64,000 bases of DNA, from positions 930,001 through 994,000 of the forward strand of contig NZ_JABMKV010000001.1 in the NCBI RefSeq assembly GCF_013204825.1. Direction: 5' to 3'. This stretch comes from Pedobacter boryungensis. GTDB lineage: Bacteria > Bacteroidota > Bacteroidia > Sphingobacteriales > Sphingobacteriaceae. The first letter of the stretch is position 1, and each line of letters opens with the position of its first letter. The position numbers and the translations under genes were made by a program. Under the pieces are notes generated by a model. That model was not told the DNA's origin, ran no database searches, and saw only the letters and a list, made by a program, of their open reading frames with translations. Shown here piece by piece: positions 1-64,000 of this stretch.

Positions 1-48
1 AAATGGTATATATAATGATATTTTTATTCTTTTTCATAACTATAATTA

Positions 49-3000
49 TTATAAACCAACAACTAAACGTACACCGTAATTTCTTGTAGAAGGAAGTTGT
101 CCAGTTTCAAAACCTTGTTGAATATCGGAGCCAGCTAAAGTTCCAAATTCAGGATCGAATGCCGGCCAAGGCGACCAGATAAACAAATTACGTCCGTAAA
201 CACCTACAGTTAGTTTGTTAAATCCAATTTTGTTTAAAAAGCTTTTGTTAAAAGCATAGGTAATATTTGCTTCTCTAAACTTTAAATAATCTGTGCTAAA
301 AATGCTTCCTTCTGCTTGATTATAATATATTGAATTGTAATAACCCTCAATATCAGTAGCGATAATATCATTTTTTCTGAAAGTTCCATTACCATTGTCT
401 ACAACACCATCTCCAATTATACCATTGTATCTACCCGGTAATGTGATGGTAGACTTACCTAATGAAGCCATACGTGCAAATGTAAATGAATGTCCTACAG
501 CACCAAGTTGAGCATCAAATAAAACGCTTGTACTTATTTGCTTATAGGTAATTCCAGTACCAAAACTAAATCTAAACTTAGGTAAAGTATTTCCTAAATA
601 TTTAACATCAGTTGTAGGTTTAGCATAACCAGTAACTGCATCAAAAACAATCTGACCATCTGGAGAACGCATAAAACCAGTTCCATATAAATCACCCATG
701 CTGCCACCAACATTCGCTACAACTTGACCTGAGTTACCAAATCCGCCTGTACGTAAAATTACAGAACTATCGGCCAATTCTTTAATTTCATTTCGGTTAG
801 CGCTAAAAGTACCATTCAACGTCCAAGTGAAGTTTTTAGATTTTAGTGGAATAGCATTGATTGCCAATTCTAAACCTTTATTATTTACTCTACCTACGTT
901 AAAGACACCAATATCATAACCAGATGATTTATCTAAAACACGACTTAAGATTTGATTTTTAGTGTTACCACTATAAACAGCAAAGTCAAAATTTAATCTG
1001 TTTTTAAATAATTTTAAATCTAATCCCAATTCAATAGTTGTAGTCATTAATGGTTTTAAATTTGGATTTGGTAAGATTCTAGGATTTGTCATCGCATTAC
1101 CAGGATAAACACCATTCGAAGCAATTAAATAATTATAGGCTGTGCGATAAGGAGTTGTGCTTCCGCTTCCAACTTGCGCATAAGATGCTCTTAATTTTGC
1201 GAAAGATATTGCTTTAGGCATTTTCCAAAAATCTGATGCTACAAAAGATAAACTTGCTGATGGGTAAGAAAAACCAACATTGTCTTTTCTTGTTAAAGTA
1301 GCTAAAGTACTGTTCCAATCTTGACGACCAGTTAAATCTAAAAATAAATAGTTTTTGTACGAGAATGACGCAACTGCATATAAACTATTAATTCTATATC
1401 TAGCTGTATCAGGTACATATACTAATTTATTGATATTGTTTGTTAAGTCAAATACTCCTGGTAAAACCAAACCATCTGCACGAGTTTCTAATCTATCATA
1501 TTCATTACGCATTTGACTACCACCTACTGATGCTGTCATACTAAAATCTTTATTAAATTTCTTCTCGTATTTCAACATAAAATCGGCATTTATTTCATAC
1601 GATTTTATCTTAGTTACTCTGTAAGATCCTTGAGCAAACAAACCTCCTGATGAGGTATCCCATGGACGTTTTGTTTCTCTGTTATCGTTATTATAATCAG
1701 CAGATGCACGAACCATTAAACTTAATTCATTCGTAAACTTATAATTTGCTTGAATATTTCCCAACCATCCATTACGTTTCTGACCATTTAAATATTGTTC
1801 TGAAATTGCATACGGACCTTCAGGAAAAGAGGTAGTTAAGTTAACAAATTGTTGTTGTTCCTTACCTGTAACCCAATAATCTCTGTACCAATCTGTATTA
1901 ATATTAGGCTGTGCAAAAATAAACCAATACATTAATGATTGATTACCATATCCCGTTGCAGGTAAATTATCACTGTTTCTGTTACTGTATTGCGCTTTTA
2001 AATTAATGCTCAACTTTTTGGTAATATTACTATTAGCATTTAAGGTTACATTAGTTCTTTCCATACCTGTGTTGGGCACAATCCATTCATTATTTCCATG
2101 ACTTGCTGAAAAACGTAGCCCTACACCTTTATATGTTCCATCTAAACTAACTGAATTACTAGATTCGAAACCAGTTACAAAAAAAGCATCTACAGGATCT
2201 TGGTAAGCAACCCAAGGTGTTTTTGTTAAACCTCTTGCTTTAATTGCAGGATCATATTGAAAAAACATATATCCATCTGAAAATGCTGGACCATAAGTAG
2301 AGCTTGTATTATTACTACCAAATTGATAGCTTGTAGTACCATCTGTACCTGCTCCAAATTCGTTTTGTCTTGATGGACTGCGGTTAACATCTTCCCAAGC
2401 ACTATTAGAAGTAAATGAAATTCCTAACTTTTTCTTGTTCTTATTAGCTGATTTAGTAGTAATCATTACTGCTCCATTAGCACCTCTTTGACCGTAAAGT
2501 GCTGAAGCAGCTGGACCTTTTAGGACAGTTACACTTTCTATATCATCAGGATTAATGTCATTAATGCTACTACCAAAATCGACTGGCAATATATCTCCAG
2601 AAGTACCATACACTCCTCCTCCAGTAGCAGAAGAGCGTCTTGAACTACTGCTCGCAACTACCCCATCTATAACGATTAATGCCTCATTATCTCCAGTTAA
2701 ATTATTTTCACCCCTTAAAATAATTTTATTTGATGCTGCTGGTCCACTATTGCGCACTAGATTTAAACCCGCCACTTTACCAGAAAGTGCATCAGTCCAG
2801 TTACTTGAAACTGCATCTGTAAAAGTATTACTATCTAGTTTCGTAATTGCGTAACCTAAAGCTTTTTCTTCACGTTTAATACCTAGGGCAGTTACTACAA
2901 CCTCATTTAATTGACTTGAAGAAGTTTTTACGCGGATAGTTAAGTTGCTTTGAGAATCATTTAGAACTCTTGTTACAGTGGTATAACCAATCATAGTGAA

Positions 3001-3354
3001 GTTAATTGTTGTACCTTTTGGAACAATAATAGAAAAACTACCACTTTCATTAGTAACACCCCAAACTTTTTTAGCATTGTCAATAATTGTGATACCAGGT
3101 ATTCCTTGACCATCAGTATCATCTAAAACAGTTCCTTTTACTGTAATATTTTGTACAGTGGTTTGTTGTGCGAGTGTTTTTTCCGAAGAAATTGCTAAAA
3201 TCAAAGTACTAAGCAAAATAAGTTTACAGCAAAATATGCTACTGTAAACCAAATTGAAATCACTTTTTTTTCTGTAATGCTTTCCTGCGACTTTAGTTTC
3301 ACTACGCAAGTGGCGCCAAAGCAAAGCAGCATGTTGAGTAAATGTTTTGTTCAT
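49..3354 (-). CDS. SusC/RagA-family TonB-linked outer-membrane receptor
   Basis: Predicted outer-membrane importer of glycans or other large nutrients powered by TonB. After a hydrophobic segment (about residues 43-62, ending in LAQ) comes a carboxypeptidase-regulatory-like domain (VKGTVLDDTDGQGIPGI), a plug domain (NEVVVTALGIKREEKALGYA; IESVTVLKGPAASALYGQRG) and a long beta-barrel ending in the typical aromatic-rich C-terminus. At 1101 residues the length fits the family. A matching SusD would be expected downstream, beyond position 1, so the pair is probably cut by the window edge. The N-terminus is unusual: about 40 basic residues precede the hydrophobic core. An in-frame TTG near 3252 would give an ordinary signal peptide, so the start is uncertain. 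The substrate cannot be told from sequence. Confidence 0.9.
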   Translation of the reverse strand: MNKTFTQHAALLWRHLRSETKVAGKHYRKKSDFNLVYSSIFCCKLILLSTLILAISSEKTLAQQTTVQNITVKGTVLDDTDGQGIPGITIIDNAKKVWGVTNESGSFSIIVPKGTTINFTMIGYTTVTRVLNDSQSNLTIRVKTSSSQLNEVVVTALGIKREEKALGYAITKLDSNTFTDAVSSNWTDALSGKVAGLNLVRNSGPAASNKIILRGENNLTGDNEALIVIDGVVASSSSRRSSATGGGVYGTSGDILPVDFGSSINDINPDDIESVTVLKGPAASALYGQRGANGAVMITTKSANKNKKKLGISFTSNSAWEDVNRSPSRQNEFGAGTDGTTSYQFGSNNTSSTYGPAFSDGYMFFQYDPAIKARGLTKTPWVAYQDPVDAFFVTGFESSNSVSLDGTYKGVGLRFSASHGNNEWIVPNTGMERTNVTLNANSNITKKLSINLKAQYSNRNSDNLPATGYGNQSLMYWFIFAQPNINTDWYRDYWVTGKEQQQFVNLTTSFPEGPYAISEQYLNGQKRNGWLGNIQANYKFTNELSLMVRASADYNNDNRETKRPWDTSSGGLFAQGSYRVTKIKSYEINADFMLKYEKKFNKDFSMTASVGGSQMRNEYDRLETRADGLVLPGVFDLTNNINKLVYVPDTARYRINSLYAVASFSYKNYLFLDLTGRQDWNSTLATLTRKDNVGFSYPSASLSFVASDFWKMPKAISFAKLRASYAQVGSGSTTPYRTAYNYLIASNGVYPGNAMTNPRILPNPNLKPLMTTTIELGLDLKLFKNRLNFDFAVYSGNTKNQILSRVLDKSSGYDIGVFNVGRVNNKGLELAINAIPLKSKNFTWTLNGTFSANRNEIKELADSSVILRTGGFGNSGQVVANVGGSMGDLYGTGFMRSPDGQIVFDAVTGYAKPTTDVKYLGNTLPKFRFSFGTGITYKQISTSVLFDAQLGAVGHSFTFARMASLGKSTITLPGRYNGIIGDGVVDNGNGTFRKNDIIATDIEGYYNSIYYNQAEGSIFSTDYLKFREANITYAFNKSFLNKIGFNKLTVGVYGRNLFIWSPWPAFDPEFGTLAGSDIQQGFETGQLPSTRNYGVRLVVGL

Positions 3355-3845
3355 AATTATTGATATATCCGGTTAGTTTATGCAAACAATTTGTCTTGCT
3401 ACCGAAGTTGCAAAAGTAAATGGTCTTCATTAATCTAATATTAACTAATGGTTAATACCAGATTATTTTTATTACGATTTGTTTATTTTTTTGTTATCAA
3501 ACATTTCGATATAAAAATATAAAAACAAATTGAAACTAATAATATTTTTCAAATTAGTATTCTAGATTCTGCATTTTACAGTAGATAATAGGCCAATAAC
3601 CACGCTATAAAACGTCAGCCTACTGTATTAAAATAGGTCGTATTTTTTTAAATATGATGAATTAAGATGCTAAAGTGGTTTTTATGACAACTAAGGAAAC
3701 AAAATGTAACATTTCATTTACAAGAGATAGGATATGCAAGATTAAGCTTTCGAATTAATAAAGCTACGTTAATTAAATTTCCTAAAACGATAATAGGAAT
3801 AATATTTCTAATGAAGGATTATCAAACAATTAGAGATTGGAAAAG
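3355..3845. other. Intergenic region without a recognisable gene
   Basis: This 491-base AT-rich stretch lies between the start of the SusC-like gene and the end of the DeoR-type regulator. Apart from the possible -7 element for the SusC gene I see no hairpin terminator, RNA gene or convincing reading frame. A plus-strand frame of about 65 codons runs through its right part into the regulator's 3' end, but it has no start codon and no recognisable motif, so I do not call it a gene. Confidence 0.5.
3411..3418 (-). promoter_or_regulatory. Bacteroidota-type -7 element upstream of the SusC-like gene
   Basis: On the minus strand the sequence TACTTTTG matches the Bacteroidota -7 consensus TAnnTTTG and lies about 57 bases before the ATG. 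I see no good TTTG box at the expected distance upstream, so the assignment is tentative. Confidence 0.4.
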
Positions 3846-4610
3846 TTATACAATTGTAACTGTAACCCCTAATCCTTCTAAATGATTTACAATTTGTTGA
3901 GAAATTCCTTTGTCAGTTATAATGTGATCAATGTCTTCTAGACCACAAATTTTCCCAAATCCTCTTTTTCCAAATTTTGTAGAATCAGCTAAGACAATTG
4001 TTTTTTGAGAAACGTTAATCATTTTACGATTTAAATGTGCCTCCATTGCATTGGTTGTAGTTAATCCGTAATCTAAGTCAATGCCATCTACTCCTAAAAA
4101 TAAGGTATTAAAATAAAAATCTTGCAGTATCTGCTCGGCATAGGTTCCCATAACTGACGAGGAGCTTTTACGCATTAACCCCCCTAGTTGTATTACCTCA
4201 ACACTCGGTTCACTAACTAATTCCAGTGCTATATTTAATGCAGATGTTACCACAGTTAAGTTTAAACCAGATGGAATATTCTTAACGAAATAAAGCAATG
4301 TAGTACCTGACGCAATTACAATAGAATCATTTTCTTTTAATAGCTGTACTGCTGCAAGTCCAATTTTATTTTTTTCAGATGATTGTATTTTTTCCTTTTC
4401 ATTAACCGGTCGATCTACTGTATATGGATTATTTACAGTAGCCCCCCCATGTGTTCTAAAAAGTAGATTTTTATCTTCTAATAATTTTAAATCTTTTCTA
4501 ATAGTTACAGAAGAGACTTTTAACTCTTTACACAATTCTACTACGTTAATATACTGATCTTTTTGAATGCGGTTTAATATAAACTGGTGCCTCTCAGCTA
4601 AATTCATCAT
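3846..4610 (-). CDS. DeoR-family transcriptional regulator, probable GlpR-type repressor
   Basis: Predicted DNA-binding repressor that senses a phosphorylated sugar or polyol. The N-terminus carries the DeoR helix-turn-helix (VVELCKELKVSSVTIRKDLK, then LLFRTHGGA); the remainder is the DeoRC sensor domain with IVIASGTTLLYF and LFLGVDGIDLDYGLTTTN. It is divergent from glpD-glpK-glpF, so control of glycerol use with glycerol 3-phosphate as effector is likely, by analogy with GlpR. I chose the start at 4610 (MMNLAERHQFIL), since family members begin with the xxxERHxxIL segment. An upstream in-frame ATG at 4655 would add 15 hydrophobic residues not typical of the family. The regulatory role is inferred from context. 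Confidence 0.85.
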   Translation of the reverse strand: MMNLAERHQFILNRIQKDQYINVVELCKELKVSSVTIRKDLKLLEDKNLLFRTHGGATVNNPYTVDRPVNEKEKIQSSEKNKIGLAAVQLLKENDSIVIASGTTLLYFVKNIPSGLNLTVVTSALNIALELVSEPSVEVIQLGGLMRKSSSSVMGTYAEQILQDFYFNTLFLGVDGIDLDYGLTTTNAMEAHLNRKMINVSQKTIVLADSTKFGKRGFGKICGLEDIDHIITDKGISQQIVNHLEGLGVTVTIV

Positions 4611-4758
4611 AATAATGTTATCAAGTTCTGCAAAATAATAAAAATAAGCAGTCAATTTGTAGAGGATTTATAAAAATAATAATTTTTTAACATGCATTAT
4701 ATATTATTTCAATAACTATTACTTATAATTGCTTATTGTTTCGTTTTATTTCTTTTTA

Positions 4759-6351
4759 ATGAAAAGGCTACATAATTATAATATAGAAGAAAATTCAAAT
4801 TGGGATGTAATCATCATTGGTGGTGGTGCAACAGGTTTGGGAACTGCGCTTGATGCAGCAAGTAGAGGCTTAAAGACATTGCTGGTAGAGCAATCGGATT
4901 TTGCTAAAGGAACTTCAAGCAGAAGTACTAAGTTAGTGCATGGTGGAGTAAGATATTTAGCACAGGGTGATATTGGATTGGTAAAGCATGCTTTAAGAGA
5001 AAGAGGATTGTTAGCGCAAAATGCTGCCCATTTAGTCCATAAAGAAAAATTTATTATTCCATGCTACGATTGGTTTTCGATTGCCAAATATTTAACTGGG
5101 CTTACACTTTACGATTGGCTTGCTGGAAAATTTAGTTTTGGAGCATCAAAATACTTATCCAAAAAAGAAACTTTAAATTTAATGCCTGGTATTAAAGAAA
5201 AAGGTCTTAAAGGTGCGATTAGTTATTATGATGGAAAGTTTGATGATGCAAGATTAGCTATTAATATTGCTCAAACAGCTGTAGAATTAGGGGCAACATT
5301 AATCAACTACATGAAAGTAGTAAATCTAATTAAAAAAGAAAACGAGGTTGTTGGCGTTGAAACTGAAGACACATTAACAAAAGCAAAATTTAAATTGAAT
5401 GCTAAAGTTGTAATTAATGCTACAGGTGTTTTTGTTGATGAGATTTTACAAATGAATAATCCAACGGCTAAAAAAATGGTTCGTCCTAGCCAAGGAGTTC
5501 ACGTAGTTCTAAAAAAGGAATTTTTAAATAGTGAGTCAGCATTAATGATTCCAAAAACTGCAGATGGACGTGTACTTTTCGCTGTGCCATGGCATGAACA
5601 TTTATTGGTTGGTACAACTGATACTCCATTAGATGAACATAGTTTAGAACCAAGAGCATTAAAAGAAGAAACAGATTTTATTTTAAATACTGCAGGTGCC
5701 TATTTTAAAAGAAAACCAATTGAAAAGGATATTTTAAGTGTATTTTCTGGTTTAAGACCGTTGGCCGCCCCTACTGATGCAAATAGTAACAGTACTAAGG
5801 AAATCAGTCGCGATCATAAATTAATCATTTCGGCAAAAGGTCTAATTACTATTACTGGTGGCAAATGGACAACTTACCGAAGAATGGCAGAAGAAACTAT
5901 TGATTTAGCAATTACACATAGCGGCTTTACCCCAAAAGTGTGTGCAACCAAGAATTTAAAAATTCACGGTTCTGTATTAGCCAACGATAATAATTACTTA
6001 AATATTTATGGTTCAGACAGACAGTATATTGAAGATTTAGCCAAAAAACATCCAGAATTAGCTCAAAAACTACATCCAGATTTTCCCTACACAGAAGCTG
6101 AAGTACTTTGGTCTATTAGGAATGAAATGGCCGAAACAGTAGAAGATATACTAAGCAGAAGATTAAGAGTTCTTTTTATTGATGCAACGGCCGCAATTGA
6201 AATGAGCCCTAAAGTAGCATCTATTTTAGCAACAGAATTAGGAGCAAATAAAGAATGGGAAGAAAATCAAATAGAAATATTTAATAAATTAGCTTTTGGA
6301 TATATTTATCATACAGAGAAACCTAGACAAAAAGAGGCTTTAGCGAGCTAA
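4759..6351 (+). CDS. glpD: Aerobic glycerol-3-phosphate dehydrogenase
   Basis: FAD enzyme at the cytoplasmic membrane that oxidises glycerol 3-phosphate to dihydroxyacetone phosphate and passes electrons to quinone. The N-terminal dinucleotide fold is clear (DVIIIGGGATGLGTALDAAS, then VEQSDFAKGTSSRSTKLVHG), followed by the family segment GGVRYLAQGD, and further on VGTTDTPLDEH and TGGKWTTYRRMAEE. About 530 residues is normal for GlpD. I chose ATG at 4759 (MKRLHNYNIEEN) over the in-frame start at 4729, which only adds a hydrophobic stretch. First gene of a glpD-glpK-glpF operon, with 21 bases to glpK. Its product DHAP enters glycolysis. Confidence 0.95.
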   Translation: MKRLHNYNIEENSNWDVIIIGGGATGLGTALDAASRGLKTLLVEQSDFAKGTSSRSTKLVHGGVRYLAQGDIGLVKHALRERGLLAQNAAHLVHKEKFIIPCYDWFSIAKYLTGLTLYDWLAGKFSFGASKYLSKKETLNLMPGIKEKGLKGAISYYDGKFDDARLAINIAQTAVELGATLINYMKVVNLIKKENEVVGVETEDTLTKAKFKLNAKVVINATGVFVDEILQMNNPTAKKMVRPSQGVHVVLKKEFLNSESALMIPKTADGRVLFAVPWHEHLLVGTTDTPLDEHSLEPRALKEETDFILNTAGAYFKRKPIEKDILSVFSGLRPLAAPTDANSNSTKEISRDHKLIISAKGLITITGGKWTTYRRMAEETIDLAITHSGFTPKVCATKNLKIHGSVLANDNNYLNIYGSDRQYIEDLAKKHPELAQKLHPDFPYTEAEVLWSIRNEMAETVEDILSRRLRVLFIDATAAIEMSPKVASILATELGANKEWEENQIEIFNKLAFGYIYHTEKPRQKEALAS

Positions 6352-6372
6352 AAAACCTAACCAATTATAACT

Positions 6373-7863
6373 ATGAGTAATTACATCTTATCTCTCGATC
6401 AGGGAACCACAAGTTCGAGAGCTATCATATTTAACCATAATGGTGAAATTGTTGCAATTGCACAAAAAGAATTCACCCAAATTTATCCTCATGCTGGTTG
6501 GGTAGAACACGATCCTTTGGAAATATGGTCTACACAATTATCTGTTGCAGCAGAGGCTATTGTAAAAGCTGGACTATCTGCAAAGGATATTAACTCAATC
6601 GGGATTACTAACCAGAGAGAAACCACTGTAGTTTGGGATAGAGAAACTGGCCAACCTATTTATAATGCCATCGTTTGGCAAGATAGACGTACTTCTGCTT
6701 ATTGTGATGAAATTAGAAAGGAAGGTTTAGCAGAAAAAATTCAAGATAAAACAGGTTTAATAATCGATTCATATTTTTCAGCTACCAAAGCGAAGTGGAT
6801 ATTAGAAAACGTAGCTGGTGCAAAAGAAAAAGCTGATGCAGGAAAATTGGCATTTGGTACAATTGACACATGGTTGATTTGGAAATTAACAAATGGCGAA
6901 ACTCATGTTACTGATGTGAGTAATGCATCGCGTACGATGATGTATAACATTCATACTTTAAAATGGGATGAAGAGTTATTAAAGCTTTTTGGCATCCCAA
7001 CATCAATGCTACCTGAAGTAAAATCATCAAGCGAAGTCTATGGAGAAACAGCAGGTGATATTCTAGCAGCAAAATTACCAATCGCAGGTATAGCTGGAGA
7101 TCAACAGTCGGCATTATTTGGACAAATGTGTACAGAACCTGGAATGGTTAAAAACACGTACGGAACTGGCTGTTTTATGCTGATGAATATTGGGAAAACG
7201 CCAAAAATATCTGCGAATAACCTATTGACGACTATTGCATGGAAAATTAACAATGAAGTTTTTTATGCTTTAGAAGGTAGTATTTTTATTGGTGGTGCTG
7301 TTGTTCAATGGTTAAGAGATGAGTTAGGAATGATTTCTAAATCTGCTGATGTAGAAACTTTAGCAGCAAAAGTGAAAGATACACAAGGAGTTTACATTGT
7401 TCCAGCATTTGCAGGATTAGGTGCGCCGCATTGGGATCAACATGCTCGTGGAACTATTACTGGCTTAACAAGAGGGACCAACAAATCGCACATTGCAAGA
7501 GCAGCTTTAGAAAGCATTGCTTACCAAACTATGGATGTGTTAAAAGCCATGGAAGCCGATGCTGGTGTTGGCATAGCCGAATTAAGAGTTGATGGTGGTG
7601 CAACAGCAAACAATTTGTTAATGCAGTTTCAGGCAGATTTATTAAATTGTAAAGTAATCAGACCAGAAGTTACAGAAGTTACCGCGATTGGTGCTGCTTA
7701 TTTAGCTGGTTTAGCTACAGGTTTCTGGGATAGCATAGATCAAATTAGATCCCAATGGAAAATAAATAGAACTTTTGTAGCAGAAGATAATTCTGACAAT
7801 ACCGAACGTGTAAAAGGCTGGAATAGAGCTATAAAAGCAGCAAGAGTAAATGCAGAAGATTAA
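6373..7863 (+). CDS. glpK: Glycerol kinase
   Basis: Cytoplasmic FGGY-family kinase that phosphorylates glycerol with ATP, making the glycerol 3-phosphate used by GlpD. Visible family motifs: the N-terminal phosphate-binding segment [17 protein letters not shown], the substrate-loop segment [31 protein letters not shown], and the C-terminal FGGY signature region [15 protein letters not shown] and [20 protein letters not shown]. At 496 residues the length is exactly that of the family. It lies between glpD and glpF in the same direction. Confidence 0.97.
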
Positions 7864-7917
7864 TTCGGTTCCATCAATCAACAATTTAAAAATTAAATAA
7901 TTTAACCTCTTATAGAT

Positions 7918-8658
7918 ATGAATGTTTATTTAGCAGAATTTATAGGTACTGCCTTAATGATTTTACTAGGAAATGGTGTAGTGGCGAATGTTGTTTTAAA
8001 AGGTACAAAAGGCAACAACAGCGGGTGGATTGTAATTACTACCGCTTGGGCATTAGCCGTTTTTGTTGGTGTGGTAGTAGCTGGGCCATATAGCGGAGCT
8101 CATTTAAATCCTATTGTTACACTTGGTTTAGCAATTGGGAAAGGTTTTGATTGGGCATTAGTTCCAGGATATATCGGTGCGCAAATTCTTGGTGCAATGG
8201 TAGGTTCATTTGTAGTTTGGATAATGTATAAAGACTATTTTGATGCAACCGATGATCAAGGATTAAAAGCAGCACCTTTTGCAACTGCTCCGGCAATTAG
8301 AAATTATAGCTCCAACTTAGTTTCTGAAATTATCGGAACATTCGTATTAATATTCGTGATTTTCTACTTTACAGATGCAAGTATGGGCACAAAAGAAGAA
8401 ACTACCCCTATTGGTTTAGGTTCTTTAGGCGCTATTCCTGTAGCATTTTTAGTTTGGGTTATTGGTTTATCTTTAGGGGGAACTACAGGTTATGCTATTA
8501 ATCCTGCCAGAGATTTAGGACCACGAATTATTCACGCTATAATTCCAATGAAAGGAAAAGGTAGTAGCGATTGGGCATATGCTTGGGTACCTATTTTAGG
8601 TCCAATAATTGGTTCTTCATTAGCAGCATTGGCATATTTAGCCTTACATATGAAATAA
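7918..8658 (+). CDS. glpF: MIP-family glycerol uptake facilitator (aquaglyceroporin)
   Basis: Inner-membrane channel letting glycerol diffuse into the cell, where GlpK traps it. Six hydrophobic membrane segments and two half-helix loops are visible. The second loop has the classic NPARDLGPR (about residue 195), with the Asp typical of glycerol channels. The first loop, SGAHLNPIVTLG (residues 59-70), has Asn-Pro-Ile where nearly all members have Asn-Pro-Ala. At 246 residues it is the usual size. Last gene of the glp operon; a hairpin terminator follows within 25 bases. Glycerol rather than water specificity is inferred from the Asp and from the operon. Confidence 0.93.
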   Translation: MNVYLAEFIGTALMILLGNGVVANVVLKGTKGNNSGWIVITTAWALAVFVGVVVAGPYSGAHLNPIVTLGLAIGKGFDWALVPGYIGAQILGAMVGSFVVWIMYKDYFDATDDQGLKAAPFATAPAIRNYSSNLVSEIIGTFVLIFVIFYFTDASMGTKEETTPIGLGSLGAIPVAFLVWVIGLSLGGTTGYAINPARDLGPRIIHAIIPMKGKGSSDWAYAWVPILGPIIGSSLAALAYLALHMK

Positions 8659-8679
8659 TAATCTTCAAAATATAAATAG

Positions 8680-8715
8680 GAAAGCCTCGATAATCTCGGG
8701 GCTTTCTTTATTTTT
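8680..8715 (+). terminator. Rho-independent terminator after glpF
   Basis: An inverted repeat (GAAAGCCTCGA, short loop, TCTCGGGGCTTTC) is followed by a T-rich tract at 8707-8715. It ends the glp operon. The T-tract overlaps a possible -7 box for bioF. Confidence 0.8.
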
Positions 8716-8716
8716 G
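8709..8716 (+). promoter_or_regulatory. Possible -7 element of bioF within the glpF terminator tract
   Basis: TATTTTTG matches the TAnnTTTG consensus and ends 6 bases before the bioF ATG at 8723. No clear -33 TTTG box is seen, as that position is taken up by the terminator stem. If real, the bioF mRNA would be leaderless or nearly so. Confidence 0.35.
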
Positions 8717-8722
8717 AAAGGA

Positions 8723-9844
8723 ATGAGCCAAGCAGAGAATTTCCTTCAACAAAAACTAAAAGAAAGAACCGATAAAGGATTGTTAAGAAAACTAACAAAT
8801 CACTTTTTACCAGTAGATTTCTGCTCAAATGATTACTTAGGTTTTGCCCGTTCTTCTGCTTTAAAAAAATTAATTGAAGAGCAAATCAAATATGTAAAGC
8901 CTTATCTAAATGGATCTGGAGGATCTCGGCTATTAAGCGGAAATCATCCATATACAGAAGAAACCGAACAATTTGTTGCAGATTTTCATGACGCAGAAAC
9001 TGGTTTAATTTTTAATTCTGGTTACGATGCTAATATTGGTTTACTTTCCTCTATCCCACAAAGTGGAGATACAATTATAACCGATGAGTTAATACACGCA
9101 AGTTTAATTGACGGTGCACGATTAAGCTATGCAAAGCGATATAAATTTAAACATAATGATATTGCAGACCTTGAATGGAAACTTAAAGCTGCAAAAGGTT
9201 TAATTTATGTAGTGATAGAAAGTGTGTATTCAATGGATGGAGATTTGGCGCCGATCCTAGAAATTAATAGTTTATGTAAATTGTATAATGCGCATTTAAT
9301 AGTTGATGAAGCTCATGCTACTGGTATTTTTGGCAACCAAGGGCAGGGTTTAGTTTTAAAACTAGGTTTGCAAAATGAGGTATTTGCTCGTATTGTAACT
9401 TTTGGAAAAGCGATTGGTACGCATGGAGCCATAGTTTTAGGAAGCAAAAATTTACACAATTACTTAATTAATTTTGCTCGTTCATTTATTTACACCACAG
9501 CAGCGCCTTTATACCATATTGTAGCCATTAACTGTGCGTATCAGTTACTAGCCAAAGGCAATGAAACCACAAAAATAACAAGCAAAATAAATCTTTATAA
9601 TAGCTTAATTTACGATTTGAAATTACCCACAATTTCAAGCCAAAGTGCAATTCAAACTATTTTGTTTAATAATAACAAAACTGTTAAAAATGCAGCTAAA
9701 AATCTCCAAGAAAAAGGGTTTGATGTAAAAGCCATTTTAAGTCCAACTGTACCAGAAGGTAAAGAACGTCTAAGAATTTGCTTGCACACTTACAATAGCG
9801 ATGAAGAAATTACAAAATTGGTAAATGAATTGAAACAACTTTAA
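8723..9844 (+). CDS. bioF: 8-amino-7-oxononanoate synthase
   Basis: PLP enzyme of biotin synthesis that condenses pimeloyl-[acyl carrier] thioester with L-alanine. Family motifs are FCSNDYLGFARSSALKK, GSGGSRLLSGNHPYTEETEQ, the PLP-pocket segment LIVDEAHATGIFGNQGQG, and TFGKAIGTHGAIV with the Schiff-base lysine. About 373 residues is standard. I chose ATG at 8723 (MSQAENFLQQKL); an in-frame TTG at 8714 lies inside the preceding terminator tract. bioD follows after 2 bases. Neither bioA nor bioB is in the window. A generic alpha-oxoamine synthase such as a KBL/SPT relative is less likely given bioD next door. Confidence 0.92.
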   Translation: MSQAENFLQQKLKERTDKGLLRKLTNHFLPVDFCSNDYLGFARSSALKKLIEEQIKYVKPYLNGSGGSRLLSGNHPYTEETEQFVADFHDAETGLIFNSGYDANIGLLSSIPQSGDTIITDELIHASLIDGARLSYAKRYKFKHNDIADLEWKLKAAKGLIYVVIESVYSMDGDLAPILEINSLCKLYNAHLIVDEAHATGIFGNQGQGLVLKLGLQNEVFARIVTFGKAIGTHGAIVLGSKNLHNYLINFARSFIYTTAAPLYHIVAINCAYQLLAKGNETTKITSKINLYNSLIYDLKLPTISSQSAIQTILFNNNKTVKNAAKNLQEKGFDVKAILSPTVPEGKERLRICLHTYNSDEEITKLVNELKQL

Positions 9845-9846
9845 TA

Positions 9847-10458
9847 ATGGCTGAAAAATATTTTATCACTGGTATTGGAACGGGAATTGGGAAAACTATT
9901 GCAAGTGCAGTGATCACAGAAAAATTAAAAGCAGATTACTGGAAACCTATCCAATCTGGAGATTTAGCACAAAGTGATAGTTTAGCAGTTAAAAGTTTGA
10001 TCAGTAACTCGATAACCAATATCTATCCCGAAACTTATAGATTGAATAATCCGCTTTCACCACATTTATCAGCTAAGCTTGATGGAATACAAATAGAACT
10101 TGATCAATTTAAACTTCCAAAAACAGAGAACCATTTAATAGTTGAAGGTGCTGGTGGCTTGATGGTTCCGCTAAATGATAAAGAATTGATTTTAGATTTA
10201 ATTAAGTATTTAGCTATTGAAGTTATTATAGTATCTCAAAATTATTTGGGAAGTATCAATCATACTTTATTAACCATTAACACTTTAAAACAGCATCAGA
10301 TTGCCATTAAAGGAATTATTTTTAATGGTGAAGAGAATTTAGAAAGTCAAGATTATATTTTAAAATATACTGGGATAACCAACTTGGGTAATATCCCAGT
10401 TTTAAAAAGCATTTCTAAATCTGAAGTTTTATTAGCTGGTTTGAATTTGAATTTTTAA
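9847..10458 (+). CDS. bioD: Dethiobiotin synthetase
   Basis: ATP-dependent carboxylase/cyclase that closes the ureido ring of dethiobiotin from 7,8-diaminononanoate and CO2. The N-terminus has the P-loop YFITGIGTGIGKTIASAVIT, then the substrate segment YWKPIQSGD and the nucleotide/carbamate-binding segment LIVEGAGGLMVPLND. At 203 residues it is near the family norm. Placed 2 bases after bioF, so translation is probably coupled. Confidence 0.94.
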   Translation: MAEKYFITGIGTGIGKTIASAVITEKLKADYWKPIQSGDLAQSDSLAVKSLISNSITNIYPETYRLNNPLSPHLSAKLDGIQIELDQFKLPKTENHLIVEGAGGLMVPLNDKELILDLIKYLAIEVIIVSQNYLGSINHTLLTINTLKQHQIAIKGIIFNGEENLESQDYILKYTGITNLGNIPVLKSISKSEVLLAGLNLNF

Positions 10459-10494
10459 AATCTACAATACTTTTAGTTCATTGCACAGGTTTAA

Positions 10495-10670
10495 GTTTTT
10501 AAACTGGATTGCAGCGAATTTTTTTTTTGTTCTTAGTGCCATAAACATAAAAAAAACAAAAAAGATATTTAGTATAAAACCAGATTTACTTTAAATGTCG
10601 TGATGGTTTTGCTTTTCGAATTATTTAAGAAACAGATTTCTCAATCGCTTTGCTCATTTCGAAATAACGT
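10495..10670. repeat. Degenerate intergenic repeat remnants
   Basis: The segment near 10503-10520 (CTGGATTGCAGCGAA) resembles the left end of the repeats near 27425 and 40799, and the segment near 10630-10667 (GATTTCTCAATCGC, then CATTTCGAAAT) resembles the right arm of the repeat at 23677-23746. Both look like decayed copies with poor pairing. Recognised by eye only. Confidence 0.35.
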
Positions 10671-10683
10671 ATTTTATCACATA

Positions 10684-10712
10684 AAAAAAGGGAAACTTTC
10701 GCTTCCCCTTTT
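10684..10712 (-). terminator. Rho-independent terminator after rplT
   Basis: On the minus strand, GGGGAAGC, a GAAA tetraloop and GTTTCCC are followed by a run of seven T. It lies 17 bases after the rplT stop and closes the thrS-infC-rpmI-rplT operon. Confidence 0.88.
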
Positions 10713-10729
10713 CTTTCAAACTGTATTTC

Positions 10730-11074
10730 TTATTTTACTGCATCAATGATTGCTTTGAAAGCATCTTTATGATTCATAGCTAAATCTGCTAATACTTTAC
10801 GGTTTAAACCGATGTTTTTAGCTGCTAATTTACCAATCAATTGAGAGTAAGATACACCGTGCTCACGTGCTCCAGCGTTAATACGTTGGATCCACAATCC
10901 GCGGAATTCTCTTTTCTTAACTTTACGGTCACGGTATGCATATTGCAAACCTTTTTCAACCGTGTTTTTAGCAATGGTAAATACCTTGCTTCTTGATCCC
11001 CAATAGCCTTTGGCCATATTTAGGACTTTTTTTCTTCTGCGTCTAGCAGCTACTGCGTTTACCGAACGTGGCAT
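10730..11074 (-). CDS. rplT: Ribosomal protein bL20
   Basis: Early-assembly protein of the 50S subunit. Starts [20 protein letters not shown] and contains the signature [20 protein letters not shown] and [20 protein letters not shown]. The length of 114 residues is canonical. Last gene of the operon, 69 bases after rpmI. In gamma-proteobacteria L20 represses rpmI-rplT translation; I do not see a clear matching RNA structure here, and the infC-rpmI gap is only 26 bases. Confidence 0.98.
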
Positions 11075-11143
11075 AGTGTGTGATTTTTGATAAGCGGTGT
11101 TGCATTTGCAATCTTAGGTACCGAGTATCTGGTTAAAAATTAA

Positions 11144-11344
11144 TTATTTACCGATTGCAAGCATACGCTTAACGTTGCCCATATCAGCGTTACTTACCAG
11201 ACTTGTCTGGCCTAAATTACGCTTACGTTTAGTGCTCATTTTTGTTAAAATGTGACTTTTGTATGCGTTCTTTCTTGAGATTTTCCCTGTTCCAGTAAGC
11301 GAAAAACGCTTTTTAGCACTGGAATTGGTTTTCATTTTTGGCAT
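11144..11344 (-). CDS. rpmI: Ribosomal protein bL35
   Basis: Small basic 50S protein. Begins [20 protein letters not shown] and is rich in Lys/Arg; 66 residues is the usual length. It stands between infC and rplT, the conserved order across bacteria. ATG start at 11344. Confidence 0.97.
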
Positions 11345-11370
11345 AACCCTGTTTTAATTTATATAATTTA

Positions 11371-11940
11371 TTACTTCTTTGCTACTTTAGGCGCTAATGT
11401 TAAAAACATACGCTTTCCTTCTAATTTAGGTAGTAATTCTACTTTACCTATATCTTCTAATGCTTGAGCAAACTTTAACAATAAGATTTCGCCTTGTTCT
11501 TTGTAAACAATAGCTCTACCCTTAAAGTGTACATAAGCTCTTACTTTTTCGCCATTTTCTAAAAAGCTAATCGCATGCTTTAATTTAAATTGAAAATCGT
11601 GATCGTTCGTATTAGGACCGAAACGAATTTCCTTTATAACAGTTTGTTTAGCATTTGCCTTTATCTCTTTTTGCTTTTTCTTTTGTTCGTAAACAAATTT
11701 GCTATAATCGATAATACGGCAGACAGGTGGAACTGCATTTGGAGAAATCTCAACTAAGTCAAGCTCCAATTCATCAGCAAGTGCCAAAGCTTTTGCCAAA
11801 GGGTAAATTCCTGGCTCAACATTATCTCCAGCTAATCTCACCTCTTGAGCTCTGATATACTGATTAATATTATGTTCTGCTTCTTTTTTCTTAAAAGGAG
11901 GACGTGGTCCCCTATTAAATCCTGGTCTTCCTAATGCCAA
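11371..11940 (-). CDS. infC: Translation initiation factor IF-3, TTG start
   Basis: Binds the 30S subunit, prevents premature 50S joining and proofreads start codons and initiator tRNA. The N-terminal domain ([37 protein letters not shown]) is joined by a Lys-rich linker to the C-terminal domain ([40 protein letters not shown]). At 189 residues the length fits. The only start codon compatible with the conserved N-terminus is TTG at 11940: in-frame upstream codons are CAT, TTA, AAA and then a TAG stop, with no internal ATG near the N-terminus. A rare start fits the known control of infC by IF3 discrimination against non-AUG starts. It begins 12 bases after thrS ends. Confidence 0.95.
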
Positions 11941-11952
11941 ATGTAATTTCTA

Positions 11953-13878
11953 TTAAACTGTTATTTCTTTACTAATTAATGCGCTAAACTCAGCTAAAGT
12001 CATGCTTCCTAAATCTCCTTCTCCGTGTTTGCGAACAGAAACTTTTCCTTCCTCCGCTTCTTTTTCACCGATTATGAGCATATAAGGTAGTTTTTTAACC
12101 TCAGCATCTCTGATTTTTCTTCCAATTTTCTCATCTCGAAAGTCTATCAGCCCGCGAATATCGGAATTATTTAGTTCATCTGAAACTTTTTTTGCATATT
12201 CTTCATACTTTTCTGAGATAGGTAGAATAATATATTGCTCAGGAGAAAGCCATAATGGAAAGTTTCCTGCGCAATGCTCAATTAAAACCGCTACAAAACG
12301 TTCTAATGAACCAAATGGTGCACGATGAATCATTACCGGACGATGCTTTAAATTATCACTACCAGTGTATTCTAATTCGAAACGCTCTGGTAAATTATAA
12401 TCTACTTGAATTGTGCCTAATTGCCATTTTCTACCCAATGCATCTTTCACCATAAAATCTAGCTTAGGACCATAAAAAGCAGCTTCGCCCAATTCTACCA
12501 CTGTTGGCAAACCCATTTCTTCGGCAGCATCAATGATAGCTTGTTCCGCTAGTGCCCAATTTTCATCAGAACCAATGTATTTTGCTTTGTTTTCTGGATC
12601 ACGTAATGAAATTTGAGCAATATAATTATCAAACCCTAAAGATTTGAAAACATACAACACCAAATCAATCACTTTTTTAAATTCTTCTTTTACTTGATCT
12701 GGACGACAGAATAAGTGTGCATCATCTTGAGTAAATCCTCTTACACGAGTTAGTCCATGCAATTCGCCACTTTGCTCGTAACGATAAACCGTACCAAATT
12801 CTGCAAAACGCACTGGTAAATCCTTGTAAGAACGAGGTTTAAATTTATACATTTCGCAATGGTGCGGACAGTTCATTGGTTTTAAGAAAAACTCCTCTCC
12901 TTCTTGTGGAGTTTTTATTGGCTGAAAACTATCTTTCCCATATTTATCGTAGTGACCAGAAGTTACATATAAATTTTTATGACCAATATGTGGAGTAATT
13001 ACTTGCTCGTAACCAGATTTAACTTGGGCCTTAGTCAAAAATTGAGCTAAACGTTCTCGTAAGGCAGTTCCTTTAGGTAACCACATTGGCAAACCAGCAC
13101 CAACTTTATCAGAGAACATAAATAACTCTAATTCTTTACCAAGCTTACGATGATCACGTTTTTTAGCTTCTTCGATCATTAACAAATATTCTGTTAATTC
13201 GCTAGCCTTTGGGAAAGTTACACCATAAATACGAGTCAGTTGTTTTTTAGTTTCATCTCCTCTCCAGTATGCACCAGCAACATTCATCAATTTTATAGCT
13301 TTAATAAAACCAGTATTCGGAATGTGTGGCCCACGGCATAAATCTGTAAACTCACCTTGAGTGTAAAAAGTTATTTTTCCATCATCTAAACCTTGCAAAA
13401 GATCTAGTTTATACTCATCGCCCTTTTCGGTGAAATATTGAATTGCATCAGCTTTGCTCACACTTTTTCGACTAAACTCTTCTTTTTGTTTAGCCAACTC
13501 CAACATTTTAGTTTCTATTGCTTTGAAATCATCTGAAGAAAATTCTCTATCTCCAAAATCTACATCGTAATAAAAACCAGTTTCAATGGCGGGGCCGATA
13601 CCAAATTTAGTACCTGGATAAAGCGCTTCTAATGCTTCGGCCATTAAATGAGCTGATGAATGCCAAAAGGTAGCTTTACCAGCTGTATCATTCCATGTCA
13701 ATAATTTAACAGTAGAATCAGTTTCAATTGCACGAGAAGAATCCCAGATTTCTCCGTTAACTTCTGCTGCTAAAACGTTCCTTGCTAAGCCTTCTGAGAT
13801 AGATAAGGCAATTTGATGGGCAGTTGTGCCCTTTTCATACTGACGGCTAGAACCATCAGGTAAAGTAATGTTAATCAT
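11953..13878 (-). CDS. thrS: Threonyl-tRNA synthetase
   Basis: Charges tRNA-Thr. The N-terminal TGS domain ([20 protein letters not shown], residues 2-60) is followed by the editing domain with [13 protein letters not shown] (about residue 72), the class II catalytic core ([60 protein letters not shown]) and the C-terminal anticodon-binding domain ([17 protein letters not shown]). At 641 residues it is full length. First gene of the thrS-infC-rpmI-rplT operon. Its 60-base leader holds a hairpin that mimics the tRNA-Thr anticodon arm (separate entry). Confidence 0.98.
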
Positions 13879-13915
13879 CTACAACTATGATTTAAAAGTT
13901 AAAAAAATGTTTAGT

Positions 13916-13936
13916 AAATCACATACAAAGTGATTT
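13916..13936 (-). promoter_or_regulatory. Putative ThrRS operator: hairpin mimicking the tRNA-Thr anticodon arm
   Basis: On the minus strand a perfect 7-bp stem (AAATCAC/GTGATTT) encloses the 7-nt loop TTTGTAT. Read as an anticodon loop this gives U32, the invariant U33, anticodon UGU (which reads the Thr codon ACA), A37 and U38. It sits 38-58 bases upstream of the thrS ATG and within about 2-3 bases of the predicted transcript start. E. coli thrS is repressed by ThrRS binding such anticodon-like hairpins in its leader. The structure is seen directly; the function is inferred. Confidence 0.5.
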
Positions 13937-13944
13937 TTGAAGTA

Positions 13945-13975
13945 CAAAGATGCCAATTATACGAGAGATTTCAAA
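13945..13975 (-). promoter_or_regulatory. Predicted thrS operon promoter
   Basis: On the minus strand TTTG (13972-13975), a 19-base spacer and CATCTTTG (13945-13952) match the Bacteroidota -33 TTTG / -7 TAnnTTTG pair with a single mismatch (C for T). Transcription would start near 13938, giving a leader of about 60 bases. Confidence 0.55.
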
Positions 13976-13999
13976 GTATTAATGCTTGTTTAAGAAAAT

Positions 14000-15091
14000 T
14001 TAAACTGCTTTTTTTAGCTTATTTTTCAGATACTCACGAATTGGAATATCAATAAACTTCATAATTAAATAAGCCAAAATAACTAACAATACAACTGAAA
14101 TTGGGATAATAATTGCCAACTGCGAAAATGAAGGTTTAATTACCGTTACATAAGTTAAAAATATCCAAACAAATGGATAATGTGTCATATACAATGGATA
14201 TGATATTTCTCCAGATAATTTTACAATATTTTTTTGACCTGATTTTAAATTAGATCCTGCGCCTAAAGAAACTAATAATGGAAAATAAAATATAATGATA
14301 ATAGGTTCTAAAATCCAGTTATACTGATCCATATACGGACTCAAAAACGCGACTAATAAAAGGATACTCATCCCAAAAAAGCCCAGTTTATTTTTTATTA
14401 TCCAGTTTGAACGGTAGATTAACATACCAATTGTAAAAGAAAATAGCACCCTGGCACCACCATCCCAAAAACTTGGACCACCCCAACCCCCACTCACATT
14501 TTTTGAGTGAAAAGCTACATAGCATAAAATTAATGCAGCTAAAAAGGTTAAAAATCGTAATAGATTTTTTGAGATTTTAAAAAGGAATATTACATAGAAA
14601 ATATTTATAATGTATTCCCAAAAAAGAGACCAAGCTGGGGCGTTTAAATTAAATAAGTTATTATAACGTTCATCAACAATTGGATACGGAATCATAAAAA
14701 CGGATGATAAGAAAAGTAGAACAGTTTTTCCAAATCCATAAACAGCATATAAATCGCTAAAAGGATCTAAAAGAAACGTTAATAAGCCCAAAATAGAACC
14801 AATTATTACTAAAGGATGTAAACGAATAAGCCTTAATTTGATAAACTGCCAAGTACTCATTTGCGCTACTCTGTTATCATAAGCATAAGCAATTACAAAA
14901 CCAGACAAACAGAAAAAGAAATCAACTGCTAAATAACCATGACCAATAAAATTTTTGTTGTAATCTGTAATTGCAATTTCCATAAAGTGAAATATAACTA
15001 CGCATACAGCGGCTACTCCTCTTAGTCCGTCTAAAATTTCGAAATGCTTTTTTGTATTTAATAAATTGATGCTTTTTTGTTCAGTATTCAT
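14000..15091 (-). CDS. Acyltransferase 3 family membrane protein (OafA/YrhL type)
   Basis: Predicted inner-membrane O-acyltransferase that modifies a surface or secreted sugar. Near the N-terminus are the family segments FEILDGLRGVAAVCVVIFHF (with the conserved His) and GHGYLAVDFFFCLSGFVIAY, followed by about ten hydrophobic segments across 363 residues and a basic C-terminal tail. No SGNH domain is attached. It stands alone: there are no polysaccharide genes beside it, so the acceptor is unknown. ATG start at 15091. Confidence 0.85.
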   Translation of the reverse strand: MNTEQKSINLLNTKKHFEILDGLRGVAAVCVVIFHFMEIAITDYNKNFIGHGYLAVDFFFCLSGFVIAYAYDNRVAQMSTWQFIKLRLIRLHPLVIIGSILGLLTFLLDPFSDLYAVYGFGKTVLLFLSSVFMIPYPIVDERYNNLFNLNAPAWSLFWEYIINIFYVIFLFKISKNLLRFLTFLAALILCYVAFHSKNVSGGWGGPSFWDGGARVLFSFTIGMLIYRSNWIIKNKLGFFGMSILLLVAFLSPYMDQYNWILEPIIIIFYFPLLVSLGAGSNLKSGQKNIVKLSGEISYPLYMTHYPFVWIFLTYVTVIKPSFSQLAIIIPISVVLLVILAYLIMKFIDIPIREYLKNKLKKAV

Positions 15092-15225
15092 TTAAGTTTC
15101 ATTGTTTGTGTGTTCAATAATAGCGATTTGATCGGTATGCACAAAGAAAAACTTATCATATCATTTAGTTTATTATTAAAAAGACTGATGCAGATTTATT
15201 AAGCATATCATTAAAAGTAGGTAAC

Positions 15226-15257
15226 AAAAAAAGCCCCCGATAACTACCGAGGGCTTA
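15226..15257 (-). terminator. Rho-independent terminator after the Gly-rich secreted protein gene
   Basis: On the minus strand AAGCCCTCGGTAG, a short loop and CTATCGGGGGCTT-like pairing are followed by seven T. It lies about 20 bases after the stop at 15277. Confidence 0.82.
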
Positions 15258-15276
15258 AAAATATCTTTAAAGAGGA

Positions 15277-16200
15277 TTAATTAATAATGACACTTCTAAC
15301 ATTACCACCTGGTCCACCACCTTGTCTGTTACCACCGCTAAATCTTTTCATCATCGCTTCCATTTTAGCTTTATATTCATCAGCTGTAATTGCTACTGCT
15401 TTTTTCGGAGCAGTTACATCTTTAGTACTTACATTTCTATATTCGATGCTTTTTGCAACTGTACTATTTCCTTTATTCTCTATAGCTAAAACAGTTCCTT
15501 CAGTCCATAAATTTGGATTTGGAGAAAAATTAAAACCAAGATCATTTGTATACCAAACAGCAGTTTCATCAACAACATCTTTATCCATTCCTAAAACTTT
15601 TGCTTTACGAATAGATTTTACAATCACTTTATTGCAATTTAATCCGATGATTTTTTTTGTTTCATCTGTTTTAACCACTTCTAACGTTGGAGGTCCAGGT
15701 AAAAAAACTACCGCACTTGTTGCTTCAGGAGCTGGAGTTGTAGCTCCACCTTGTTGTTGACCTTGTCTTCCCATTGCTGGAGGAGTTGGTAATGCTACAG
15801 TTAATTTACTAGCCATTGCATAAGTAGTGTCGTTTAAATCGAAAACTTCAACTAATTTCTGGTCTGCAAAAGTATAAAAGTATTCCCTTGCACCACCGCC
15901 ACCACCAAAACGCATCATCATACGGGCCATGCCACCACCACCTCCACCACCATTACTATCTTCTGTTTCTTCTACTGGCATGTAACTAGCATTAGTAGGA
16001 GTATACAATAATTCGAAGCTCAATTTAGATGATTTAGGCATTCTAGCTATCATTTCATCAGATAGTTTAATACCATTTGCTGCAGCCATAGCAGCTGGGT
16101 CTATTGTCGTTTCAAACTGGATTGCTCCGGATTTTTTTTGTGCCTGTGCCGTTAAGGTTAATGTTAATAAACCAACAAAGGCAATAAGAATTTTTTTCAT
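15277..16200 (-). CDS. Secreted Gly-rich protein, possibly GLPGLI/DUF4412-like
   Basis: Exported protein of unknown function. The signal peptide is clear (MKKILIAFVGLLTLTLTAQA). The mature part has two runs of glycine near residues 84-103 and a Gly/Asn-rich C-terminus ending GGPGGNVRSVIIN. The middle contains KKIIGLNCNKVIV and ETAVWYTNDLGFNFSPNP, which resembles the C-x-K / W-Y-T pattern of Bacteroidota GLPGLI or DUF4412-type periplasmic proteins; the GLPGL hallmark itself is missing. Single gene with its own terminator. The family assignment is weak. Confidence 0.75.
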   Translation of the reverse strand: MKKILIAFVGLLTLTLTAQAQKKSGAIQFETTIDPAAMAAANGIKLSDEMIARMPKSSKLSFELLYTPTNASYMPVEETEDSNGGGGGGGMARMMMRFGGGGGAREYFYTFADQKLVEVFDLNDTTYAMASKLTVALPTPPAMGRQGQQQGGATTPAPEATSAVVFLPGPPTLEVVKTDETKKIIGLNCNKVIVKSIRKAKVLGMDKDVVDETAVWYTNDLGFNFSPNPNLWTEGTVLAIENKGNSTVAKSIEYRNVSTKDVTAPKKAVAITADEYKAKMEAMMKRFSGGNRQGGGPGGNVRSVIIN

Positions 16201-16306
16201 GGATATATTATCTATTGTTTTGATACTACAAATTTATTGTAGTTTTTAGACTTCAAGTGTTAAAAAAGGTTAATTTATAGAAACCTAACCTATCTTTTAC
16301 ATAAGT

Positions 16307-17044
16307 TTAGTATTCTGTACTTTCTAACCAACCATTTGCCAATACATCTGCAATGTGCATCGTTTTTAAAGGAATATTATTTTTTTTGATATAACCTTCT
16401 AAGTGCATTAAGCATGATAAATCTGTAGAAATAATATACTCAGCTCCCATTTCTAATGCATTATTTACTTTTTGTTCGGCCATTGCCGAAGAAATAGCAT
16501 CAAATTTTACAGCAAAAGTCCCTCCAAAACCACAACACATATCCGTGTCTTTCATTTCTACCATTTCTAGTCCATGTACTTTAGAAAGCAATTGACGAGG
16601 TTCTTCTTTTATTTTACATTCGCGAAGGCCACTGCAAGAATCATGATAAACTGCTTTTCCATCAAGCTCTGCTCCGAAATAATCCTTCTTTAAAACATTA
16701 ATTAAAAAATCAGATAGTTCGAAAATATTAGCTTGCATGCTCCTACATTTATTATGAACTATTGTGTTGGTAAACAGATCATTAAATCCATTTTTAACCA
16801 TACCAACACATGAAGCCGATGGCGCTACAATGTATTCGTTTTCAGAAAAATCAGTTAGAAATTTGCCGCCAATTTCCTTTGCTTGCTCCCAATAACCCGC
16901 ATTATAGGCTGGCTGTCCGCAACAGGTTTGTTTTGAATTATAGCTCACTTCGCAGCCTGCTTTTTCTAAAACTTTAACGGTATTAAATGCGGTTTCGGGA
17001 TATAATTGATCTACAAAGCAGGGAACAAATAATTCTATCTTCAT
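16307..17044 (-). CDS. LutA/YkgE-family (Fe-S)-binding protein
   Basis: Member of the CCG-domain proteins that carry Fe-S clusters in lactate or glycolate oxidation complexes. Two Cys-rich CCG domains are visible: KQTCCGQPAYNAGY (about residue 42) and TDMCCGFGGTFAVK (about residue 165), plus SASCVGM, HDSCSGLRECK and STDLSCLMHLEGYI. At 245 residues it matches LutA. The usual partners LutB and LutC are not adjacent; the upstream neighbour is an MFS transporter, 25 bases away. A role in lactate oxidation is inferred from the family. Confidence 0.85.
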   Translation of the reverse strand: MKIELFVPCFVDQLYPETAFNTVKVLEKAGCEVSYNSKQTCCGQPAYNAGYWEQAKEIGGKFLTDFSENEYIVAPSASCVGMVKNGFNDLFTNTIVHNKCRSMQANIFELSDFLINVLKKDYFGAELDGKAVYHDSCSGLRECKIKEEPRQLLSKVHGLEMVEMKDTDMCCGFGGTFAVKFDAISSAMAEQKVNNALEMGAEYIISTDLSCLMHLEGYIKKNNIPLKTMHIADVLANGWLESTEY

Positions 17045-17069
17045 TTAGGGATGTTAAATAATAAAGCTC

Positions 17070-18392
17070 TTATTCTTCAATAATAGCAACTGATTTAGGT
17101 TGTACTTTTTTCAAGAACAGCAAAAATAGTAATCCTAAAACAAAAAAGAATGCTAATGCGATAACAGAATTTCGCATACTGCCACTTAATTCTTCAATAT
17201 AACCAAAACTAAACATCCCAAATACTAATGCAACCTTTTCAGTTACATCGTAAAAACTGAAAAAAGAAGTATGATCTGGACTTTCTTGAGGTAAAAATTT
17301 AGAATAAGTAGAGCGTGATAAAGATTGAATGCCACCCATAATTAAACCAATTACTGCTGCTAAAGCATAAAATTGATATTCTGTGTGAATAAAATATGCA
17401 GCAATGCAGCAACCAATCCATATGAGTACTACCCCTATCAGAACATTCACATTTCCGTATTTTTTTGAGGATAAATAAGACATCAGCATTGCACCCGGAA
17501 TAGCTACAATTTGTAATAATAAAATGGTTGCAATTAATTTTGATGTTGGAAGATGCAGTTCTTTTTCTCCAAAAATAGTGGCTACTAACATCACGGTTTG
17601 TACTCCCATAGAGTAAAAAAAGAATGCGAATAAAAATCTTTTTAAATAAGTCATTTGTTTTACCTGACTCCAAACCTTTTTCAATTCGGTAAAGCCGCTT
17701 GTCATTACATTTTGTTTCTCACTTTTAAAGTTAGGGCTTCCCTTTGGCAAGTTTTTAAATGGAATTTGCGCAAAGACCATCCACCAAACACCCACCATAA
17801 AGAATGATAATCTAGCTGGAATAGAGCTATCGATAATACCAAACAAATCTGGTTTAAACACAAAAACGAAACAAATTAATTGCAAAATTATACTTCCAAT
17901 ATATCCGTAAGTAAAACCTTTTGCACTCACTTTATCTTGCTCTTCTACGGTAGCTATTTCAGGCAAATAAGAATTATAAAAAACTAAACTTCCCCAAAAG
18001 CCTATCGCTGCTAACACGAATAAAACCACACTAATTTCTAATGTTTCTATTTTAAAAAAGAACAAGCCACAACAGGCTAAGGAGCCAATATAAGTGAACA
18101 TCTGCATGAAAATCTTTTTATTTCCTCTGGTATCTGCAATTGAAGATAATATTGGAGATAAAACTGCGATAACTAGAAACGCAAAAGCCATAGCATAACT
18201 GTACAATGCAGAATTCACAAACTTTCTTCCTAAAAAAGTCACATAATCTATGGTATTATCATTCTTATCCGAAGTAATAATGGTGTAATAAGCAGGAAAT
18301 ATTGTTGAAGTTATGACCAAGTTATAAGCAGAGTTTGCCCAATCGAAAAAGGCCCAAGAGCGAATAACTTTTTTATCGTTTTTCTGTTGCAT
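17070..18392 (-). CDS. UMF1-family MFS transporter
   Basis: Inner-membrane transporter of the Atg22/UMF1 branch of the major facilitator superfamily. The N-terminal hallmark is SWAFFDWANSAYNLVITSTI; about twelve hydrophobic segments follow, with GGIQSLSRSTYSKFLPQES typical of the C-terminal half. Length 440 residues. It is upstream of and probably co-transcribed with the LutA-like gene. The substrate is unknown; amino-acid efflux is known for the fungal relative only. Confidence 0.85.
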   Translation of the reverse strand: MQQKNDKKVIRSWAFFDWANSAYNLVITSTIFPAYYTIITSDKNDNTIDYVTFLGRKFVNSALYSYAMAFAFLVIAVLSPILSSIADTRGNKKIFMQMFTYIGSLACCGLFFFKIETLEISVVLFVLAAIGFWGSLVFYNSYLPEIATVEEQDKVSAKGFTYGYIGSIILQLICFVFVFKPDLFGIIDSSIPARLSFFMVGVWWMVFAQIPFKNLPKGSPNFKSEKQNVMTSGFTELKKVWSQVKQMTYLKRFLFAFFFYSMGVQTVMLVATIFGEKELHLPTSKLIATILLLQIVAIPGAMLMSYLSSKKYGNVNVLIGVVLIWIGCCIAAYFIHTEYQFYALAAVIGLIMGGIQSLSRSTYSKFLPQESPDHTSFFSFYDVTEKVALVFGMFSFGYIEELSGSMRNSVIALAFFFVLGLLFLLFLKKVQPKSVAIIEE

Positions 18393-18443
18393 ATTTTTAA
18401 GCGAAATTAAAAGTAATTAAAAATTAACAAATTCATTAATTGG

Positions 18444-20336
18444 CTACAAATAATACTTTTTCCCATCTGTTTTTATTTTTCCAGCATCTAATAACTCTCT
18501 AATTCTTTCGATTTTATCGTTTTCCATACCTGAATTAAGTTTATTTACCAATTCATCTAAACTATAATGATCACTTTGTAATAAAGTAATAATCTCAAAA
18601 TCTATTTTATCTTTTAATTGAGATAATTCTTCTACTTTCCTTTCAGCTAGACAAATATCACAAAAACCACATTTATCAGCATTCGTTTCACCAAAATAAT
18701 GAAGTAGCTGTTTACTTCTACATAATGGTGTAGATGCATAAGCTAAAACAGCTTTTAGTTGATTAATCTGAATTTCCTGACGTAGCTTAATATATTTTGC
18801 ATCTATATCTAGGTGCAACTGATCTGCCCTTGGTAATATAAATTGTAATTGTGGTTTATCTGTTTGTGGTAAATACGATAAGATTTCTAATTGTTGTAAC
18901 CGATTTAAATAATTAATAACTTCATTAAACGATATTTTCAATCTATTGGATAAATCAGCTTCTTTAATTTTTACATAACCATCAAAAGCACCTCCATAAC
19001 TACGTTGAATAGTCTTAATTAAAGGATCGTAACCAGAATTTTCTATTTGAAAACGATAGACATCTTCATGGTTTGCCGTAAACATAATTCGAGACTGTAA
19101 AAATATGTTTTCCGATAAAGCTAGATAACCATCATGCTCTAAAAACTTTAATGATGCTAATGTTTTAATTACACCAAGATTAAACTTTTTACAAAAATCG
19201 GCCAAATCAAATTCAAAACTTAAACCTTCACCAGCACCAAATGCAAGTTGAAAATAACTTCCTAAGTAGTGATATGTTTTTTTAATATCCTCAACCGTTG
19301 GAAAACTATCAGCATATTTTGCGTTTAGCATCAACTGATCGGATTTATTTGCTAATAATACTGCAAAAGCACGTTTTTCATCTCTTCCTGCCCTGCCAGC
19401 TTCTTGATAATAAGCTTCTAAACTATCTGGCAAATCTAAATGGATTACAAAACGAACATTTGGTTTATCAATTCCCATCCCAAAAGCATTGGTGGCAACC
19501 ATAATTCTAATTACATCTTTTTTCCAATCTTCTTGTTTCTTAAAACGTAATTCTTTCTCAATTCCAGCATGATAAAAATCTGCTGCAATTCCATTTCGTT
19601 GTAAAAAATGCGCCACCTCAGCAGTTTCTCTCCTATTTCTAACATAAACCAATCCGCATCCTTTTACATTTTTAGCAATTTCTAATAGCTTTTTATGTTT
19701 GTCTTCCAAATCGAAAACTACATAACTTAAATTAGTACGAGCAAAGCTTTTTACAAAAACTTGGGGACTTTTCATTTCCAGCTTTTGCAAAATATCTTCC
19801 TTTACAAAAGCCGTTGCAGTAGCTGTTAAGGCTAAAATTGGCTTATCAGGATGAATTTCTCGAAGTTCTTTTAGTTTTAAATAAGGCGGTCTAAAATCAT
19901 AACCCCATTGAGAAATACAGTGCGCTTCATCAACAGCAATTAAATTCACGTTCATGTAAGCAATTCGCTCACGAACTATTTCTGAGAGTAATCTTTCTGG
20001 TGATAAATAAAGAAACTTAATTTTCCCGTAAATGCAATTATCTAACAGAATATCAATCTCTCTTTTACCCATTCCCGCGTAAATCGCGATAGCTTCAATT
20101 CCTTTTGCTTTTAAATTTTCGACTTGATCTTTCATCAAGGCAACCAATGGCGAAACTACAATGCAAATTCCGTCCATTACCATGGCTGGCACTTGGAAAC
20201 ATAATGATTTTCCTCCGCCAGTTGGCAATAAAGCTAATGTATCATTTCCTTTTAAAACCGATTGGATAATTTCATCCTGCAAAGGTCTAAAGTTGTCAAA
20301 ACCCCAATATTTCTTTAAAATCTCCGCTTCTGTCAT
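18444..20336 (-). CDS. recQ: ATP-dependent DNA helicase RecQ
   Basis: 3'-5' DNA helicase for recombination and repair. Walker A (ALLPTGGGKSLCFQVPA, about residue 35), DEAH box (VDEAHCISQWGYDFRPPYLK), motif III (LALTATAT) and motif VI (YYQEAGRAGRDE) are all present, followed by the RecQ zinc-binding segment with its cysteines (CRSKQLLHYFG ... CGFCDIC, about residues 550-575) and a winged-helix region. At 630 residues it is near E. coli RecQ length, though the last 50 residues do not look like a complete HRDC domain. Starts 52 bases before the MFS gene. Confidence 0.95.
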   Translation of the reverse strand: MTEAEILKKYWGFDNFRPLQDEIIQSVLKGNDTLALLPTGGGKSLCFQVPAMVMDGICIVVSPLVALMKDQVENLKAKGIEAIAIYAGMGKREIDILLDNCIYGKIKFLYLSPERLLSEIVRERIAYMNVNLIAVDEAHCISQWGYDFRPPYLKLKELREIHPDKPILALTATATAFVKEDILQKLEMKSPQVFVKSFARTNLSYVVFDLEDKHKKLLEIAKNVKGCGLVYVRNRRETAEVAHFLQRNGIAADFYHAGIEKELRFKKQEDWKKDVIRIMVATNAFGMGIDKPNVRFVIHLDLPDSLEAYYQEAGRAGRDEKRAFAVLLANKSDQLMLNAKYADSFPTVEDIKKTYHYLGSYFQLAFGAGEGLSFEFDLADFCKKFNLGVIKTLASLKFLEHDGYLALSENIFLQSRIMFTANHEDVYRFQIENSGYDPLIKTIQRSYGGAFDGYVKIKEADLSNRLKISFNEVINYLNRLQQLEILSYLPQTDKPQLQFILPRADQLHLDIDAKYIKLRQEIQINQLKAVLAYASTPLCRSKQLLHYFGETNADKCGFCDICLAERKVEELSQLKDKIDFEIITLLQSDHYSLDELVNKLNSGMENDKIERIRELLDAGKIKTDGKKYYL

Positions 20337-20413
20337 AAAAAAGATGTTTTCAAAACTAATAAAAACGGACTGATATTATTAAATTGCGCAAATAAATATC
20401 TCAATTAACTAAG

Positions 20414-23400
20414 ATGAAAAAAATTTCCTTATTCGCCAGCTGTTTATTCCTACTCATTTCTGCTTCTGCACAAGAGAAAAAAGAAGCCGCAAAATGGGAT
20501 GTAGAAAAATACAAAGGTCAAACCAAAAGCTTTACAATTACAACCGATGAAGGCACTTGGATGAATTTAGATGTAAGTCCGGATGGAAAAGAAATTGTTT
20601 TTGATTTGTTGGGTGATATTTATAAAATGTCCATAAATGGAGGTCCTGCAAAATTATTAAGTGGTGGCATTGCATGGGATGTTCAGCCAAGATTTAGTCC
20701 AAATGGAAAATACATTTCGTACACCAGCGATAAAAGTGGTGGCGATAATATTTGGATTATGAATACAGACGGCGGTAATAAAAAACAGATTACAAAAGAA
20801 ACTTTTCGTCTGTTAAATAATGCAACTTGGATGCCAAATAGTGAATATTTAGTAGCAAGAAAACATTTTACAGGCTCACGTTCATTAGGTGCTGGCGAAA
20901 TGTGGATGTATAGTATTTATGGTGGCGACGGTGTACAATTAACGAAAAGAAAAAATGATCAGCAAGATGCTGGAGAGCCAAACGTATCGCCTGATGGCAA
21001 ATTCTTATATTTTAGTGAAGATGTTTCTCCAGGTCCTAACTTTGAGTATAGTAAAGATCCAAATGGGTTAATTTATGCAATTAGACAATTAGATTTAACC
21101 ACTGGAAAATTATCAAACTTAATTGCAGAACAAGGTGGTTCTGCTCGTCCACAAATATCGCCAGATGGCAAACTAATGGCGTATGTAAAAAGAGTACGTT
21201 TAAAATCAGCTTTATATATTCAAAATTTAAAAACTGGCGAAGAATGGCCATTATATGAGGATTTATCTCATGATCAACAAGAAACCTGGGCTATTTTTGG
21301 AGTGTATCCAAACTTTGCATGGACACCAGATTCGAAACGAATTGTATTTTATGCTAAAGGAAAAATCAAACAAATCGACTTAATTAATTTACAAGTAAGC
21401 GATATTCCTTTCGAAGTAAACAGCTCGCAAACTGTGCAACAAGCTTTACATTTTGAGAACCAAGTTTTTAATCCTGAATTCACGGTAAAAATGATTAGGC
21501 AATTAACTACATCACCTGATGGCAAATTGGTGATTTTTAATGCAGCAGGTTATTTATACAAAAAAGAATTACCTAATGGGATACCTGAAAGAGTAACTAA
21601 TGGAATTGATTTTGAGTTTGAGCCAGAATTTAGCAACGATGGTAAGTTTGTAATTTATACAACTTGGAGCGATGAATTTAAAGGTGCAATAAAAAGAACC
21701 GATCTTAAAACAGGCAAAACCATTTCATTAACAGATGAAAAAGGATATTATTACTCTCCTTCTTATTCAAATAAAGGTGATAAAATTGTTTTTAGAAAAG
21801 GCGTTGGGAATGAAACATTAGGTTTAACCTACGGAAAAAATACAGGCATTTTTATTATGTCAGCAAATGGTGGCGCAAAAACACTAATTAGCGAAAGCGG
21901 AATTAAACCAATTTTTAATGCTGATGATAGTCGAATTTATTTCCAAGGATATGAAGCTGGCAAAAAAGCTTTCAAAAGCATGGATTTGAATGGAGGCAAT
22001 GAAAGAACGCATTACACCTCTCAATATGCTACGCAGTTTACACCTAGTCCTGACGGTAAGTGGATGGCGTTTACAGAGCTATTCAATGCTTATATTACTC
22101 CAATGGTAACCACTGGTATTGCGTTAGATTTATCTGCCAATAACAAATCTATCCCTTTGGCAAGAGTAACCAAAGATGCTGGAACATTTTTACATTGGAG
22201 TACAGATAGCAAAAAGTTGTTTTGGACATTAGGAGAGCAATATTATAATAGAGAAATAAAAAATACATTCAATTTTATTGAAGGTGCGCCACAAGTTTTA
22301 CCAGAACCAGATACCGTTGGTATTGCAATTGGTTTAAAACTTAAAACTGATGTTCCTACCGGGATTTTAGCATTAAAAGGCGCCCGAATTATTACCATGA
22401 AAGGTGATGAAGTAATTGAAGAAGGAACTATTTTATTAGAAAACAATAAAATTATCGCAGTTGGAAAAGATGTAAACATTCCGACAAATGCAAAAATTGT
22501 TGATGTAACTGGGAAAACAATAATGCCAGGAATAGTTGATGTACATGCACATTTACGCACCAGTCCAGATGGGATTAGCCCACAACAAGATTGGTCTTAC
22601 TTAGCTAATTTATCTTTTGGTGTAACTACTTCTCATGATCCAAGTAGCAATACAGAAATGGTTTTTAGTCAGAGTGAAATGCTTAAAGCAGGTAGAATGA
22701 TCGGCCCACGAGTATATTCAACTGGTTCTATTTTATATGGTGCTGATGGCGATTTTAAGGTGGTAATTAATAGTTTGGATGATGCTTTATCTCATTTAAG
22801 AAGATTAAAAGCTGTAGGTGCGTTTTCGGTAAAATCTTACAATCAGCCAAGAAGAGAACAGCGCCAGCAAATATTAGAAGCAGCAAGACAACTACATATG
22901 GAGGTTGTTCCTGAAGGTGGATCTACATTTTTCACCAACATGAATATGATTGCGGATGGTCATACAGGGATTGAACACAGCATTCCTATTACTCCCATTT
23001 ATAAAGATGTGGTAAATTTCTGGAGCAACACTACCGTGGGTTACACCCCTACTTTAATTGTTGCTTATGGAGGTCAATGGGGAGAAAATTATTGGTACGA
23101 TAGAACTAATGTTTGGGAGAATGAGCGTTTATTAAGTTTTACACCAAGGGCAATTATCGATTCACGTTCAAGAAGAAGAACAACTTCTGAATATGGAGAT
23201 TATGGACATATTGAAGTTTCAAAAGCGGTTAAACAAATTGCTGATGGCGGAACAAAAATAAATTTAGGTGCTCATGGGCAAATACAAGGTTTAGGCGCAC
23301 ATTGGGAATTATGGATGTTTGTACAAGGGGGTGCTACACCTTTACAAGCTATTCGCTATGCAACATTAAACGGTGCTTCTTATTTAGGAATGGATAAAGA

Positions 23401-23659
23401 AATTGGGTCTTTGGAAGTTGGAAAATTGGGGGATTTAGTCGTAATGGATTCAAACCCGTTAGATGACATTAGGAATTCTGAAAAGATAAAATACGTAATG
23501 GTAAATGGTAGATTATACGATAGCCTAACCTTAAATGAAATTGGTAGCAGAGAAAAAGTTCGTTCTAAATTATGGTTCGAATTAGATAAAGGTATGGCGT
23601 TTACAATTCCATATAAATTATCTGACACCTGGACATTTACCGTACCAAATTGCGATTAA
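20414..23659 (+). CDS. Secreted beta-propeller/amidohydrolase fusion
   Basis: Large exported hydrolase of two parts. After the signal peptide (MKKISLFASCLFLLISASAQ), residues about 45-620 hold repeated TolB/PD40-like blades with the SPDGK motif (LDVSPDGKEIVFDLLGDIYK, RFSPNGKYISYTSDKSGGDN, NVSPDGKFLYFS, TSPDGKLVIFNA, TPSPDGKWMAF). Residues about 650-1050 form a metal-dependent amidohydrolase with ALKGARIITMKGDEVIEEGT, the HxH metal motif in GIVDVHAHLRTSP (about residue 710), DGHTGIEHS, INLGAHGQIQG and ATLNGASYLGM. It is annotated in relatives as an amidohydrolase or imidazolonepropionase-like protein; the substrate is unknown. A periplasmic peptide or cyclic-amide hydrolase is a guess. Confidence 0.88.
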   Translation: MKKISLFASCLFLLISASAQEKKEAAKWDVEKYKGQTKSFTITTDEGTWMNLDVSPDGKEIVFDLLGDIYKMSINGGPAKLLSGGIAWDVQPRFSPNGKYISYTSDKSGGDNIWIMNTDGGNKKQITKETFRLLNNATWMPNSEYLVARKHFTGSRSLGAGEMWMYSIYGGDGVQLTKRKNDQQDAGEPNVSPDGKFLYFSEDVSPGPNFEYSKDPNGLIYAIRQLDLTTGKLSNLIAEQGGSARPQISPDGKLMAYVKRVRLKSALYIQNLKTGEEWPLYEDLSHDQQETWAIFGVYPNFAWTPDSKRIVFYAKGKIKQIDLINLQVSDIPFEVNSSQTVQQALHFENQVFNPEFTVKMIRQLTTSPDGKLVIFNAAGYLYKKELPNGIPERVTNGIDFEFEPEFSNDGKFVIYTTWSDEFKGAIKRTDLKTGKTISLTDEKGYYYSPSYSNKGDKIVFRKGVGNETLGLTYGKNTGIFIMSANGGAKTLISESGIKPIFNADDSRIYFQGYEAGKKAFKSMDLNGGNERTHYTSQYATQFTPSPDGKWMAFTELFNAYITPMVTTGIALDLSANNKSIPLARVTKDAGTFLHWSTDSKKLFWTLGEQYYNREIKNTFNFIEGAPQVLPEPDTVGIAIGLKLKTDVPTGILALKGARIITMKGDEVIEEGTILLENNKIIAVGKDVNIPTNAKIVDVTGKTIMPGIVDVHAHLRTSPDGISPQQDWSYLANLSFGVTTSHDPSSNTEMVFSQSEMLKAGRMIGPRVYSTGSILYGADGDFKVVINSLDDALSHLRRLKAVGAFSVKSYNQPRREQRQQILEAARQLHMEVVPEGGSTFFTNMNMIADGHTGIEHSIPITPIYKDVVNFWSNTTVGYTPTLIVAYGGQWGENYWYDRTNVWENERLLSFTPRAIIDSRSRRRTTSEYGDYGHIEVSKAVKQIADGGTKINLGAHGQIQGLGAHWELWMFVQGGATPLQAIRYATLNGASYLGMDKEIGSLEVGKLGDLVVMDSNPLDDIRNSEKIKYVMVNGRLYDSLTLNEIGSREKVRSKLWFELDKGMAFTIPYKLSDTWTFTVPNCD

Positions 23660-23676
23660 GCTATAACTTTTACTTT

Positions 23677-23787
23677 GTCATTCCGAGAAACGAGGAATCT
23701 CTTTTGTGAATTCTTAATTGAGATTCTTCGCTTCGCTCTGAATGATAATTTAGCACTTCGTCATGCTGAATTTATTCCAGGGTGACG
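23677..23787. repeat. Two intergenic inverted repeats between convergent genes
   Basis: An imperfect inverted repeat at 23677-23746 (GTCATTCCGAG ... GAATCTC against GAGATTC ... CTGAATGAT) is followed by a second palindrome-like element at 23759-23787 (CGTCATGCTGAATTTATT ... GGTGACG). The first is related to the perfect repeat at 26069-26154, the second to 54139-54201. They lie between the ends of two converging genes and may stop transcription in both directions. Confidence 0.6.
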
Positions 23788-23793
23788 TAGAAC

Positions 23794-25989
23794 CTATAAA
23801 ACCAACAACCCAAACTCTCTTAAAGTATGAACTGGTTTTGAATACCAAAACAATTCAAAATGTTCTATTGTATTTTCAAAATCAGCTTTTACTTCTTGAA
23901 AAGTATAAACTTTCTCATTAAAAACTGATATTTTCTCTAGAATTGAAACCAACCACTCTCCTTCTTTCTGATTGATTTGAATGCTGAAACTTTCTTTTTT
24001 ACTGTGGAAATTCAGCGTCATCATTTGCCAAGAATTTCCTTTTTTAAATTTTGTAAAAGTTTCTGTTGTTGGTTTACCTCCTAACCAAACTATTTTTGCG
24101 GTTGGTTTACTAATTAGATTGTCGTCAGTAGATAAGGCCTTAGCAATAAAATTAGGTTGAATTGTTGTTCTTGGAATTTTGAAATCAAACCAATCTTGCA
24201 ATTTGTAATCGAAGCAAATGCCATGCATAAAATTGAAGAGTGATTTCTTTAAGCCAAAGCTAAATTTAGAATGATCAATTCCAGTTTTATCGCTGTAGTT
24301 GATATCGTTATTTGCAAAAGTCCCAATCACTTCAGTGTCTTTTATCACGCCAAACTTTTCAGGATATAAACCAACTGGACTATGTGCTGTCATTGCAAAC
24401 TGATGCCAAAAACCAGACTGTAAAACTCCAGCTTCAAATAATTGACGCACCATTTCTAAACTATCAACCGTTTCTTGTACGGTTTGAGTTGGATATCCAT
24501 ACATTAAATATGCATGAACCATAATGCCAGCTTCAGTAAAGTTTCTGGTCACTTTGGCGACTTGTTCAACAATAACGCCTTTATCAATTAGTTTTAATAA
24601 TCGATCTGAGGCAACCTCTAAACCTCCAGAAACTGCTATACAACCAGAGGCTTTTAACAACAAACACAAATCTTGAGTGAAACTTTTTTCAAAACGAATG
24701 TTTGTCCACCATGTAACTGAAATCTTTCTACGCAAAATTTCCAAAGCAACTTCACGCATTAATGCAGGAGGTGCAGCTTCATCTACAAAATGAAATCCAT
24801 TTTCGCCAGTTTTTTGTACTAACTCTTCCATTCGATCTACAATCAGCTTTGCGGCAACTGGCTCGTAGACCTTAATGTAGTCTAAGGAAATATCGCAAAA
24901 TGTACATTTACCCCAATAACAACCATGGGCCATTGTGAGTTTATTCCAACGGCCATCGCTCCACATTCTGTGCATTGGGTTTACAATTTCAATTACAGAA
25001 ATGTAGTTATTTAATAGTAAATCTGAATAATCAGGTGTACCAACATCAGCTTGCTTATAATCACTTCTTAATGCATCATTTTTATAAACAACCTCTCCAT
25101 TTTCTATTAAGAAAGTTCTTTTATAAAGGTTAAACTCACCTCCCTTTACAAGAGCATCATATAATAGTTCTATCGGCAACTCACCATCATCTAATGTGAT
25201 AAAATCAAAAAATTCGAAAACTCTTTTATCAGCTAATGAACGTAATTCAGTATTGGGAAAACCACCACCCATTGATATTTTAATCTCAGGATAATGCTTT
25301 TTCACATATTGTGCGCAGCGAAAAGCGGAATATAAATTCCCTGGAAATGGAACAGAAATCAAAAATAATTTGGGTTGAACTTCTTCTATTCTATCCTTAA
25401 GGATATCAATTAAGATTTTATCGATGTATGTAGGTTCTTGATGTAAAGCTTCATATAATTCATCAAATGAATTAGCACTTCTACCTAATCGCTCTGCATA
25501 TCTACTAAAACCAAAATTTGGGTCAATACATTCTACAATAAAATCTGAGATATCTTCTAAATAAAGTGTAGCTAAATGCTTTGCTTTATCTTGTGTTCCC
25601 ATAGCTCCAAAAGCCCAATCTAGCTCTTCTAATTGCGCAAAGCGAGATGCTTCTGGTAAATAATCTTCCTGACAAATTTGTAAAGCTAATGTTGGATTTT
25701 TCCCTTGCAAAAAAGCGATTACCGAGTCGATTGTTTTTAGATATTCTTCTTTTAAAGCAATGATACGTTGTACATTAAAAGATAACTCACTTTTGTTTAA
25801 TTCAGCTTGGAAAAACAAATCTGAAAATCCTTTTTTAGAGAACAATTTCAAAATCACTTCAATACCTAAATCTGCTTGAGTTGATGAAATATTCTTTGTA
25901 TTAAGAAAACCTTTAATATATGCCGTCGCAGGATACGGAGTATTCAGTTGTGTAAATGGAGGTGTTATTAAAAAAAGGTCGCTTTTCAA
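23794..25989 (-). CDS. B12-binding-domain radical SAM protein
   Basis: Predicted [4Fe-4S] radical S-adenosylmethionine enzyme. The N-terminal 300 residues look like a cobalamin-binding-type domain (PPFTQLNTPYPATAYIKGFL, KLFLISVPFPGNLYSAFRCA, IKISMGGGFPNTELRSLAD). The radical SAM core begins near residue 360 with MAHGCYWGKCTFCDISLDYI: the cysteines are spaced C-x4-C-x2-C, not the usual C-x3-C-x2-C. GFHFVDEAAPPALMREVALE and AVSGGLEVASDRLLKLIDKG continue the barrel. At 731 residues it is a stand-alone protein; neighbours give no pathway. The substrate is unknown. ATG start at 25989. Confidence 0.85.
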   Translation of the reverse strand: MKSDLFLITPPFTQLNTPYPATAYIKGFLNTKNISSTQADLGIEVILKLFSKKGFSDLFFQAELNKSELSFNVQRIIALKEEYLKTIDSVIAFLQGKNPTLALQICQEDYLPEASRFAQLEELDWAFGAMGTQDKAKHLATLYLEDISDFIVECIDPNFGFSRYAERLGRSANSFDELYEALHQEPTYIDKILIDILKDRIEEVQPKLFLISVPFPGNLYSAFRCAQYVKKHYPEIKISMGGGFPNTELRSLADKRVFEFFDFITLDDGELPIELLYDALVKGGEFNLYKRTFLIENGEVVYKNDALRSDYKQADVGTPDYSDLLLNNYISVIEIVNPMHRMWSDGRWNKLTMAHGCYWGKCTFCDISLDYIKVYEPVAAKLIVDRMEELVQKTGENGFHFVDEAAPPALMREVALEILRRKISVTWWTNIRFEKSFTQDLCLLLKASGCIAVSGGLEVASDRLLKLIDKGVIVEQVAKVTRNFTEAGIMVHAYLMYGYPTQTVQETVDSLEMVRQLFEAGVLQSGFWHQFAMTAHSPVGLYPEKFGVIKDTEVIGTFANNDINYSDKTGIDHSKFSFGLKKSLFNFMHGICFDYKLQDWFDFKIPRTTIQPNFIAKALSTDDNLISKPTAKIVWLGGKPTTETFTKFKKGNSWQMMTLNFHSKKESFSIQINQKEGEWLVSILEKISVFNEKVYTFQEVKADFENTIEHFELFWYSKPVHTLREFGLLVL

Positions 25990-26068
25990 GGTTATTGATT
26001 TGTTGCAAAATTACATAAATGTTTCTTTATAAATTCTGTACAAGCAAAAAACGAACTACTTAAAAGAT

Positions 26069-26154
26069 CGTCATTGCGAGGTACGAAGCAATCTTAAAGC
26101 GATAGAAAATAACTAACCCATAGTAGTAAGATTGCTTCGTACCTCGCAATGACG
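26069..26154. repeat. Perfect 28-bp inverted repeat, MITE/REP-like
   Basis: The arm at 26069-26096 (starting CGTCATTGCGAGGTACGAAG) is the exact reverse complement of 26127-26154, separated by 30 bases. It lies 11 bases after the stop of the HI0933-family gene and about 80 bases before the start of the radical SAM gene. The identical arms imply recent origin or upkeep; it could act as a terminator for the upstream gene. Confidence 0.9.
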
Positions 26155-26165
26155 TAAGCAATAAA

Positions 26166-27356
26166 CTACAAATTTTGTGCAATTACAAAACCGCTAGCCC
26201 AAGCCCATTGAAAGTTATAACCACCCAACCAGCCAGTCACATCCATGCATTCGCCACCAAAATATAAACCAGGTATTTTTTTGCATTCTAAAGTTTTTGA
26301 TGATAGTTCATCCGTGTCAATTCCCCCCCTCATTACCTCTGCTTTATCGTAGCCCTTATCCCCCGCTGGTTTAACTTTAAACTCATGAATAGTTTGATAA
26401 ATTAATTCCATTTCAGCTTTGCTTAAATCGGCAACGGTTTTAGTTAATGGAAGAAATTTATTTAAGGCATCTGTAAATTTTTTAGCATATAAACGATTCA
26501 ATAAGGTTGATAAAAGAACTTTCCCATTCGTTTTACGTTCATTTTCTATTAATTCGAGAATATTTTGATGTGGTAAAAGATTAATATTGAAAACTTCTCC
26601 TCTACGCCAATACGATGAAATTTGCAAAATTGCAGGTCCGCTTAATCCCCAGTGAGTAAATAGAATATTCTCTTCAAAAGAAATTTCATCATTACTTACC
26701 TCACAAAAAACAGAATTTCCAGAAAGTTGTGCGTACCAGTCTTCATCTTTTCCTGTAATAGTTAAAGGAACTAAAGCTGGAGCAGTTTCTATAATTTTTA
26801 ATCCGTTATTACGAGCAAAACGTAAAGCAAAATCTGTTGCGCCCATTTTCGGAATTGGTAATCCGCCACTTGCAACGACTACTTTAGCGGCAGAAATAGC
26901 TTTAACTTTATCGCCTATGGCATAATTTACAACAAAACCATTGTTTGTTTGCTCAATATCTTTCACCTCAATATTACACCAAACTTCTTGTTCCATTTGT
27001 TCGCAAAGCGATGTAAATACCTCAACAACATCCTTTGCATTTTTATGATCAGGAAATAATTGACCTAAGGTTTTTTCTTTGCCAACAATGCCGTATGTTT
27101 CAAAAAAGTTGATTGTATCATCAGCTGTCCATTGGTTAAATGCAGATTTTAGGAAATGCGGATTAGCAGAAATAAACTGTTCTGTAGTAGCCCATTGATT
27201 GGTAAAATTACAGCGGCCACCGCCGGAAATTAAGATTTTAGCGCCAGGTTTACTGTTCTTTTCTAGTACAATTACTTTTTTACCTAAGAAGCCAGCTTGC
27301 ACAGCACACATTAATCCGCAAGCACCAGCACCAATAATTATTGCATCTATTTCCAT
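26166..27356 (-). CDS. HI0933/YhiN-family FAD-dependent oxidoreductase
   Basis: Flavoprotein of the HI0933 family (also called YhiN), of uncertain substrate. The N-terminus is the FAD dinucleotide fold DAIIIGAGACGLMCAVQAGF with VIVLEKNSKPGAKILISGGG and RCNFTN; the C-terminus has GLYFGGECMDVTGWLGGYNF followed by QWAWASGFVIAQ, both hallmark segments. At 396 residues it is normal. Single gene; ATG at 27356. Confidence 0.92.
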   Translation of the reverse strand: MEIDAIIIGAGACGLMCAVQAGFLGKKVIVLEKNSKPGAKILISGGGRCNFTNQWATTEQFISANPHFLKSAFNQWTADDTINFFETYGIVGKEKTLGQLFPDHKNAKDVVEVFTSLCEQMEQEVWCNIEVKDIEQTNNGFVVNYAIGDKVKAISAAKVVVASGGLPIPKMGATDFALRFARNNGLKIIETAPALVPLTITGKDEDWYAQLSGNSVFCEVSNDEISFEENILFTHWGLSGPAILQISSYWRRGEVFNINLLPHQNILELIENERKTNGKVLLSTLLNRLYAKKFTDALNKFLPLTKTVADLSKAEMELIYQTIHEFKVKPAGDKGYDKAEVMRGGIDTDELSSKTLECKKIPGLYFGGECMDVTGWLGGYNFQWAWASGFVIAQNL

Positions 27357-27420
27357 TAATTGAGTTGAGAGTTCAAAGTTAAAAGTTTAATAGATAATAG
27401 TAGCACGATTGTTTTTTAAT

Positions 27421-27499
27421 AGCCCCGACAGTAGCGATATCCTTTTTGTAATGCTGAGCTTGTCAAAGCACAAAAAGATTTAACGAAATGGCGGGACTG
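27421..27499. repeat. Intergenic repeat, family with GTAGCGAnATCCTTT core
   Basis: CCCCGACAGTAGCGATATCC on the left and AAAAAGATTTAACGAAATGG followed by CGGGACT on the right form an imperfect inverted repeat around a TGCTGAGCTTGTCAAAGCA loop. Related copies are seen near 40799-40881, 52269-52311 and 10495. No protein is encoded. Confidence 0.55.
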
Positions 27500-27537
27500 A
27501 ACTTAAATTAGTGTAGTGAACTTGCGTTTCAAAATGT

Positions 27538-27545
27538 TATTTTTG
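27538..27545 (+). promoter_or_regulatory. -7 element of purK
   Basis: TATTTTTG matches TAnnTTTG and lies 24 bases before the chosen purK ATG at 27570. This supports 27570 over the in-frame start at 27516, which would be upstream of the promoter. Confidence 0.5.
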
Positions 27546-27569
27546 CAGCATAAAAATTTATATTCGATA

Positions 27570-28709
27570 ATGGCAAAACAGATAAGCGAGTTAAAACTAG
27601 GAATATTAGGTGGTGGACAACTCGGCAGAATGTTGATTCAGGAAGCGATAAATTATAATTTAACCACTTTCGTTTTAGATCCTGATCCGGATGCACCTTG
27701 TAAACATATTGCTAATAAATTTGAATGCGGTTCAATTACAGATTTTGATACCGTTTACAACTTTGGCAAAAAAGCCGACATCATTACTATCGAAATTGAA
27801 AAAGTAAATATTGAAGCGCTAGAACAACTAGAAAAAGAAGGAAAATTGGTATTTCCTCAATCTCGTGTGATTAGATTAATTCAGGATAAAGGTGTACAGA
27901 AGCAGTTTTTTAAAGAAAATGAAATTCCAACTGCTCCTTTTCAATTGGTAAGTTCAAAAGAAGATTTAACTAATGGAAATTTTTCTTTTCCATACATTTT
28001 GAAACAACGTAAAGATGGGTATGATGGTAAAGGTGTAATGAAAATTAGCAACCTCGCTGATGTTGAAAATGCTTTTGAAGCACCGTCTTTAATAGAAGAA
28101 TTAGTAGATTTTGATAAGGAGATAGCTGTTATTGTAGCTAGAAATGCAAATGGCGATATGAAAACCTTTCCAATGGTGGAAATGGAATTTAACGCAGAAG
28201 CAAATTTAGTTGAGTTTCTAATTTCACCATCAACTTATCCAGATGATATTCAAAATAGAGCTGAAAAAATAGCATTAAATATAGCTTCAGCATTAAATAT
28301 TACTGGAATATTAGCAGTAGAGATGTTTGTAACTAAGGATGGAAATATCTTGGTGAATGAATTAGCCCCTCGTCCACATAATAGTGGCCACCAGACTATT
28401 GAAGGAAATTACGTCTCACAATTTGAACAACATTTACGTTCAATTTTTAATTTGCCATTGGGCGATACGCGTTCCATTAGCAATGCGGTAATGATAAATT
28501 TATTAGGCGAAAAGGGTAATGATGGTTTAGCCAAATATGATGGTTTAGAGAAAATAATGGCTATTGATGGCGTTTATGTACATTTATACGGAAAAAAATA
28601 TACTAAACCTTTCCGCAAAATGGGACATATTACTATTGTAGATCAAAACCGTGAAAATGCAATAGAAAAAGCAAGGTATATACAACAAACTTTAAAAGTT
28701 GTTTCGTAA
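27570..28709 (+). CDS. purK: N5-carboxyaminoimidazole ribonucleotide synthase
   Basis: ATP-grasp enzyme of purine synthesis that carboxylates AIR to N5-CAIR with bicarbonate. Visible motifs: LGILGGGQLGRMLIQEA, DKGVQKQFFKENEIPTAPF, YILKQRKDGYDGKGVMKI, VEMFVTKDGNILVNELAPRP and HNSGHQTIEGNYVSQFEQHL. The C-terminus has HLYGKKYTKPFRKMGHITI. About 379 residues from ATG 27570 (MAKQISELKLG); an earlier in-frame codon at 27516 would overlap the likely promoter. Its partner purE follows 24 bases later. Confidence 0.96.
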   Translation: MAKQISELKLGILGGGQLGRMLIQEAINYNLTTFVLDPDPDAPCKHIANKFECGSITDFDTVYNFGKKADIITIEIEKVNIEALEQLEKEGKLVFPQSRVIRLIQDKGVQKQFFKENEIPTAPFQLVSSKEDLTNGNFSFPYILKQRKDGYDGKGVMKISNLADVENAFEAPSLIEELVDFDKEIAVIVARNANGDMKTFPMVEMEFNAEANLVEFLISPSTYPDDIQNRAEKIALNIASALNITGILAVEMFVTKDGNILVNELAPRPHNSGHQTIEGNYVSQFEQHLRSIFNLPLGDTRSISNAVMINLLGEKGNDGLAKYDGLEKIMAIDGVYVHLYGKKYTKPFRKMGHITIVDQNRENAIEKARYIQQTLKVVS

Positions 28710-28733
28710 TAGAACAAGATAAAATAATAAAAT

Positions 28734-29228
28734 ATGAGCGCAAAAGTAGGTATTATCATGGGCAGCAAATCTGATTTAAATGTTATGCAAGATTCTGCTG
28801 ATATCTGTAAAGAATTTGGTGTGGAATTTGAAATGACTGTTGTTTCAGCTCATCGTACACCAGAACGCATGTTTACCTATGCACAAGATGCCGCTGAAAA
28901 AGGTTTAAAAGTAATAATTGCTGGGGCAGGTGGTGCAGCTCACTTACCTGGAATGGTAGCATCCATCACAACTTTACCTGTAATTGGTGTTCCTGTAAAA
29001 TCTTCAAATTCTATTGATGGTTGGGATTCTATTTTATCTATTTTGCAAATGCCTAATGGTATTCCTGTTGCTACTGTTGCTTTAAATGCTGCTAAAAATG
29101 CAGGTTTATTAGCTGTTCAAATTTTGGCAACTGCCGATGAAAACCTTGCTCAAAAAATGCAAGCGTATAAAGATGATTTGAAGAAAAAAGTAGAGGAAAG
29201 TGTAGCTGAGATGGAAAAAAAGTCCTAA
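28734..29228 (+). CDS. purE: N5-carboxyaminoimidazole ribonucleotide mutase
   Basis: Converts N5-CAIR to CAIR, the step after PurK. The signature [20 protein letters not shown] and [18 protein letters not shown] are class I Pur[21 protein letters not shown] and [20 protein letters not shown] complete the fold. At 164 residues it is the standard length. Same operon as purK. Confidence 0.97.
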
Positions 29229-29245
29229 AGTCACGAAAAGTTTAA

Positions 29246-29809
29246 CTAGTTCAAACTTGGATCACTTGGAAAATTGCTTATATGAGCATATTTTGGACCT
29301 AAATTGACAATTACTTTTCTCCATAGTTCTTCTTCGTTATGTGAAAAGAGAATATCTTGATGGTATTTACCAGATACAATCCAGGTATTTGCTTGAATTT
29401 CTTCTTCTAATTGTTCTGCCGACCAACCTGAATATCCTAGAAAAAATTTCACTTCATTTTCAGAAATGTCATTATTATCAACCAATATTTTAAGTGTCTC
29501 AAAGTTACCACCCCAATAAATTCCATTAGCAATTTCTTCACCACTATTTAATTTATCATAACAACGGTGAATAAAATGAACAGTATCAACTTCAACTGGT
29601 CCACCAATAAAAATTGGAAAATCTGCTTGCCCTAAATCAGGAACTAAATCTTTTAATAATAAACTGCTCGGCTGATTTAAAATAAAACCAATCGTCCCTT
29701 CTTCTCCATATTCTGCCATTAATATAACTGATCGTTTAAAATTCGGATCATTTAAAAAAGGTTCAGAAATTAATAGTTTGCCAGCTGAAGGGGTAATTTT
29801 ACTTAACAT
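29246..29809 (-). CDS. YqgE/AlgH family protein (UPF0301)
   Basis: Conserved protein of unknown biochemical role. Family features: GKLLISEPFLNDPNFKRSVI, GTIGFILNQPSSLLLKDLVP, IFIGGPVEVDTVHFIHRC and FLGYSGWSAEQLEEEIQANT. The length of 187 residues fits. It converges on purE with an 17-base gap. In relatives the name AlgH comes from alginate regulation in Pseudomonas, which probably does not apply here. Confidence 0.93.
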   Translation of the reverse strand: MLSKITPSAGKLLISEPFLNDPNFKRSVILMAEYGEEGTIGFILNQPSSLLLKDLVPDLGQADFPIFIGGPVEVDTVHFIHRCYDKLNSGEEIANGIYWGGNFETLKILVDNNDISENEVKFFLGYSGWSAEQLEEEIQANTWIVSGKYHQDILFSHNEEELWRKVIVNLGPKYAHISNFPSDPSLN

Positions 29810-29928
29810 TTGCGAAATTTAAGAAACCAACATCATTTTCCCAATGAAAAAATAAAATTAGAGAATATGATTGTTATCATTTAATGACAAAAATAACTAG
29901 CTGATTAAAAATTCAGAGAACTAAAGCA

Positions 29929-29936
29929 TATTTTTG
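29929..29936 (+). promoter_or_regulatory. -7 element of pdxH, near-leaderless
   Basis: TATTTTTG matches TAnnTTTG and ends 4 bases before the pdxH ATG. Transcription would start at or next to the start codon. The -33 region has no strong TTTG. Confidence 0.45.
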
Positions 29937-29940
29937 TACC

Positions 29941-30591
29941 ATGGAGGTTACTAAAGAAACATTAGAAAATTTAAGAAAAGATTATCGTTCTGAACAATTA
30001 AACGACGGCGATTTTAATAAAAACCCTATTAAACAATTTGAGAAATGGTTTTCTGAAGCTATGACTGCCGAAATATTTGAACCCAATGCAATGACTTTGG
30101 CGACTGCTGATAAATCTGGTAAACCAAATGCCCGAATCGTTCTATTAAAGGGGTTTGATGAAAACGGGTTTAGTTTTTACACGAACTATTTAAGTGCAAA
30201 AGGCAAGGAATTAAAGAAAAATCCACAGGCGTGTTTAGTATTTTTTTGGGGCGAATTAGAACGTCAGGTTAGAATTGAAGGAAAAGTAGAAAAACTAAGT
30301 AAAGAAGCTTCAGAAAGATACTTTCATTCTCGTCCAAAGGGAAGTCAAATTGGTGCTATTGTTTCTCCGCAAAGTCAAGTGATCACAGATAGACAAATAT
30401 TAGAAGCAAAGGTTGAAGAATTAACAGCAACTTATCAAGATAAAATAATCCCTAAACCAGCGCATTGGGGTGGATATATTGTTAAACCAACATCCATAGA
30501 ATTTTGGCAAGGAAGAACAAGTCGTTTACACGATCGTATTAAATATGATCTTATAAATGGAAAATGGCAAACAAATAGATTAGCTCCTTAG
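29941..30591 (+). CDS. pdxH: Pyridoxamine/pyridoxine 5'-phosphate oxidase
   Basis: FMN enzyme that oxidises pyridoxine or pyridoxamine phosphate to pyridoxal phosphate. Visible: NAMTLATADKSGKPNARIVL, LKGFDENGFSFYTNYLSAKG, ACLVFFWGELERQVRIEG, YFHSRPKGSQIGAIVSPQSQ and the C-terminal WQGRTSRLHDRIKYD with RLAP end. At 216 residues it is canonical. Its stop overlaps by 4 bases the stop of the converging gene at 30588. Confidence 0.97.
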   Translation: MEVTKETLENLRKDYRSEQLNDGDFNKNPIKQFEKWFSEAMTAEIFEPNAMTLATADKSGKPNARIVLLKGFDENGFSFYTNYLSAKGKELKKNPQACLVFFWGELERQVRIEGKVEKLSKEASERYFHSRPKGSQIGAIVSPQSQVITDRQILEAKVEELTATYQDKIIPKPAHWGGYIVKPTSIEFWQGRTSRLHDRIKYDLINGKWQTNRLAP

Positions 30592-31259
30592 GGCATTGAA
30601 TTATAATACTTTAATATTTTTTTCAGGTCCTCCTCTTTTCTAGGATTTAACTTATTCAGTTCAGAAAATTCAATTAAAGAAGAGGATTTCTGAGGGTCAA
30701 TTGCATTTGCAATAATTTTAATACTTTCTTTTGAAGTAGCAATTATTTTATTGTCTTTAACAATATATAGGTTTAAGTTATTTATTATCTTTTTAATAGT
30801 GGTTGCCGAATTATATTCCTTGGTTTCTACAATTGTTTTAATTACTTTCTTTAAAAGCATTATTTTTCCTTGCAAAAGAATTTCGAAATATGTGTCACTA
30901 GAAAAATCTTTATATGGAGCAAATCCATTTCTGAATAAGTAATTAATTGCACCATCATTTAGATTAAATTCTTTAATTGGATCAATAAAATAAAGTTCTT
31001 CATTTTCATTACTCAAAAAAATTAATGCATCCTTCACCTGATCATATTTCAACTCAACATTTTTAATAATTTTGCCATTATCAAATATCACATCCCCTTT
31101 AACCCAAGTTTTTAAGAAAAATGGGGAACCATCAAGTTCAAAGTATTCTATTTGCTTTAAAGGCCTACCTTTTGCGTCTGAAATAACTTGTGCTGATAAA
31201 ACTGTGGCATTAAAAATAAAAGTAAGTAAGATAGCTATATAAAGATTTCTATTTTTCAT
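30588..31259 (-). CDS. Secreted protein of unknown function
   Basis: I do not recognise this family. A signal peptide is clear (MKNRNLYIAILLTFIFNATV, cleavage likely after LSAQ). The mature 200 residues are Lys/Asn/Ile-rich with no cysteines visible: FELDGSPFFLKTWVKGDVIF and LKYDQVKDALIFLSNENEEL resemble the beta-rich start of Bacteroidota periplasmic proteins that describe 'filled-in' surface patches, but this is only an impression. The 3' end overlaps that of pdxH by 4 bases. Confidence 0.7.
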   Translation of the reverse strand: MKNRNLYIAILLTFIFNATVLSAQVISDAKGRPLKQIEYFELDGSPFFLKTWVKGDVIFDNGKIIKNVELKYDQVKDALIFLSNENEELYFIDPIKEFNLNDGAINYLFRNGFAPYKDFSSDTYFEILLQGKIMLLKKVIKTIVETKEYNSATTIKKIINNLNLYIVKDNKIIATSKESIKIIANAIDPQKSSSLIEFSELNKLNPRKEEDLKKILKYYNSMP

Positions 31260-31335
31260 AATATTTTTCTAAATCACTAAATATTAACATTATCATTCCA
31301 ACTGCATTGATCTAATAAAAGTAGCGGCTATAAAA

Positions 31336-31362
31336 AACCCTTAGTTTTTACACTAAGGGTTT
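31336..31362 (-). terminator. Rho-independent terminator of the susC-susD-lipoprotein operon
   Basis: AAACCCTTAG, a short T-rich loop and CTAAGGGTTT form a perfect 10-bp stem, followed on the minus strand by a run of T. It lies 26 bases after the stop of the lipoprotein gene. Confidence 0.85.
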
Positions 31363-31387
31363 AATAAATGTAAACTATGTATAACTA

Positions 31388-31840
31388 TTACTGGGTAATA
31401 GACAAAGTATATGTTTTATAATTTGCACTAGCTGGAATCGTGCTATTACCTTGTAAATTCAATACAAGTGTTTTAGTGCCAGTAGGAATACCAGCTGGGA
31501 TTACAGTAACCACAATATTTGCAGAACTACTATTTGCAGGAATAGTAACTTTTCCCATTGTACCTGTAATGTTATAATCGGTACCACTAACAGCAGTACT
31601 AGTTGCAGCAATTGAATAGTTAAGTTCTATTGGAGAGTTAGATTGGTGGCCAACTAACTGAACTGTCACATTAGCAACACCAGGTACTGCAGTTGTTCCT
31701 TTTTTCACAGTTCCTGTTGTACCTAAGAATTCTACAACATCTGGTCCTTTATAAATATTATCTCTGTCTTTCATGCACGACATGCTAGAAATACTTAATA
31801 TAAATATAGATAGTATTAAAAATTTCGATTTCATATTCAT
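31388..31840 (-). CDS. Small surface lipoprotein of the Sus-like operon
   Basis: Predicted lipoprotein: the signal ends with ILSISSMSC, with the lipidated cysteine near residue 22. The remaining 128 residues form one beta-sandwich-like domain resembling Calx-beta or DUF4843 repeats (NSPIELNYSIAATSTAVSGT, DYNITGTMGKVTIPANSSS, TKTLVLNLQG). It starts 4 bases after susD, third gene of the operon, the position where surface glycan-binding lipoproteins of Sus systems stand. Ligand binding at the cell surface is inferred from position. Confidence 0.75.
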   Translation of the reverse strand: MNMKSKFLILSIFILSISSMSCMKDRDNIYKGPDVVEFLGTTGTVKKGTTAVPGVANVTVQLVGHQSNSPIELNYSIAATSTAVSGTDYNITGTMGKVTIPANSSSANIVVTVIPAGIPTGTKTLVLNLQGNSTIPASANYKTYTLSITQ

Positions 31841-31844
31841 AATT

Positions 31845-33308
31845 TTAATATAGATAATTTTGAATGATTTTTGGGTTGTTTTGAACTTCAGTTAATGGAA
31901 TTCTAGATAACACCTTAAAGTCTGTAAATAAAAGAGTTGAGTTTGGAGTTGCATTTGCTGGTAAAGTAGAGTTAGATTTTCCAATGTCAGAACCTAATCT
32001 CAATAAGTCAAACCATCTATGGCCTTCGTATGCAAGCTCAACTCTTCTCTCTTTCAAAATTGCATTTAATGTAACAGGAGTTACTGCAAGATTAGCTCTT
32101 AACCTAATTTTATCTAAATCAGCTTGAGGAGTAGCACCAATTGCCGAACCATTTCTAAAGTTAGCTTCAGCTCTAGTTAAATACATTTCGCTCATTCTAA
32201 TAATTTTGATGTTATCAATTTGAGGGGCTTTAGCTGCTGGGTATTTCTGGTTCCAGAAAATTGCTTCAGATCCTTTAGTAATTGCAAACAATAAATCCTT
32301 TCTTACATCACCTGCTTCATATGCAGCAACTAAATTCGCTTGAGGGGTTGCATCTCCATAACCAGCACCTGCTGTAGAAATTGGATTACTTCTAGTATAT
32401 ATAGAGCTCAGACCATCTGAACCTAAACTTTCAGTAATTTCATAATTTAATTCGAAAATTGATTCAGCAGAAGAAGGTGTATTAAAAATAGATGCATAAG
32501 CTGCAGATTTTAATGCAGGTGTAGTTGCTGTCGATGGATCAACAAAGGTACCAACACCACCATTAATTGCTGTGTTAGCAAAAGTAGCAGCATCAGCCCA
32601 ATCACCATTATATAAAGCAACTCTAGCTCTTAATGCATTAGCAGCAGACAAACTGATTCTTTTTGGCGCAAATAAATTATCCAATAAAGTTATCGCTTTA
32701 TCCAAATCTGATTTAATTTGAGTAAAAGTTTCATCTATGCTAGCTCTTGATGGATAGGTAATATCACCAGGGAAATTTTCTACATAATTTAAAACGATTG
32801 GTACACCTAAATCACTATTTGGTCTACCGGTAACTCTATTTTTAGGATTATAACTATAAGTTCTAACTAGATCAAAATAAGCTAGTGCTCTTATAAAGTA
32901 CGCTTCACCTGCTAGTTGTTTTCTTCTTAATGGAGTTAGGCCATTTGCAATATCAGCATATTTAATAACACCATTCGCTCTATTAATCAAACTGTAGCCA
33001 GTTTGCCATAAATTAATTGTTGCAGCAACTGCATTATTGGATTCTTGAACAAAACGATTTGAATTTGTACTGGCAATTCTCATGTTGTCAGAAAGAACCT
33101 CTGGGACAACAATGAAATCTCTACCATAATAACCCGAACCTTGTAAAGTTTGATACAAACTGTTTGTTAATCCTTCTACCCCAGCAGCTTCTTTCATTGC
33201 AACTTCAGCAGAAATTGAATTCTTAGGTTCCGTTTCTAATAACTTTTTACATGATGAAGTTACCATTAAAGCTACCGCCATCATTAACAATATATATTTA
33301 TTTTTCAT
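31845..33308 (-). CDS. SusD/RagB-family outer-membrane lipoprotein
   Basis: Surface lipoprotein that forms the lid of the SusC channel and binds the nutrient. The lipoprotein signal is MKNKYILLMMAVALMVTSSC. The SusD N-terminal domain (LLETEPKNSISAEVAMKEAA, VEGLTNSLYQTLQGSGYYGR) has TPR-like segments (GEAYFIRALAYFDLVRTYSY, RARVALYNGDWADAATFANT). The C-terminal SusD domain contains IIRMSEMYLTRAEANFR, LDKIRLRANL, ERRVELAYEGHRWFDLLRLG and the ending LTEVQNNPKIIQNYLY. At 487 residues it is usual. It follows susC by 11 bases. Confidence 0.95.
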   Translation of the reverse strand: MKNKYILLMMAVALMVTSSCKKLLETEPKNSISAEVAMKEAAGVEGLTNSLYQTLQGSGYYGRDFIVVPEVLSDNMRIASTNSNRFVQESNNAVAATINLWQTGYSLINRANGVIKYADIANGLTPLRRKQLAGEAYFIRALAYFDLVRTYSYNPKNRVTGRPNSDLGVPIVLNYVENFPGDITYPSRASIDETFTQIKSDLDKAITLLDNLFAPKRISLSAANALRARVALYNGDWADAATFANTAINGGVGTFVDPSTATTPALKSAAYASIFNTPSSAESIFELNYEITESLGSDGLSSIYTRSNPISTAGAGYGDATPQANLVAAYEAGDVRKDLLFAITKGSEAIFWNQKYPAAKAPQIDNIKIIRMSEMYLTRAEANFRNGSAIGATPQADLDKIRLRANLAVTPVTLNAILKERRVELAYEGHRWFDLLRLGSDIGKSNSTLPANATPNSTLLFTDFKVLSRIPLTEVQNNPKIIQNYLY

Positions 33309-33319
33309 TTTTTTAATTA

Positions 33320-36300
33320 TTAAAATCCAACACTTAAACCTAATGTGTAATTTTTAAATTGCGGATATTGACCGAAATCACCACTAGCATTTACAAATTC
33401 TGGATCAACACCTTGATATTTTGTAATTGTTAAAAGATTTAAACCTTGAGCATAAACACGAACTGAACGAAGTTTAATTGCATTTAATACTGATTTTGGC
33501 AAATCATAACCCACAGTTAAGCTTTTTAATCTAATATATGATCCATCTTCATAGAAACGGTCTGAAATAGCTGTATTTGAAGTATGACTGATACCACCAA
33601 TATTTAAAGTAGTTCCACCAAAGAATGGTTTTGGAATTGCAGTATATTGGCCCGGTGTAGTCCATCTATTTAAGTTCACAGCGTATTGATTTCTATCAAC
33701 AGTTGCACCTGATCTTTCAAAGAATGTTCTATCTTGGTTTAATACTAAGTTACCATAGCTAAACTGGAAGAATGCACTTAACGAAATACCCTTGTAATTA
33801 AATGTGTTTGTTAGACCACCAGTATACTTAGGATTTAAATCACCAATATAGCTTCTATCTGTTGAAGAGTTTTGAGTATAAGTTATGTTTCCATTCCCAT
33901 CATACCACATTGCTCTACCATCAGCAGGATTAACACCAGCAGATTTATAAGTGTAAACAGAATTTATTGGTTTACCTACAGCTATAGCAAAGTTACCACC
34001 TAATAAAGTCTGTCCATCTAATAATTTAACAATTCTGTTTTTATTAAATGCAATATTTGCATCAGTTTTCCATGAAAAATCTTTAGTTTTTATGTTTTGT
34101 GTAGATAGTTCAAACTCATATCCACTATTTCTCATTTCTCCTACGTTTTGATTAATTGTAGCATAACCAGAAGTTAAAGGAAGAGGTTGTCCTAATAATA
34201 GGTTAGTATTTGATTTTTTGTAATAACCAATTGTTCCTGCCACATTTCCTTTAAATAAGCTAAATTCCATAGCTAAATCTAAAGTTGTAGCACGTTCCCA
34301 TGCTAAGAAAGTATTTCCTAACTGTGATGGAGCTAAACCTGCAGCTAGTGAAGATCCAGTTCCAGTAGTTACATATTCACCTGATTTACCATATAATGAT
34401 TTAGAATCAAAATTACCAATTGCCTGGTTACCAGTAGTACCATAACTTGCTCTTAATTTTAAATCGGTAATAAATTTAACATCTTTAAGGAAGTTTTCTT
34501 GTGAAATACGATAAGAAACCGCTCCAGCTGGAAACCAACCAAATACATTATCAGTACCAAATCTTGATGAACCATCATATCTTACAGCTCCAGAAACATA
34601 ATATTTATTATTATAGTTATAATCAACTTTTGCAAAATAGCCTGCAGTTCTAAAAGTTGTGTACGTTCCTGATGGAGCAAGTGGAGTACTAACTGATGAT
34701 ACTTGAGTAAATTGGTACGAAGGTAGACCTTGACCCGTTGCGTTACTGTAAGTTCTTACTTCACTTCTATAATTAAAACCTAATAAGGCATTAACATTGT
34801 GTTTTGCATTGAAAGATTTTACGAAATTTAAAGTTTGGTCAGTCTGAAAATTTGTATTTCTTGTATTACCTGCAGTTGCAGAACCATCAACAGATCTACC
34901 ATCACCAAATCTTGGGTCATTAAATGTATTTTCAATAATTTCTAAATAGTCAACACCAAAGTTCGATCTGAATGATAAATAATCTGTAAACTTATATTTA
35001 GCATTTCCTGCACCTGTAAATTGATTACTTGTACCACGTTGTATATTTCCCTTTGCAATTTGAACAACGTTAAATTGATCATAAGCACCTGGTAGATTTG
35101 TATTATAAGTTCCATCTGCATTGTAAATTGCATTTATTGGAGCTTGTAATTGAGCAGTTCTACTAATGTTTGCAAATGCGCCTGCACTAGAAGTTGTATT
35201 TTGAGTAATAGTACTTAAACCCATTGAAGTAGAAAAGTCCAATTTATCAGTAGCTGAATGATCCAAATTTACCTTAATGTTACCTCTTGTAAAATCTGTA
35301 CCTATAACTTGACCTTTTTGTGAGTTATAGCCACCAGAAACATAAAATTTAGTTTTTTCATTACCTCCTCTAGCGTTTAACTCATAATTCTGAGTGAAAC
35401 CTTTTTGAGAAACAGCACTTAACCAATCATAACTTGGTACATTAGCAACAGAACCATAAGGAGTTACATAAGTATTATAAAAACTATTATATTGAGTTGA
35501 TGTATATCCATAACGGTTACCATAAGCTTCTAATGCTAAAGTAATGTATTCTGGGCCTGTAAGTAATTTTGGATTAGTAATAAAATCATTGTAACCTACA
35601 TAGGTATTAAATGTTAATTGGGTTTTACCAGCCTTACCTCTTTTAGTAGTAATGATAACAACACCATTTGCGCCAGATGCACCATAAATAGCAGCTGCCG
35701 ATGCATCCTTTAATACAGTTAGTGATTCAATATCATCTGGATTTAATGCGCTAAGTGCATTTGCACTTGTAGTAGCACTTGTAAAATCTCCAGCATTTAC
35801 CTGAATACCATCAACTACATAAAGAGGAGAACTCCCAGCATTAATTGATCCAACCCCTCTTATTCTTACACTCATTGCAGATCCGGGAATACCACTTGAC
35901 GATGTTACTTGAACACCAGCAAGCTTTCCTTGCATTGCTCTATCTACACTTTGAACAGGTAAGTTTTCAATATCCTTCCCTGAAATTGAAGAAGCTGAAC
36001 CTGTAATGTCCTTTTTGTTTTGACGGAGACCAAATCCTGTCACAATAACTTCATTAAGTTCAGTATTCGAGGCCAATTTTGCATTAACAACCGAATTCGA
36101 TCCGATGTTCATTATTACAGTACCCATACCAATGTAAGAGAATTCGATAGTTTTTGCTGTCGAAGGCACTGAAATGGAGTAAGATCCATCTGATCTTGTT
36201 TGTACAGCAATAGCTGTCCCAGACACTTTTACAGTTACTGATGGAATAGGCAACCCATCCTCTGCACTTGTAACCTTACCTGTAATGTTTTTGTTTTGCG

Positions 36301-36361
36301 CAAAAGCTGAACTAATTGTTAGCAATGTCAAAACAAATAATTTAAGTAATTTTTGTTTCAT
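33320..36361 (-). CDS. SusC/RagA-family TonB-linked outer-membrane transporter
   Basis: TonB-dependent import channel partnered with the SusD protein just downstream. Signal peptide MKQKLLKLFVLTLLTISSAF ending AFAQ; carboxypeptidase-regulatory-like domain (ITGKVTSAEDGLPIPSVTVK); plug domain (NEVIVTGFGLRQNKKDITGS, SVDRAMQGKLAGVQVTSSSG, IESLTVLKDASAAAIYGASG with the SusC signature); barrel through to YPQFKNYTLGLSVGF. At 1013 residues it is typical. No sigma or anti-sigma gene precedes it; the upstream neighbour, hbd, is divergent. The substrate is unknown as no glycosidase is nearby. Confidence 0.96.
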   Translation of the reverse strand: MKQKLLKLFVLTLLTISSAFAQNKNITGKVTSAEDGLPIPSVTVKVSGTAIAVQTRSDGSYSISVPSTAKTIEFSYIGMGTVIMNIGSNSVVNAKLASNTELNEVIVTGFGLRQNKKDITGSASSISGKDIENLPVQSVDRAMQGKLAGVQVTSSSGIPGSAMSVRIRGVGSINAGSSPLYVVDGIQVNAGDFTSATTSANALSALNPDDIESLTVLKDASAAAIYGASGANGVVIITTKRGKAGKTQLTFNTYVGYNDFITNPKLLTGPEYITLALEAYGNRYGYTSTQYNSFYNTYVTPYGSVANVPSYDWLSAVSQKGFTQNYELNARGGNEKTKFYVSGGYNSQKGQVIGTDFTRGNIKVNLDHSATDKLDFSTSMGLSTITQNTTSSAGAFANISRTAQLQAPINAIYNADGTYNTNLPGAYDQFNVVQIAKGNIQRGTSNQFTGAGNAKYKFTDYLSFRSNFGVDYLEIIENTFNDPRFGDGRSVDGSATAGNTRNTNFQTDQTLNFVKSFNAKHNVNALLGFNYRSEVRTYSNATGQGLPSYQFTQVSSVSTPLAPSGTYTTFRTAGYFAKVDYNYNNKYYVSGAVRYDGSSRFGTDNVFGWFPAGAVSYRISQENFLKDVKFITDLKLRASYGTTGNQAIGNFDSKSLYGKSGEYVTTGTGSSLAAGLAPSQLGNTFLAWERATTLDLAMEFSLFKGNVAGTIGYYKKSNTNLLLGQPLPLTSGYATINQNVGEMRNSGYEFELSTQNIKTKDFSWKTDANIAFNKNRIVKLLDGQTLLGGNFAIAVGKPINSVYTYKSAGVNPADGRAMWYDGNGNITYTQNSSTDRSYIGDLNPKYTGGLTNTFNYKGISLSAFFQFSYGNLVLNQDRTFFERSGATVDRNQYAVNLNRWTTPGQYTAIPKPFFGGTTLNIGGISHTSNTAISDRFYEDGSYIRLKSLTVGYDLPKSVLNAIKLRSVRVYAQGLNLLTITKYQGVDPEFVNASGDFGQYPQFKNYTLGLSVGF

Positions 36362-36601
36362 TTACGTTAATTTAAAGTTAAAAAGTTAATTTAATTACTG
36401 CAATATACGGCCTTTGTAACTTTCTCGCAACATAGTTGCAACATTTTCTTTACAAACAAATCGTATACATTAATTGTTATAACATGTTTTGTATTCTAAA
36501 ATGCAACTAAATCGATTTTCTTGATTTCATAAAGTTTTCAACATCTTATTTTTTATTAAACTAAAATTTCGCAACAATTTAAATTCCATTTGTTTTTTAG
36601 C

Positions 36602-36632
36602 TTGGTTTATCATCTGTATTCCTATAGATTTG
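36602..36632 (+). promoter_or_regulatory. Promoter of the 3-hydroxyacyl-CoA dehydrogenase gene
   Basis: TTG (36602-36604), a 20-base spacer and TAGATTTG (36625-36632) fit the Bacteroidota -33/-7 consensus with correct spacing. The predicted transcript starts near 36639, about 11 bases before the ATG at 36650. Confidence 0.65.
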
Positions 36633-36649
36633 TTTTGTAAAACAAAGGA

Positions 36650-37546
36650 ATGAAAAACATAACAATAATTGGTTCTGGAACAATGGGAAATGGAATTGCA
36701 CATACATTTGCGCAATTTGGTTATCAAGTAAATTTAGTTGATGTTAACATTGATGCTCTTGGAAGGGCTATAACTACTATCACCAAGAATTTAGAAAGGC
36801 AAATTGCTAAAGGAACTTTAACCGAAGATGCAAAGAACCTAACTTTAGCCAACATTACTACATTTACAGACTTACAAACTGGTGTAGAAAATGCTGATTT
36901 AATTGTAGAAGCTGCCACAGAAAATATCAACCTAAAGCTCAAAATATTTAAGGATTTAGATCAATTCGCAAAACCAGATGCAATTTTGGCAAGTAACACT
37001 TCTTCTATCTCTATTACACAAATTGCTTCGGTTACTAATCGTGGCGATAAGGTAATAGGTATGCATTTTATGAATCCAGTTCCTGTAATGAAATTGGTGG
37101 AAGTAATTAGAGGCTATGCTACAAGTGATGAAACAACCAATTCGGTAATGGAGCTTTCTAAAAAGCTAGCAAAGTCTCCTGTTGAAGTAAATGATTATCC
37201 GGGTTTTGTGGCTAATAGAATTTTGATGCCAATGATAAACGAAGCTATTTATACATTATATGAAGGCGTAGCTGGTGTAAGTGAAATCGATACAGTAATG
37301 AAATTAGGTATGGCTCATCCAATGGGTCCATTACAATTGGCAGATTTTATTGGATTAGATGTTTGTTTAGCCATCTTAAATGTGTTAAATCAAGGTTTTG
37401 GCAATCCTAAATATGCGCCATGTCCTCTTTTGGTAAACATGGTAATGGCTGGTAAAAAAGGAGTAAAATCTGGTGAAGGTTTTTACGATTACACTAATGG
37501 AATTAAAGAAGCCATAGTTGCTCCTAAATTTGCTTCAAACCACTAG
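36650..37546 (+). CDS. 3-hydroxybutyryl-CoA (3-hydroxyacyl-CoA) dehydrogenase
   Basis: NAD(P)-dependent enzyme oxidising or reducing (S)-3-hydroxyacyl-CoA in fatty-acid or butyrate metabolism. The Rossmann motif is ITIIGSGTMGNGIAHTFAQF. The family catalytic segment is IGMHFMNPVPVMKLVEVIRG (with the conserved His), followed by DYPGFVANRILMPMINEAIY and AHPMGPLQLADFIGLDVCLA. At 298 residues it is the short single-domain form (Hbd/PaaH type). Own promoter; the direction of flux is unclear without partner genes. Confidence 0.93.
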   Translation: MKNITIIGSGTMGNGIAHTFAQFGYQVNLVDVNIDALGRAITTITKNLERQIAKGTLTEDAKNLTLANITTFTDLQTGVENADLIVEAATENINLKLKIFKDLDQFAKPDAILASNTSSISITQIASVTNRGDKVIGMHFMNPVPVMKLVEVIRGYATSDETTNSVMELSKKLAKSPVEVNDYPGFVANRILMPMINEAIYTLYEGVAGVSEIDTVMKLGMAHPMGPLQLADFIGLDVCLAILNVLNQGFGNPKYAPCPLLVNMVMAGKKGVKSGEGFYDYTNGIKEAIVAPKFASNH

Positions 37547-37548
37547 TA

Positions 37549-37620
37549 GACTTAAAATCTATCTATTATATTAATCCCTATAAAATGAAGTTCCCTCTAG
37601 GGGATTTAGGGGTTAAACCA
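37549..37620. repeat. Short intergenic repeat-like segment before ruvB
   Basis: GAAGTTCCCTCTAGGGGATT followed by TAGGGGTT includes a small hairpin (CCCTCTAGGGG). It resembles intergenic sequences often found in Bacteroidota genomes; there is a single copy in this window, so repeat status is from memory. Confidence 0.3.
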
Positions 37621-37621
37621 T

Positions 37622-37629
37622 TATCTTTA
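37622..37629 (+). promoter_or_regulatory. -7-like element of ruvB
   Basis: TATCTTTA differs from TAnnTTTG at the last base and ends 4 bases before the ruvB ATG (37634), again suggesting a near-leaderless transcript. Confidence 0.35.
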
Positions 37630-37633
37630 CCAA

Positions 37634-38656
37634 ATGAACGAAAATCTTGATCCATCTTCTGATAATTTATCTCCAATTGAACGTGATATTGAAAAAGTAT
37701 TACGCCCTCAAGAATTTGAAGATTTTACAGGACAAGAAAAGATTTTAGAAAACCTTAAAATTTTTGTTAAAGCAGCAAAGTTACGCGGTGAAGCATTAGA
37801 TCATGTGTTATTACATGGTCCTCCAGGATTAGGTAAAACAACCCTTTCTTATATTATTGCAAATGAGATGGGTGTTAATATAAAAGTAACATCAGGCCCT
37901 GTATTAGATAAACCTGGAGATTTAGCAGGATTATTAACAAACCTTGAAACTGGGGATATTCTTTTTATTGATGAAATTCATCGTTTATCACCTTTGGTAG
38001 AAGAATATTTATACTCCGCAATGGAAGATTTCAAGATTGATATTATGCTTGAAAGCGGTCCAAATGCTCGTTCCGTACAGATTAGCTTAAATCCTTTTAC
38101 GTTAGTTGGAGCAACTACGCGTTCGGGTTTATTAACGGCACCATTAAGAGCTCGTTTTGGAATAAATTCTCGTTTGGCCTACTATGATGCTAAAATATTA
38201 ACTACCATTGTTTTACGCTCATCAGAAATATTAAAAACACCAATTACAGATGAAGGTGCTTACGAAATCGCTCGCCGTAGTCGTGGTACACCTCGTATTG
38301 CCAATGCACTTTTGCGTCGTACGCGAGATTTTGCTCAAATAAAAGGCACTGGAAGTATTGATACAGAAATTGCTCGTTATGCTTTAACTGCTTTAAACGT
38401 AGACGAACATGGTTTAGATGAAATGGATAACAAAATCTTATTGGCCATTATTGACAAATTTAAAGGTGGCCCGGTAGGATTAAAAACCATTGCAACTGCC
38501 GTAGGTGAAGATGACGGAACAATAGAAGAGGTTTATGAACCATTTTTAATCCAAGAAGGCTATTTAATGCGCACAGCCCGTGGACGTGAAGTTACCGAAG
38601 CAGCTTATAAACATTTAAATAGAATCAAATTAGGGCAAACAGGAAAATTATTTTAG
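37634..38656 (+). CDS. ruvB: Holliday junction branch migration helicase RuvB
   Basis: AAA+ motor that drives branch migration of Holliday junctions with RuvA. Walker [21 protein letters not shown] (about residue 60), Walker [21 protein letters not shown], sensor/arginine-finger region [20 protein letters not shown] and winged-helix C-terminus ([37 protein letters not shown]). At 340 residues it is standard. Not linked to ruvA or ruvC in this window. Confidence 0.98.
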
Positions 38657-38658
38657 CC

Positions 38659-38877
38659 TTAATGCGTTGTGTTATTTCTGAAATATAAGAAATAGATAAC
38701 CAATAAAATTACGACCACAATTGGTATAATCCACTTCATAGCCTGACCAGCTCCTTTATTATCTGGTTCATTTACAGTTGGCGCAGGACCTGGATTTTCT
38801 TTATGGGCTTCGTAATTAGTCTCTATAGGTGGATGTTCTTGATTCGGATCTTTATGATTAGATGTTGTATTTTCCAT
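38659..38877 (-). CDS. Small single-pass membrane protein
   Basis: A 72-residue protein whose first 45 residues are polar and Pro/Asn/Glu-rich (ENPGPAPTVNEPDNKG), followed by one membrane helix (WIIPIVVVILLVIYFLYF) and a short tail. No family recognised. The gene ends 2 bases after ruvB ends on the other strand and starts about 80 bases from divergent queG. Composition and compact placement suggest it is real. An N-out or N-in orientation cannot be decided. Confidence 0.65.
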   Translation of the reverse strand: MENTTSNHKDPNQEHPPIETNYEAHKENPGPAPTVNEPDNKGAGQAMKWIIPIVVVILLVIYFLYFRNNTTH

Positions 38878-38942
38878 GACAATAATTATTTAGTTTCGTT
38901 TAATAACAAATTAGCCATTAAAAGGTTTTTAAGTCAAAAGCC

Positions 38943-38950
38943 TATCTTTG
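38943..38950 (+). promoter_or_regulatory. -7 element of queG
   Basis: TATCTTTG is an exact TAnnTTTG match, 7 bases before the ATG at 38958. If transcription starts 6-8 bases on, the mRNA is leaderless from 38958; with the alternative ATG at 38988 it would have a 30-base leader. Confidence 0.5.
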
Positions 38951-38957
38951 TAAATCT

Positions 38958-39893
38958 ATGTATAACAATGCCCAGAAATATAGTCAAATGATTAAAAACG
39001 AAGCATTAAGGCTTGGTTTTATGGCTTGTGGAATTGCGAAAGCAGAGTTCTTAGCCGACGAGGCACCTCGGTTAGAATCCTGGTTAAAGAATAACCATCA
39101 TGGGGAAATGGCTTACATGGAAAATCATTTCGATAAACGTTTAAACCCTAAACTATTAGTAGGTGATGCTAAGTCTGTAGTTTCATTAACCTTGAATTAT
39201 TTCACAGAAGATAAGCAACTGGATATCAATGCCCCAAAGATTTCTAAATATGCTTACGGTTCTGATTATCATACCGTGATAAAAGATAAGTTAAAAGAGC
39301 TTTTAGCCTTTATAAACGATAACATTGGTGAAGTTTCTGGAAGATGTTTTGTAGATTCTGCTCCTGTAATGGATAAAGCTTGGGCACAAAAATCTGGTTT
39401 AGGCTGGCGTGGCAAAAACTCAAACTTAATTAGTAAAGATGCTGGTTCTTTTTTCTTTTTAGCAGAGCTGATTATCGATTTAGAATTAGAATATGACAAG
39501 CCTTTTGTAGCAGATCATTGCGGTTCTTGTACCCGTTGCATTGATGCATGTCCTACCGACGCAATTATGGATCCTTATGTAGTTGATGGGAGTAAATGTA
39601 TTTCTTATTTAACAATTGAGTTAAAAAATGAAATTCCGAACGAGTTTAAGAATAAAATGGAAAATTGGGCATTTGGTTGTGATATTTGTCAGGATGTTTG
39701 CCCTTGGAATCGTTTTGCAACACCACATCAAGAGCCAGCTTTTATGCCTGCATTAGAACTATTACACCTTAGTAAAACAGAGTTGATTGAAATGACTGAT
39801 GAAGTTTTTAAGAAAGTATTTAAAGGATCTGCAGTTAAAAGAACAAAATTTACAGGTTTAAAACGAAATATAGATTTTCTACAACAAATATGA
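38958..39893 (+). CDS. queG: Epoxyqueuosine reductase
   Basis: Cobalamin and Fe-S enzyme that reduces epoxyqueuosine to queuosine in tRNA wobble position 34. The N-terminal catalytic part has [52 protein letters not shown] and GKNSNL. Two [4Fe-4S] motifs follow: [17 protein letters not shown] (about residue 187) and [10 protein letters not shown] (about residue 240). At 311 residues it is the short form without the HEAT-like C-terminus of longer relatives. ATG 38958 chosen; ATG 38988 ([10 protein letters not shown]) is possible. The next gene overlaps its stop (ATGA). Confidence 0.94.
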
Positions 39894-40741
39894 AGCAAAT
39901 ATTTATTCTATTTCTAGTCTTAATTTTTTTTCAAAATCTAAATGCACAAGAATTAAAATTGACATATCGCAAAGCTGATGCATTAGGCGGAAAAGCTTTC
40001 GCTAATTCCATTATTGACAGCAACTTAAACTTAGCCGATAGAGAAAATATCATTTACAAGGAAATTAAGAGTGGTAATATTCCTGATTTTTTGAGAAAAT
40101 TAAAAAGAATATCGTACAGCTCAAAAATAAATAATCTGGAGTATTCAATAGACTTTTTTGTGCTACCAGATTATATGGCAATTGGAAGTGATGAAGATTA
40201 TATCTATATACCAATGACACCAGTTTTGGCTCAACGAGTTGCTTCTCTATTAAAATGCAGTTTACCGACTCGTAAAATGGTGGATTTAATTTATCAAAAT
40301 GCAACAATAAAACTTGAGCCTCAACCTATTCCTCCTACTAAAGCAATGACTACTGTTCCTATCTTTATAACACATAATGAAATAGTTAGAACGCAGCTGA
40401 AACCTTATTTGACTCAGCATAATGGTAGCGAATTAACTGCCGGGAATAAAAAAGATATTGTTATTAGCAATAAAATATATACAGAAAAAACTCCAAAAGT
40501 AGTAATTTATGGCTGGCATAAATTAGATGGAAAAGCGATACAACCACTTTATAATAAACATACTAACATGTGGGCTGATTATAGTCACGGTATTCGATTA
40601 ATTCAAAATAAAGTATGGGTTAACGGTAAAAAAACTACACTAGCTAAAGTTTTGGTAGATTCTATTTTAAATCAATTATTAAGTGATGAGGGTATAATTG
40701 CAAAATCGTACTATCCAATTACAGAATACTCGGATAATTAA
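39890..40741 (+). CDS. Secreted protein of unknown function, overlapping queG
   Basis: I do not recognise a named domain. The signal peptide is [20 protein letters not shown]. The 260-residue mature protein has a conserved-looking C-terminal region ([20 protein letters not shown] followed by [20 protein letters not shown]) and a run [20 protein letters not shown] near residue 95. Two Trp/His/Asp/Tyr-rich segments suggest a ligand-binding or catalytic site. The start codon overlaps the queG stop by 4 bases, so the two are translationally coupled, although queG acts in the cytoplasm and this product is exported. Confidence 0.75.
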
Positions 40742-40798
40742 TTTCTTTCTTTAAAATTTGCCACGTTAAATAGTTGTACTGCAAAATTTTAAATAAAC

Positions 40799-40881
40799 GG
40801 GATTGTAGCGAAAATCCTTTGTGTTGTAGATAATCGACAAGGTCAGTACAACAAATACACAAAAAGATTGTAGCAAAAAAG
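40799..40881. repeat. Intergenic repeat copy (CGGGATTGTAGCGA family)
   Basis: CGGGATTGTAGCGAAAATCC and CACAAAAAGATTGTAGCAAA, close to the TTGTACTG/CAGTACAA inner arms, resemble the element at 27421-27499 (shared GTAGCGA-ATCCTTT and CACAAAAAGATT cores). It directly abuts the terminator of the M1 peptidase gene. Confidence 0.5.
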
Positions 40882-40910
40882 CCCGACTAACGTTAATCGG
40901 GCTTCTTTAT
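40874..40910. terminator. Bidirectional hairpin terminator between the queG-linked gene and the M1 peptidase gene
   Basis: AAGCCCGACTAACGTTAATC followed by GGGCTT pairs as AAGCCCGA/TCGGGCTT around the loop CTAACGTTAA. T-rich tracts lie on both sides, so it can serve both converging genes. Confidence 0.85.
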
Positions 40911-40918
40911 TTGCTTTT

Positions 40919-42778
40919 CTAATTTTTTACCACAAAAGTATTATCACTTCTGTTTTTATCTGGCACATGATCGCTTTTCATCACCACTTTACTAATTTGT
41001 TTGTTAGTTTTAATAGATGACACAAATGTCTTATTCTCTTTTTCCCAAACACCAATGGTGTGATGTACTTTTTCAATCGAGTTATCGCTATAAGTAATTG
41101 TTAAATCTATTGGTAAAGGTTTATTACTCTTGTTTTCGATTTCAATATCATACCCACCATTGGTTTTATTGACAGATTTAATGGCCATATCGGTAACACC
41201 TTCTTCAAAAAACCAACGTTTCCAAAACCAATCCATATTTTCACCAGCACCAGTATTCATGCTATAAAAGAAATCGTAAGGCATAGGATGTTTGCCATTC
41301 CAATTAGAAATATAGTTATGTAATGCTTTAGTAAAGAGCTCATCACCCAAATAATCTTTAACAAAAAGATAACCAAAACCGGGTTTAGGATAAGAGTTTG
41401 TAAACGATCCTGAGCCTTTTAATTCTGTTGTCAACGTTACAATTGGACTATCATCTTTAGTACCCGAAGAATTTCCAGTAGGTGCCACACCATAATCATC
41501 AACAATTGTACTATCAATCATTGGTGAAATTAGCCACTCGCCTATTGTTGCCCAACCTTCATCCATCCAACCGTATTTTGTTTCATTTATACCCATATAA
41601 AATGGAAACATGGTATGAAAAATTTCATGATCGGTTAGTGTAATTGCATCAAATTTATTTTGAGTAGGATTATCATTTACCATCATTGGATATTCCATTT
41701 GGTCTAAACCATCGAAAACAGTTTCGTGGCTGTATGGAAAAGGCCATTTTGGAAAAACATAACTCATTGCATGAACTGTTTTACGAGCAAAATCAATCAC
41801 CTCATAATAATCTTTATGTTTTTGATTAAAAACAGCGTCAACTCTTGTTCTACGACCTGTTTTTGGATCTACTACTAAACTATTTGATTTCCATAAATAA
41901 TGATTACTAGTTGCAAAAGCAAAATCAACCACATTTTTAGCGTCGAACCTAAATGTGTTAAAAGGTTTTTGAGCAGTTACTTTATTTTTTGCTAATTCAG
42001 CGCTATCTATTACATCTACAGTTTGATCACTTTTATTTGCTAATTGATATTTTTTGTAAATGTTCTTTGCAAATACTTCTGCACCATTTGATAAATCGCC
42101 TGTTGCCCAAACTGCATAATTTATTGGAACTGTAATTGCAGCTTTAAAATTGCAAAAATCGTTATAGAACTCTTCTGCACCACTATATGGTATTTTATTC
42201 CAGCCATCAACATCATCATAAACGGCAATTCGAGGAAAGAAATAAGCGATAAAATGTGCGCCTTCATCTACTTGACCAGTTCTTTGATGAGAACCTTTAT
42301 TTAAAATATAGTTGTATTCAATTTTAAAATTCATTGTTTTACCAGGTGCCAATGCAGGAACTTTTGTATGCATATTTGTACCATCAATTACTAAAGTTGA
42401 TGTATCTTTAGGTTGATTGTTTAACAAAATACTTGTAATCTTAACTCCCTCACCTAAATCGCGTTCATTTAATTTAGATTTTCTTGGAACTCCTTTTTTA
42501 TAGAGGTTTGGATACAGTTTAAACCAAATTTCCTCCAAAACATTTGGACTATTATTGGTATATTGAATCTCTACTGTTCCTTTTATTAATCGTGTTTCTG
42601 GGTTAAAATCTATTTTGAGATCATAATTAGCCGTGTTTTGCCAATATTTTGATCCTGGCGCTCCACTTACATCACGAGTTCCATTTTGGTAAGCTTGTTG
42701 AAAAACTGGCGCTATTGGAAGTTGAGCTTTTGCATATAAACTCACTAAGAATAGAATGCTGAATAATTTTATTTTCAT
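40919..42778 (-). CDS. Exported M1-family metallopeptidase
   Basis: Zinc aminopeptidase-like protein of the periplasm or cell surface. Signal peptide MKIKLFSILFLVSLYAKA. Near residue 385 is the M1 metal site HEIFH, followed 18 residues later by Glu in KYGWMDEGWATIGEWL, so HExxH-x18-E is intact. The N-terminal part has the gluzincin beta-domain (YDLKIDFNPETRLIKGTVEI, IWFKLYPN). The C-terminus ends with a beta-rich domain (YDIEIENKSNKPLPIDLTIT). The usual GAMEN motif is represented by the segment GLDQMEYPMM (with G-x-x-x-M/E-Y-P). At 619 residues it fits the Bacteroidota M1 group. Confidence 0.93.
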   Translation of the reverse strand: MKIKLFSILFLVSLYAKAQLPIAPVFQQAYQNGTRDVSGAPGSKYWQNTANYDLKIDFNPETRLIKGTVEIQYTNNSPNVLEEIWFKLYPNLYKKGVPRKSKLNERDLGEGVKITSILLNNQPKDTSTLVIDGTNMHTKVPALAPGKTMNFKIEYNYILNKGSHQRTGQVDEGAHFIAYFFPRIAVYDDVDGWNKIPYSGAEEFYNDFCNFKAAITVPINYAVWATGDLSNGAEVFAKNIYKKYQLANKSDQTVDVIDSAELAKNKVTAQKPFNTFRFDAKNVVDFAFATSNHYLWKSNSLVVDPKTGRRTRVDAVFNQKHKDYYEVIDFARKTVHAMSYVFPKWPFPYSHETVFDGLDQMEYPMMVNDNPTQNKFDAITLTDHEIFHTMFPFYMGINETKYGWMDEGWATIGEWLISPMIDSTIVDDYGVAPTGNSSGTKDDSPIVTLTTELKGSGSFTNSYPKPGFGYLFVKDYLGDELFTKALHNYISNWNGKHPMPYDFFYSMNTGAGENMDWFWKRWFFEEGVTDMAIKSVNKTNGGYDIEIENKSNKPLPIDLTITYSDNSIEKVHHTIGVWEKENKTFVSSIKTNKQISKVVMKSDHVPDKNRSDNTFVVKN

Positions 42779-42793
42779 ATTATATTGTGAATA

Positions 42794-43738
42794 TTATTTA
42801 CCAAATTTCATTTTTAACTGCTCAAGCATATCATTATTAATTGGTTGGGCAGGCTTTTCCTTTTGTTGAGGTTTTGCAATTGTAGGTTCAGTTTTTGGTG
42901 CTTGCGACTGTCTTTCTGCTTTTTGCGCTTCTTTCTTTTTATTCCACCTCAACCAAATCTCTTCTAATTTCTTTTTTGTGTATAAAGGGAAGTCACCTTG
43001 TTTCATCCAAGCATAGTAACTTGGTTCTGCATCAAAAACCTGCTCAACTGTTTTCCCTTTATGTTTACCAAAATTAATCGTCTCCTCTCCTTTTTCATTG
43101 TAAACCATTCTACCAGCAAAATCTACTACTTTATTCATGTTGGTAAAATTGTGTAATAAGTCTACATCATTTTGCACAGGTTTTGATTTATTTCCTTGTT
43201 TATCTTCAAATTCAACATCTTGATATTTATCGAGTTGCGCTAATAAGACTTCGTAAGTCGCTTTTATATCAGCTTCTGCAGAGTGCGCATTAATAATGTC
43301 TTTTTCGCAATAAAATTTATAGGCAGCTTTTAATGTACGTTGTTCCATTTGATGGAAAATATTTTGAACATCAACAAATTTCCGATCACTCATGTCAAAG
43401 TCAACACCAACTCTTAAAAATTCTTCTAGCAACATTGGTATATCGAATTTATTGGAGTTATATCCAGCTAAATCAGCATCAGCAATAAATGCTGCAATTT
43501 CTTTTGCAACTGCTCCGAACGTCGGCTCATTCTTAATATCCTCATCATAAATACCATGTATCAATGAAGTAACTAATGGAATTGGCATTTCTGGATTAAT
43601 TCGTTTTGTTAAAATAACTTCCGATCCATCAGGCATTGCCTTTAATATAGCAATTTCTACAATTCGATCTACACCAATGTTTATTCCTGTGGCTTCTAAA
43701 TCGAAAAAGGCTAAAGGACGTTTTAAATTTAATTTCAT
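42794..43738 (-). CDS. DnaQ-like 3'-5' exonuclease
   Basis: DEDD-type exonuclease domain at the N-terminus: FFDLEATGINIGVDRIVEIA (Exo I, with DxE), LAGYNSNKFDIPMLLEEFLR (Exo II) and NAHSAEADIKATYEVL (Exo III, DEDDh-type His). The C-terminal part has TINFGKHKGKTVEQVFDAEP and SYYAWMKQGDFPLYTKKKL, a segment common in Bacteroidota exonucleases of this type, and a Lys/Gln/Pro-rich tail. At 314 residues it is longer than DNA polymerase III epsilon; repair or RNA/DNA turnover is more likely than being the main proofreading subunit. It lies 15 bases before the M1 gene. Confidence 0.88.
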   Translation of the reverse strand: MKLNLKRPLAFFDLEATGINIGVDRIVEIAILKAMPDGSEVILTKRINPEMPIPLVTSLIHGIYDEDIKNEPTFGAVAKEIAAFIADADLAGYNSNKFDIPMLLEEFLRVGVDFDMSDRKFVDVQNIFHQMEQRTLKAAYKFYCEKDIINAHSAEADIKATYEVLLAQLDKYQDVEFEDKQGNKSKPVQNDVDLLHNFTNMNKVVDFAGRMVYNEKGEETINFGKHKGKTVEQVFDAEPSYYAWMKQGDFPLYTKKKLEEIWLRWNKKKEAQKAERQSQAPKTEPTIAKPQQKEKPAQPINNDMLEQLKMKFGK

Positions 43739-43899
43739 TTTATCTAGATAATGAGGTATTGCTTTTAAGCAAAAGTTTCTTTTCCAAAAATGCTAAAAAG
43801 GTTTGGTTAGTTCTGTACTATTCAGCTAAAATTTTAGTTGAAATTATTTCATATTGTTAATTAGTAGAATTAAATTGCTATAAATTAATTAGCCTCTTT

Positions 43900-45873
43900 A
43901 TGAAGAAAATTTTAGCTGTAATCTGCTTTTGTTCTCTATTCTTATCTACTCAAGCTCAAGACTTTAACTTTGGAGCAATTACGCATGATGATTATGAATT
44001 TAATAAAAAAACTTTAGATAGTAATGCCAATGCTGTGGTTTTAAGGGAATTTGGAACAGCAACATTACAACTTGACGATGCCACAGGACGACTTTTGTTA
44101 ATGTTTAATTACCACGTAAAAATTAAAATTTACAATAAGGAAGGTTTTAATCAAGCTAACATTGTTATTCCTACTTATAAAGATGATAGCAGAGAAGAGT
44201 TAATTAAAAATCTTAAAGCTTCTACTTTTAATTATGTAGATGGAAAATTTGTTGAAACTGTTATGGATAAGAAAGCGGTTTTTACTGAAAATAGATCCAA
44301 ATACACTTCATTAACTAAATTTACATTACCAAATATTAAAGATGGTTCTATTATAGAATATAGTTATCTTTTGCAATCTCCAAACTACTTTAATTTTAAA
44401 ACATGGGAATTTCAATCCGATATTCCTAAAGTAAGTAGTGAATATATAGCCTACATACCTGGAAATTATAATTATAATGTAACACTTCGTGGATTTAATA
44501 AATTAAATGAGCAAAAGGCCGAATTAAGTAAAGAATGTTTACGTTTAAACGGAGTGACTATTGATTGTTCGAAAATGACTTATAATATGAAAAATGTACC
44601 TGCTTTTTTGGAAGAAGATTACATGACAGCTGCTAGTAATTTTAAGTCGGCAATTTATTTTGAGCTTTCCGATATGCAAATGACAAATGGTAGCAAACAA
44701 AGTTTTACCAAGGCTTGGAAAGATGTTGATTACGAATTAACATCTGATAAGAATTTTGGCTCACACATGAAGCGAAAAGATGTATTTAAGGATTTATTGC
44801 CATCTATTTTAAAGAATACGACAGATGAATTGAGTAAAGCCCAAGCAATTTACAACTATATCAAGAAACAGATAAAATGGAATAGTTACTATGGAAAATA
44901 TAGTGAGGAAAATATAAAAAATGTTCTTGAAAATAGATCTGGCAATGCTGCTGGCATAAATTTAAGTTTAATTGCTGCTCTTTCAGCTGCAGATTTAGAT
45001 GCAGAAGCCGTAATTATATCTACACGAGATAATGGAAATGTAAACAAATTATATCCTATTATAAGCGATTTTAACTATGTAGTTGCTAAAGTTAATATTG
45101 GAGAAAAAAGTTATTTATTAGATGCGACAGAACCTTTATTACCTTTTGGATTATTACCCCTACGTTGTATAAATGATCAAGGTAGAGTAATTAATCTTAA
45201 AAAACCATCTTATTGGATTGATTTAAAAGCTGCTCAGAAAAGTGTTACGAATTATGCATTAAATGGAAAATTAAATTCTGATGGAAAAATTAAAGGAACC
45301 ATCACCACTACTACTCTTGGTTATGCTGCTTTCAACAAACGAAAAGAAATTAAAAAATATAATTCTACAGATGAATATGTCGAGAAACTAGATGAAGGAC
45401 TTGCAAAATTAAGTATCTTAAAACAAGAAATCTTAAATATTGACAGTGTAGACAAACCACTTATAGAGACCTACGAAGTTGAATTTGCAGCTCATGATGG
45501 ATCAAATCAAAACCAACTCTATATTAATCCTTTCTTTATTAATCGTATTTCAAAAAATCCTTTTAATTTAAATGAAAGAACATATCCGGTAGATTTAGGT
45601 GCTGCATCTGATGAGCGAATTTCAATAACAATTAGCCTTCCAGAAAACTATGTAGTACAAGAAAAACCTAAAGATATGGGCTTAGCTTTACCATCAGCCG
45701 GAGGTAGATATTTATTACAAACTAATTTAACAGATAATAATCTAGTACTAAACCAAGTTTTGCAATTTAACAAAGCGATTTATGCTCCAGAAGAATACCT
45801 TTATCTCAAAGAGTTCTATAGCAAGATCATTCAAAATCAAAAAACAGATTTATTCTTAAAAAAAGCCAATTAA
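43900..45873 (+). CDS. DUF3857/transglutaminase-like exported protein with degenerate active site
   Basis: Exported protein (signal MKKILAVICFCSLFLSTQAQ) with an N-terminal DUF3857 beta-rich domain (DGSIIEYSYLLQSPNYFNFK, FQSDIPKVSSEYIAYIPG) and a C-terminal transglutaminase-like fold. At the position where the active family has GDCKxL this protein reads SGNAAGINLSLIAALSAADL, and the later His is replaced (FNYVVAKV), so catalytic Cys and His are missing. The helix KAQAIYNYIKKQIKWNSYYG aligns with the same segment of the next gene. Overlaps the next gene by one base (TAATG). Probably a non-catalytic partner or binding protein. Confidence 0.85.
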   Translation: MKKILAVICFCSLFLSTQAQDFNFGAITHDDYEFNKKTLDSNANAVVLREFGTATLQLDDATGRLLLMFNYHVKIKIYNKEGFNQANIVIPTYKDDSREELIKNLKASTFNYVDGKFVETVMDKKAVFTENRSKYTSLTKFTLPNIKDGSIIEYSYLLQSPNYFNFKTWEFQSDIPKVSSEYIAYIPGNYNYNVTLRGFNKLNEQKAELSKECLRLNGVTIDCSKMTYNMKNVPAFLEEDYMTAASNFKSAIYFELSDMQMTNGSKQSFTKAWKDVDYELTSDKNFGSHMKRKDVFKDLLPSILKNTTDELSKAQAIYNYIKKQIKWNSYYGKYSEENIKNVLENRSGNAAGINLSLIAALSAADLDAEAVIISTRDNGNVNKLYPIISDFNYVVAKVNIGEKSYLLDATEPLLPFGLLPLRCINDQGRVINLKKPSYWIDLKAAQKSVTNYALNGKLNSDGKIKGTITTTTLGYAAFNKRKEIKKYNSTDEYVEKLDEGLAKLSILKQEILNIDSVDKPLIETYEVEFAAHDGSNQNQLYINPFFINRISKNPFNLNERTYPVDLGAASDERISITISLPENYVVQEKPKDMGLALPSAGGRYLLQTNLTDNNLVLNQVLQFNKAIYAPEEYLYLKEFYSKIIQNQKTDLFLKKAN

Positions 45874-47777
45874 TGAAAGTTTTATTTCTGTTTTTTATTT
45901 TCGTTTTAAGTTTTCATACAGGGTTTGCTCAAGACAACTATGATGCAGAATTGATACCTGCAACATTGCGAAATAGAGCAAATGCAACGATCCGAAATGA
46001 AGAAACCGTTGTAGATATGCGTTCTCCTGATAATGTGATGTATTCGGTAAAGCAAGCTATTACAGTTTTAAATAAAAATGGCGAAAACAGTGCTCGTTTA
46101 GTCCTCTTCTATGATAAAAATACTTCGATTAAAAGCATCAAAGGTGAAATTTATAACGAAGTAGGTAAATTGGCGGGCAAATTTTCACAAAATGATTTTA
46201 AGGATGAAAGTGCTGTACAAGACTTCTCGTTGTTTGAAGATAGTCGAGTAAAACACTATTTACCTGCTGTTAATACGTATCCATATACCATAGTTTATAC
46301 CTATGAAATGCGTTACAAGCAAAATCTAATTATCCCAGATTGGACACCAAAACCTGCTAATGATGTTTCGGTAGAGAAAAGTAGCTATACATTTATTTGT
46401 AAGCCAACTGATCAGTTTCGCATTAAAACTCAAAATTTAGCTAATAAGGCTATCGAAACTGTAACTGATAAGCAGAAAACTTTGGTATGGACGGTAAATA
46501 ATCTGGCTGGTGTAAAACCTGAACCCTATAGCCCTGACAGAGAAAACTACCAAACTAGTGTTAAGATTGCACCTCAAAATTTTAGCTATTTCAATTATAA
46601 AGGCGATTACACGAATTGGCAAGAATTAGGTAAATGGGAATATGATAATTTGTTAAAAAATCGTAAAACACTATTATCCACTACTACACAAACCATTAGA
46701 GATTTAGTTAAAAACGAGACAACAGATAAAGAAAAAGCTAGAAAAATATATCAATACCTGCAAAATAAAACACGTTATATTAGTGTACAAATAGGCATTG
46801 GTGGTTTTCAACCTGTTACTGCTGCAGATGTAGATCGTTTAGGTTATGGCGATTGTAAAGCGTTAGTTAATTATATGCAAAGTCTTTTAGATGTTGCTGG
46901 TATCGAATCATATTATTGCATTGTACAAGCCGGAAGTCAGAAAAAGAGTTTAGATCCAACGTATGCGAGTATGAATCAAGGAAATCATGTTATTTTATGC
47001 ATGCCACTTAAAGGCGATACAACCTGGCTAGAGTGCACCAGTCAGAAAATTCCATTCGGTTTTTTAAGTGACTTTACAGATGATAGATATGTATTGGCTT
47101 GCACAGCTGATGGGGGCAAATTATTACGTACACCAAAATTAACTACGTCAAAAAATCTTCAAGTTAGCAGAGCGGATTTAAGTATAGATAAAGAGGGAAA
47201 TGTAACTGGAAATTTGAAAACCATGTTTTCTGGTGCACAATATGATAACCATGAACAGATTATTGATAAATCTTTAACAGAACAACAAAAACTATTAAAA
47301 GAGGCATATGATATTGACAATATCAATTTCGACAAAATTGAGTATAATCAAAAGAAAGATATTGAACCTGAACTCACAGAAAATTTAACTTTAAACATTA
47401 GAAATTACGGGTCTATAAATAATGGAAAAATGTTTCTTTTATTAAATGCATTTAATATTAAAGCCACTATACCTGATTCAAAAAATAGAACTTTGCCAGT
47501 TTATATAAATCGAGGATATACAGATATAGATAGCATTACGTACACTTTACCGGAAAATGTAATTCCTTTTATTGAGCCAAACAATAAAGAAATTTCTAAT
47601 GAATTTGGTTCCTATATTTCAAGAACCAGGTTAGAAGGGAATAAATTAACTTACTATAGAAAATTTGTTATGAATGATGGCACATTTCCAGCAGAAAGTT
47701 ATACAGCATTTTTTAAGTTTATATCCGATGTGAACACTGCAGATCACTTAAAATTGGTATTTAGCTTAAAAAAATAA
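45873..47777 (+). CDS. DUF3857/transglutaminase-like exported protein with intact Cys-His
   Basis: Paralogue of the preceding gene, with the same order of domains: signal peptide (MKVLFLFFIFVLSFHTGFAQ), DUF3857 (PAVNTYPYTIVYTYEMRYKQ, LIIPDWTPKPANDVSVEKSS), then a transglutaminase-like domain with YLQNKTRYISVQIGIGGFQP, the catalytic motif YGDCKALVNYMQSLLDVAGI and NHVILCMPLKGDTTWLECTS. Cys and His are present, so it could be an active protease, amidase or cross-linker in the periplasm. At 634 residues it is typical. The last 17 bases overlap an opposite-strand small ORF. Confidence 0.88.
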   Translation: MKVLFLFFIFVLSFHTGFAQDNYDAELIPATLRNRANATIRNEETVVDMRSPDNVMYSVKQAITVLNKNGENSARLVLFYDKNTSIKSIKGEIYNEVGKLAGKFSQNDFKDESAVQDFSLFEDSRVKHYLPAVNTYPYTIVYTYEMRYKQNLIIPDWTPKPANDVSVEKSSYTFICKPTDQFRIKTQNLANKAIETVTDKQKTLVWTVNNLAGVKPEPYSPDRENYQTSVKIAPQNFSYFNYKGDYTNWQELGKWEYDNLLKNRKTLLSTTTQTIRDLVKNETTDKEKARKIYQYLQNKTRYISVQIGIGGFQPVTAADVDRLGYGDCKALVNYMQSLLDVAGIESYYCIVQAGSQKKSLDPTYASMNQGNHVILCMPLKGDTTWLECTSQKIPFGFLSDFTDDRYVLACTADGGKLLRTPKLTTSKNLQVSRADLSIDKEGNVTGNLKTMFSGAQYDNHEQIIDKSLTEQQKLLKEAYDIDNINFDKIEYNQKKDIEPELTENLTLNIRNYGSINNGKMFLLLNAFNIKATIPDSKNRTLPVYINRGYTDIDSITYTLPENVIPFIEPNNKEISNEFGSYISRTRLEGNKLTYYRKFVMNDGTFPAESYTAFFKFISDVNTADHLKLVFSLKK

Positions 47778-47883
47778 TGCCAAGACCAATTCCGATAACC
47801 ATTATTAAATACATTAGAATTTCTGTCGTAGCAAAACGTTTGTATTTCGTCCAGAAAGAATAATCGTGTTTAGGAGAAGCCAT
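47761..47883 (-). CDS. Small 40-residue membrane protein (not previously called here)
   Basis: A complete ORF, ATG at 47883 to TAA at 47761. The N-terminal half is polar and basic (MASPKHDYSFWTKYKRFATT) and the second half is one hydrophobic helix (EILMYLIMVIGIGLGIIFLS). The basic-then-helix pattern, with F-W-x-K-Y-K-R next to the membrane, is what small single-pass bacterial membrane proteins look like and differs from chance reading frames. It lies 70 bases downstream of tlpA in the same direction, so may end the mutS operon; its 3' end overlaps the opposite gene by 17 bases. Function unknown. Confidence 0.55.
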   Translation of the reverse strand: MASPKHDYSFWTKYKRFATTEILMYLIMVIGIGLGIIFLS

Positions 47884-47953
47884 AAGAATGCTTAATATTT
47901 CGGGATAAAAGTAGTCAATTAACAAGTAATTGTGCAAAAAATAAGTTGTGGCC

Positions 47954-48442
47954 TTAAGGTTTATAATCTCCGTGAACTATATTTTTTACTAAATCTTCTA
48001 ATTCGATATTGGTAAACTCTTTTTCAAAAAATGATCGCATATTATTTTTCACAATCAAAGTAGATGGTAATGCGCCAGACCATTTTTTATCCACATTACT
48101 TATAAAAGTTTGTTGATTGGGTTCATTAATTACATAAACTTCTGATTTTAGTTTATGTTTTTTAACAAATGGTATAACGGCGGAGTTAAGCTTAGATTTA
48201 AAATCCATACTAAGCAGAATTACTTTTACAGGCTTTTTGAAATATTCTGTTTTTAAATTTTCAAAGTGTGGTAATTCTTTAACACAAGGCCCGCACCATG
48301 TTGCCCAAAAATTTACTACATACGTTGTATCTTTTCCTTTGGTAAATCTTTGTTGTAATTCGTTTAATGATATTAATTTAACCTGTGCATTTACAGAAAA
48401 AGTTAATGTTAACAAAAATAAAATCACCAGATATTTCTTCAC
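47954..48442 (-). CDS. TlpA-family exported thioredoxin-fold protein
   Basis: Periplasmic thiol-disulfide oxidoreductase. From the GTG at 48442 the signal peptide reads as MKKYLVILFLLTLTFSVNAQ; an in-frame TTG at 48448 would add two residues. Thioredoxin domain: YVVNFWATWCGPCVKELPHF with the CGPC active site and ALPSTLIVKNN with the cis-Pro. At 162 residues it is a single domain. Four bases after the redoxin gene, fourth gene of the mutS-led operon. Reduction of exported thiol proteins or cytochrome maturation is inferred. Confidence 0.88.
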   Translation of the reverse strand: MKKYLVILFLLTLTFSVNAQVKLISLNELQQRFTKGKDTTYVVNFWATWCGPCVKELPHFENLKTEYFKKPVKVILLSMDFKSKLNSAVIPFVKKHKLKSEVYVINEPNQQTFISNVDKKWSGALPSTLIVKNNMRSFFEKEFTNIELEDLVKNIVHGDYKP

Positions 48443-48452
48443 AAACAATGAT

Positions 48453-49007
48453 TTATTTCGTCAGCAATTTATTAACCTCTTGTTCTACAAATTTATTTTT
48501 AGGAACTAGTTTTTGGTTTTGCTCGTCATCAATTCTGCCAATGTATTTAATTAAAAAACCATTTGATTTCTTTTGCAATACTACAGCGGTTGGTGTTTCT
48601 CTTATACCTAATAACCAGGTATATTTAAAATTATCGTCAGATAAATAAGGAAATGTAAACTGCTTATTGATTGCCAGTTTTTTCATTTCGGGCATCGCAT
48701 CTAGCGGATATTTAATCGGATCATCTCCATAAGGACCAATAGCTACCACAGGAAAACCCTTAACCTTATATTTCTTATCTAAAGCCATAATTCTAGGTTC
48801 GTAGGCTATACAATGATCGCAAGTTGGAGTCATAAAAACTAGAATAAAACCTTTTACCGCTTTTTGAGCTTTTAAATCATATACATTTCCTTTGGTACTT
48901 AATAAAGCTAAATTAGGCAATACCTCACCAACTTTTAATGTTTTTTGGGCATATACAGCTGATGTTAAACTAACTACTAAACAAAGAAAGCTTATTATTT
49001 TACGCAT
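48453..49007 (-). CDS. Exported redoxin-like thioredoxin-fold protein, CDHC site
   Basis: Exported (MRKIISFLCLVVSLTSAVYA) thioredoxin-fold protein with LKVGEVLPNLALLSTKGNVY, the redox site ILVFMTPTCDHCIAYEPRIM (C-D-H-C) and a cis-Pro near IRETPTAVVLQ. It differs from the neighbouring TlpA protein in its Cys pair and in the AhpC/redoxin-like N-terminus. Four-base gaps on both sides indicate one operon with the NlpC/P60 gene and tlpA; the pair may work together in periplasmic thiol reduction. Confidence 0.85.
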   Translation of the reverse strand: MRKIISFLCLVVSLTSAVYAQKTLKVGEVLPNLALLSTKGNVYDLKAQKAVKGFILVFMTPTCDHCIAYEPRIMALDKKYKVKGFPVVAIGPYGDDPIKYPLDAMPEMKKLAINKQFTFPYLSDDNFKYTWLLGIRETPTAVVLQKKSNGFLIKYIGRIDDEQNQKLVPKNKFVEQEVNKLLTK

Positions 49008-49011
49008 ATTA

Positions 49012-49509
49012 TTATTTTAAAGTTCCTGTTTTTACAATTGCATTCTGATAAACAGGCATATTCAGATCATCAACTACAACACCTCTGGTAGTGGAGGCGT
49101 GCACAAAAAAATTGTTATTCAAATAAACGCCAACATGGTCTACTTCATTGCCTCCAAAGGAAAAAAAGATAAGATCACCTTCTTCTAAATTACTTTTGTT
49201 TTTCTTTTTTACAGACTCTGCCTGATCTTTTGATCGTCTTGGTAAAGTATGTCCATAAATATTCTTTTCTAACAATAATGCAAAACCCGAGCAATCTATT
49301 CCGCTTTTATCTAATCCGCCTAAGCGATATTTAACACCTGTCCAATCGGTAATGAAACGATATAAATCTTTACTTTTTAATGCAGCCATGGCATCTGCTG
49401 CTTTTGCTGCTTTTTCACTCGGATTAACTGTATATTTTCTAGAACTGCATGATGCTAAGAGCAATCCAAATATTAAAACAATAAAACAATTTACTTTTAG
49501 TGCTTTCAT
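49012..49509 (-). CDS. NlpC/P60 (C40) cell-wall hydrolase lipoprotein
   Basis: Predicted lipoprotein (signal ending LLLASC, lipidated Cys at about residue 21) with a C40 peptidase domain: KYRLGGLDKSGIDCSGFALL gives the catalytic Cys, and EVDHVGVYLNNNFFVHAST gives the His region. It would cut D-Glu-DAP bonds in peptidoglycan. At 165 residues it is a compact Spr/YafL-type form without extra SH3 domains. It sits 2 bases after mutS. Confidence 0.92.
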   Translation of the reverse strand: MKALKVNCFIVLIFGLLLASCSSRKYTVNPSEKAAKAADAMAALKSKDLYRFITDWTGVKYRLGGLDKSGIDCSGFALLLEKNIYGHTLPRRSKDQAESVKKKNKSNLEEGDLIFFSFGGNEVDHVGVYLNNNFFVHASTTRGVVVDDLNMPVYQNAIVKTGTLK

Positions 49510-49511
49510 AC

Positions 49512-52121
49512 CTAAGTTTTAATTAAACGTTGTATTTCATCCAATTTCAGCAAAGCTTCAACAGGTGTTAACAAATTTACATCTAGGTTATTTAACGTGT
49601 CTCGTATTTTTACTAACACTGGATCATCAATAGCGAACATTTGTAACTGATAAGCCTGATTTTGAACCTTCTTAATGCTATCCTTAATACTTTGTCCCTC
49701 GGTTCTATCAATCTCTAAACGTTTTAATATTTCGTTTGCACGATTAATTAATTTCGATGGCATTCCAGCCATTTTAGCTACATGAATACCAAAACTATGT
49801 TCACTTCCACCTGGCACTAATTTGCGCAAGAAAATTACCTTATTGTTCATCTCTTTAATCGTTACATTAAAGTTCTTGATACGGCTCATTGTATTTTCTA
49901 ACTCATTTAACTCGTGATAATGGGTAGCAAATAAAGTTTTTGGCCGTGCCGTTGGATGTTCATGCAAAAACTCTGCAATTGCCCAAGCTATAGAAATACC
50001 ATCATACGTACTCGTACCACGACCAATTTCATCTAACAAAATCAAACTTCTATCCGAAATGTTATTTAAAATACTAGCTGTTTCATTCATTTCTACCATG
50101 AATGTACTTTCTCCACTAGATAAATTATCAGAAGCTCCTACTCTTGTAAATATCTTATCAATTATCCCGATATGAGCTGCTTTTGCAGGAACAAACGAAC
50201 CAATTTGCGCCATTAAAACAATTAGTGCAGTTTGTCTTAAAATAGCTGATTTACCAGACATATTTGGACCAGTAATAATGATAATTTGTTGTGTATCATT
50301 ATCTAAAAAAACATCGTTGGTAATGTATTCATCGCCTGTTGGCAATTGTTTTTCTATTACCGGATGGCGGCCGCCTTTAATGTCTAATTCTTTTTTATTG
50401 TTAAGTATAGGTTTGGCATAATGATTTTTAATGGCCAATTGTGCAAAACAAAGCAACACATCTAATTGTGCAACTAAATAGGCATTTAACTGAATAGGTT
50501 TAATATAATGTGAAACCTGATACATCAATTCATTATATAAACGGACTTCGATTGCCTGAATTTTCTCTTCTGCACCTAAAATCTGTTCTTCATATTCCTT
50601 CAGTTCAGGAGTAATATATCGCTCTGCATTTACCAAAGTTTGCTTACGGATCCAACTTTCTGGAACTTTATCTTTATGCGTATGCGTAACCTCTAAATAA
50701 TAGCCAAAAACATTGTTAAAAGATATTTTTAACGATGGAATACCAGTAGTAGCTGCTTCTCTTTTCTGAATTTCAACTAAATATTCTTTTCCGCCAAAGG
50801 CGATTTTACGTAAACGATCTAATTCCTCATCTATTCCATCGGCAATTACATTTCCTTTAATCAGCAAAGCTGGAGGATCTTGATTTAATTCTCGCTCTAA
50901 CTTTTCCTTAATGCTTAAACAAGGATTTAATTGCGATGCTAAAACGGTAAGAAATGGATTTTTCGTTTCTTCAGCTATTTTTTTAACATCTGCAATATGA
51001 GATAAAGCTCGTTTTAATTGAACCAATTCTCTTGGCCCAGCTTTTTGCAAACCAACTTTAGAAATTAGTCGTTCTAAATCTCCAATTGGTTTAATATGCG
51101 TTAAGAATTCTTGCAAAAGTTCCTCATGGTGCACCAAGTACTCTACCATTCCCAAACGCTCTTGAATAGGTTTGAGCTCTTTTAACGGCATAATAATCCA
51201 CTTATGCAACATTCTTGCACCCATTGGTGTACACGTGTCGTCTAGAACATCGAATAAAGTTACGCCGTTATCGTTAGCTGTACTTACCAATTCTAAATTG
51301 CGAATAGTAAACCGATCTAACCACATATAACGTTCTTCTTCTAACCTAGAAATAGAACTAATGTGTTGCAAATTGCGATGCTCAGTTTCACCTAAATAAT
51401 TTAAAACCACACCTGCTGCTACAATACCAGCATTTAATTTATCTACCCCGAAACCTTTAAGTGAGTTTACCTCAAAATGTTTAGTTAGTATTTCATTCGC
51501 ATAATCTGACGTAAAAGCCCAATCATCAAGATGAAAAGTATAAAATTTATCACCAAATAGGTTTAAAAATTCTTGACGTTTACTTTTCTGGAAAACAACT
51601 TCAGTAGGTCTAAAACCTTGCAAAAGTTTGTCAATATACTCTGCATTGCCTTGAGCAACTAAAAATTCTCCAGTAGAAATATCGCAAAAAGCAACGCCAA
51701 TGTTTTGTTTATCGAAGAAAACCGAGGCGAGGTAATTATTTGCCTTCTGACTTAAAATATTATCATTATATGCAACACCTGGTGTAACCAACTCTGTTAC
51801 GCCTCTTTTTACAATAGTTTTAGTAGTTTTTGGGTCTTCCAACTGATCGCAAATAGCTACGCGTTGTCCCGCTCTAACCAACTTAGATAAATAATTTTCT
51901 AAAGAATGATGTGGAAAACCAGCTAACTCCAAAGCTCCGTTTGGTCCTGTGCCACGTTTAGTTAAAACAATGCCTAAAATTTGTGCTGTTTTTATAGCAT
52001 CTTCACCAAATGTTTCGTAAAAATCTCCAACTCTAAACAACAATAATGCACCAGGATATTTCGCCTTTATAGTATTGTATTGTTGCATTAATGGGGTAAC
52101 GGTCTCTTTTACTTTGGCCAA
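49512..52121 (-). CDS. mutS: DNA mismatch repair protein MutS
   Basis: Mismatch-recognition ATPase. Mismatch-binding motif [20 protein letters not shown] (Phe-x-Glu), core/clamp domains, Walker [21 protein letters not shown] (about residue 620), Walker B region [20 protein letters not shown] and [12 protein letters not shown]. At 869 residues it is the MutS1 length. The annotated start is TTG at 52121; the first in-frame ATG is at 52088 ([10 protein letters not shown]). Homologues have about ten residues before the MQQY segment, so the TTG is plausible. It leads an operon with nlpC, redoxin and tlpA. Confidence 0.97.
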
Positions 52122-52268
52122 AATTTATCTAAATTAGTAATCTGTAAATATAGCATCTTGCCCATTAGCGTTGAAGTTTTTGTGGATAAATTATTTAAAT
52201 GTTAAGAGGTAAAATAAATAATAAGCCTACTTTTTTAGAAAAGCAAATTCCCATATATGATTGATGTC

Positions 52269-52311
52269 AGTCCTGCTATTCACTTTATTCCGTTTCGTTA
52301 CTATCAGGTTT
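52269..52311. repeat. Remnant of the GTAGCGA-type intergenic repeat
   Basis: AGTCCTGCTATTC on the left and TCGTTACTATCAGG on the right look like a worn, inverted copy of the element at 27421-27499 (AGTCCCGCCATTT and TCGCTACTGTCGGGG on the opposite strand). The middle section is much shorter. Confidence 0.35.
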
Positions 52312-52350
52312 AGATGGCAAAAGAAATACAAATATTAATGAACAAGACGC

Positions 52351-52932
52351 TTAAAACAAACTTTGCTGTAAATTTGGTTTAGGTTCATTTCCAAGAAACT
52401 TAAAATCATGATTCAAAACTTCATACTGTCTTACCTTTATATCAGGATTAAATTTCCTTAAAACAAGCCCAACACAGTCAAAGTTTAGTTTTACATCTGC
52501 AAACATTTTAAGTGCTGTTGCAACATTATCTTCGCTTAATTTTCTACCAATCGACATATGTGGATCTTTACTATGATTAACATTTTTTATCTTCAAGCCT
52601 TTTTGTATGTTCAACATTAATTGTTTTAATGCAATCTTCGAATTTCCATCAGGTGTAATAAACACTGCTCCATTTTTGTAGCTGCTAACTCCTTCAAAGT
52701 TTACATGAAATGGCTTTTCATAACTTGATAAATCCTTAAGTTGATTAATTATTTTTTCAATTTCATCATCATCAGCTACAAACTCACTAATAGTAACATG
52801 CGCTTTTGAATTTTTACTATTAAACCAATTGATAGCAGTACAAAGAGAATTCTTAAGCTCATTCACGTAGTCAATACCAGATTTTGGTGGCATAATAGCA
52901 ATTGAATATCTTGGTTCTATTAGGTTATCCAT
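52351..52932 (-). CDS. 2H phosphoesterase / 2'-5' RNA ligase-like protein
   Basis: Cyclic-phosphodiesterase or 2'-5' RNA ligase superfamily protein. The two hallmark H-x-[ST] motifs are visible: KAHVTISEFV near residue 45 and KDPHMSIGRKL near residue 125. About 193 residues from ATG 52932 (MDNLIEPRYSIAIMPPKSGI); an upstream in-frame start at 52974 only adds a hydrophobic stretch. Substrate unknown; RNA 2'-5' or cyclic nucleotide phosphodiesters are typical for the fold. Single gene. Confidence 0.82.
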   Translation of the reverse strand: MDNLIEPRYSIAIMPPKSGIDYVNELKNSLCTAINWFNSKNSKAHVTISEFVADDDEIEKIINQLKDLSSYEKPFHVNFEGVSSYKNGAVFITPDGNSKIALKQLMLNIQKGLKIKNVNHSKDPHMSIGRKLSEDNVATALKMFADVKLNFDCVGLVLRKFNPDIKVRQYEVLNHDFKFLGNEPKPNLQQSLF

Positions 52933-53008
52933 TTTTAAAACTAATTTAAATGAAGAAATTAAAATTAATGACATTTCTTGTATTAATGACTAGTTGCATT
53001 AATATATC

Positions 53009-53016
53009 TATCTTTG
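53009..53016 (+). promoter_or_regulatory. -7 element of the 53035 gene
   Basis: TATCTTTG is an exact TAnnTTTG match, 18 bases before the ATG at 53035. The in-frame TTG at 53014 falls inside this box and is therefore not the start. Confidence 0.5.
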
Positions 53017-53034
53017 CTAAACACAAAAAAGCTA

Positions 53035-53382
53035 ATGGCAGTTTTACATAGAAAAGAAGAAAAAATACAAGCAGTACTAGGCAGATTGCCTAAAAAGTAT
53101 ACAGATGAACAATTTGTAGAAATGTTTATCAAATTATATTCCAAAGATTGGGGCAAAATTAAATCAGCCTACATCAAACAATCTCAAGATAAGGAACCTG
53201 GTACGGTAATAAACATGCCGAAACCAGATTTATATTTAAAGCAAGTTTTAACTTCTTTTTTACAACAAAATGCACCTGCAATAGCTGAAGTAGCGGAACC
53301 AACAAAAAAAGTAAAGGTACTGACTAAAAATAAAGTTATTACTGAAAAGCCAGCTAAAAAAGCTGTTACAAAAAATCTTTAG
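53035..53382 (+). CDS. Small basic cytoplasmic protein of unknown function
   Basis: No signal peptide or known domain. The N-terminal 80 residues look folded and helical (MAVLHRKEEKIQAVLGRLPK, YTDEQFVEMFIKLYSKDWGK), and the C-terminal 35 residues are a Lys/Ala/Pro-rich tail (EPTKKVKVLTKNKVITEKPA). Such a helical head with a basic tail could bind nucleic acid, but this is a guess. Start at 53035 follows the predicted promoter. Length 115 residues. Confidence 0.65.
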   Translation: MAVLHRKEEKIQAVLGRLPKKYTDEQFVEMFIKLYSKDWGKIKSAYIKQSQDKEPGTVINMPKPDLYLKQVLTSFLQQNAPAIAEVAEPTKKVKVLTKNKVITEKPAKKAVTKNL

Positions 53383-53390
53383 TATAATAC

Positions 53391-54116
53391 TTAAAGCTTT
53401 TTTATATAACTGAGAAATAACTCCAATGCTTTTCTCTTCTCATCAGTTAATTCGAAATCTAGTTTGTTTACAAGGTAATCTTCTAAATCGAAGTTCTTGA
53501 GTTGGGGCAATTCTTTTAAAACTTCATTTATATGTGCTAATCCAAATTTCAAAGCTTCATCAAATGCAGCGACAAAAGTTGGAGAAATGGTTTTATTAGC
53601 CACCCAAGCCGCATAAACAAAAGGTAAACCAGTAAACTTCATCCACTCCTCGCCCATATCATACACATGAGCGAAATCTCCCTTACGACCAAAAGTACGA
53701 TCGCCAATTAGCACAATTGCGTCAGTTAACGCCTCTTGATCAGTTGTAAATTCTACTTCAACTTTAAAGTGAAATTTTAATAAAACCTTTGCTAGGTTAT
53801 TAGAAGTACGTGATTGTAAATCGAGCTTTACCGTTTTTATTTCTGCAGCAGGCACATTAGAAAAAATAAAAACAGAATTAACTGCGCCTACCGAGCCGAT
53901 ACAATATGAACCTATAATATTAGCATTAGGCACATAAGGTATTGCAGCAACTGGTATTAAACCGATATCTACTTTATTATCAATAAGTTTTGCGGCACAA
54001 TCTGATGGGATATCTAAACTTAAATCTATTTCATCACGAACATCACTACGCTCAATTCCATAAATAAATGGTTTGGTATTGGTATAAGAAACTGCAGATA
54101 TTTTTATTTTACTCAC
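53391..54116 (-). CDS. mqnA: Chorismate dehydratase, futalosine pathway
   Basis: Converts chorismate to 3-enolpyruvyl-benzoate, the first step of the futalosine route to menaquinone. Start KISAVSYTNTKPFIYGIE, then CAAKLIDNKVDIGLIPVAAI, SRTSNNLAKVLLKFHF and TGLPFVYAAWVANKTISP match the MqnA/MqnD periplasmic-binding-like fold. At 241 residues it is usual. The start codon is GTG at 54116. A repeat element and a phosphatase gene separate it from mqnE upstream. Confidence 0.92.
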   Translation of the reverse strand: MSKIKISAVSYTNTKPFIYGIERSDVRDEIDLSLDIPSDCAAKLIDNKVDIGLIPVAAIPYVPNANIIGSYCIGSVGAVNSVFIFSNVPAAEIKTVKLDLQSRTSNNLAKVLLKFHFKVEVEFTTDQEALTDAIVLIGDRTFGRKGDFAHVYDMGEEWMKFTGLPFVYAAWVANKTISPTFVAAFDEALKFGLAHINEVLKELPQLKNFDLEDYLVNKLDFELTDEKRKALELFLSYIKKL

Positions 54117-54138
54117 TATATTTTACTCCTCTTCTTCA

Positions 54139-54201
54139 CGTCCCTGAATTTATTTCAAGGTCTGTTTTGCAAAAAGATGCTGAAATAAATTCAGCATGAC
54201 G
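54139..54201. repeat. Inverted repeat between the phosphatase gene and mqnA
   Basis: CTGAATTTATTTCA and TGAAATAAATTCAG (14-bp perfect stem), flanked by CGTC and GACG, around a loop of about 25 bases. The same GCTGAATTTATT core occurs at 23759-23787. It interrupts a probable operon. Confidence 0.7.
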
Positions 54202-54212
54202 ATTTCTATAAA

Positions 54213-54824
54213 TTATTTTAAATGATCGGTATTGTTAAAATCGATAACAGCAAATCTATTATCCTCAAAACTTAACCTATATAATGTTGTGTTTTGGTGT
54301 GGGAAATCACCCATTTCTGATAGTGGTTTATCAAGTAATAAACATAGTAATAACCTCATAGCTCTGCCATGCATGCACACTAAAATTCGCTTTTCATCAG
54401 TTTTACTTTTAATTATCGAAAGTGCTTCTTGTAAACGGAAACTTACATCGTTTGGGCTTTCTCCACCTTCAAATTTCGCATCATAGTTACCACCTTGCCA
54501 TTTTTCAACTACTTCTCTAAAAGCCGCTCTAGATTCTTCCGTATTTGGCTGGCCTTCCCATAAACCCCAGGCTAATTCATCTAAACCAGCTAACTGCTCC
54601 CAAGGTAAACCTAAATCTATAAATTGCTGTACCGTTTGATGTGTACGCTTCAATTCAGAAGTGTAAATTTTATCAAATGCTACAGTTTTATATCGCTCAA
54701 AAAATGCTGCAGCTTGTGCTCGACCGGTATCATTTAAATCACTATCAACTCCTCTGCCCTGCACAATTCCTAATTTATTCAGTTCAGTTTCGCCGTGGCG
54801 TATAATGTATAATTCTTTATCCAT
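54213..54824 (-). CDS. Histidine phosphatase family protein
   Basis: Phosphoglycerate-mutase-like phosphatase: LYIIRHGETELNKLGIVQGR with the catalytic RHGE, YTSELKRTHQTVQQFIDLGL, DELAWGLWEGQPNTEES and ILVCMHGRAMRLLLCLLLD with the second His. At 203 residues it is a single domain. Its ATG overlaps the mqnE stop by one base, so the two are co-translated; a role in menaquinone synthesis is possible but unproven, as many operon neighbours are unrelated phosphatases. Confidence 0.9.
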   Translation of the reverse strand: MDKELYIIRHGETELNKLGIVQGRGVDSDLNDTGRAQAAAFFERYKTVAFDKIYTSELKRTHQTVQQFIDLGLPWEQLAGLDELAWGLWEGQPNTEESRAAFREVVEKWQGGNYDAKFEGGESPNDVSFRLQEALSIIKSKTDEKRILVCMHGRAMRLLLCLLLDKPLSEMGDFPHQNTTLYRLSFEDNRFAVIDFNNTDHLK

Positions 54825-56008
54825 TAGTTAATTACAGGCAATTTATAATATGATGGTTTAACATCACTTTCAAAAATAATATCAGTATAATCAGTTACAA
54901 CATTATACAATGTATCTCTTTCAATAGGTTTTCTGCCTACTTGTTTAATTAAATTAACCAACTCTTGTGTGCTCATTGCCGGATTTTGCTCTTCAGCACC
55001 TGCCATCGAATAAATTTTGGTTGTATCATCCAAGGTTCCGTCAATATCATCAACCCCAAAATTTAACGACATTTGCGCAGTTTCTCTACTAATCATTGCC
55101 CAATAAGCTTTAATATGATCAAAATTATCTAAGTAAATACGAGCAATGGCATAGTTGCGTAAATCTTCAACCACCGAAACTTCTGGCACATGGCTCATTT
55201 GGTTATGTTGATTTCTGAATTTTAAAGGTATGAACGTTTGAAAACCCTTAGTTTGATCTTGTAAATTTCGTAAACGCTCCATGTGATCTACACGATGTTC
55301 ATATTTCTCAATGTGGCCATATAACATTGTTGCATTAGAACGCATATCTAGTTTATGCCATTCTTCATGTATCGCCAACCATTGATCTGCGGTACATTTA
55401 TCTTTGGCAATTTGCTCTCTAATTTCTGGATGAAATATTTCTGCTCCACCTCCAGGAATTGATTCTAAACCTGCGTCTTTCATCAATTTCATGCCGGTCG
55501 CATAATCTATTTTTGCCTTTTTAAAGATATAATGATATTCTACTGGAGTTAATGCTTTTACATGCAATTCGGGACGATGTTTTTTAATTGCACTGAATAA
55601 ACCTGAATAAAATTCTACATCGTATTGCGGTAAAACACCACCTACAATATGAACTTCTGTTACAGGTTCTGTATCATATTTTTTAACGATATCGAGCATC
55701 TCATCCATAGTTAATGCCCAACCTTCTTCTTTCTGTTTAATTAAACGAGAATACGAACAGAATTTACAATCGTAAACACAAAGATTAGTTGGCTCTAAAT
55801 GAAAATTACGATTGAAAAAGGTTTTATCCCCATGCTTTTCTTCTCTAATAAAATTAGCCAACACACCTAAATAACCTAATTCTGCATGTTCATATAAGTA
55901 AACTCCTTCATCAAATGTAATACGTTGATGGTTTTGAACTTTTTGAGCAATCGCCTTTAAAGGTGCTGCAAGAGTTGGGTTGTTAAGAAGTAGAGTTAAA
56001 GCCTGCAC
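54824..56008 (-). CDS. mqnE: Aminofutalosine synthase (radical SAM)
   Basis: Radical SAM enzyme joining 3-enolpyruvyl-benzoate and SAM to form aminofutalosine for menaquinone. The CX3CX2C cluster motif is in NLCVYDCKFCSYSRLIKQKE; HIVGGVLPQYDVEFYSGLFS, LESIPGGGAEIFHPEIREQI and RSNATMLYGHIEKYEHRVDH are the MqnE-type segments. At 394 residues it fits MqnE; the related MqnC is the alternative, but the GAEIFHPEIR and EEWHKLDMRSNATM segments favour MqnE. GTG start at 56008, since the in-frame codons upstream run into TGA. MqnA is two genes downstream. Confidence 0.9.
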   Translation of the reverse strand: MQALTLLLNNPTLAAPLKAIAQKVQNHQRITFDEGVYLYEHAELGYLGVLANFIREEKHGDKTFFNRNFHLEPTNLCVYDCKFCSYSRLIKQKEEGWALTMDEMLDIVKKYDTEPVTEVHIVGGVLPQYDVEFYSGLFSAIKKHRPELHVKALTPVEYHYIFKKAKIDYATGMKLMKDAGLESIPGGGAEIFHPEIREQIAKDKCTADQWLAIHEEWHKLDMRSNATMLYGHIEKYEHRVDHMERLRNLQDQTKGFQTFIPLKFRNQHNQMSHVPEVSVVEDLRNYAIARIYLDNFDHIKAYWAMISRETAQMSLNFGVDDIDGTLDDTTKIYSMAGAEEQNPAMSTQELVNLIKQVGRKPIERDTLYNVVTDYTDIIFESDVKPSYYKLPVIN

Positions 56009-56030
56009 AATAATTCATTTTATGTTTAGG

Positions 56031-56038
56031 CAAAAGTA
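56031..56038 (-). promoter_or_regulatory. -7 element of the mqnE operon
   Basis: TACTTTTG on the minus strand is an exact TAnnTTTG match, 22 bases before the mqnE GTG. The -33 region is weak. Confidence 0.45.
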
Positions 56039-56105
56039 CAATATTGACCTAATTGAAAATCATTTTCTTGTAAAAATGGCTTATTTAGAAACAATACATC
56101 AAAAG

Positions 56106-56155
56106 AAAGCCGCAGATGCGCAAGATTTAATATCCTCTGCACATCTGCGGCTAAA
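56106..56155 (-). terminator. Hairpin terminator after the lipocalin-like gene
   Basis: AGCCGCAGATG and CATCTGCGGCT form an 11-bp GC-rich stem that extends with a G-U pair; a short T-rich tract follows on the minus strand. It lies about 15 bases after the stop at 56169. Confidence 0.75.
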
Positions 56156-56168
56156 ATATAATTGGATA

Positions 56169-56660
56169 TTATTTAACTGCTTTTGTAAAATTTAGTACAA
56201 TGTAAGCAGTTTTGCTACCGTATTCTATTGGCGATTTAATAACCATATTCGTTCCATCTGATGAAGAAAGCATTAAACGGTAACCATCAGTTACGTTTTT
56301 AGCTTTATCACCTTCGTTTAATTTCTTAAATTGGAAAGTTTCATCAGCTGTGCTTACCGACCAAAAAATTGCTTGTATTTTAGCTCCACAACTTGCACTT
56401 GATGGTAAACTATAGCTACCATTTCCACTATTTGTTAAATCCCAAGTGCTACCTACAAAACATTTATAAGAGCTTTCGCCTAAGAAAGATTTCACGGCAA
56501 CCTCAGGAATACCATCAAAAGTAATGTCGTTTAAAACCCAATTACCTGATACATCGCCACGTTTTACCGCAACTGAACCACTTGTTGTTTTCGGAGAGCA
56601 GCTTTGTAACACTATTAATGAACTACAAATTAAGGCTGCTATTAAAAATATTCTTTTCAT
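56169..56660 (-). CDS. Lipocalin-like lipoprotein
   Basis: Predicted outer-membrane or periplasmic lipoprotein: signal MKRIFLIAALICSSLIVLQS followed by the lipidated Cys at residue 21. The mature domain starts GNWVLNDITFDGIPEVAV and has alternating beta strands (STWDLTNSGNGSYSLP, YIVLNFTKAV) like the Bacteroidota lipocalin-like domain. Two further cysteines (about residues 67 and 90) may form a disulfide. 163 residues; single gene with its own terminator. Ligand unknown. Confidence 0.8.
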   Translation of the reverse strand: MKRIFLIAALICSSLIVLQSCSPKTTSGSVAVKRGDVSGNWVLNDITFDGIPEVAVKSFLGESSYKCFVGSTWDLTNSGNGSYSLPSSASCGAKIQAIFWSVSTADETFQFKKLNEGDKAKNVTDGYRLMLSSSDGTNMVIKSPIEYGSKTAYIVLNFTKAVK

Positions 56661-56726
56661 ATACTTGTTTTTTGATTAGCTTTTACATAAATCTTGCCAA
56701 AAACATTTTTTTTGCGAGATAAAATT

Positions 56727-56734
56727 TAGCTTTG
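56727..56734 (+). promoter_or_regulatory. -7 element of the metB-like gene
   Basis: TAGCTTTG matches TAnnTTTG and lies 31 bases before the ATG at 56766. No SAM riboswitch is found in this short leader, unlike the metX leader downstream. Confidence 0.5.
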
Positions 56735-56765
56735 TTATAAATCTTCAGTATTTAATTCGTAAAAA

Positions 56766-57881
56766 ATGAAACCAGAAACTGCCGCCATCCATGCGTTAAA
56801 TTTAGTAAAAAGTGCCACAGGCGATGTGACAATGCCTATTAGCTTATCTACCACTTTTTTACGTGATGAAGAGGGTGGTTATCCAGGTGGATATATGTAT
56901 AGTCGGATGAATAATCCTAACAGAGCCGCTTTAGAAAATGTAATTACAACATTAGAATTCGGTGCTGATACTTGTGTTTTTTCATCTGGTAATACCGCAG
57001 GAATGTCTGTTTTTCAGGCCTTAAAACCTGGTAGCCATATTATTGCACCTGATGACATGTACTGGGGGCTAAAAAAACAGTTATTAAGTATTTTTAACGA
57101 AACCTTAACCTTCGATTTCATTAATTTAATTGATATCGATAAAGTAGAAAGTTTCATTAAACCAAATACAGTGTTGATTTGGGCAGAAACTCCTTCAAAT
57201 CCACTCTTAAAAATTACAGATATTAATGCTCTTGCAAAGATTTGTAAACACCACAAACTCATTTTAGCAGTTGATAGTACCTTTGCATCTCCAACTTTAC
57301 AAAACCCAATTAAACTAGGTGCAGATATCGTAATGCATTCTACAACAAAATATATTGGTGGTCATAGCGATGTGTTAGGAGGCTCTTTAACTACTGCTAC
57401 AAAAAACGAATTTTGGGATAGAATTAAAAATATACAACAAAACGGTGGTGCAGTTCCTTCTCCATTTGATTGTTTTTTACTACTTAGAAGTATTAAAACT
57501 TTAGCTTACAGGGTAAAAGGCCATTGTGAAAACGCAATGAAATTAGCTCAATATTTAGAAAGTCATCCAAAAGTAGAAACGGTATATTATCCGGGTTTAG
57601 CTTCTCATCCACAACATGACATCGCAAAGAAACAAATGAAAGATTTTGGCGGAATGTTATCTGTATTGGTTAAGGGTGATGCAATAGCTGCCAAAAAAGT
57701 TGTAAACACAGTGAAGATATTTGCTCAAGCTACTAGTTTGGGTGGTGTAGAAAGCTTAGTGGAGCATCGTGCTTCTGTTGAGGGACCTGATACTAAAACT
57801 CCACAAAATTTAATTCGGGTTTCGGTTGGATTAGAACATATTGACGATTTGATTGCAGATTTTGAGCAAGCATTAGGTTAA
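56766..57881 (+). CDS. metB: Trans-sulfuration PLP enzyme, cystathionine gamma-synthase or sulfhydrylase type
   Basis: PLP-dependent enzyme of the Cys/Met metabolism family, acting on an activated homoserine ester with cysteine or sulfide. Visible: YMYSRMNNPNRAALENVITT, FSSGNTAGMSVFQALKPGSH, VLIWAETPSNPLLKITDINA, the PLP-lysine segment DIVMHSTTKYIGGHSDVLGG and the C-terminal SLGGVESLVEHRASVEGPD with NLIRVSVGLEHIDDLI. At 371 residues it fits MetB/MetC/MetZ. With metX (homoserine O-acetyltransferase) just downstream, its substrate is probably O-acetylhomoserine. Sequence alone does not separate MetB from MetC or a sulfhydrylase. Confidence 0.85.
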   Translation: MKPETAAIHALNLVKSATGDVTMPISLSTTFLRDEEGGYPGGYMYSRMNNPNRAALENVITTLEFGADTCVFSSGNTAGMSVFQALKPGSHIIAPDDMYWGLKKQLLSIFNETLTFDFINLIDIDKVESFIKPNTVLIWAETPSNPLLKITDINALAKICKHHKLILAVDSTFASPTLQNPIKLGADIVMHSTTKYIGGHSDVLGGSLTTATKNEFWDRIKNIQQNGGAVPSPFDCFLLLRSIKTLAYRVKGHCENAMKLAQYLESHPKVETVYYPGLASHPQHDIAKKQMKDFGGMLSVLVKGDAIAAKKVVNTVKIFAQATSLGGVESLVEHRASVEGPDTKTPQNLIRVSVGLEHIDDLIADFEQALG

Positions 57882-57969
57882 TAACTAATAAGTAATAAAA
57901 CTATTAGTCCTCACAAATCAATTTTATTGAACTAATTTTCAGATAGTTAATTATTAATCAAAATTTTAT

Positions 57970-58001
57970 TTTGCATATTTTACAATACAATCCTATATTT
58001 G
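57970..58001 (+). promoter_or_regulatory. Promoter of the SAM-riboswitch/metX operon
   Basis: TTTG (57970-57973), a 20-base spacer and TATATTTG (57994-58001) match the Bacteroidota -33/-7 promoter exactly. Transcription would start near 58007, about 45 bases before the riboswitch. Confidence 0.7.
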
Positions 58002-58052
58002 AAATATTATTTGGTGAAAGCTAAATAAAAAATCAAATCTTTAATCGGTTTG

Positions 58053-58163
58053 ATTTATAAAGAAGTGGCGAGAGACAGGCTCTTTGACCCACTGGCAACC
58101 CTCCCTAACGGAGAAGGTGCCAATTCCTGACCAGCCAACATGGTGTTGTTTGGAAATATAAAT
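58053..58163 (+). ncRNA. SAM riboswitch (S-box/SAM-I class)
   Basis: The aptamer begins with P1 strand ATTTATA (58053-58059), which pairs with TATAAAT (58157-58163). P2 is AGTGG/CCACT (58064-58068 with 58089-58093), followed by the conserved GGCAACC, P3 (CTCC/GGAG) and the SAM-I core GGTGCCAATTCCTGACC. It lies before metX and hom, whose products make homoserine esters for methionine, so high SAM should lower expression. A SAM-IV-like subclass cannot be excluded. No terminator is seen directly after it; the P1 3' strand ends 7 bases before a small ORF. Confidence 0.88.
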
Positions 58164-58170
58164 TAAGAAG

Positions 58171-58305
58171 ATGAAAACAGTTAATTTAATTTCGTTAAGC
58201 GAAAATCTTAAGTCAAGCCCCAAACGGTCAATTGCGTTTTTAAATGTAAATCTGATTTGTTGTAACATGCACTTAATGAACTGTATGTGCTGTCGCATAT
58301 ACTAG
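58171..58305 (+). CDS. Cys/Met-rich 44-residue leader ORF between SAM riboswitch and metX
   Basis: Complete ORF, ATG at 58171 to TAG at 58303-58305, preceded by the purine-rich AAGAAG. The first half is ordinary (MKTVNLISLSENLKSSPKRS), the C-terminal half is extreme: residues 30-41 read CCNMHLMNCMCC, with five Cys and three Met in twelve, in the leader of sulfur amino-acid genes. Expected as a leader peptide whose translation reports Cys/Met-tRNA supply, or as a small metal- or thiol-active peptide under riboswitch control. No known family recalled. The ORF and composition are seen directly; the function is inferred. Confidence 0.6.
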   Translation: MKTVNLISLSENLKSSPKRSIAFLNVNLICCNMHLMNCMCCRIY

Positions 58306-58307
58306 TT
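58279..58307 (+). promoter_or_regulatory. Hairpin over the Cys/Met codons and stop of the leader ORF
   Basis: TATGTG/CGCATA with a CTGT loop, plus AACT/AGTT below an interior loop, gives about 10 pairs that overlap the last codons and the TAG of the leader ORF. A ribosome paused on the Cys/Met run would open it. Pairing was judged by eye. Confidence 0.35.
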
Positions 58308-58345
58308 AAAAAATCTTCCACTTTGTTATTATTCAATCCGGAAGG

Positions 58346-58361
58346 TCTCGAGAAATCGAGA
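58346..58361 (+). other. Small hairpin with GAAA loop upstream of metX
   Basis: TCTCGA, GAAA and TCGAGA form a perfect 6-bp stem with a stable tetraloop, 57 bases before the metX ATG. No T-tract follows, so it is not an ordinary terminator. Confidence 0.4.
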
Positions 58362-58417
58362 TACGCTGTTACCTATTATCAACTCCACATTACATTAAAA
58401 AGAAGAATTAGTACATC

Positions 58418-59476
58418 ATGAGCACAGTAGCTATCTATAAACACCCTAAAATATTCAAACTAGAAAACGGCAAAAAGTTGCGCAATCTCGAAATTGCTTA
58501 TCAAACATTTGGAAAACTAAATGCCAATAAAGACAATGTAGTTTGGGCTTGTCATGCCTTAACTGCCAATGCAGATGTATTAGATTGGTGGAAAGGATTG
58601 TTTGGAAATAATGCTTTATTTAATCCCGAAGAACATTTTATTGTTTGTGCTAACATTTTAGGCTCAAATTATGGAACTACAAATCCTTTAAGTAAAAATC
58701 CAACAACTGGTCAACCTTACTATTTATCTTTCCCAGAATTTACGATTAAAGATTTAGCCGCTACCCACAATTTATTAGCTAATCATTTAGAAATAAGTAC
58801 AATCAAAGTTTTAATTGGAGGATCTTTAGGTGGTCAACAAGCTTTAGAATGGTCGTTAGCTAAAACACAAACGATAGAAAATTTAATTTTAGTGGCTACA
58901 AATGCAGTTCATTCTCCATGGGGAATTGCTTTTAACGAAAGTCAACGTTTAGCGATTAGTGCCGATCGGACATTTTACTCAAATCAGCCAGATGGTGGGT
59001 TAAAAGGTTTAAAAGTTGCTCGTAGTATAGCCTTATTATCTTATCGTACTTACGAAGCGTATTCGGCAACGCAACTGGAAAGTGTAAACGATAAAATAAC
59101 AGGTTACAGAGCAGCATCTTACCAAAATTATCAGGGAGAGAAATTATGTAAACGTTTTAATGCCTACAGCTATTGGTATCTAAGCAAGGCTATGGACAGT
59201 CATAATGTTGGACGAGGAAGAAAAAGCATTACTGCAGCGCTAGCAGAAATTAAAGTAAATACATTAGTGATTGGTATTGAAAATGACGTGCTCTTCCCTA
59301 TTAGTGAACAAAAGTTTTTAGCTAGCCATATTAATGAAGCCCAATTTAGCAGTATTAATTGCGCTTATGGACATGATGGGTTTTTAATAGAAACTGATAA
59401 ACTAACAAATATAATAGGGAATTTCTTAAAAGAAAGTAGCGATAAAAAAATAATCAAATTACATAAAACAGCCTAG
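58418..59476 (+). CDS. metX: Homoserine O-acetyltransferase
   Basis: Alpha/beta hydrolase-fold enzyme that acetylates homoserine with acetyl-CoA, the entry to methionine from homoserine. Family features: NLEIAYQTFGKLNANKDNVV, CANILGSNYGTTNPLSKNPT, VLIGGSLGGQQALEWSLAKT (nucleophile elbow with catalytic Ser) and YGHDGFLIETDKLTNIIGNF with the catalytic His; the Asp is in VLVIG-like ENDVLFP. At 352 residues it is standard MetX. Expression is downstream of the SAM riboswitch and the Cys/Met-rich ORF; homoserine dehydrogenase follows. Confidence 0.94.
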   Translation: MSTVAIYKHPKIFKLENGKKLRNLEIAYQTFGKLNANKDNVVWACHALTANADVLDWWKGLFGNNALFNPEEHFIVCANILGSNYGTTNPLSKNPTTGQPYYLSFPEFTIKDLAATHNLLANHLEISTIKVLIGGSLGGQQALEWSLAKTQTIENLILVATNAVHSPWGIAFNESQRLAISADRTFYSNQPDGGLKGLKVARSIALLSYRTYEAYSATQLESVNDKITGYRAASYQNYQGEKLCKRFNAYSYWYLSKAMDSHNVGRGRKSITAALAEIKVNTLVIGIENDVLFPISEQKFLASHINEAQFSSINCAYGHDGFLIETDKLTNIIGNFLKESSDKKIIKLHKTA

Positions 59477-59512
59477 TAGAGAATTAGAGCAAGGAATAAA
59501 GACAAGAATATA

Positions 59513-60754
59513 ATGAGTAAGAAACTTAAAATAGGATTATTTGGATTTGGAGTAGTTGGACAAGGTTTACATGATATTATTCGTGGGCAAAACCTAAATT
59601 TAGAAGTAGTAAAAATTGCAATTAAAAACCCTGAAAAGAAACGCAGTTTAGATGCCCAACTTTTCACTACTTTTCACGACGAGATTTTAAATAATCCAGA
59701 AATAAACACAATAGTAGAATTAATTGACGATGCAGATGTTGCTTTTCAAATTGTAAAAAAAGCACTAAGCAATGGTAAACATGTGGTATCGGCCAATAAA
59801 AAAATGATTGCTATTCATTTAGAAGAATTAGTGCAATTGCAAGCAAAGTATGGTACATCTTTATTGTACGAAGGTGCAGTTTGTGGCAGTATTCCAATTA
59901 TTCGTAACCTAGAAGAATATTACGATAATGAACTTTTACATGGCATTAGTGGTATTTTTAACGGATCATCAAACTACATCTTATCTAAGATATTTAACGA
60001 AGGATTAGCTTATGAAACTGCTTTAAAACAAGCTCAAGATTTAGGTTTCGCAGAAACTGATCCTATTTTAGATGTTGGAGGATACGATCCGAAATACAAA
60101 CTGGCAATCGCTACAGCACATGCTTATGGTTTATTTATTAATCCAAATCATATACTAAATGTTGGTATACAAAATATTTCTGATGCTGATATTCAATATG
60201 CAAGAGAGAAAAACTTTAAAATTAAATTAGTACCAACAGCACGTAAAATAAGCACCAAACAAGTTGTCACATTTGTATTACCAAAATTTGTGAAGGCTGA
60301 TGATTTTCTCTACAATGTAGAAAATGAATACAATGGCGTTACTGTGCAAGCAGCATTTGCTGATAAACAATTCTTCTTTGGTAAAGGTGCAGGTGGGCAT
60401 CCTACTGGCGCAGCTGTACTTTCTGATATTGCTGCATTACGTTATGATTACCGTTATGAGTATAAAAAATACCATCAACTCAATGGCTTAATTCATACTG
60501 ATAAAGTGAGTATTGAAGTGTATATAAGATATGTACATGAATATACGATAGAGAAATTACAGGTAGAAAATATCTCAGAACGTTTTTCTCGTAACGAATA
60601 TAAGTATGTAATTGGAAGTGTGAGTTTAAAAAATTTAATCGCACACCGTGATTTACTTTTAAATAAAGATGTATTTATAGCACAAACTGGAAAGTTAAGC
60701 TATAGTCAACAAGATATTGCTGCAATTGCCGAAGAAGGTATTCTGGCTAATTAA
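59513..60754 (+). CDS. hom: Homoserine dehydrogenase
   Basis: NAD(P)-dependent reduction of aspartate semialdehyde to homoserine, precursor of Met and Thr. Rossmann start LKIGLFGFGVVGQGLHDIIR; HVVSANKKMIAIHLEELVQL; YEGAVCGSIPIIRNLEEYYD; IFNGSSNYILSKIFNEGLAY; and FAETDPILDVGGYDPKYKLA are the homoserine dehydrogenase signature. At 413 residues it is a monofunctional form; the C-terminus has an ACT-like region (VSIEVYIRYVHEYTIEKLQV). It supplies MetX, 36 bases upstream in the same operon. Confidence 0.94.
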   Translation: MSKKLKIGLFGFGVVGQGLHDIIRGQNLNLEVVKIAIKNPEKKRSLDAQLFTTFHDEILNNPEINTIVELIDDADVAFQIVKKALSNGKHVVSANKKMIAIHLEELVQLQAKYGTSLLYEGAVCGSIPIIRNLEEYYDNELLHGISGIFNGSSNYILSKIFNEGLAYETALKQAQDLGFAETDPILDVGGYDPKYKLAIATAHAYGLFINPNHILNVGIQNISDADIQYAREKNFKIKLVPTARKISTKQVVTFVLPKFVKADDFLYNVENEYNGVTVQAAFADKQFFFGKGAGGHPTGAAVLSDIAALRYDYRYEYKKYHQLNGLIHTDKVSIEVYIRYVHEYTIEKLQVENISERFSRNEYKYVIGSVSLKNLIAHRDLLLNKDVFIAQTGKLSYSQQDIAAIAEEGILAN

Positions 60755-60774
60755 TTGTTTTTTGTTTTGTTTTG

Positions 60775-60812
60775 AGCAAAAAAGCCTCGACTTTATGTTG
60801 AGGCTTTTTGCT
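60775..60812 (+). terminator. Rho-independent terminator of the metX-hom operon
   Basis: AGCAAAAAAGCCTCGAC, loop TTTAT and GTTGAGGCTTTTTGCT form a long stem followed by T-rich sequence, 20 bases after the hom stop. Confidence 0.88.
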
Positions 60813-60907
60813 GTTTAAGGTATTTTGTTTCTAGTATCTTCATACGCCATTCGATTGGGTATCGTAATGCGATAGAATAATTTGAATTGTATTATAATCG
60901 CTTTGAG

Positions 60908-60927
60908 ATTCCTGCATATGCAGGAAT
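60908..60927. repeat. Perfect 20-bp palindrome
   Basis: ATTCCTGCATATGCAGGAAT is a perfect palindrome with no loop, in the flank GAGATTCCTGC ... GGAATGATG, reminiscent of the intergenic repeat families elsewhere in the window. A smaller hairpin, TATCG/CGATA, is found near 60860. Confidence 0.7.
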
Positions 60928-60943
60928 GATGAAAATGAGCAAT

Positions 60944-60974
60944 AAAAAAAGGTCTACATAAAAACATAGACCTT
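60944..60974 (-). terminator. Rho-independent terminator after the 2-oxoacid dehydrogenase E2 gene
   Basis: On the minus strand AAGGTCTATG, a T-rich loop and CATAGACCTT-like pairing (AAGGTCTA/TAGACCTT) are followed by seven T, 28 bases after the stop at 61003. Confidence 0.85.
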
Positions 60975-61002
60975 AATACTTACTTAAGTTATTTAACGTA
61001 AG

Positions 61003-62346
61003 CTAATTAATCTCTCTATTGATATCCCAATTCTCTAAATAATCTGCTACGCGACGAACAAAAGATCCTCCTAAAGCACCATCAACTACTCTATGATCGT
61101 AAGAAAGTGAAAGGAACATCATATGTCTAATTGCAATCACATCGCCAAATTCAGTTTCTAAAACAGCTGGTTTCTTTTTAATAGCGCCTACTGCTAAAAT
61201 TGCAACTTGCGGCTGATTGATAATTGGAGTACCCATTACATTACCAAAAGACCCAACATTTGTTAAGGTGAATGTTCCGTTTTGAGTTTCGTCTGGTTTT
61301 AATTTGGAGTTACGAGCACGGGAAGCCAAATCATTAACCGCTTTAGTCAAACCCACTAAGTTTAATTGATCTGCATTTTTGATAACAGGTACAATTAAAT
61401 TTCCGCTTGGTAAGGCTGCTGCCATACCAATATTAATATCACGTTTTTTAATGATTTGCGTTCCATTAACGGTCACATTAATCATTGGAAAATCTTTTAT
61501 CGCTCTGCTTACAGCCTCAACAAAAATCGGTGTAAATGTAATTTTTTCATTTTCGCGTTGTTCAAATGCCTTCTTCACCTTATCACGCCACATTACCATA
61601 TTAGTTACATCAGCCTCTACAAATGAAGTAACGTGTGGTGAGGTATGTTTACTCATTACCATATGTTCGGCAATTAGTTTACGCATTCGATCCATTTCTA
61701 TAATTTCATCACCACCACTTACAGAAGTTACAGGTTTTGCGGGTGAAACTGCAGGTTTGCTGGCTTCAACTGTGGCTGGAGCTTCTGTTGCAACTGGTAC
61801 AGCTTTAATTGGCGCACCACTATTTTTGCTTTGGATATAGTTTAACAAATCATCTTTAGTTAAACGTCCTTCTGCTCCACTCCCTTTTACCTGGTCAAGT
61901 TCTGCTACAGTTATATTTTCCTGTGCAGCAATATTTTTCACCAATGGCGAATAAAAACGATCTGAATTTTTAAAGTCTTGAGGGGTATTTTCTTCAGTTT
62001 TGTTAATTGGCAATTGAGCTACACCTGGAATACTTTCTACGTTAACTGTTGGTGCCACAACTTCTTCTTTTTTAGGTTCTGTAACTGGAGTACTTTCTGT
62101 TGTGCCTTCAGTTTCTATAATTGCAATTACCGCACCTACTTGAACCACATCATCAGCAGAAAAAAGTTGTTTTACCAATTTACCAGCCACAGGCGATGGA
62201 ACCTCAGAATCTACTTTATCCGTTGCAATTTCTAATATCGTATCATCCAACTGGATTAAATCTCCTGGTTGTTTAGTCCATTTAATGATGGTTGCTTCTG
62301 CAACACTTTCTCCCATTTTTGGTAACAATAATTCGTATTGAGCCAT
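61003..62346 (-). CDS. 2-oxoacid dehydrogenase E2 acyltransferase
   Basis: Dihydrolipoamide acyltransferase core of a 2-oxoacid dehydrogenase complex. One lipoyl domain (YELLLPKMGESVAEATIIKW; EIATDKVDSEVPSPVAGKLV, lipoyl Lys in ATDKVDSE), a Pro/Thr/Val/Ala-rich linker, an E3-binding domain (SPLVKNIAAQENITVAELDQ, KGSGAEGRLTKDDLLNYIQS), a second linker and the catalytic domain ending in SLSYDHRVVDGALGGSFVRR with the HxxxD motif. About 447 residues from ATG 62346 (MAQYELLLPK). A single lipoyl domain and sequence style favour a branched-chain or 2-oxoacid E2; the exact substrate is undecided. E1 and E3 are not adjacent. Confidence 0.92.
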   Translation of the reverse strand: MAQYELLLPKMGESVAEATIIKWTKQPGDLIQLDDTILEIATDKVDSEVPSPVAGKLVKQLFSADDVVQVGAVIAIIETEGTTESTPVTEPKKEEVVAPTVNVESIPGVAQLPINKTEENTPQDFKNSDRFYSPLVKNIAAQENITVAELDQVKGSGAEGRLTKDDLLNYIQSKNSGAPIKAVPVATEAPATVEASKPAVSPAKPVTSVSGGDEIIEMDRMRKLIAEHMVMSKHTSPHVTSFVEADVTNMVMWRDKVKKAFEQRENEKITFTPIFVEAVSRAIKDFPMINVTVNGTQIIKKRDINIGMAAALPSGNLIVPVIKNADQLNLVGLTKAVNDLASRARNSKLKPDETQNGTFTLTNVGSFGNVMGTPIINQPQVAILAVGAIKKKPAVLETEFGDVIAIRHMMFLSLSYDHRVVDGALGGSFVRRVADYLENWDINREIN

Positions 62347-62405
62347 ATTGTTTTTGGTATGTTTATAATTGGTATCTGAGCGCAAAAGTACGCCTTTTTA
62401 CCTAT

Positions 62406-63653
62406 TTAATTCAAATCTTGTTTTAATAGATTTAGTAACAGCGTAAAAGCTGCTGTAGCAGAACGTTCTATGTTCTGTATTCTTTTGTTGCTAAAGGTGA
62501 ACAATTTTGCTACTACACTATTTTTTGAGGCAATTGCAATCCATACTGTACCAACAGGTTTATCAGGCATTCCCCCATCTGGACCAGCTATACCGCTAAC
62601 AGCAATAGCATAATCAGTTTTAAAATGAGTAATTGCACCTTGAGCCATTTCCTTAACTGTTTGCTCACTAACTGCACCAAACTCTGTTAAGGTTTGATGT
62701 TTTACCCCTAAAACAGATTCCTTTAAATCGTAAGAATAAGCTACAGCTCCTCCAGCAAAAACTGCAGATGAACCTGCATGCTGTGTAATTAGATGTGAAA
62801 TATATCCTCCTGTACAACTTTCTGCTGTAGAAAGTGTCAAGTTATTAGCTTTCATGATATCTAATATTGCTTTTTCTAAAGCAACATCTTCTTCTGCCGC
62901 AACATAAGCTTTTGCTCTACCTATAATTTGTTGCGCATATATATTAATTTCCGTTTTTAAAGCAAGTTCATCTTTTCCTATAGTACTTAACCTCAATCTT
63001 ACCTGTCCTAGTTTAGGTAAATAAGCCAACTTAATATGAGTTGGCAAACTATCTTCAATATCTTCAATTTGTTGTGCAAGAAACGATTCTCCTTGTCCAA
63101 CTGTAAGTATTGTTTTATGGATGATATAGGGTAAATCGAACTTATTTTTTAATCGAGGCAAGATTTCACCCTCCATTAAATACATCATTTCAAAAGGCAC
63201 ACCTGGCATAGAAACAATAATTTTTCCATTCACATCAAACCACATACATGGCGCAGTACCGTTTTGATTTTGGATAACAATACATCCATCTGGCACATCA
63301 GCTTGCCTGATATTCACATCTATCATTGGCCTATTAAACTTACGAAACAATTCTTCTACATGTTCTAACGTAGCCTGATCTCTCCTTAAAGGCATATTAA
63401 AATATTTCGATAAGGTAAGTTTAGTAATATCGTCCTTTGTAGGACCTAATCCGCCAGTAATTAAAATTATATCAGCACGTTTTTGTGCTTCATCTAAGGC
63501 TTGTATAATATGTTCAGCATTATCAGAAACTGATGTAATTTGCTTTACACTTATTCCAATTTTATTTAATTCTCTACCCATCCAGGCTGAATTCGTATCT
63601 ACTATTTGACCAATTAGTATTTCGTCACCTATGGTAATGATTTCCGCCAACAT
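62406..63653 (-). CDS. cinA: CinA family protein, nicotinamide-nucleotide amidase
   Basis: Two-domain protein of pyridine nucleotide salvage. The N-terminal MoCF-type domain starts AEIITIGDEILIGQIVDTNS and has IILITGGLGPTKDDITKLTL. The C-terminal CinA domain has LTLSTAESCTGGYISHLITQ (about residue 280), VAYSYDLKESVLGV and YAIAVSGIAGPDGGMPDKPV with GTVWIAI. At 415 residues it is standard. It lies 10 bases after the gene that ends at 63664 and 20 bases before the E2 gene. Confidence 0.95.
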   Translation of the reverse strand: MLAEIITIGDEILIGQIVDTNSAWMGRELNKIGISVKQITSVSDNAEHIIQALDEAQKRADIILITGGLGPTKDDITKLTLSKYFNMPLRRDQATLEHVEELFRKFNRPMIDVNIRQADVPDGCIVIQNQNGTAPCMWFDVNGKIIVSMPGVPFEMMYLMEGEILPRLKNKFDLPYIIHKTILTVGQGESFLAQQIEDIEDSLPTHIKLAYLPKLGQVRLRLSTIGKDELALKTEINIYAQQIIGRAKAYVAAEEDVALEKAILDIMKANNLTLSTAESCTGGYISHLITQHAGSSAVFAGGAVAYSYDLKESVLGVKHQTLTEFGAVSEQTVKEMAQGAITHFKTDYAIAVSGIAGPDGGMPDKPVGTVWIAIASKNSVVAKLFTFSNKRIQNIERSATAAFTLLLNLLKQDLN

Positions 63654-63663
63654 AATTTCAATT

Positions 63664-64000
63664 TTAGTACTTGGTATAATATCCTTTACGTTTACTTAGT
63701 TTAAGATCTTGAAGGATAGATGCTTTTACTTTTATATCTATCGAATAACTTTGATAGCTACCAAATGGTATCCAGTTGGCGCTTAAATCCCAACAATGTA
63801 AATCTCTATAAATTGCAAATGAAGTGTAAGAAACTGTTTTAGCTTTGAAGTCATAACCCGAATTAAATTGAATTTTCCATTTTGGAGTTAAATTAAAATC
63901 TCCATTAAAATTTAGTGTATTACTTATAGTTCTTGTTGATGCTAAACCTAAAGCATTATTATAGTTGAAACTATAAGAAAAAGCAATATTCCATGGAATG
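63664..64000 (-). CDS. C-terminus of an LptD-like LPS-assembly protein (cut by window edge)
   Basis: On the minus strand an open frame enters from the right edge and ends with TAA at 63664. Reading across gives amphipathic beta strands (FNGDFNLTPKWKIQFNSGYD), then the ending RDLHCWDLSANWIPFGSYQS and ASILQDLKLSKRKGYYTKY. This close is what Bacteroidota LptD-like outer-membrane barrels look like. Only the last 112 residues are in the window, so the assignment rests on this tail; another large outer-membrane protein is possible. cinA begins 10 bases further on, in the same direction. Confidence 0.65.
   Translation of the reverse strand, partial: IPWNIAFSYSFNYNNALGLASTRTISNTLNFNGDFNLTPKWKIQFNSGYDFKAKTVSYTSFAIYRDLHCWDLSANWIPFGSYQSYSIDIKVKASILQDLKLSKRKGYYTKY

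Follow-up and report, generated by a model that had tools for sequence, protein, structure and literature searches.

A recurrent leader peptide with a tail rich in cysteine and methionine is encoded behind SAM-I riboswitches of Pedobacter and related bacteria. The observation was first made on one leader, in the first-pass annotation of the 64,000-nucleotide stretch of Pedobacter boryungensis DNA that is referred to here as the window; it is confirmed, and holds more widely than was first noted. Riboswitches and leader-peptide attenuators are both known kinds of regulator, and what is notable here is that the two stand in series. On balance, we favour the interpretation that the leader is a two-input RNA regulator, in which a single ribosome would respond to SAM at initiation and to the charging of Cys and Met tRNAs at elongation. 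This interpretation rests on the conserved anatomy of the leader, the in-frame ORF, the enrichment of Cys and Met, the RNA stems and the position of P1 relative to the AUG; from these we infer the effect of SAM, ribosome stalling, the involvement of Rho and the direction of regulation. The parts of the window leader are as follows.

57970..58001, forward strand: putative promoter of the Bacteroidota type, with TTTG at 57970 and TATATTTG at 57994-58001, read by eye
58030..58056, forward strand: anti-P1 hairpin, 58030-58039 pairing with 58047-58056, kept in the Pedobacter alignment
58052..58164, forward strand: SAM-I riboswitch aptamer (RF00162), P1 being formed by 58052-58059 with 58157-58164
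58171..58305, forward strand: leader peptide ORF of 44 codons, ATG at 58171, Cys/Met tail at codons 30-41
58282..58301, forward strand: hairpin Pa (TGTATG / CATATA), within the tail codons and ending just 5' of the stop codon
58315..58344, forward strand: stem Pb, CTTCC (58315-58319) with GGAAG (58340-58344)
58346..58366, forward strand: stem Pc, TCTCGA (58346-58351) with TCGAGA (58356-58361), and the conserved tail TACGC (58362-58366)
58367..58417, forward strand: C-rich, G-poor stretch 5' of metX, recognised by composition, possibly a Rho loading region
58418..59476, forward strand: metX-type homoserine O-acetyltransferase gene, the first main gene of the leader

The aptamer scores 77 bits on RF00162, where the gathering threshold is 44.4, and covers model positions 1-108 of 108, so that by score it is a full member of the SAM-I (S box) family, the type named in the first-pass annotation. 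The ORF of 44 codons also stands, although the gap that separates it from the aptamer is six bases and not seven. Its peptide, MKTVNLISLSENLKSSPKRSIAFLNVNLICCNMHLMNCMCCRIY, ends in ICCNMHLMNCMCCRIY, and the five Cys and three Met that had been read at residues 30-41 are exact in the translation. Between the stop codon and the metX ATG at 58418 there are 112 bases, where about 110 had been estimated. The name metX for 58418..59476 is our assumption, taken from the first reading and from known motifs; among its 80 best-matching relatives, identity is 74-94%, 74 of the 80 carry the genus name Pedobacter, and the nearest of them is that of P. planticolens (94%). Directly upstream of the leader, on the same strand, lies a gene (56766-57881) which, judging from its sequence, is presumably cystathionine synthase/lyase-like; the leader is thus flanked on both sides by sulfur genes. 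A second SAM-I aptamer in the same genome precedes metH (L002), in a leader without a comparable ORF. A terminator scan of 57880-58450 found no intrinsic terminator in the window leader, in keeping with the earlier remark that none follows the riboswitch, and no structure sequestering the start codon was seen. As for the promoter that had been claimed, a Bacteroidota-type motif is legible by eye (the consensus is TAnnTTTG in the accessible text of PMC9723704), but a sigma-70 scan of the window leader gave four matches against 2.9 expected, which is the level of chance.

A peptide search of 145 genomes of the genus returned full-length, stop-free relatives of the ORF in dozens of them. They are found 3' of a GGCAAC SAM-I core, with 72-163 nt separating them from the next long ORF downstream, which is metY or metX where it was read; metY is the gene behind the leader in most of the Pedobacter relatives looked at, and metX in the window. 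At 62 Pedobacter loci with both a recognised SAM core and the RNA element that follows the ORF, the ORF is without exception (62/62) free of internal stops and shares its frame with the hairpin codons. The first ATG at 64-89 nt from the aptamer core opens it, the actual start points being 69-81 nt behind that core, and ATG and hairpin lie 15 different distances apart, each of them a whole number of codons. The stop codon falls 21 nt after the start of the hairpin at 57 of the 62 loci, 27 nt after it at three and 18 nt after it at two. An ORF that was absent or frameshifted in relatives had been named in the first-pass annotation as the outcome that would count against it; instead, as in leader-peptide attenuators, a short, translated-looking ORF is kept in frame across relatives. 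That this is a chance ORF lying over a conserved RNA is scarcely credible: part of the conservation is indeed RNA structure, but chance would have to account for an open frame at 62 of 62 loci and 15 distances, for Cys codons 5' of the hairpin that are frame-specific in Pedobacter, and for Met codons that are frame-specific in other genera.

The body of the ORF behaves differently from its end. The ORF encodes 25-49 amino acids in Pedobacter and 16-54 when all loci are taken together, and a metX tree of 72 loci requires no fewer than 24 changes of its length; these loci are a selected set in that the script required an ORF ending near the element. The script found the leader at 73 of 80 metX-relative loci; of the remaining seven, two (L342, L346) lack usable sequence upstream, and the other five have leaders with Cys-holding tails. 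In 13 disjoint pairs, pN/pS of the body is 0.54 in frame versus 0.81 and 0.65 in the other frames, which suggests that the body is nearly free to vary and only weakly constrained; that the in-frame value is as low as 0.54 counts against the favoured interpretation. The ORF thus looks like a leader peptide and not like a protein. A profile of the peptide was run against 395 genomes of the phylum, and among the loci returned none from outside Pedobacter had both a SAM core and a Cys tail; weak matches in genomes of the family outside the genus had E values from 6e-4 to 0.1. The first-pass annotation had offered two interpretations, sensors in series or a small Cys/Met peptide with a job of its own, such as the binding of metal or thiols, with its expression set by the riboswitch. 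The latter would agree with an ORF that appears to be translated and is rich in Cys and Met, but length and sequence vary by clade, the body is nearly unconstrained, the tail alone persists, held at a fixed place relative to the stop, and neither NCBIfam nor Pfam holds a match to the window peptide up to E 10. A working peptide is therefore very improbable. Comparative anatomy favours the series of sensors, with the switch probably acting on the small ORF, as a tail that is kept while the body varies would suggest.

In Pedobacter the ORF ends in C-M-C-C-C-(I/M)-x or a variant thereof, and hairpin Pa (TGTATG ... CATACA) is made up of these same codons, so that part of the conservation of Cys could be conservation of RNA. 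This overlap of the tail with a conserved hairpin lends some weight to an arrangement without amino acid sensing, in which translation of the ORF is under SAM control and a ribosome terminating there does no more than unfold the RNA at its stop codon, or else reinitiate. Which residues make up the tail would then be irrelevant, the Cys and Met codons simply following from the hairpin TGTATGTGC...GCATACA. We consider this unlikely, though it deserves to be taken seriously. Among 40 representatives, Cys codons occupy 53 of 560 positions in the 14 codons 5' of the hairpin when read in frame, versus 23 of 520 in one of the two alternative frames and 21 of 520 in the other; in shuffled sequences the mean is 19.8 and the maximum 35. 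They are found mainly at -8 and -7, where TGT and TGC interchange (26:8 and 27:15); this Cys pair, seven to eight codons 5' of the hairpin, is outside it and frame-specific. Moreover, folding of 21 bases predicts that Pa is lost in L376 and L377 and weakened in L365 and L370, on which the RNA model scores 14-23 bits or gives an off-site match alone. Despite this, the four loci have the tails YMCCCAE, YMCCCLN, CMCCCHN and CMCCCIG, and MCCC is retained in both L376 and L377. Frame-specific Cys, MCCC in the absence of Pa, and the recurrence of such tails elsewhere with unrelated sequences speak for selection acting on the tail codons themselves.

The stop codon is followed in Pedobacter by AAAATCTTCC ... 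GGAAGG-Pc-TACGC. The RNA element behind the ORF was modelled (R1), and a search of 301 genomes of the family with this model matched 68 of the 69 genomes of the genus, once in each; three weak matches fall outside the genus, all without a SAM core. In the 67 model matches, 97.2% of pair cells hold standard pairs, and the covariation score is 0.322 versus 0.170 for shuffled alignments and at most 0.081 for slid partners, in an alignment that was itself fitted to the model. Four of the 67 rows are chance matches (L180, L181, L182 and a second hit in L058); with L035, whose ORF is present and which the locus script missed because of a second GGCAAC motif, they make up the five rows outside the 62 loci. 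When the chance rows are removed (63 rows), 97.6% of 997 cells pair and double changes are seen in seven of 16 pairs. Pc covaries strongly, with double changes in four of five pairs and an outer pair that is U-A in 34 rows and C-G in 28. Pa is paired in 95.2% of cells over the 67 rows and, without the chance rows, shows double changes at two of six pairs, the rest being invariant or changing mostly on one side through G-U. For Pb the figure is 98.8% over the 67 rows; without the chance rows it is near-invariant, with a double change at one of five pairs. The double changes at Pa and Pb, counted at first as covariation, came in part from the four chance rows, and the recount leaves Pc alone strongly covarying. 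The regulatory codons in Pedobacter thus overlap a paired segment, Pa, that shows little covariation. An Rfam 15 scan of 58000-58430, with E up to 10, gave RF00162 and three opposite-strand matches below their gathering scores but no family for the element, so that a known RNA family was rejected. In L322, a MAG contig, the tail NCCCSSIC is kept and the R1 model finds no Pa/Pb/Pc element.

Folding predicts that Pb forms with a probability of 0.92 in the free RNA and 0.77 with a ribosome at the stop codon, Pc with 0.91-0.95, and Pa weakly, with 0.32. A structural switch thrown by a stalled ribosome was sought in the predicted folds of 61 leaders at four ribosome positions and none was clear, because Pb and Pc are predicted to be formed in every ribosome state and Pa only weakly. 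With no intrinsic terminator in the window leader either, neither a terminator/antiterminator pair nor a start-codon sequestering alternative was seen. The stretch that follows the element is 19.7% C and 9.0% G in 61 Pedobacter leaders; a control of 34 SAM-I leaders has 17.8% C and 15.1% G.

On the riboswitch side, the ATAAAT in the 3' strand of P1 ends 7-10 nt 5' of the leader AUG at all of the 61 loci measured, out of 62, a position consistent with the earlier proposal that the switch acts on the small ORF. Upstream of the aptamer is the anti-P1 hairpin, AGTCAA ... TTGATTT, the 3' arm of which shares GATTT with the 5' strand of P1. Across 54 distinct Pedobacter leaders, 90.9% of its cells are paired, versus 18.5-58.8% for slid partners. 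Covariation in this hairpin is weak (0.132 versus 0.079 shuffled), four of its nine pairs being invariant, and double changes occur at two pairs, which is not above shuffles. The layout fits a switch in which the anti-P1 hairpin would correspond to leader on and P1 to leader off. In folding calculations the AUG itself is unpaired with a probability of 0.38 when P1 is imposed versus 0.34 without it, so that its own pairing is unchanged, while the 15 nt 5' of it are unpaired at 0.30 with P1 imposed versus 0.87 with the 3' strand held open. This upstream change was rejected as evidence that the AUG is occluded, being mostly built into the folding constraint. Judging by the position of P1, the AUG of the leader peptide appears to serve as the expression platform, in place of a terminator or the gene's own start.

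A wider set was assembled by adding 100 SAM-I loci, of which 60 come from the family of the window and 40 from other families within its class, chosen by position behind the aptamer and not by homology. Together with the earlier ones, 160 loci were classed by their downstream gene, on the basis of our own residue motifs and not annotation; 32 were classed as 'other', and L214 was dropped since no core was recognised in it. In other genera, unrelated ORFs occupy the same place 5' of metY or metX, with tails such as VVCCMCCCCC (L198), LDGCCCC (L199), CSMRCYMC (L204) and MCMCMQ (L201). Beyond the family of the window, QPCCMCICCPCC (L249, family f8) and MRMRMPMSCFSYMCA (L250, family f4) are found before metY. 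Thus, Cys/Met-tailed leaders recur in the window's own family and, at these two metY loci, in other families of the class.

Tail composition was counted at 35 of 56 metY or metX loci, those of the same class with an ORF of usable length adjoining the aptamer, from which five near-duplicates were dropped to leave 30; the 21 left out had no ORF, a very short or distant one, or belonged to other classes of the phylum. The first-ATG rule was applied also to L304 and L311, in which it selects another frame. In these 30 non-redundant 16-codon tails from outside Pedobacter, Met occurs 57 times versus 7.4 in shuffles and Cys 71 times versus 21.5, Thr being the next residue (z 2.7), whereas the ORF bodies contain four Met and two Cys in 579 residues. 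That Met and Cys should be the two strongly enriched residues is what sensors placed in series would predict. It also tells against the arrangement without amino acid sensing, given that both are enriched in tails as different as VVCCMCCCCC, LDGCCCC and that of L249. Met is frame-specific, with 57 in frame versus seven and four in the other frames. Cys is not: the in-frame count is 71 of 480, frame +1 has 61 of 450, and frame +2 has 14. The high count in frame +1 is explained in part by ATG codons with T or C after them, since shifting the reading by one base turns these into Cys codons. Outside Pedobacter, poly-Cys tails are nevertheless in frame.

The near-invariance of the Met one codon into the Pedobacter hairpin (39 of 40 representatives), and the recurrence of RMR, RMC or CMC near the stop in several genera, would also be expected of an arrest peptide, in which a nascent C-terminal (C/R)-M-(C/R) motif stalls the ribosome in response to SAM, cysteine, a metal or the redox state. 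TnaC, which stalls the ribosome in response to tryptophan, is the model for such a mechanism. Here, however, tails differ strongly by clade, from poly-Cys to CMCCC and RMRMHTHFPAC, and codon-based sensing is better suited to such differences than is a single binding motif; we judge an arrest peptide improbable.

The presence of such ORFs depends on the class of the downstream gene. An ORF with at least three Cys or Met among its last eight residues is found at 14 of 41 metY loci, three of 15 metX loci, 12 of 20 TonB-receptor loci, one of six metB-like loci and two of the 32 others, and at none of 16 metH, 18 iscS-like, five hom or seven TlpA-like loci. The zeros for metH and iscS-like genes say little about residues, because those leaders are short (median 152 nt for metH versus 301 nt for metY) and offered few ORFs for examination (none for metH and six for iscS-like genes, versus 57 for metY). 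The contrast between classes therefore means that such ORFs are tied to certain genes, and not that the residues differ. TonB-receptor leaders have their own ORF farther down, 141-188 nt after the core in the qualifying ones, with ends such as MKKTDELKSIAANLNACFRMRMPC or ...SSLCCCCCC; at this distance P1 cannot directly cover the AUG. Those of L007, L010, L011, L020, L031 and similar loci, assigned to TonB by motif, have an MKKTDELK...YFRMRMPC ORF about 176-181 nt after the core, with a conserved TTTTAACAGGC...CTAACCATTCC stretch 3' of it, and two further TonB loci, L192 and L279, have poly-Cys tails.

As in leader-peptide attenuators, codons for pathway amino acids cluster near the stop, though with exceptions, to which the lack of frame specificity of Cys outside Pedobacter should be added. 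Outside the Pedobacter set, 37 of 56 metY or metX loci have fewer than two Cys in the last ten residues, and such an ORF is missing from five of the six metY loci in family f4. Thirteen g16 metY loci have RMR (CGAATGCG) at or near the stop of the ORF. Ten of the 13 carry at least one Cys in the roughly eight codons 5' of RMR, adjacent Cys pairs being present in seven, while three (L298, L303, L308) end in RMR with a single Met and no Cys in the tail. The three count against pure cysteine sensing, and the g16 loci as a whole are among the points in favour of a switch-controlled ORF whose tail residues are immaterial. Either the sensed amino acid differs by clade, being Met, Cys or perhaps Arg, or some of these leaders may work otherwise. 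At most g16 RMR loci, TCGTC or TCGTT comes next, with a complementary stretch downstream. Pairing of the tail codons with downstream RNA had at first, by eye, seemed to occur in every genus; as a general rule it was rejected, since five of 26 tails outside Pedobacter pair at p <=0.05 compared with three of 24 control segments. Strong pairing of this kind is seen at L186, L280 and L290. At L186, L187, L189 and L280, a downstream GTGTGTATGC, with a U-rich stretch behind it, matches the tail GCATACACAC or a variant in which pairing is preserved, and in this clade the leader could be an attenuator with a terminator.

On the favoured two-input interpretation, binding of SAM would close P1 and occlude the stretch directly 5' of the leader AUG, whilst in the absence of SAM the upstream anti-P1 hairpin would free the AUG region and allow the leader to be translated. 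The ribosome must then decode the Cys and Met codons that are clustered where the leader ORF ends. Should charged tRNA-Cys or tRNA-Met be in short supply, it would stall over, or just 5' of, the RNA structure at the stop codon, and a ribosome held there would turn metX or metY on, most probably by keeping Rho off the G-poor stretch. That stretch would lie bare in the two off states, when SAM is high and no ribosome enters, or when Cys and Met are plentiful and the ribosome leaves. It is conceivable, though we would put it no higher than a little short of even, that a group of Bacteroidota SAM-I riboswitches has as its output the start codon of a leader peptide coded for Met and Cys, and not that of the gene. 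Such a leader might, to our knowledge, be the first attenuator with methionine codons and the first series of a riboswitch and a codon-sensing leader, a claim of priority that we make only tentatively.

If the two-input interpretation is correct, a single leader RNA gauges the product of a pathway as well as its substrates. It would also show what a SAM-I switch targets in a phylum with little use of Shine-Dalgarno sequences, as is the case for the Bacteroidota. The dozens of natural variants would provide a test bed for the evolution of leader peptides, and ORFs as small as these, for which the protein family collections may hold no matching model, are easily overlooked.

In the classical attenuators of the trp, his and thr operons, a leader peptide with codons for the amino acid of the pathway is encoded within an RNA stem. 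The present leaders differ in that no terminator/antiterminator pair was found, a riboswitch is added, and two amino acids are involved, one of them Met. Cys-rich attenuators of mycobacteria are reportedly leaderless, to go by the title of a 2020 study by Canestrari; in the window, by contrast, the ATG comes behind the aptamer, about 170 nt downstream of the putative promoter. Polycysteine attenuators of mycobacteria are also cited in the accessible text of PMC9094748. In Actinobacteria, leader peptides with runs of Cys precede cys operons and cbs, and, according to the accessible part of PMC1262725, have no conserved terminator, Rho having been proposed to act. The leaders described here resemble them in being short ORFs that precede genes for sulfur amino acids and have Cys codons close to their stop: the run is CMCC in the window, and CCCCC or CCCCCC in L198, L192 and L279. 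They differ in that Met is enriched too, the phylum is another, a structured element overlaps the tail, and a SAM-I aptamer abuts the AUG, whereas that part of the Actinobacterial account mentions no riboswitch.

The nearest precedent for an ORF under riboswitch control comes from the B12 riboswitches of M. tuberculosis (metE, ppe2), where a translated uORF modulates the main gene and, in one case, termination-reinitiation is described (abstract of PMC11260477). This lends some support to control through the ORF irrespective of its tail residues, although the riboswitch is of another class and the abstract describes no amino acid-coded tail. The mgtCBR leader of Salmonella likewise combines tandem control elements and short ORFs in one leader (PMC3641672, as far as its accessible text goes), its signals and genes being different. 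Within the Bacteroidota, attenuation by leader peptides has been suspected 5' of amino acid operons in Flavobacterium psychrophilum (PMC9723704), 5' UTRs of B. thetaiotaomicron have been noted to contain sORFs that recall leader peptides (PMC7366714), and Bacteroid-trp (RF01692) is listed in PMC2864571, each in the accessible portion of the source. No report of a SAM riboswitch combined with a Cys/Met leader peptide was found in the literature searched, which covered few subscription papers and is no proof of novelty.

Two minor observations may be added. In family f9, a 15-codon ORF, MRRAGMGCCCCCWLA, lies 109 nt after the SAM-I core of L255. The window also contains two Flavo-1 RNAs (RF01705), at 27417-27502 and 40791-40892, both above the gathering score.
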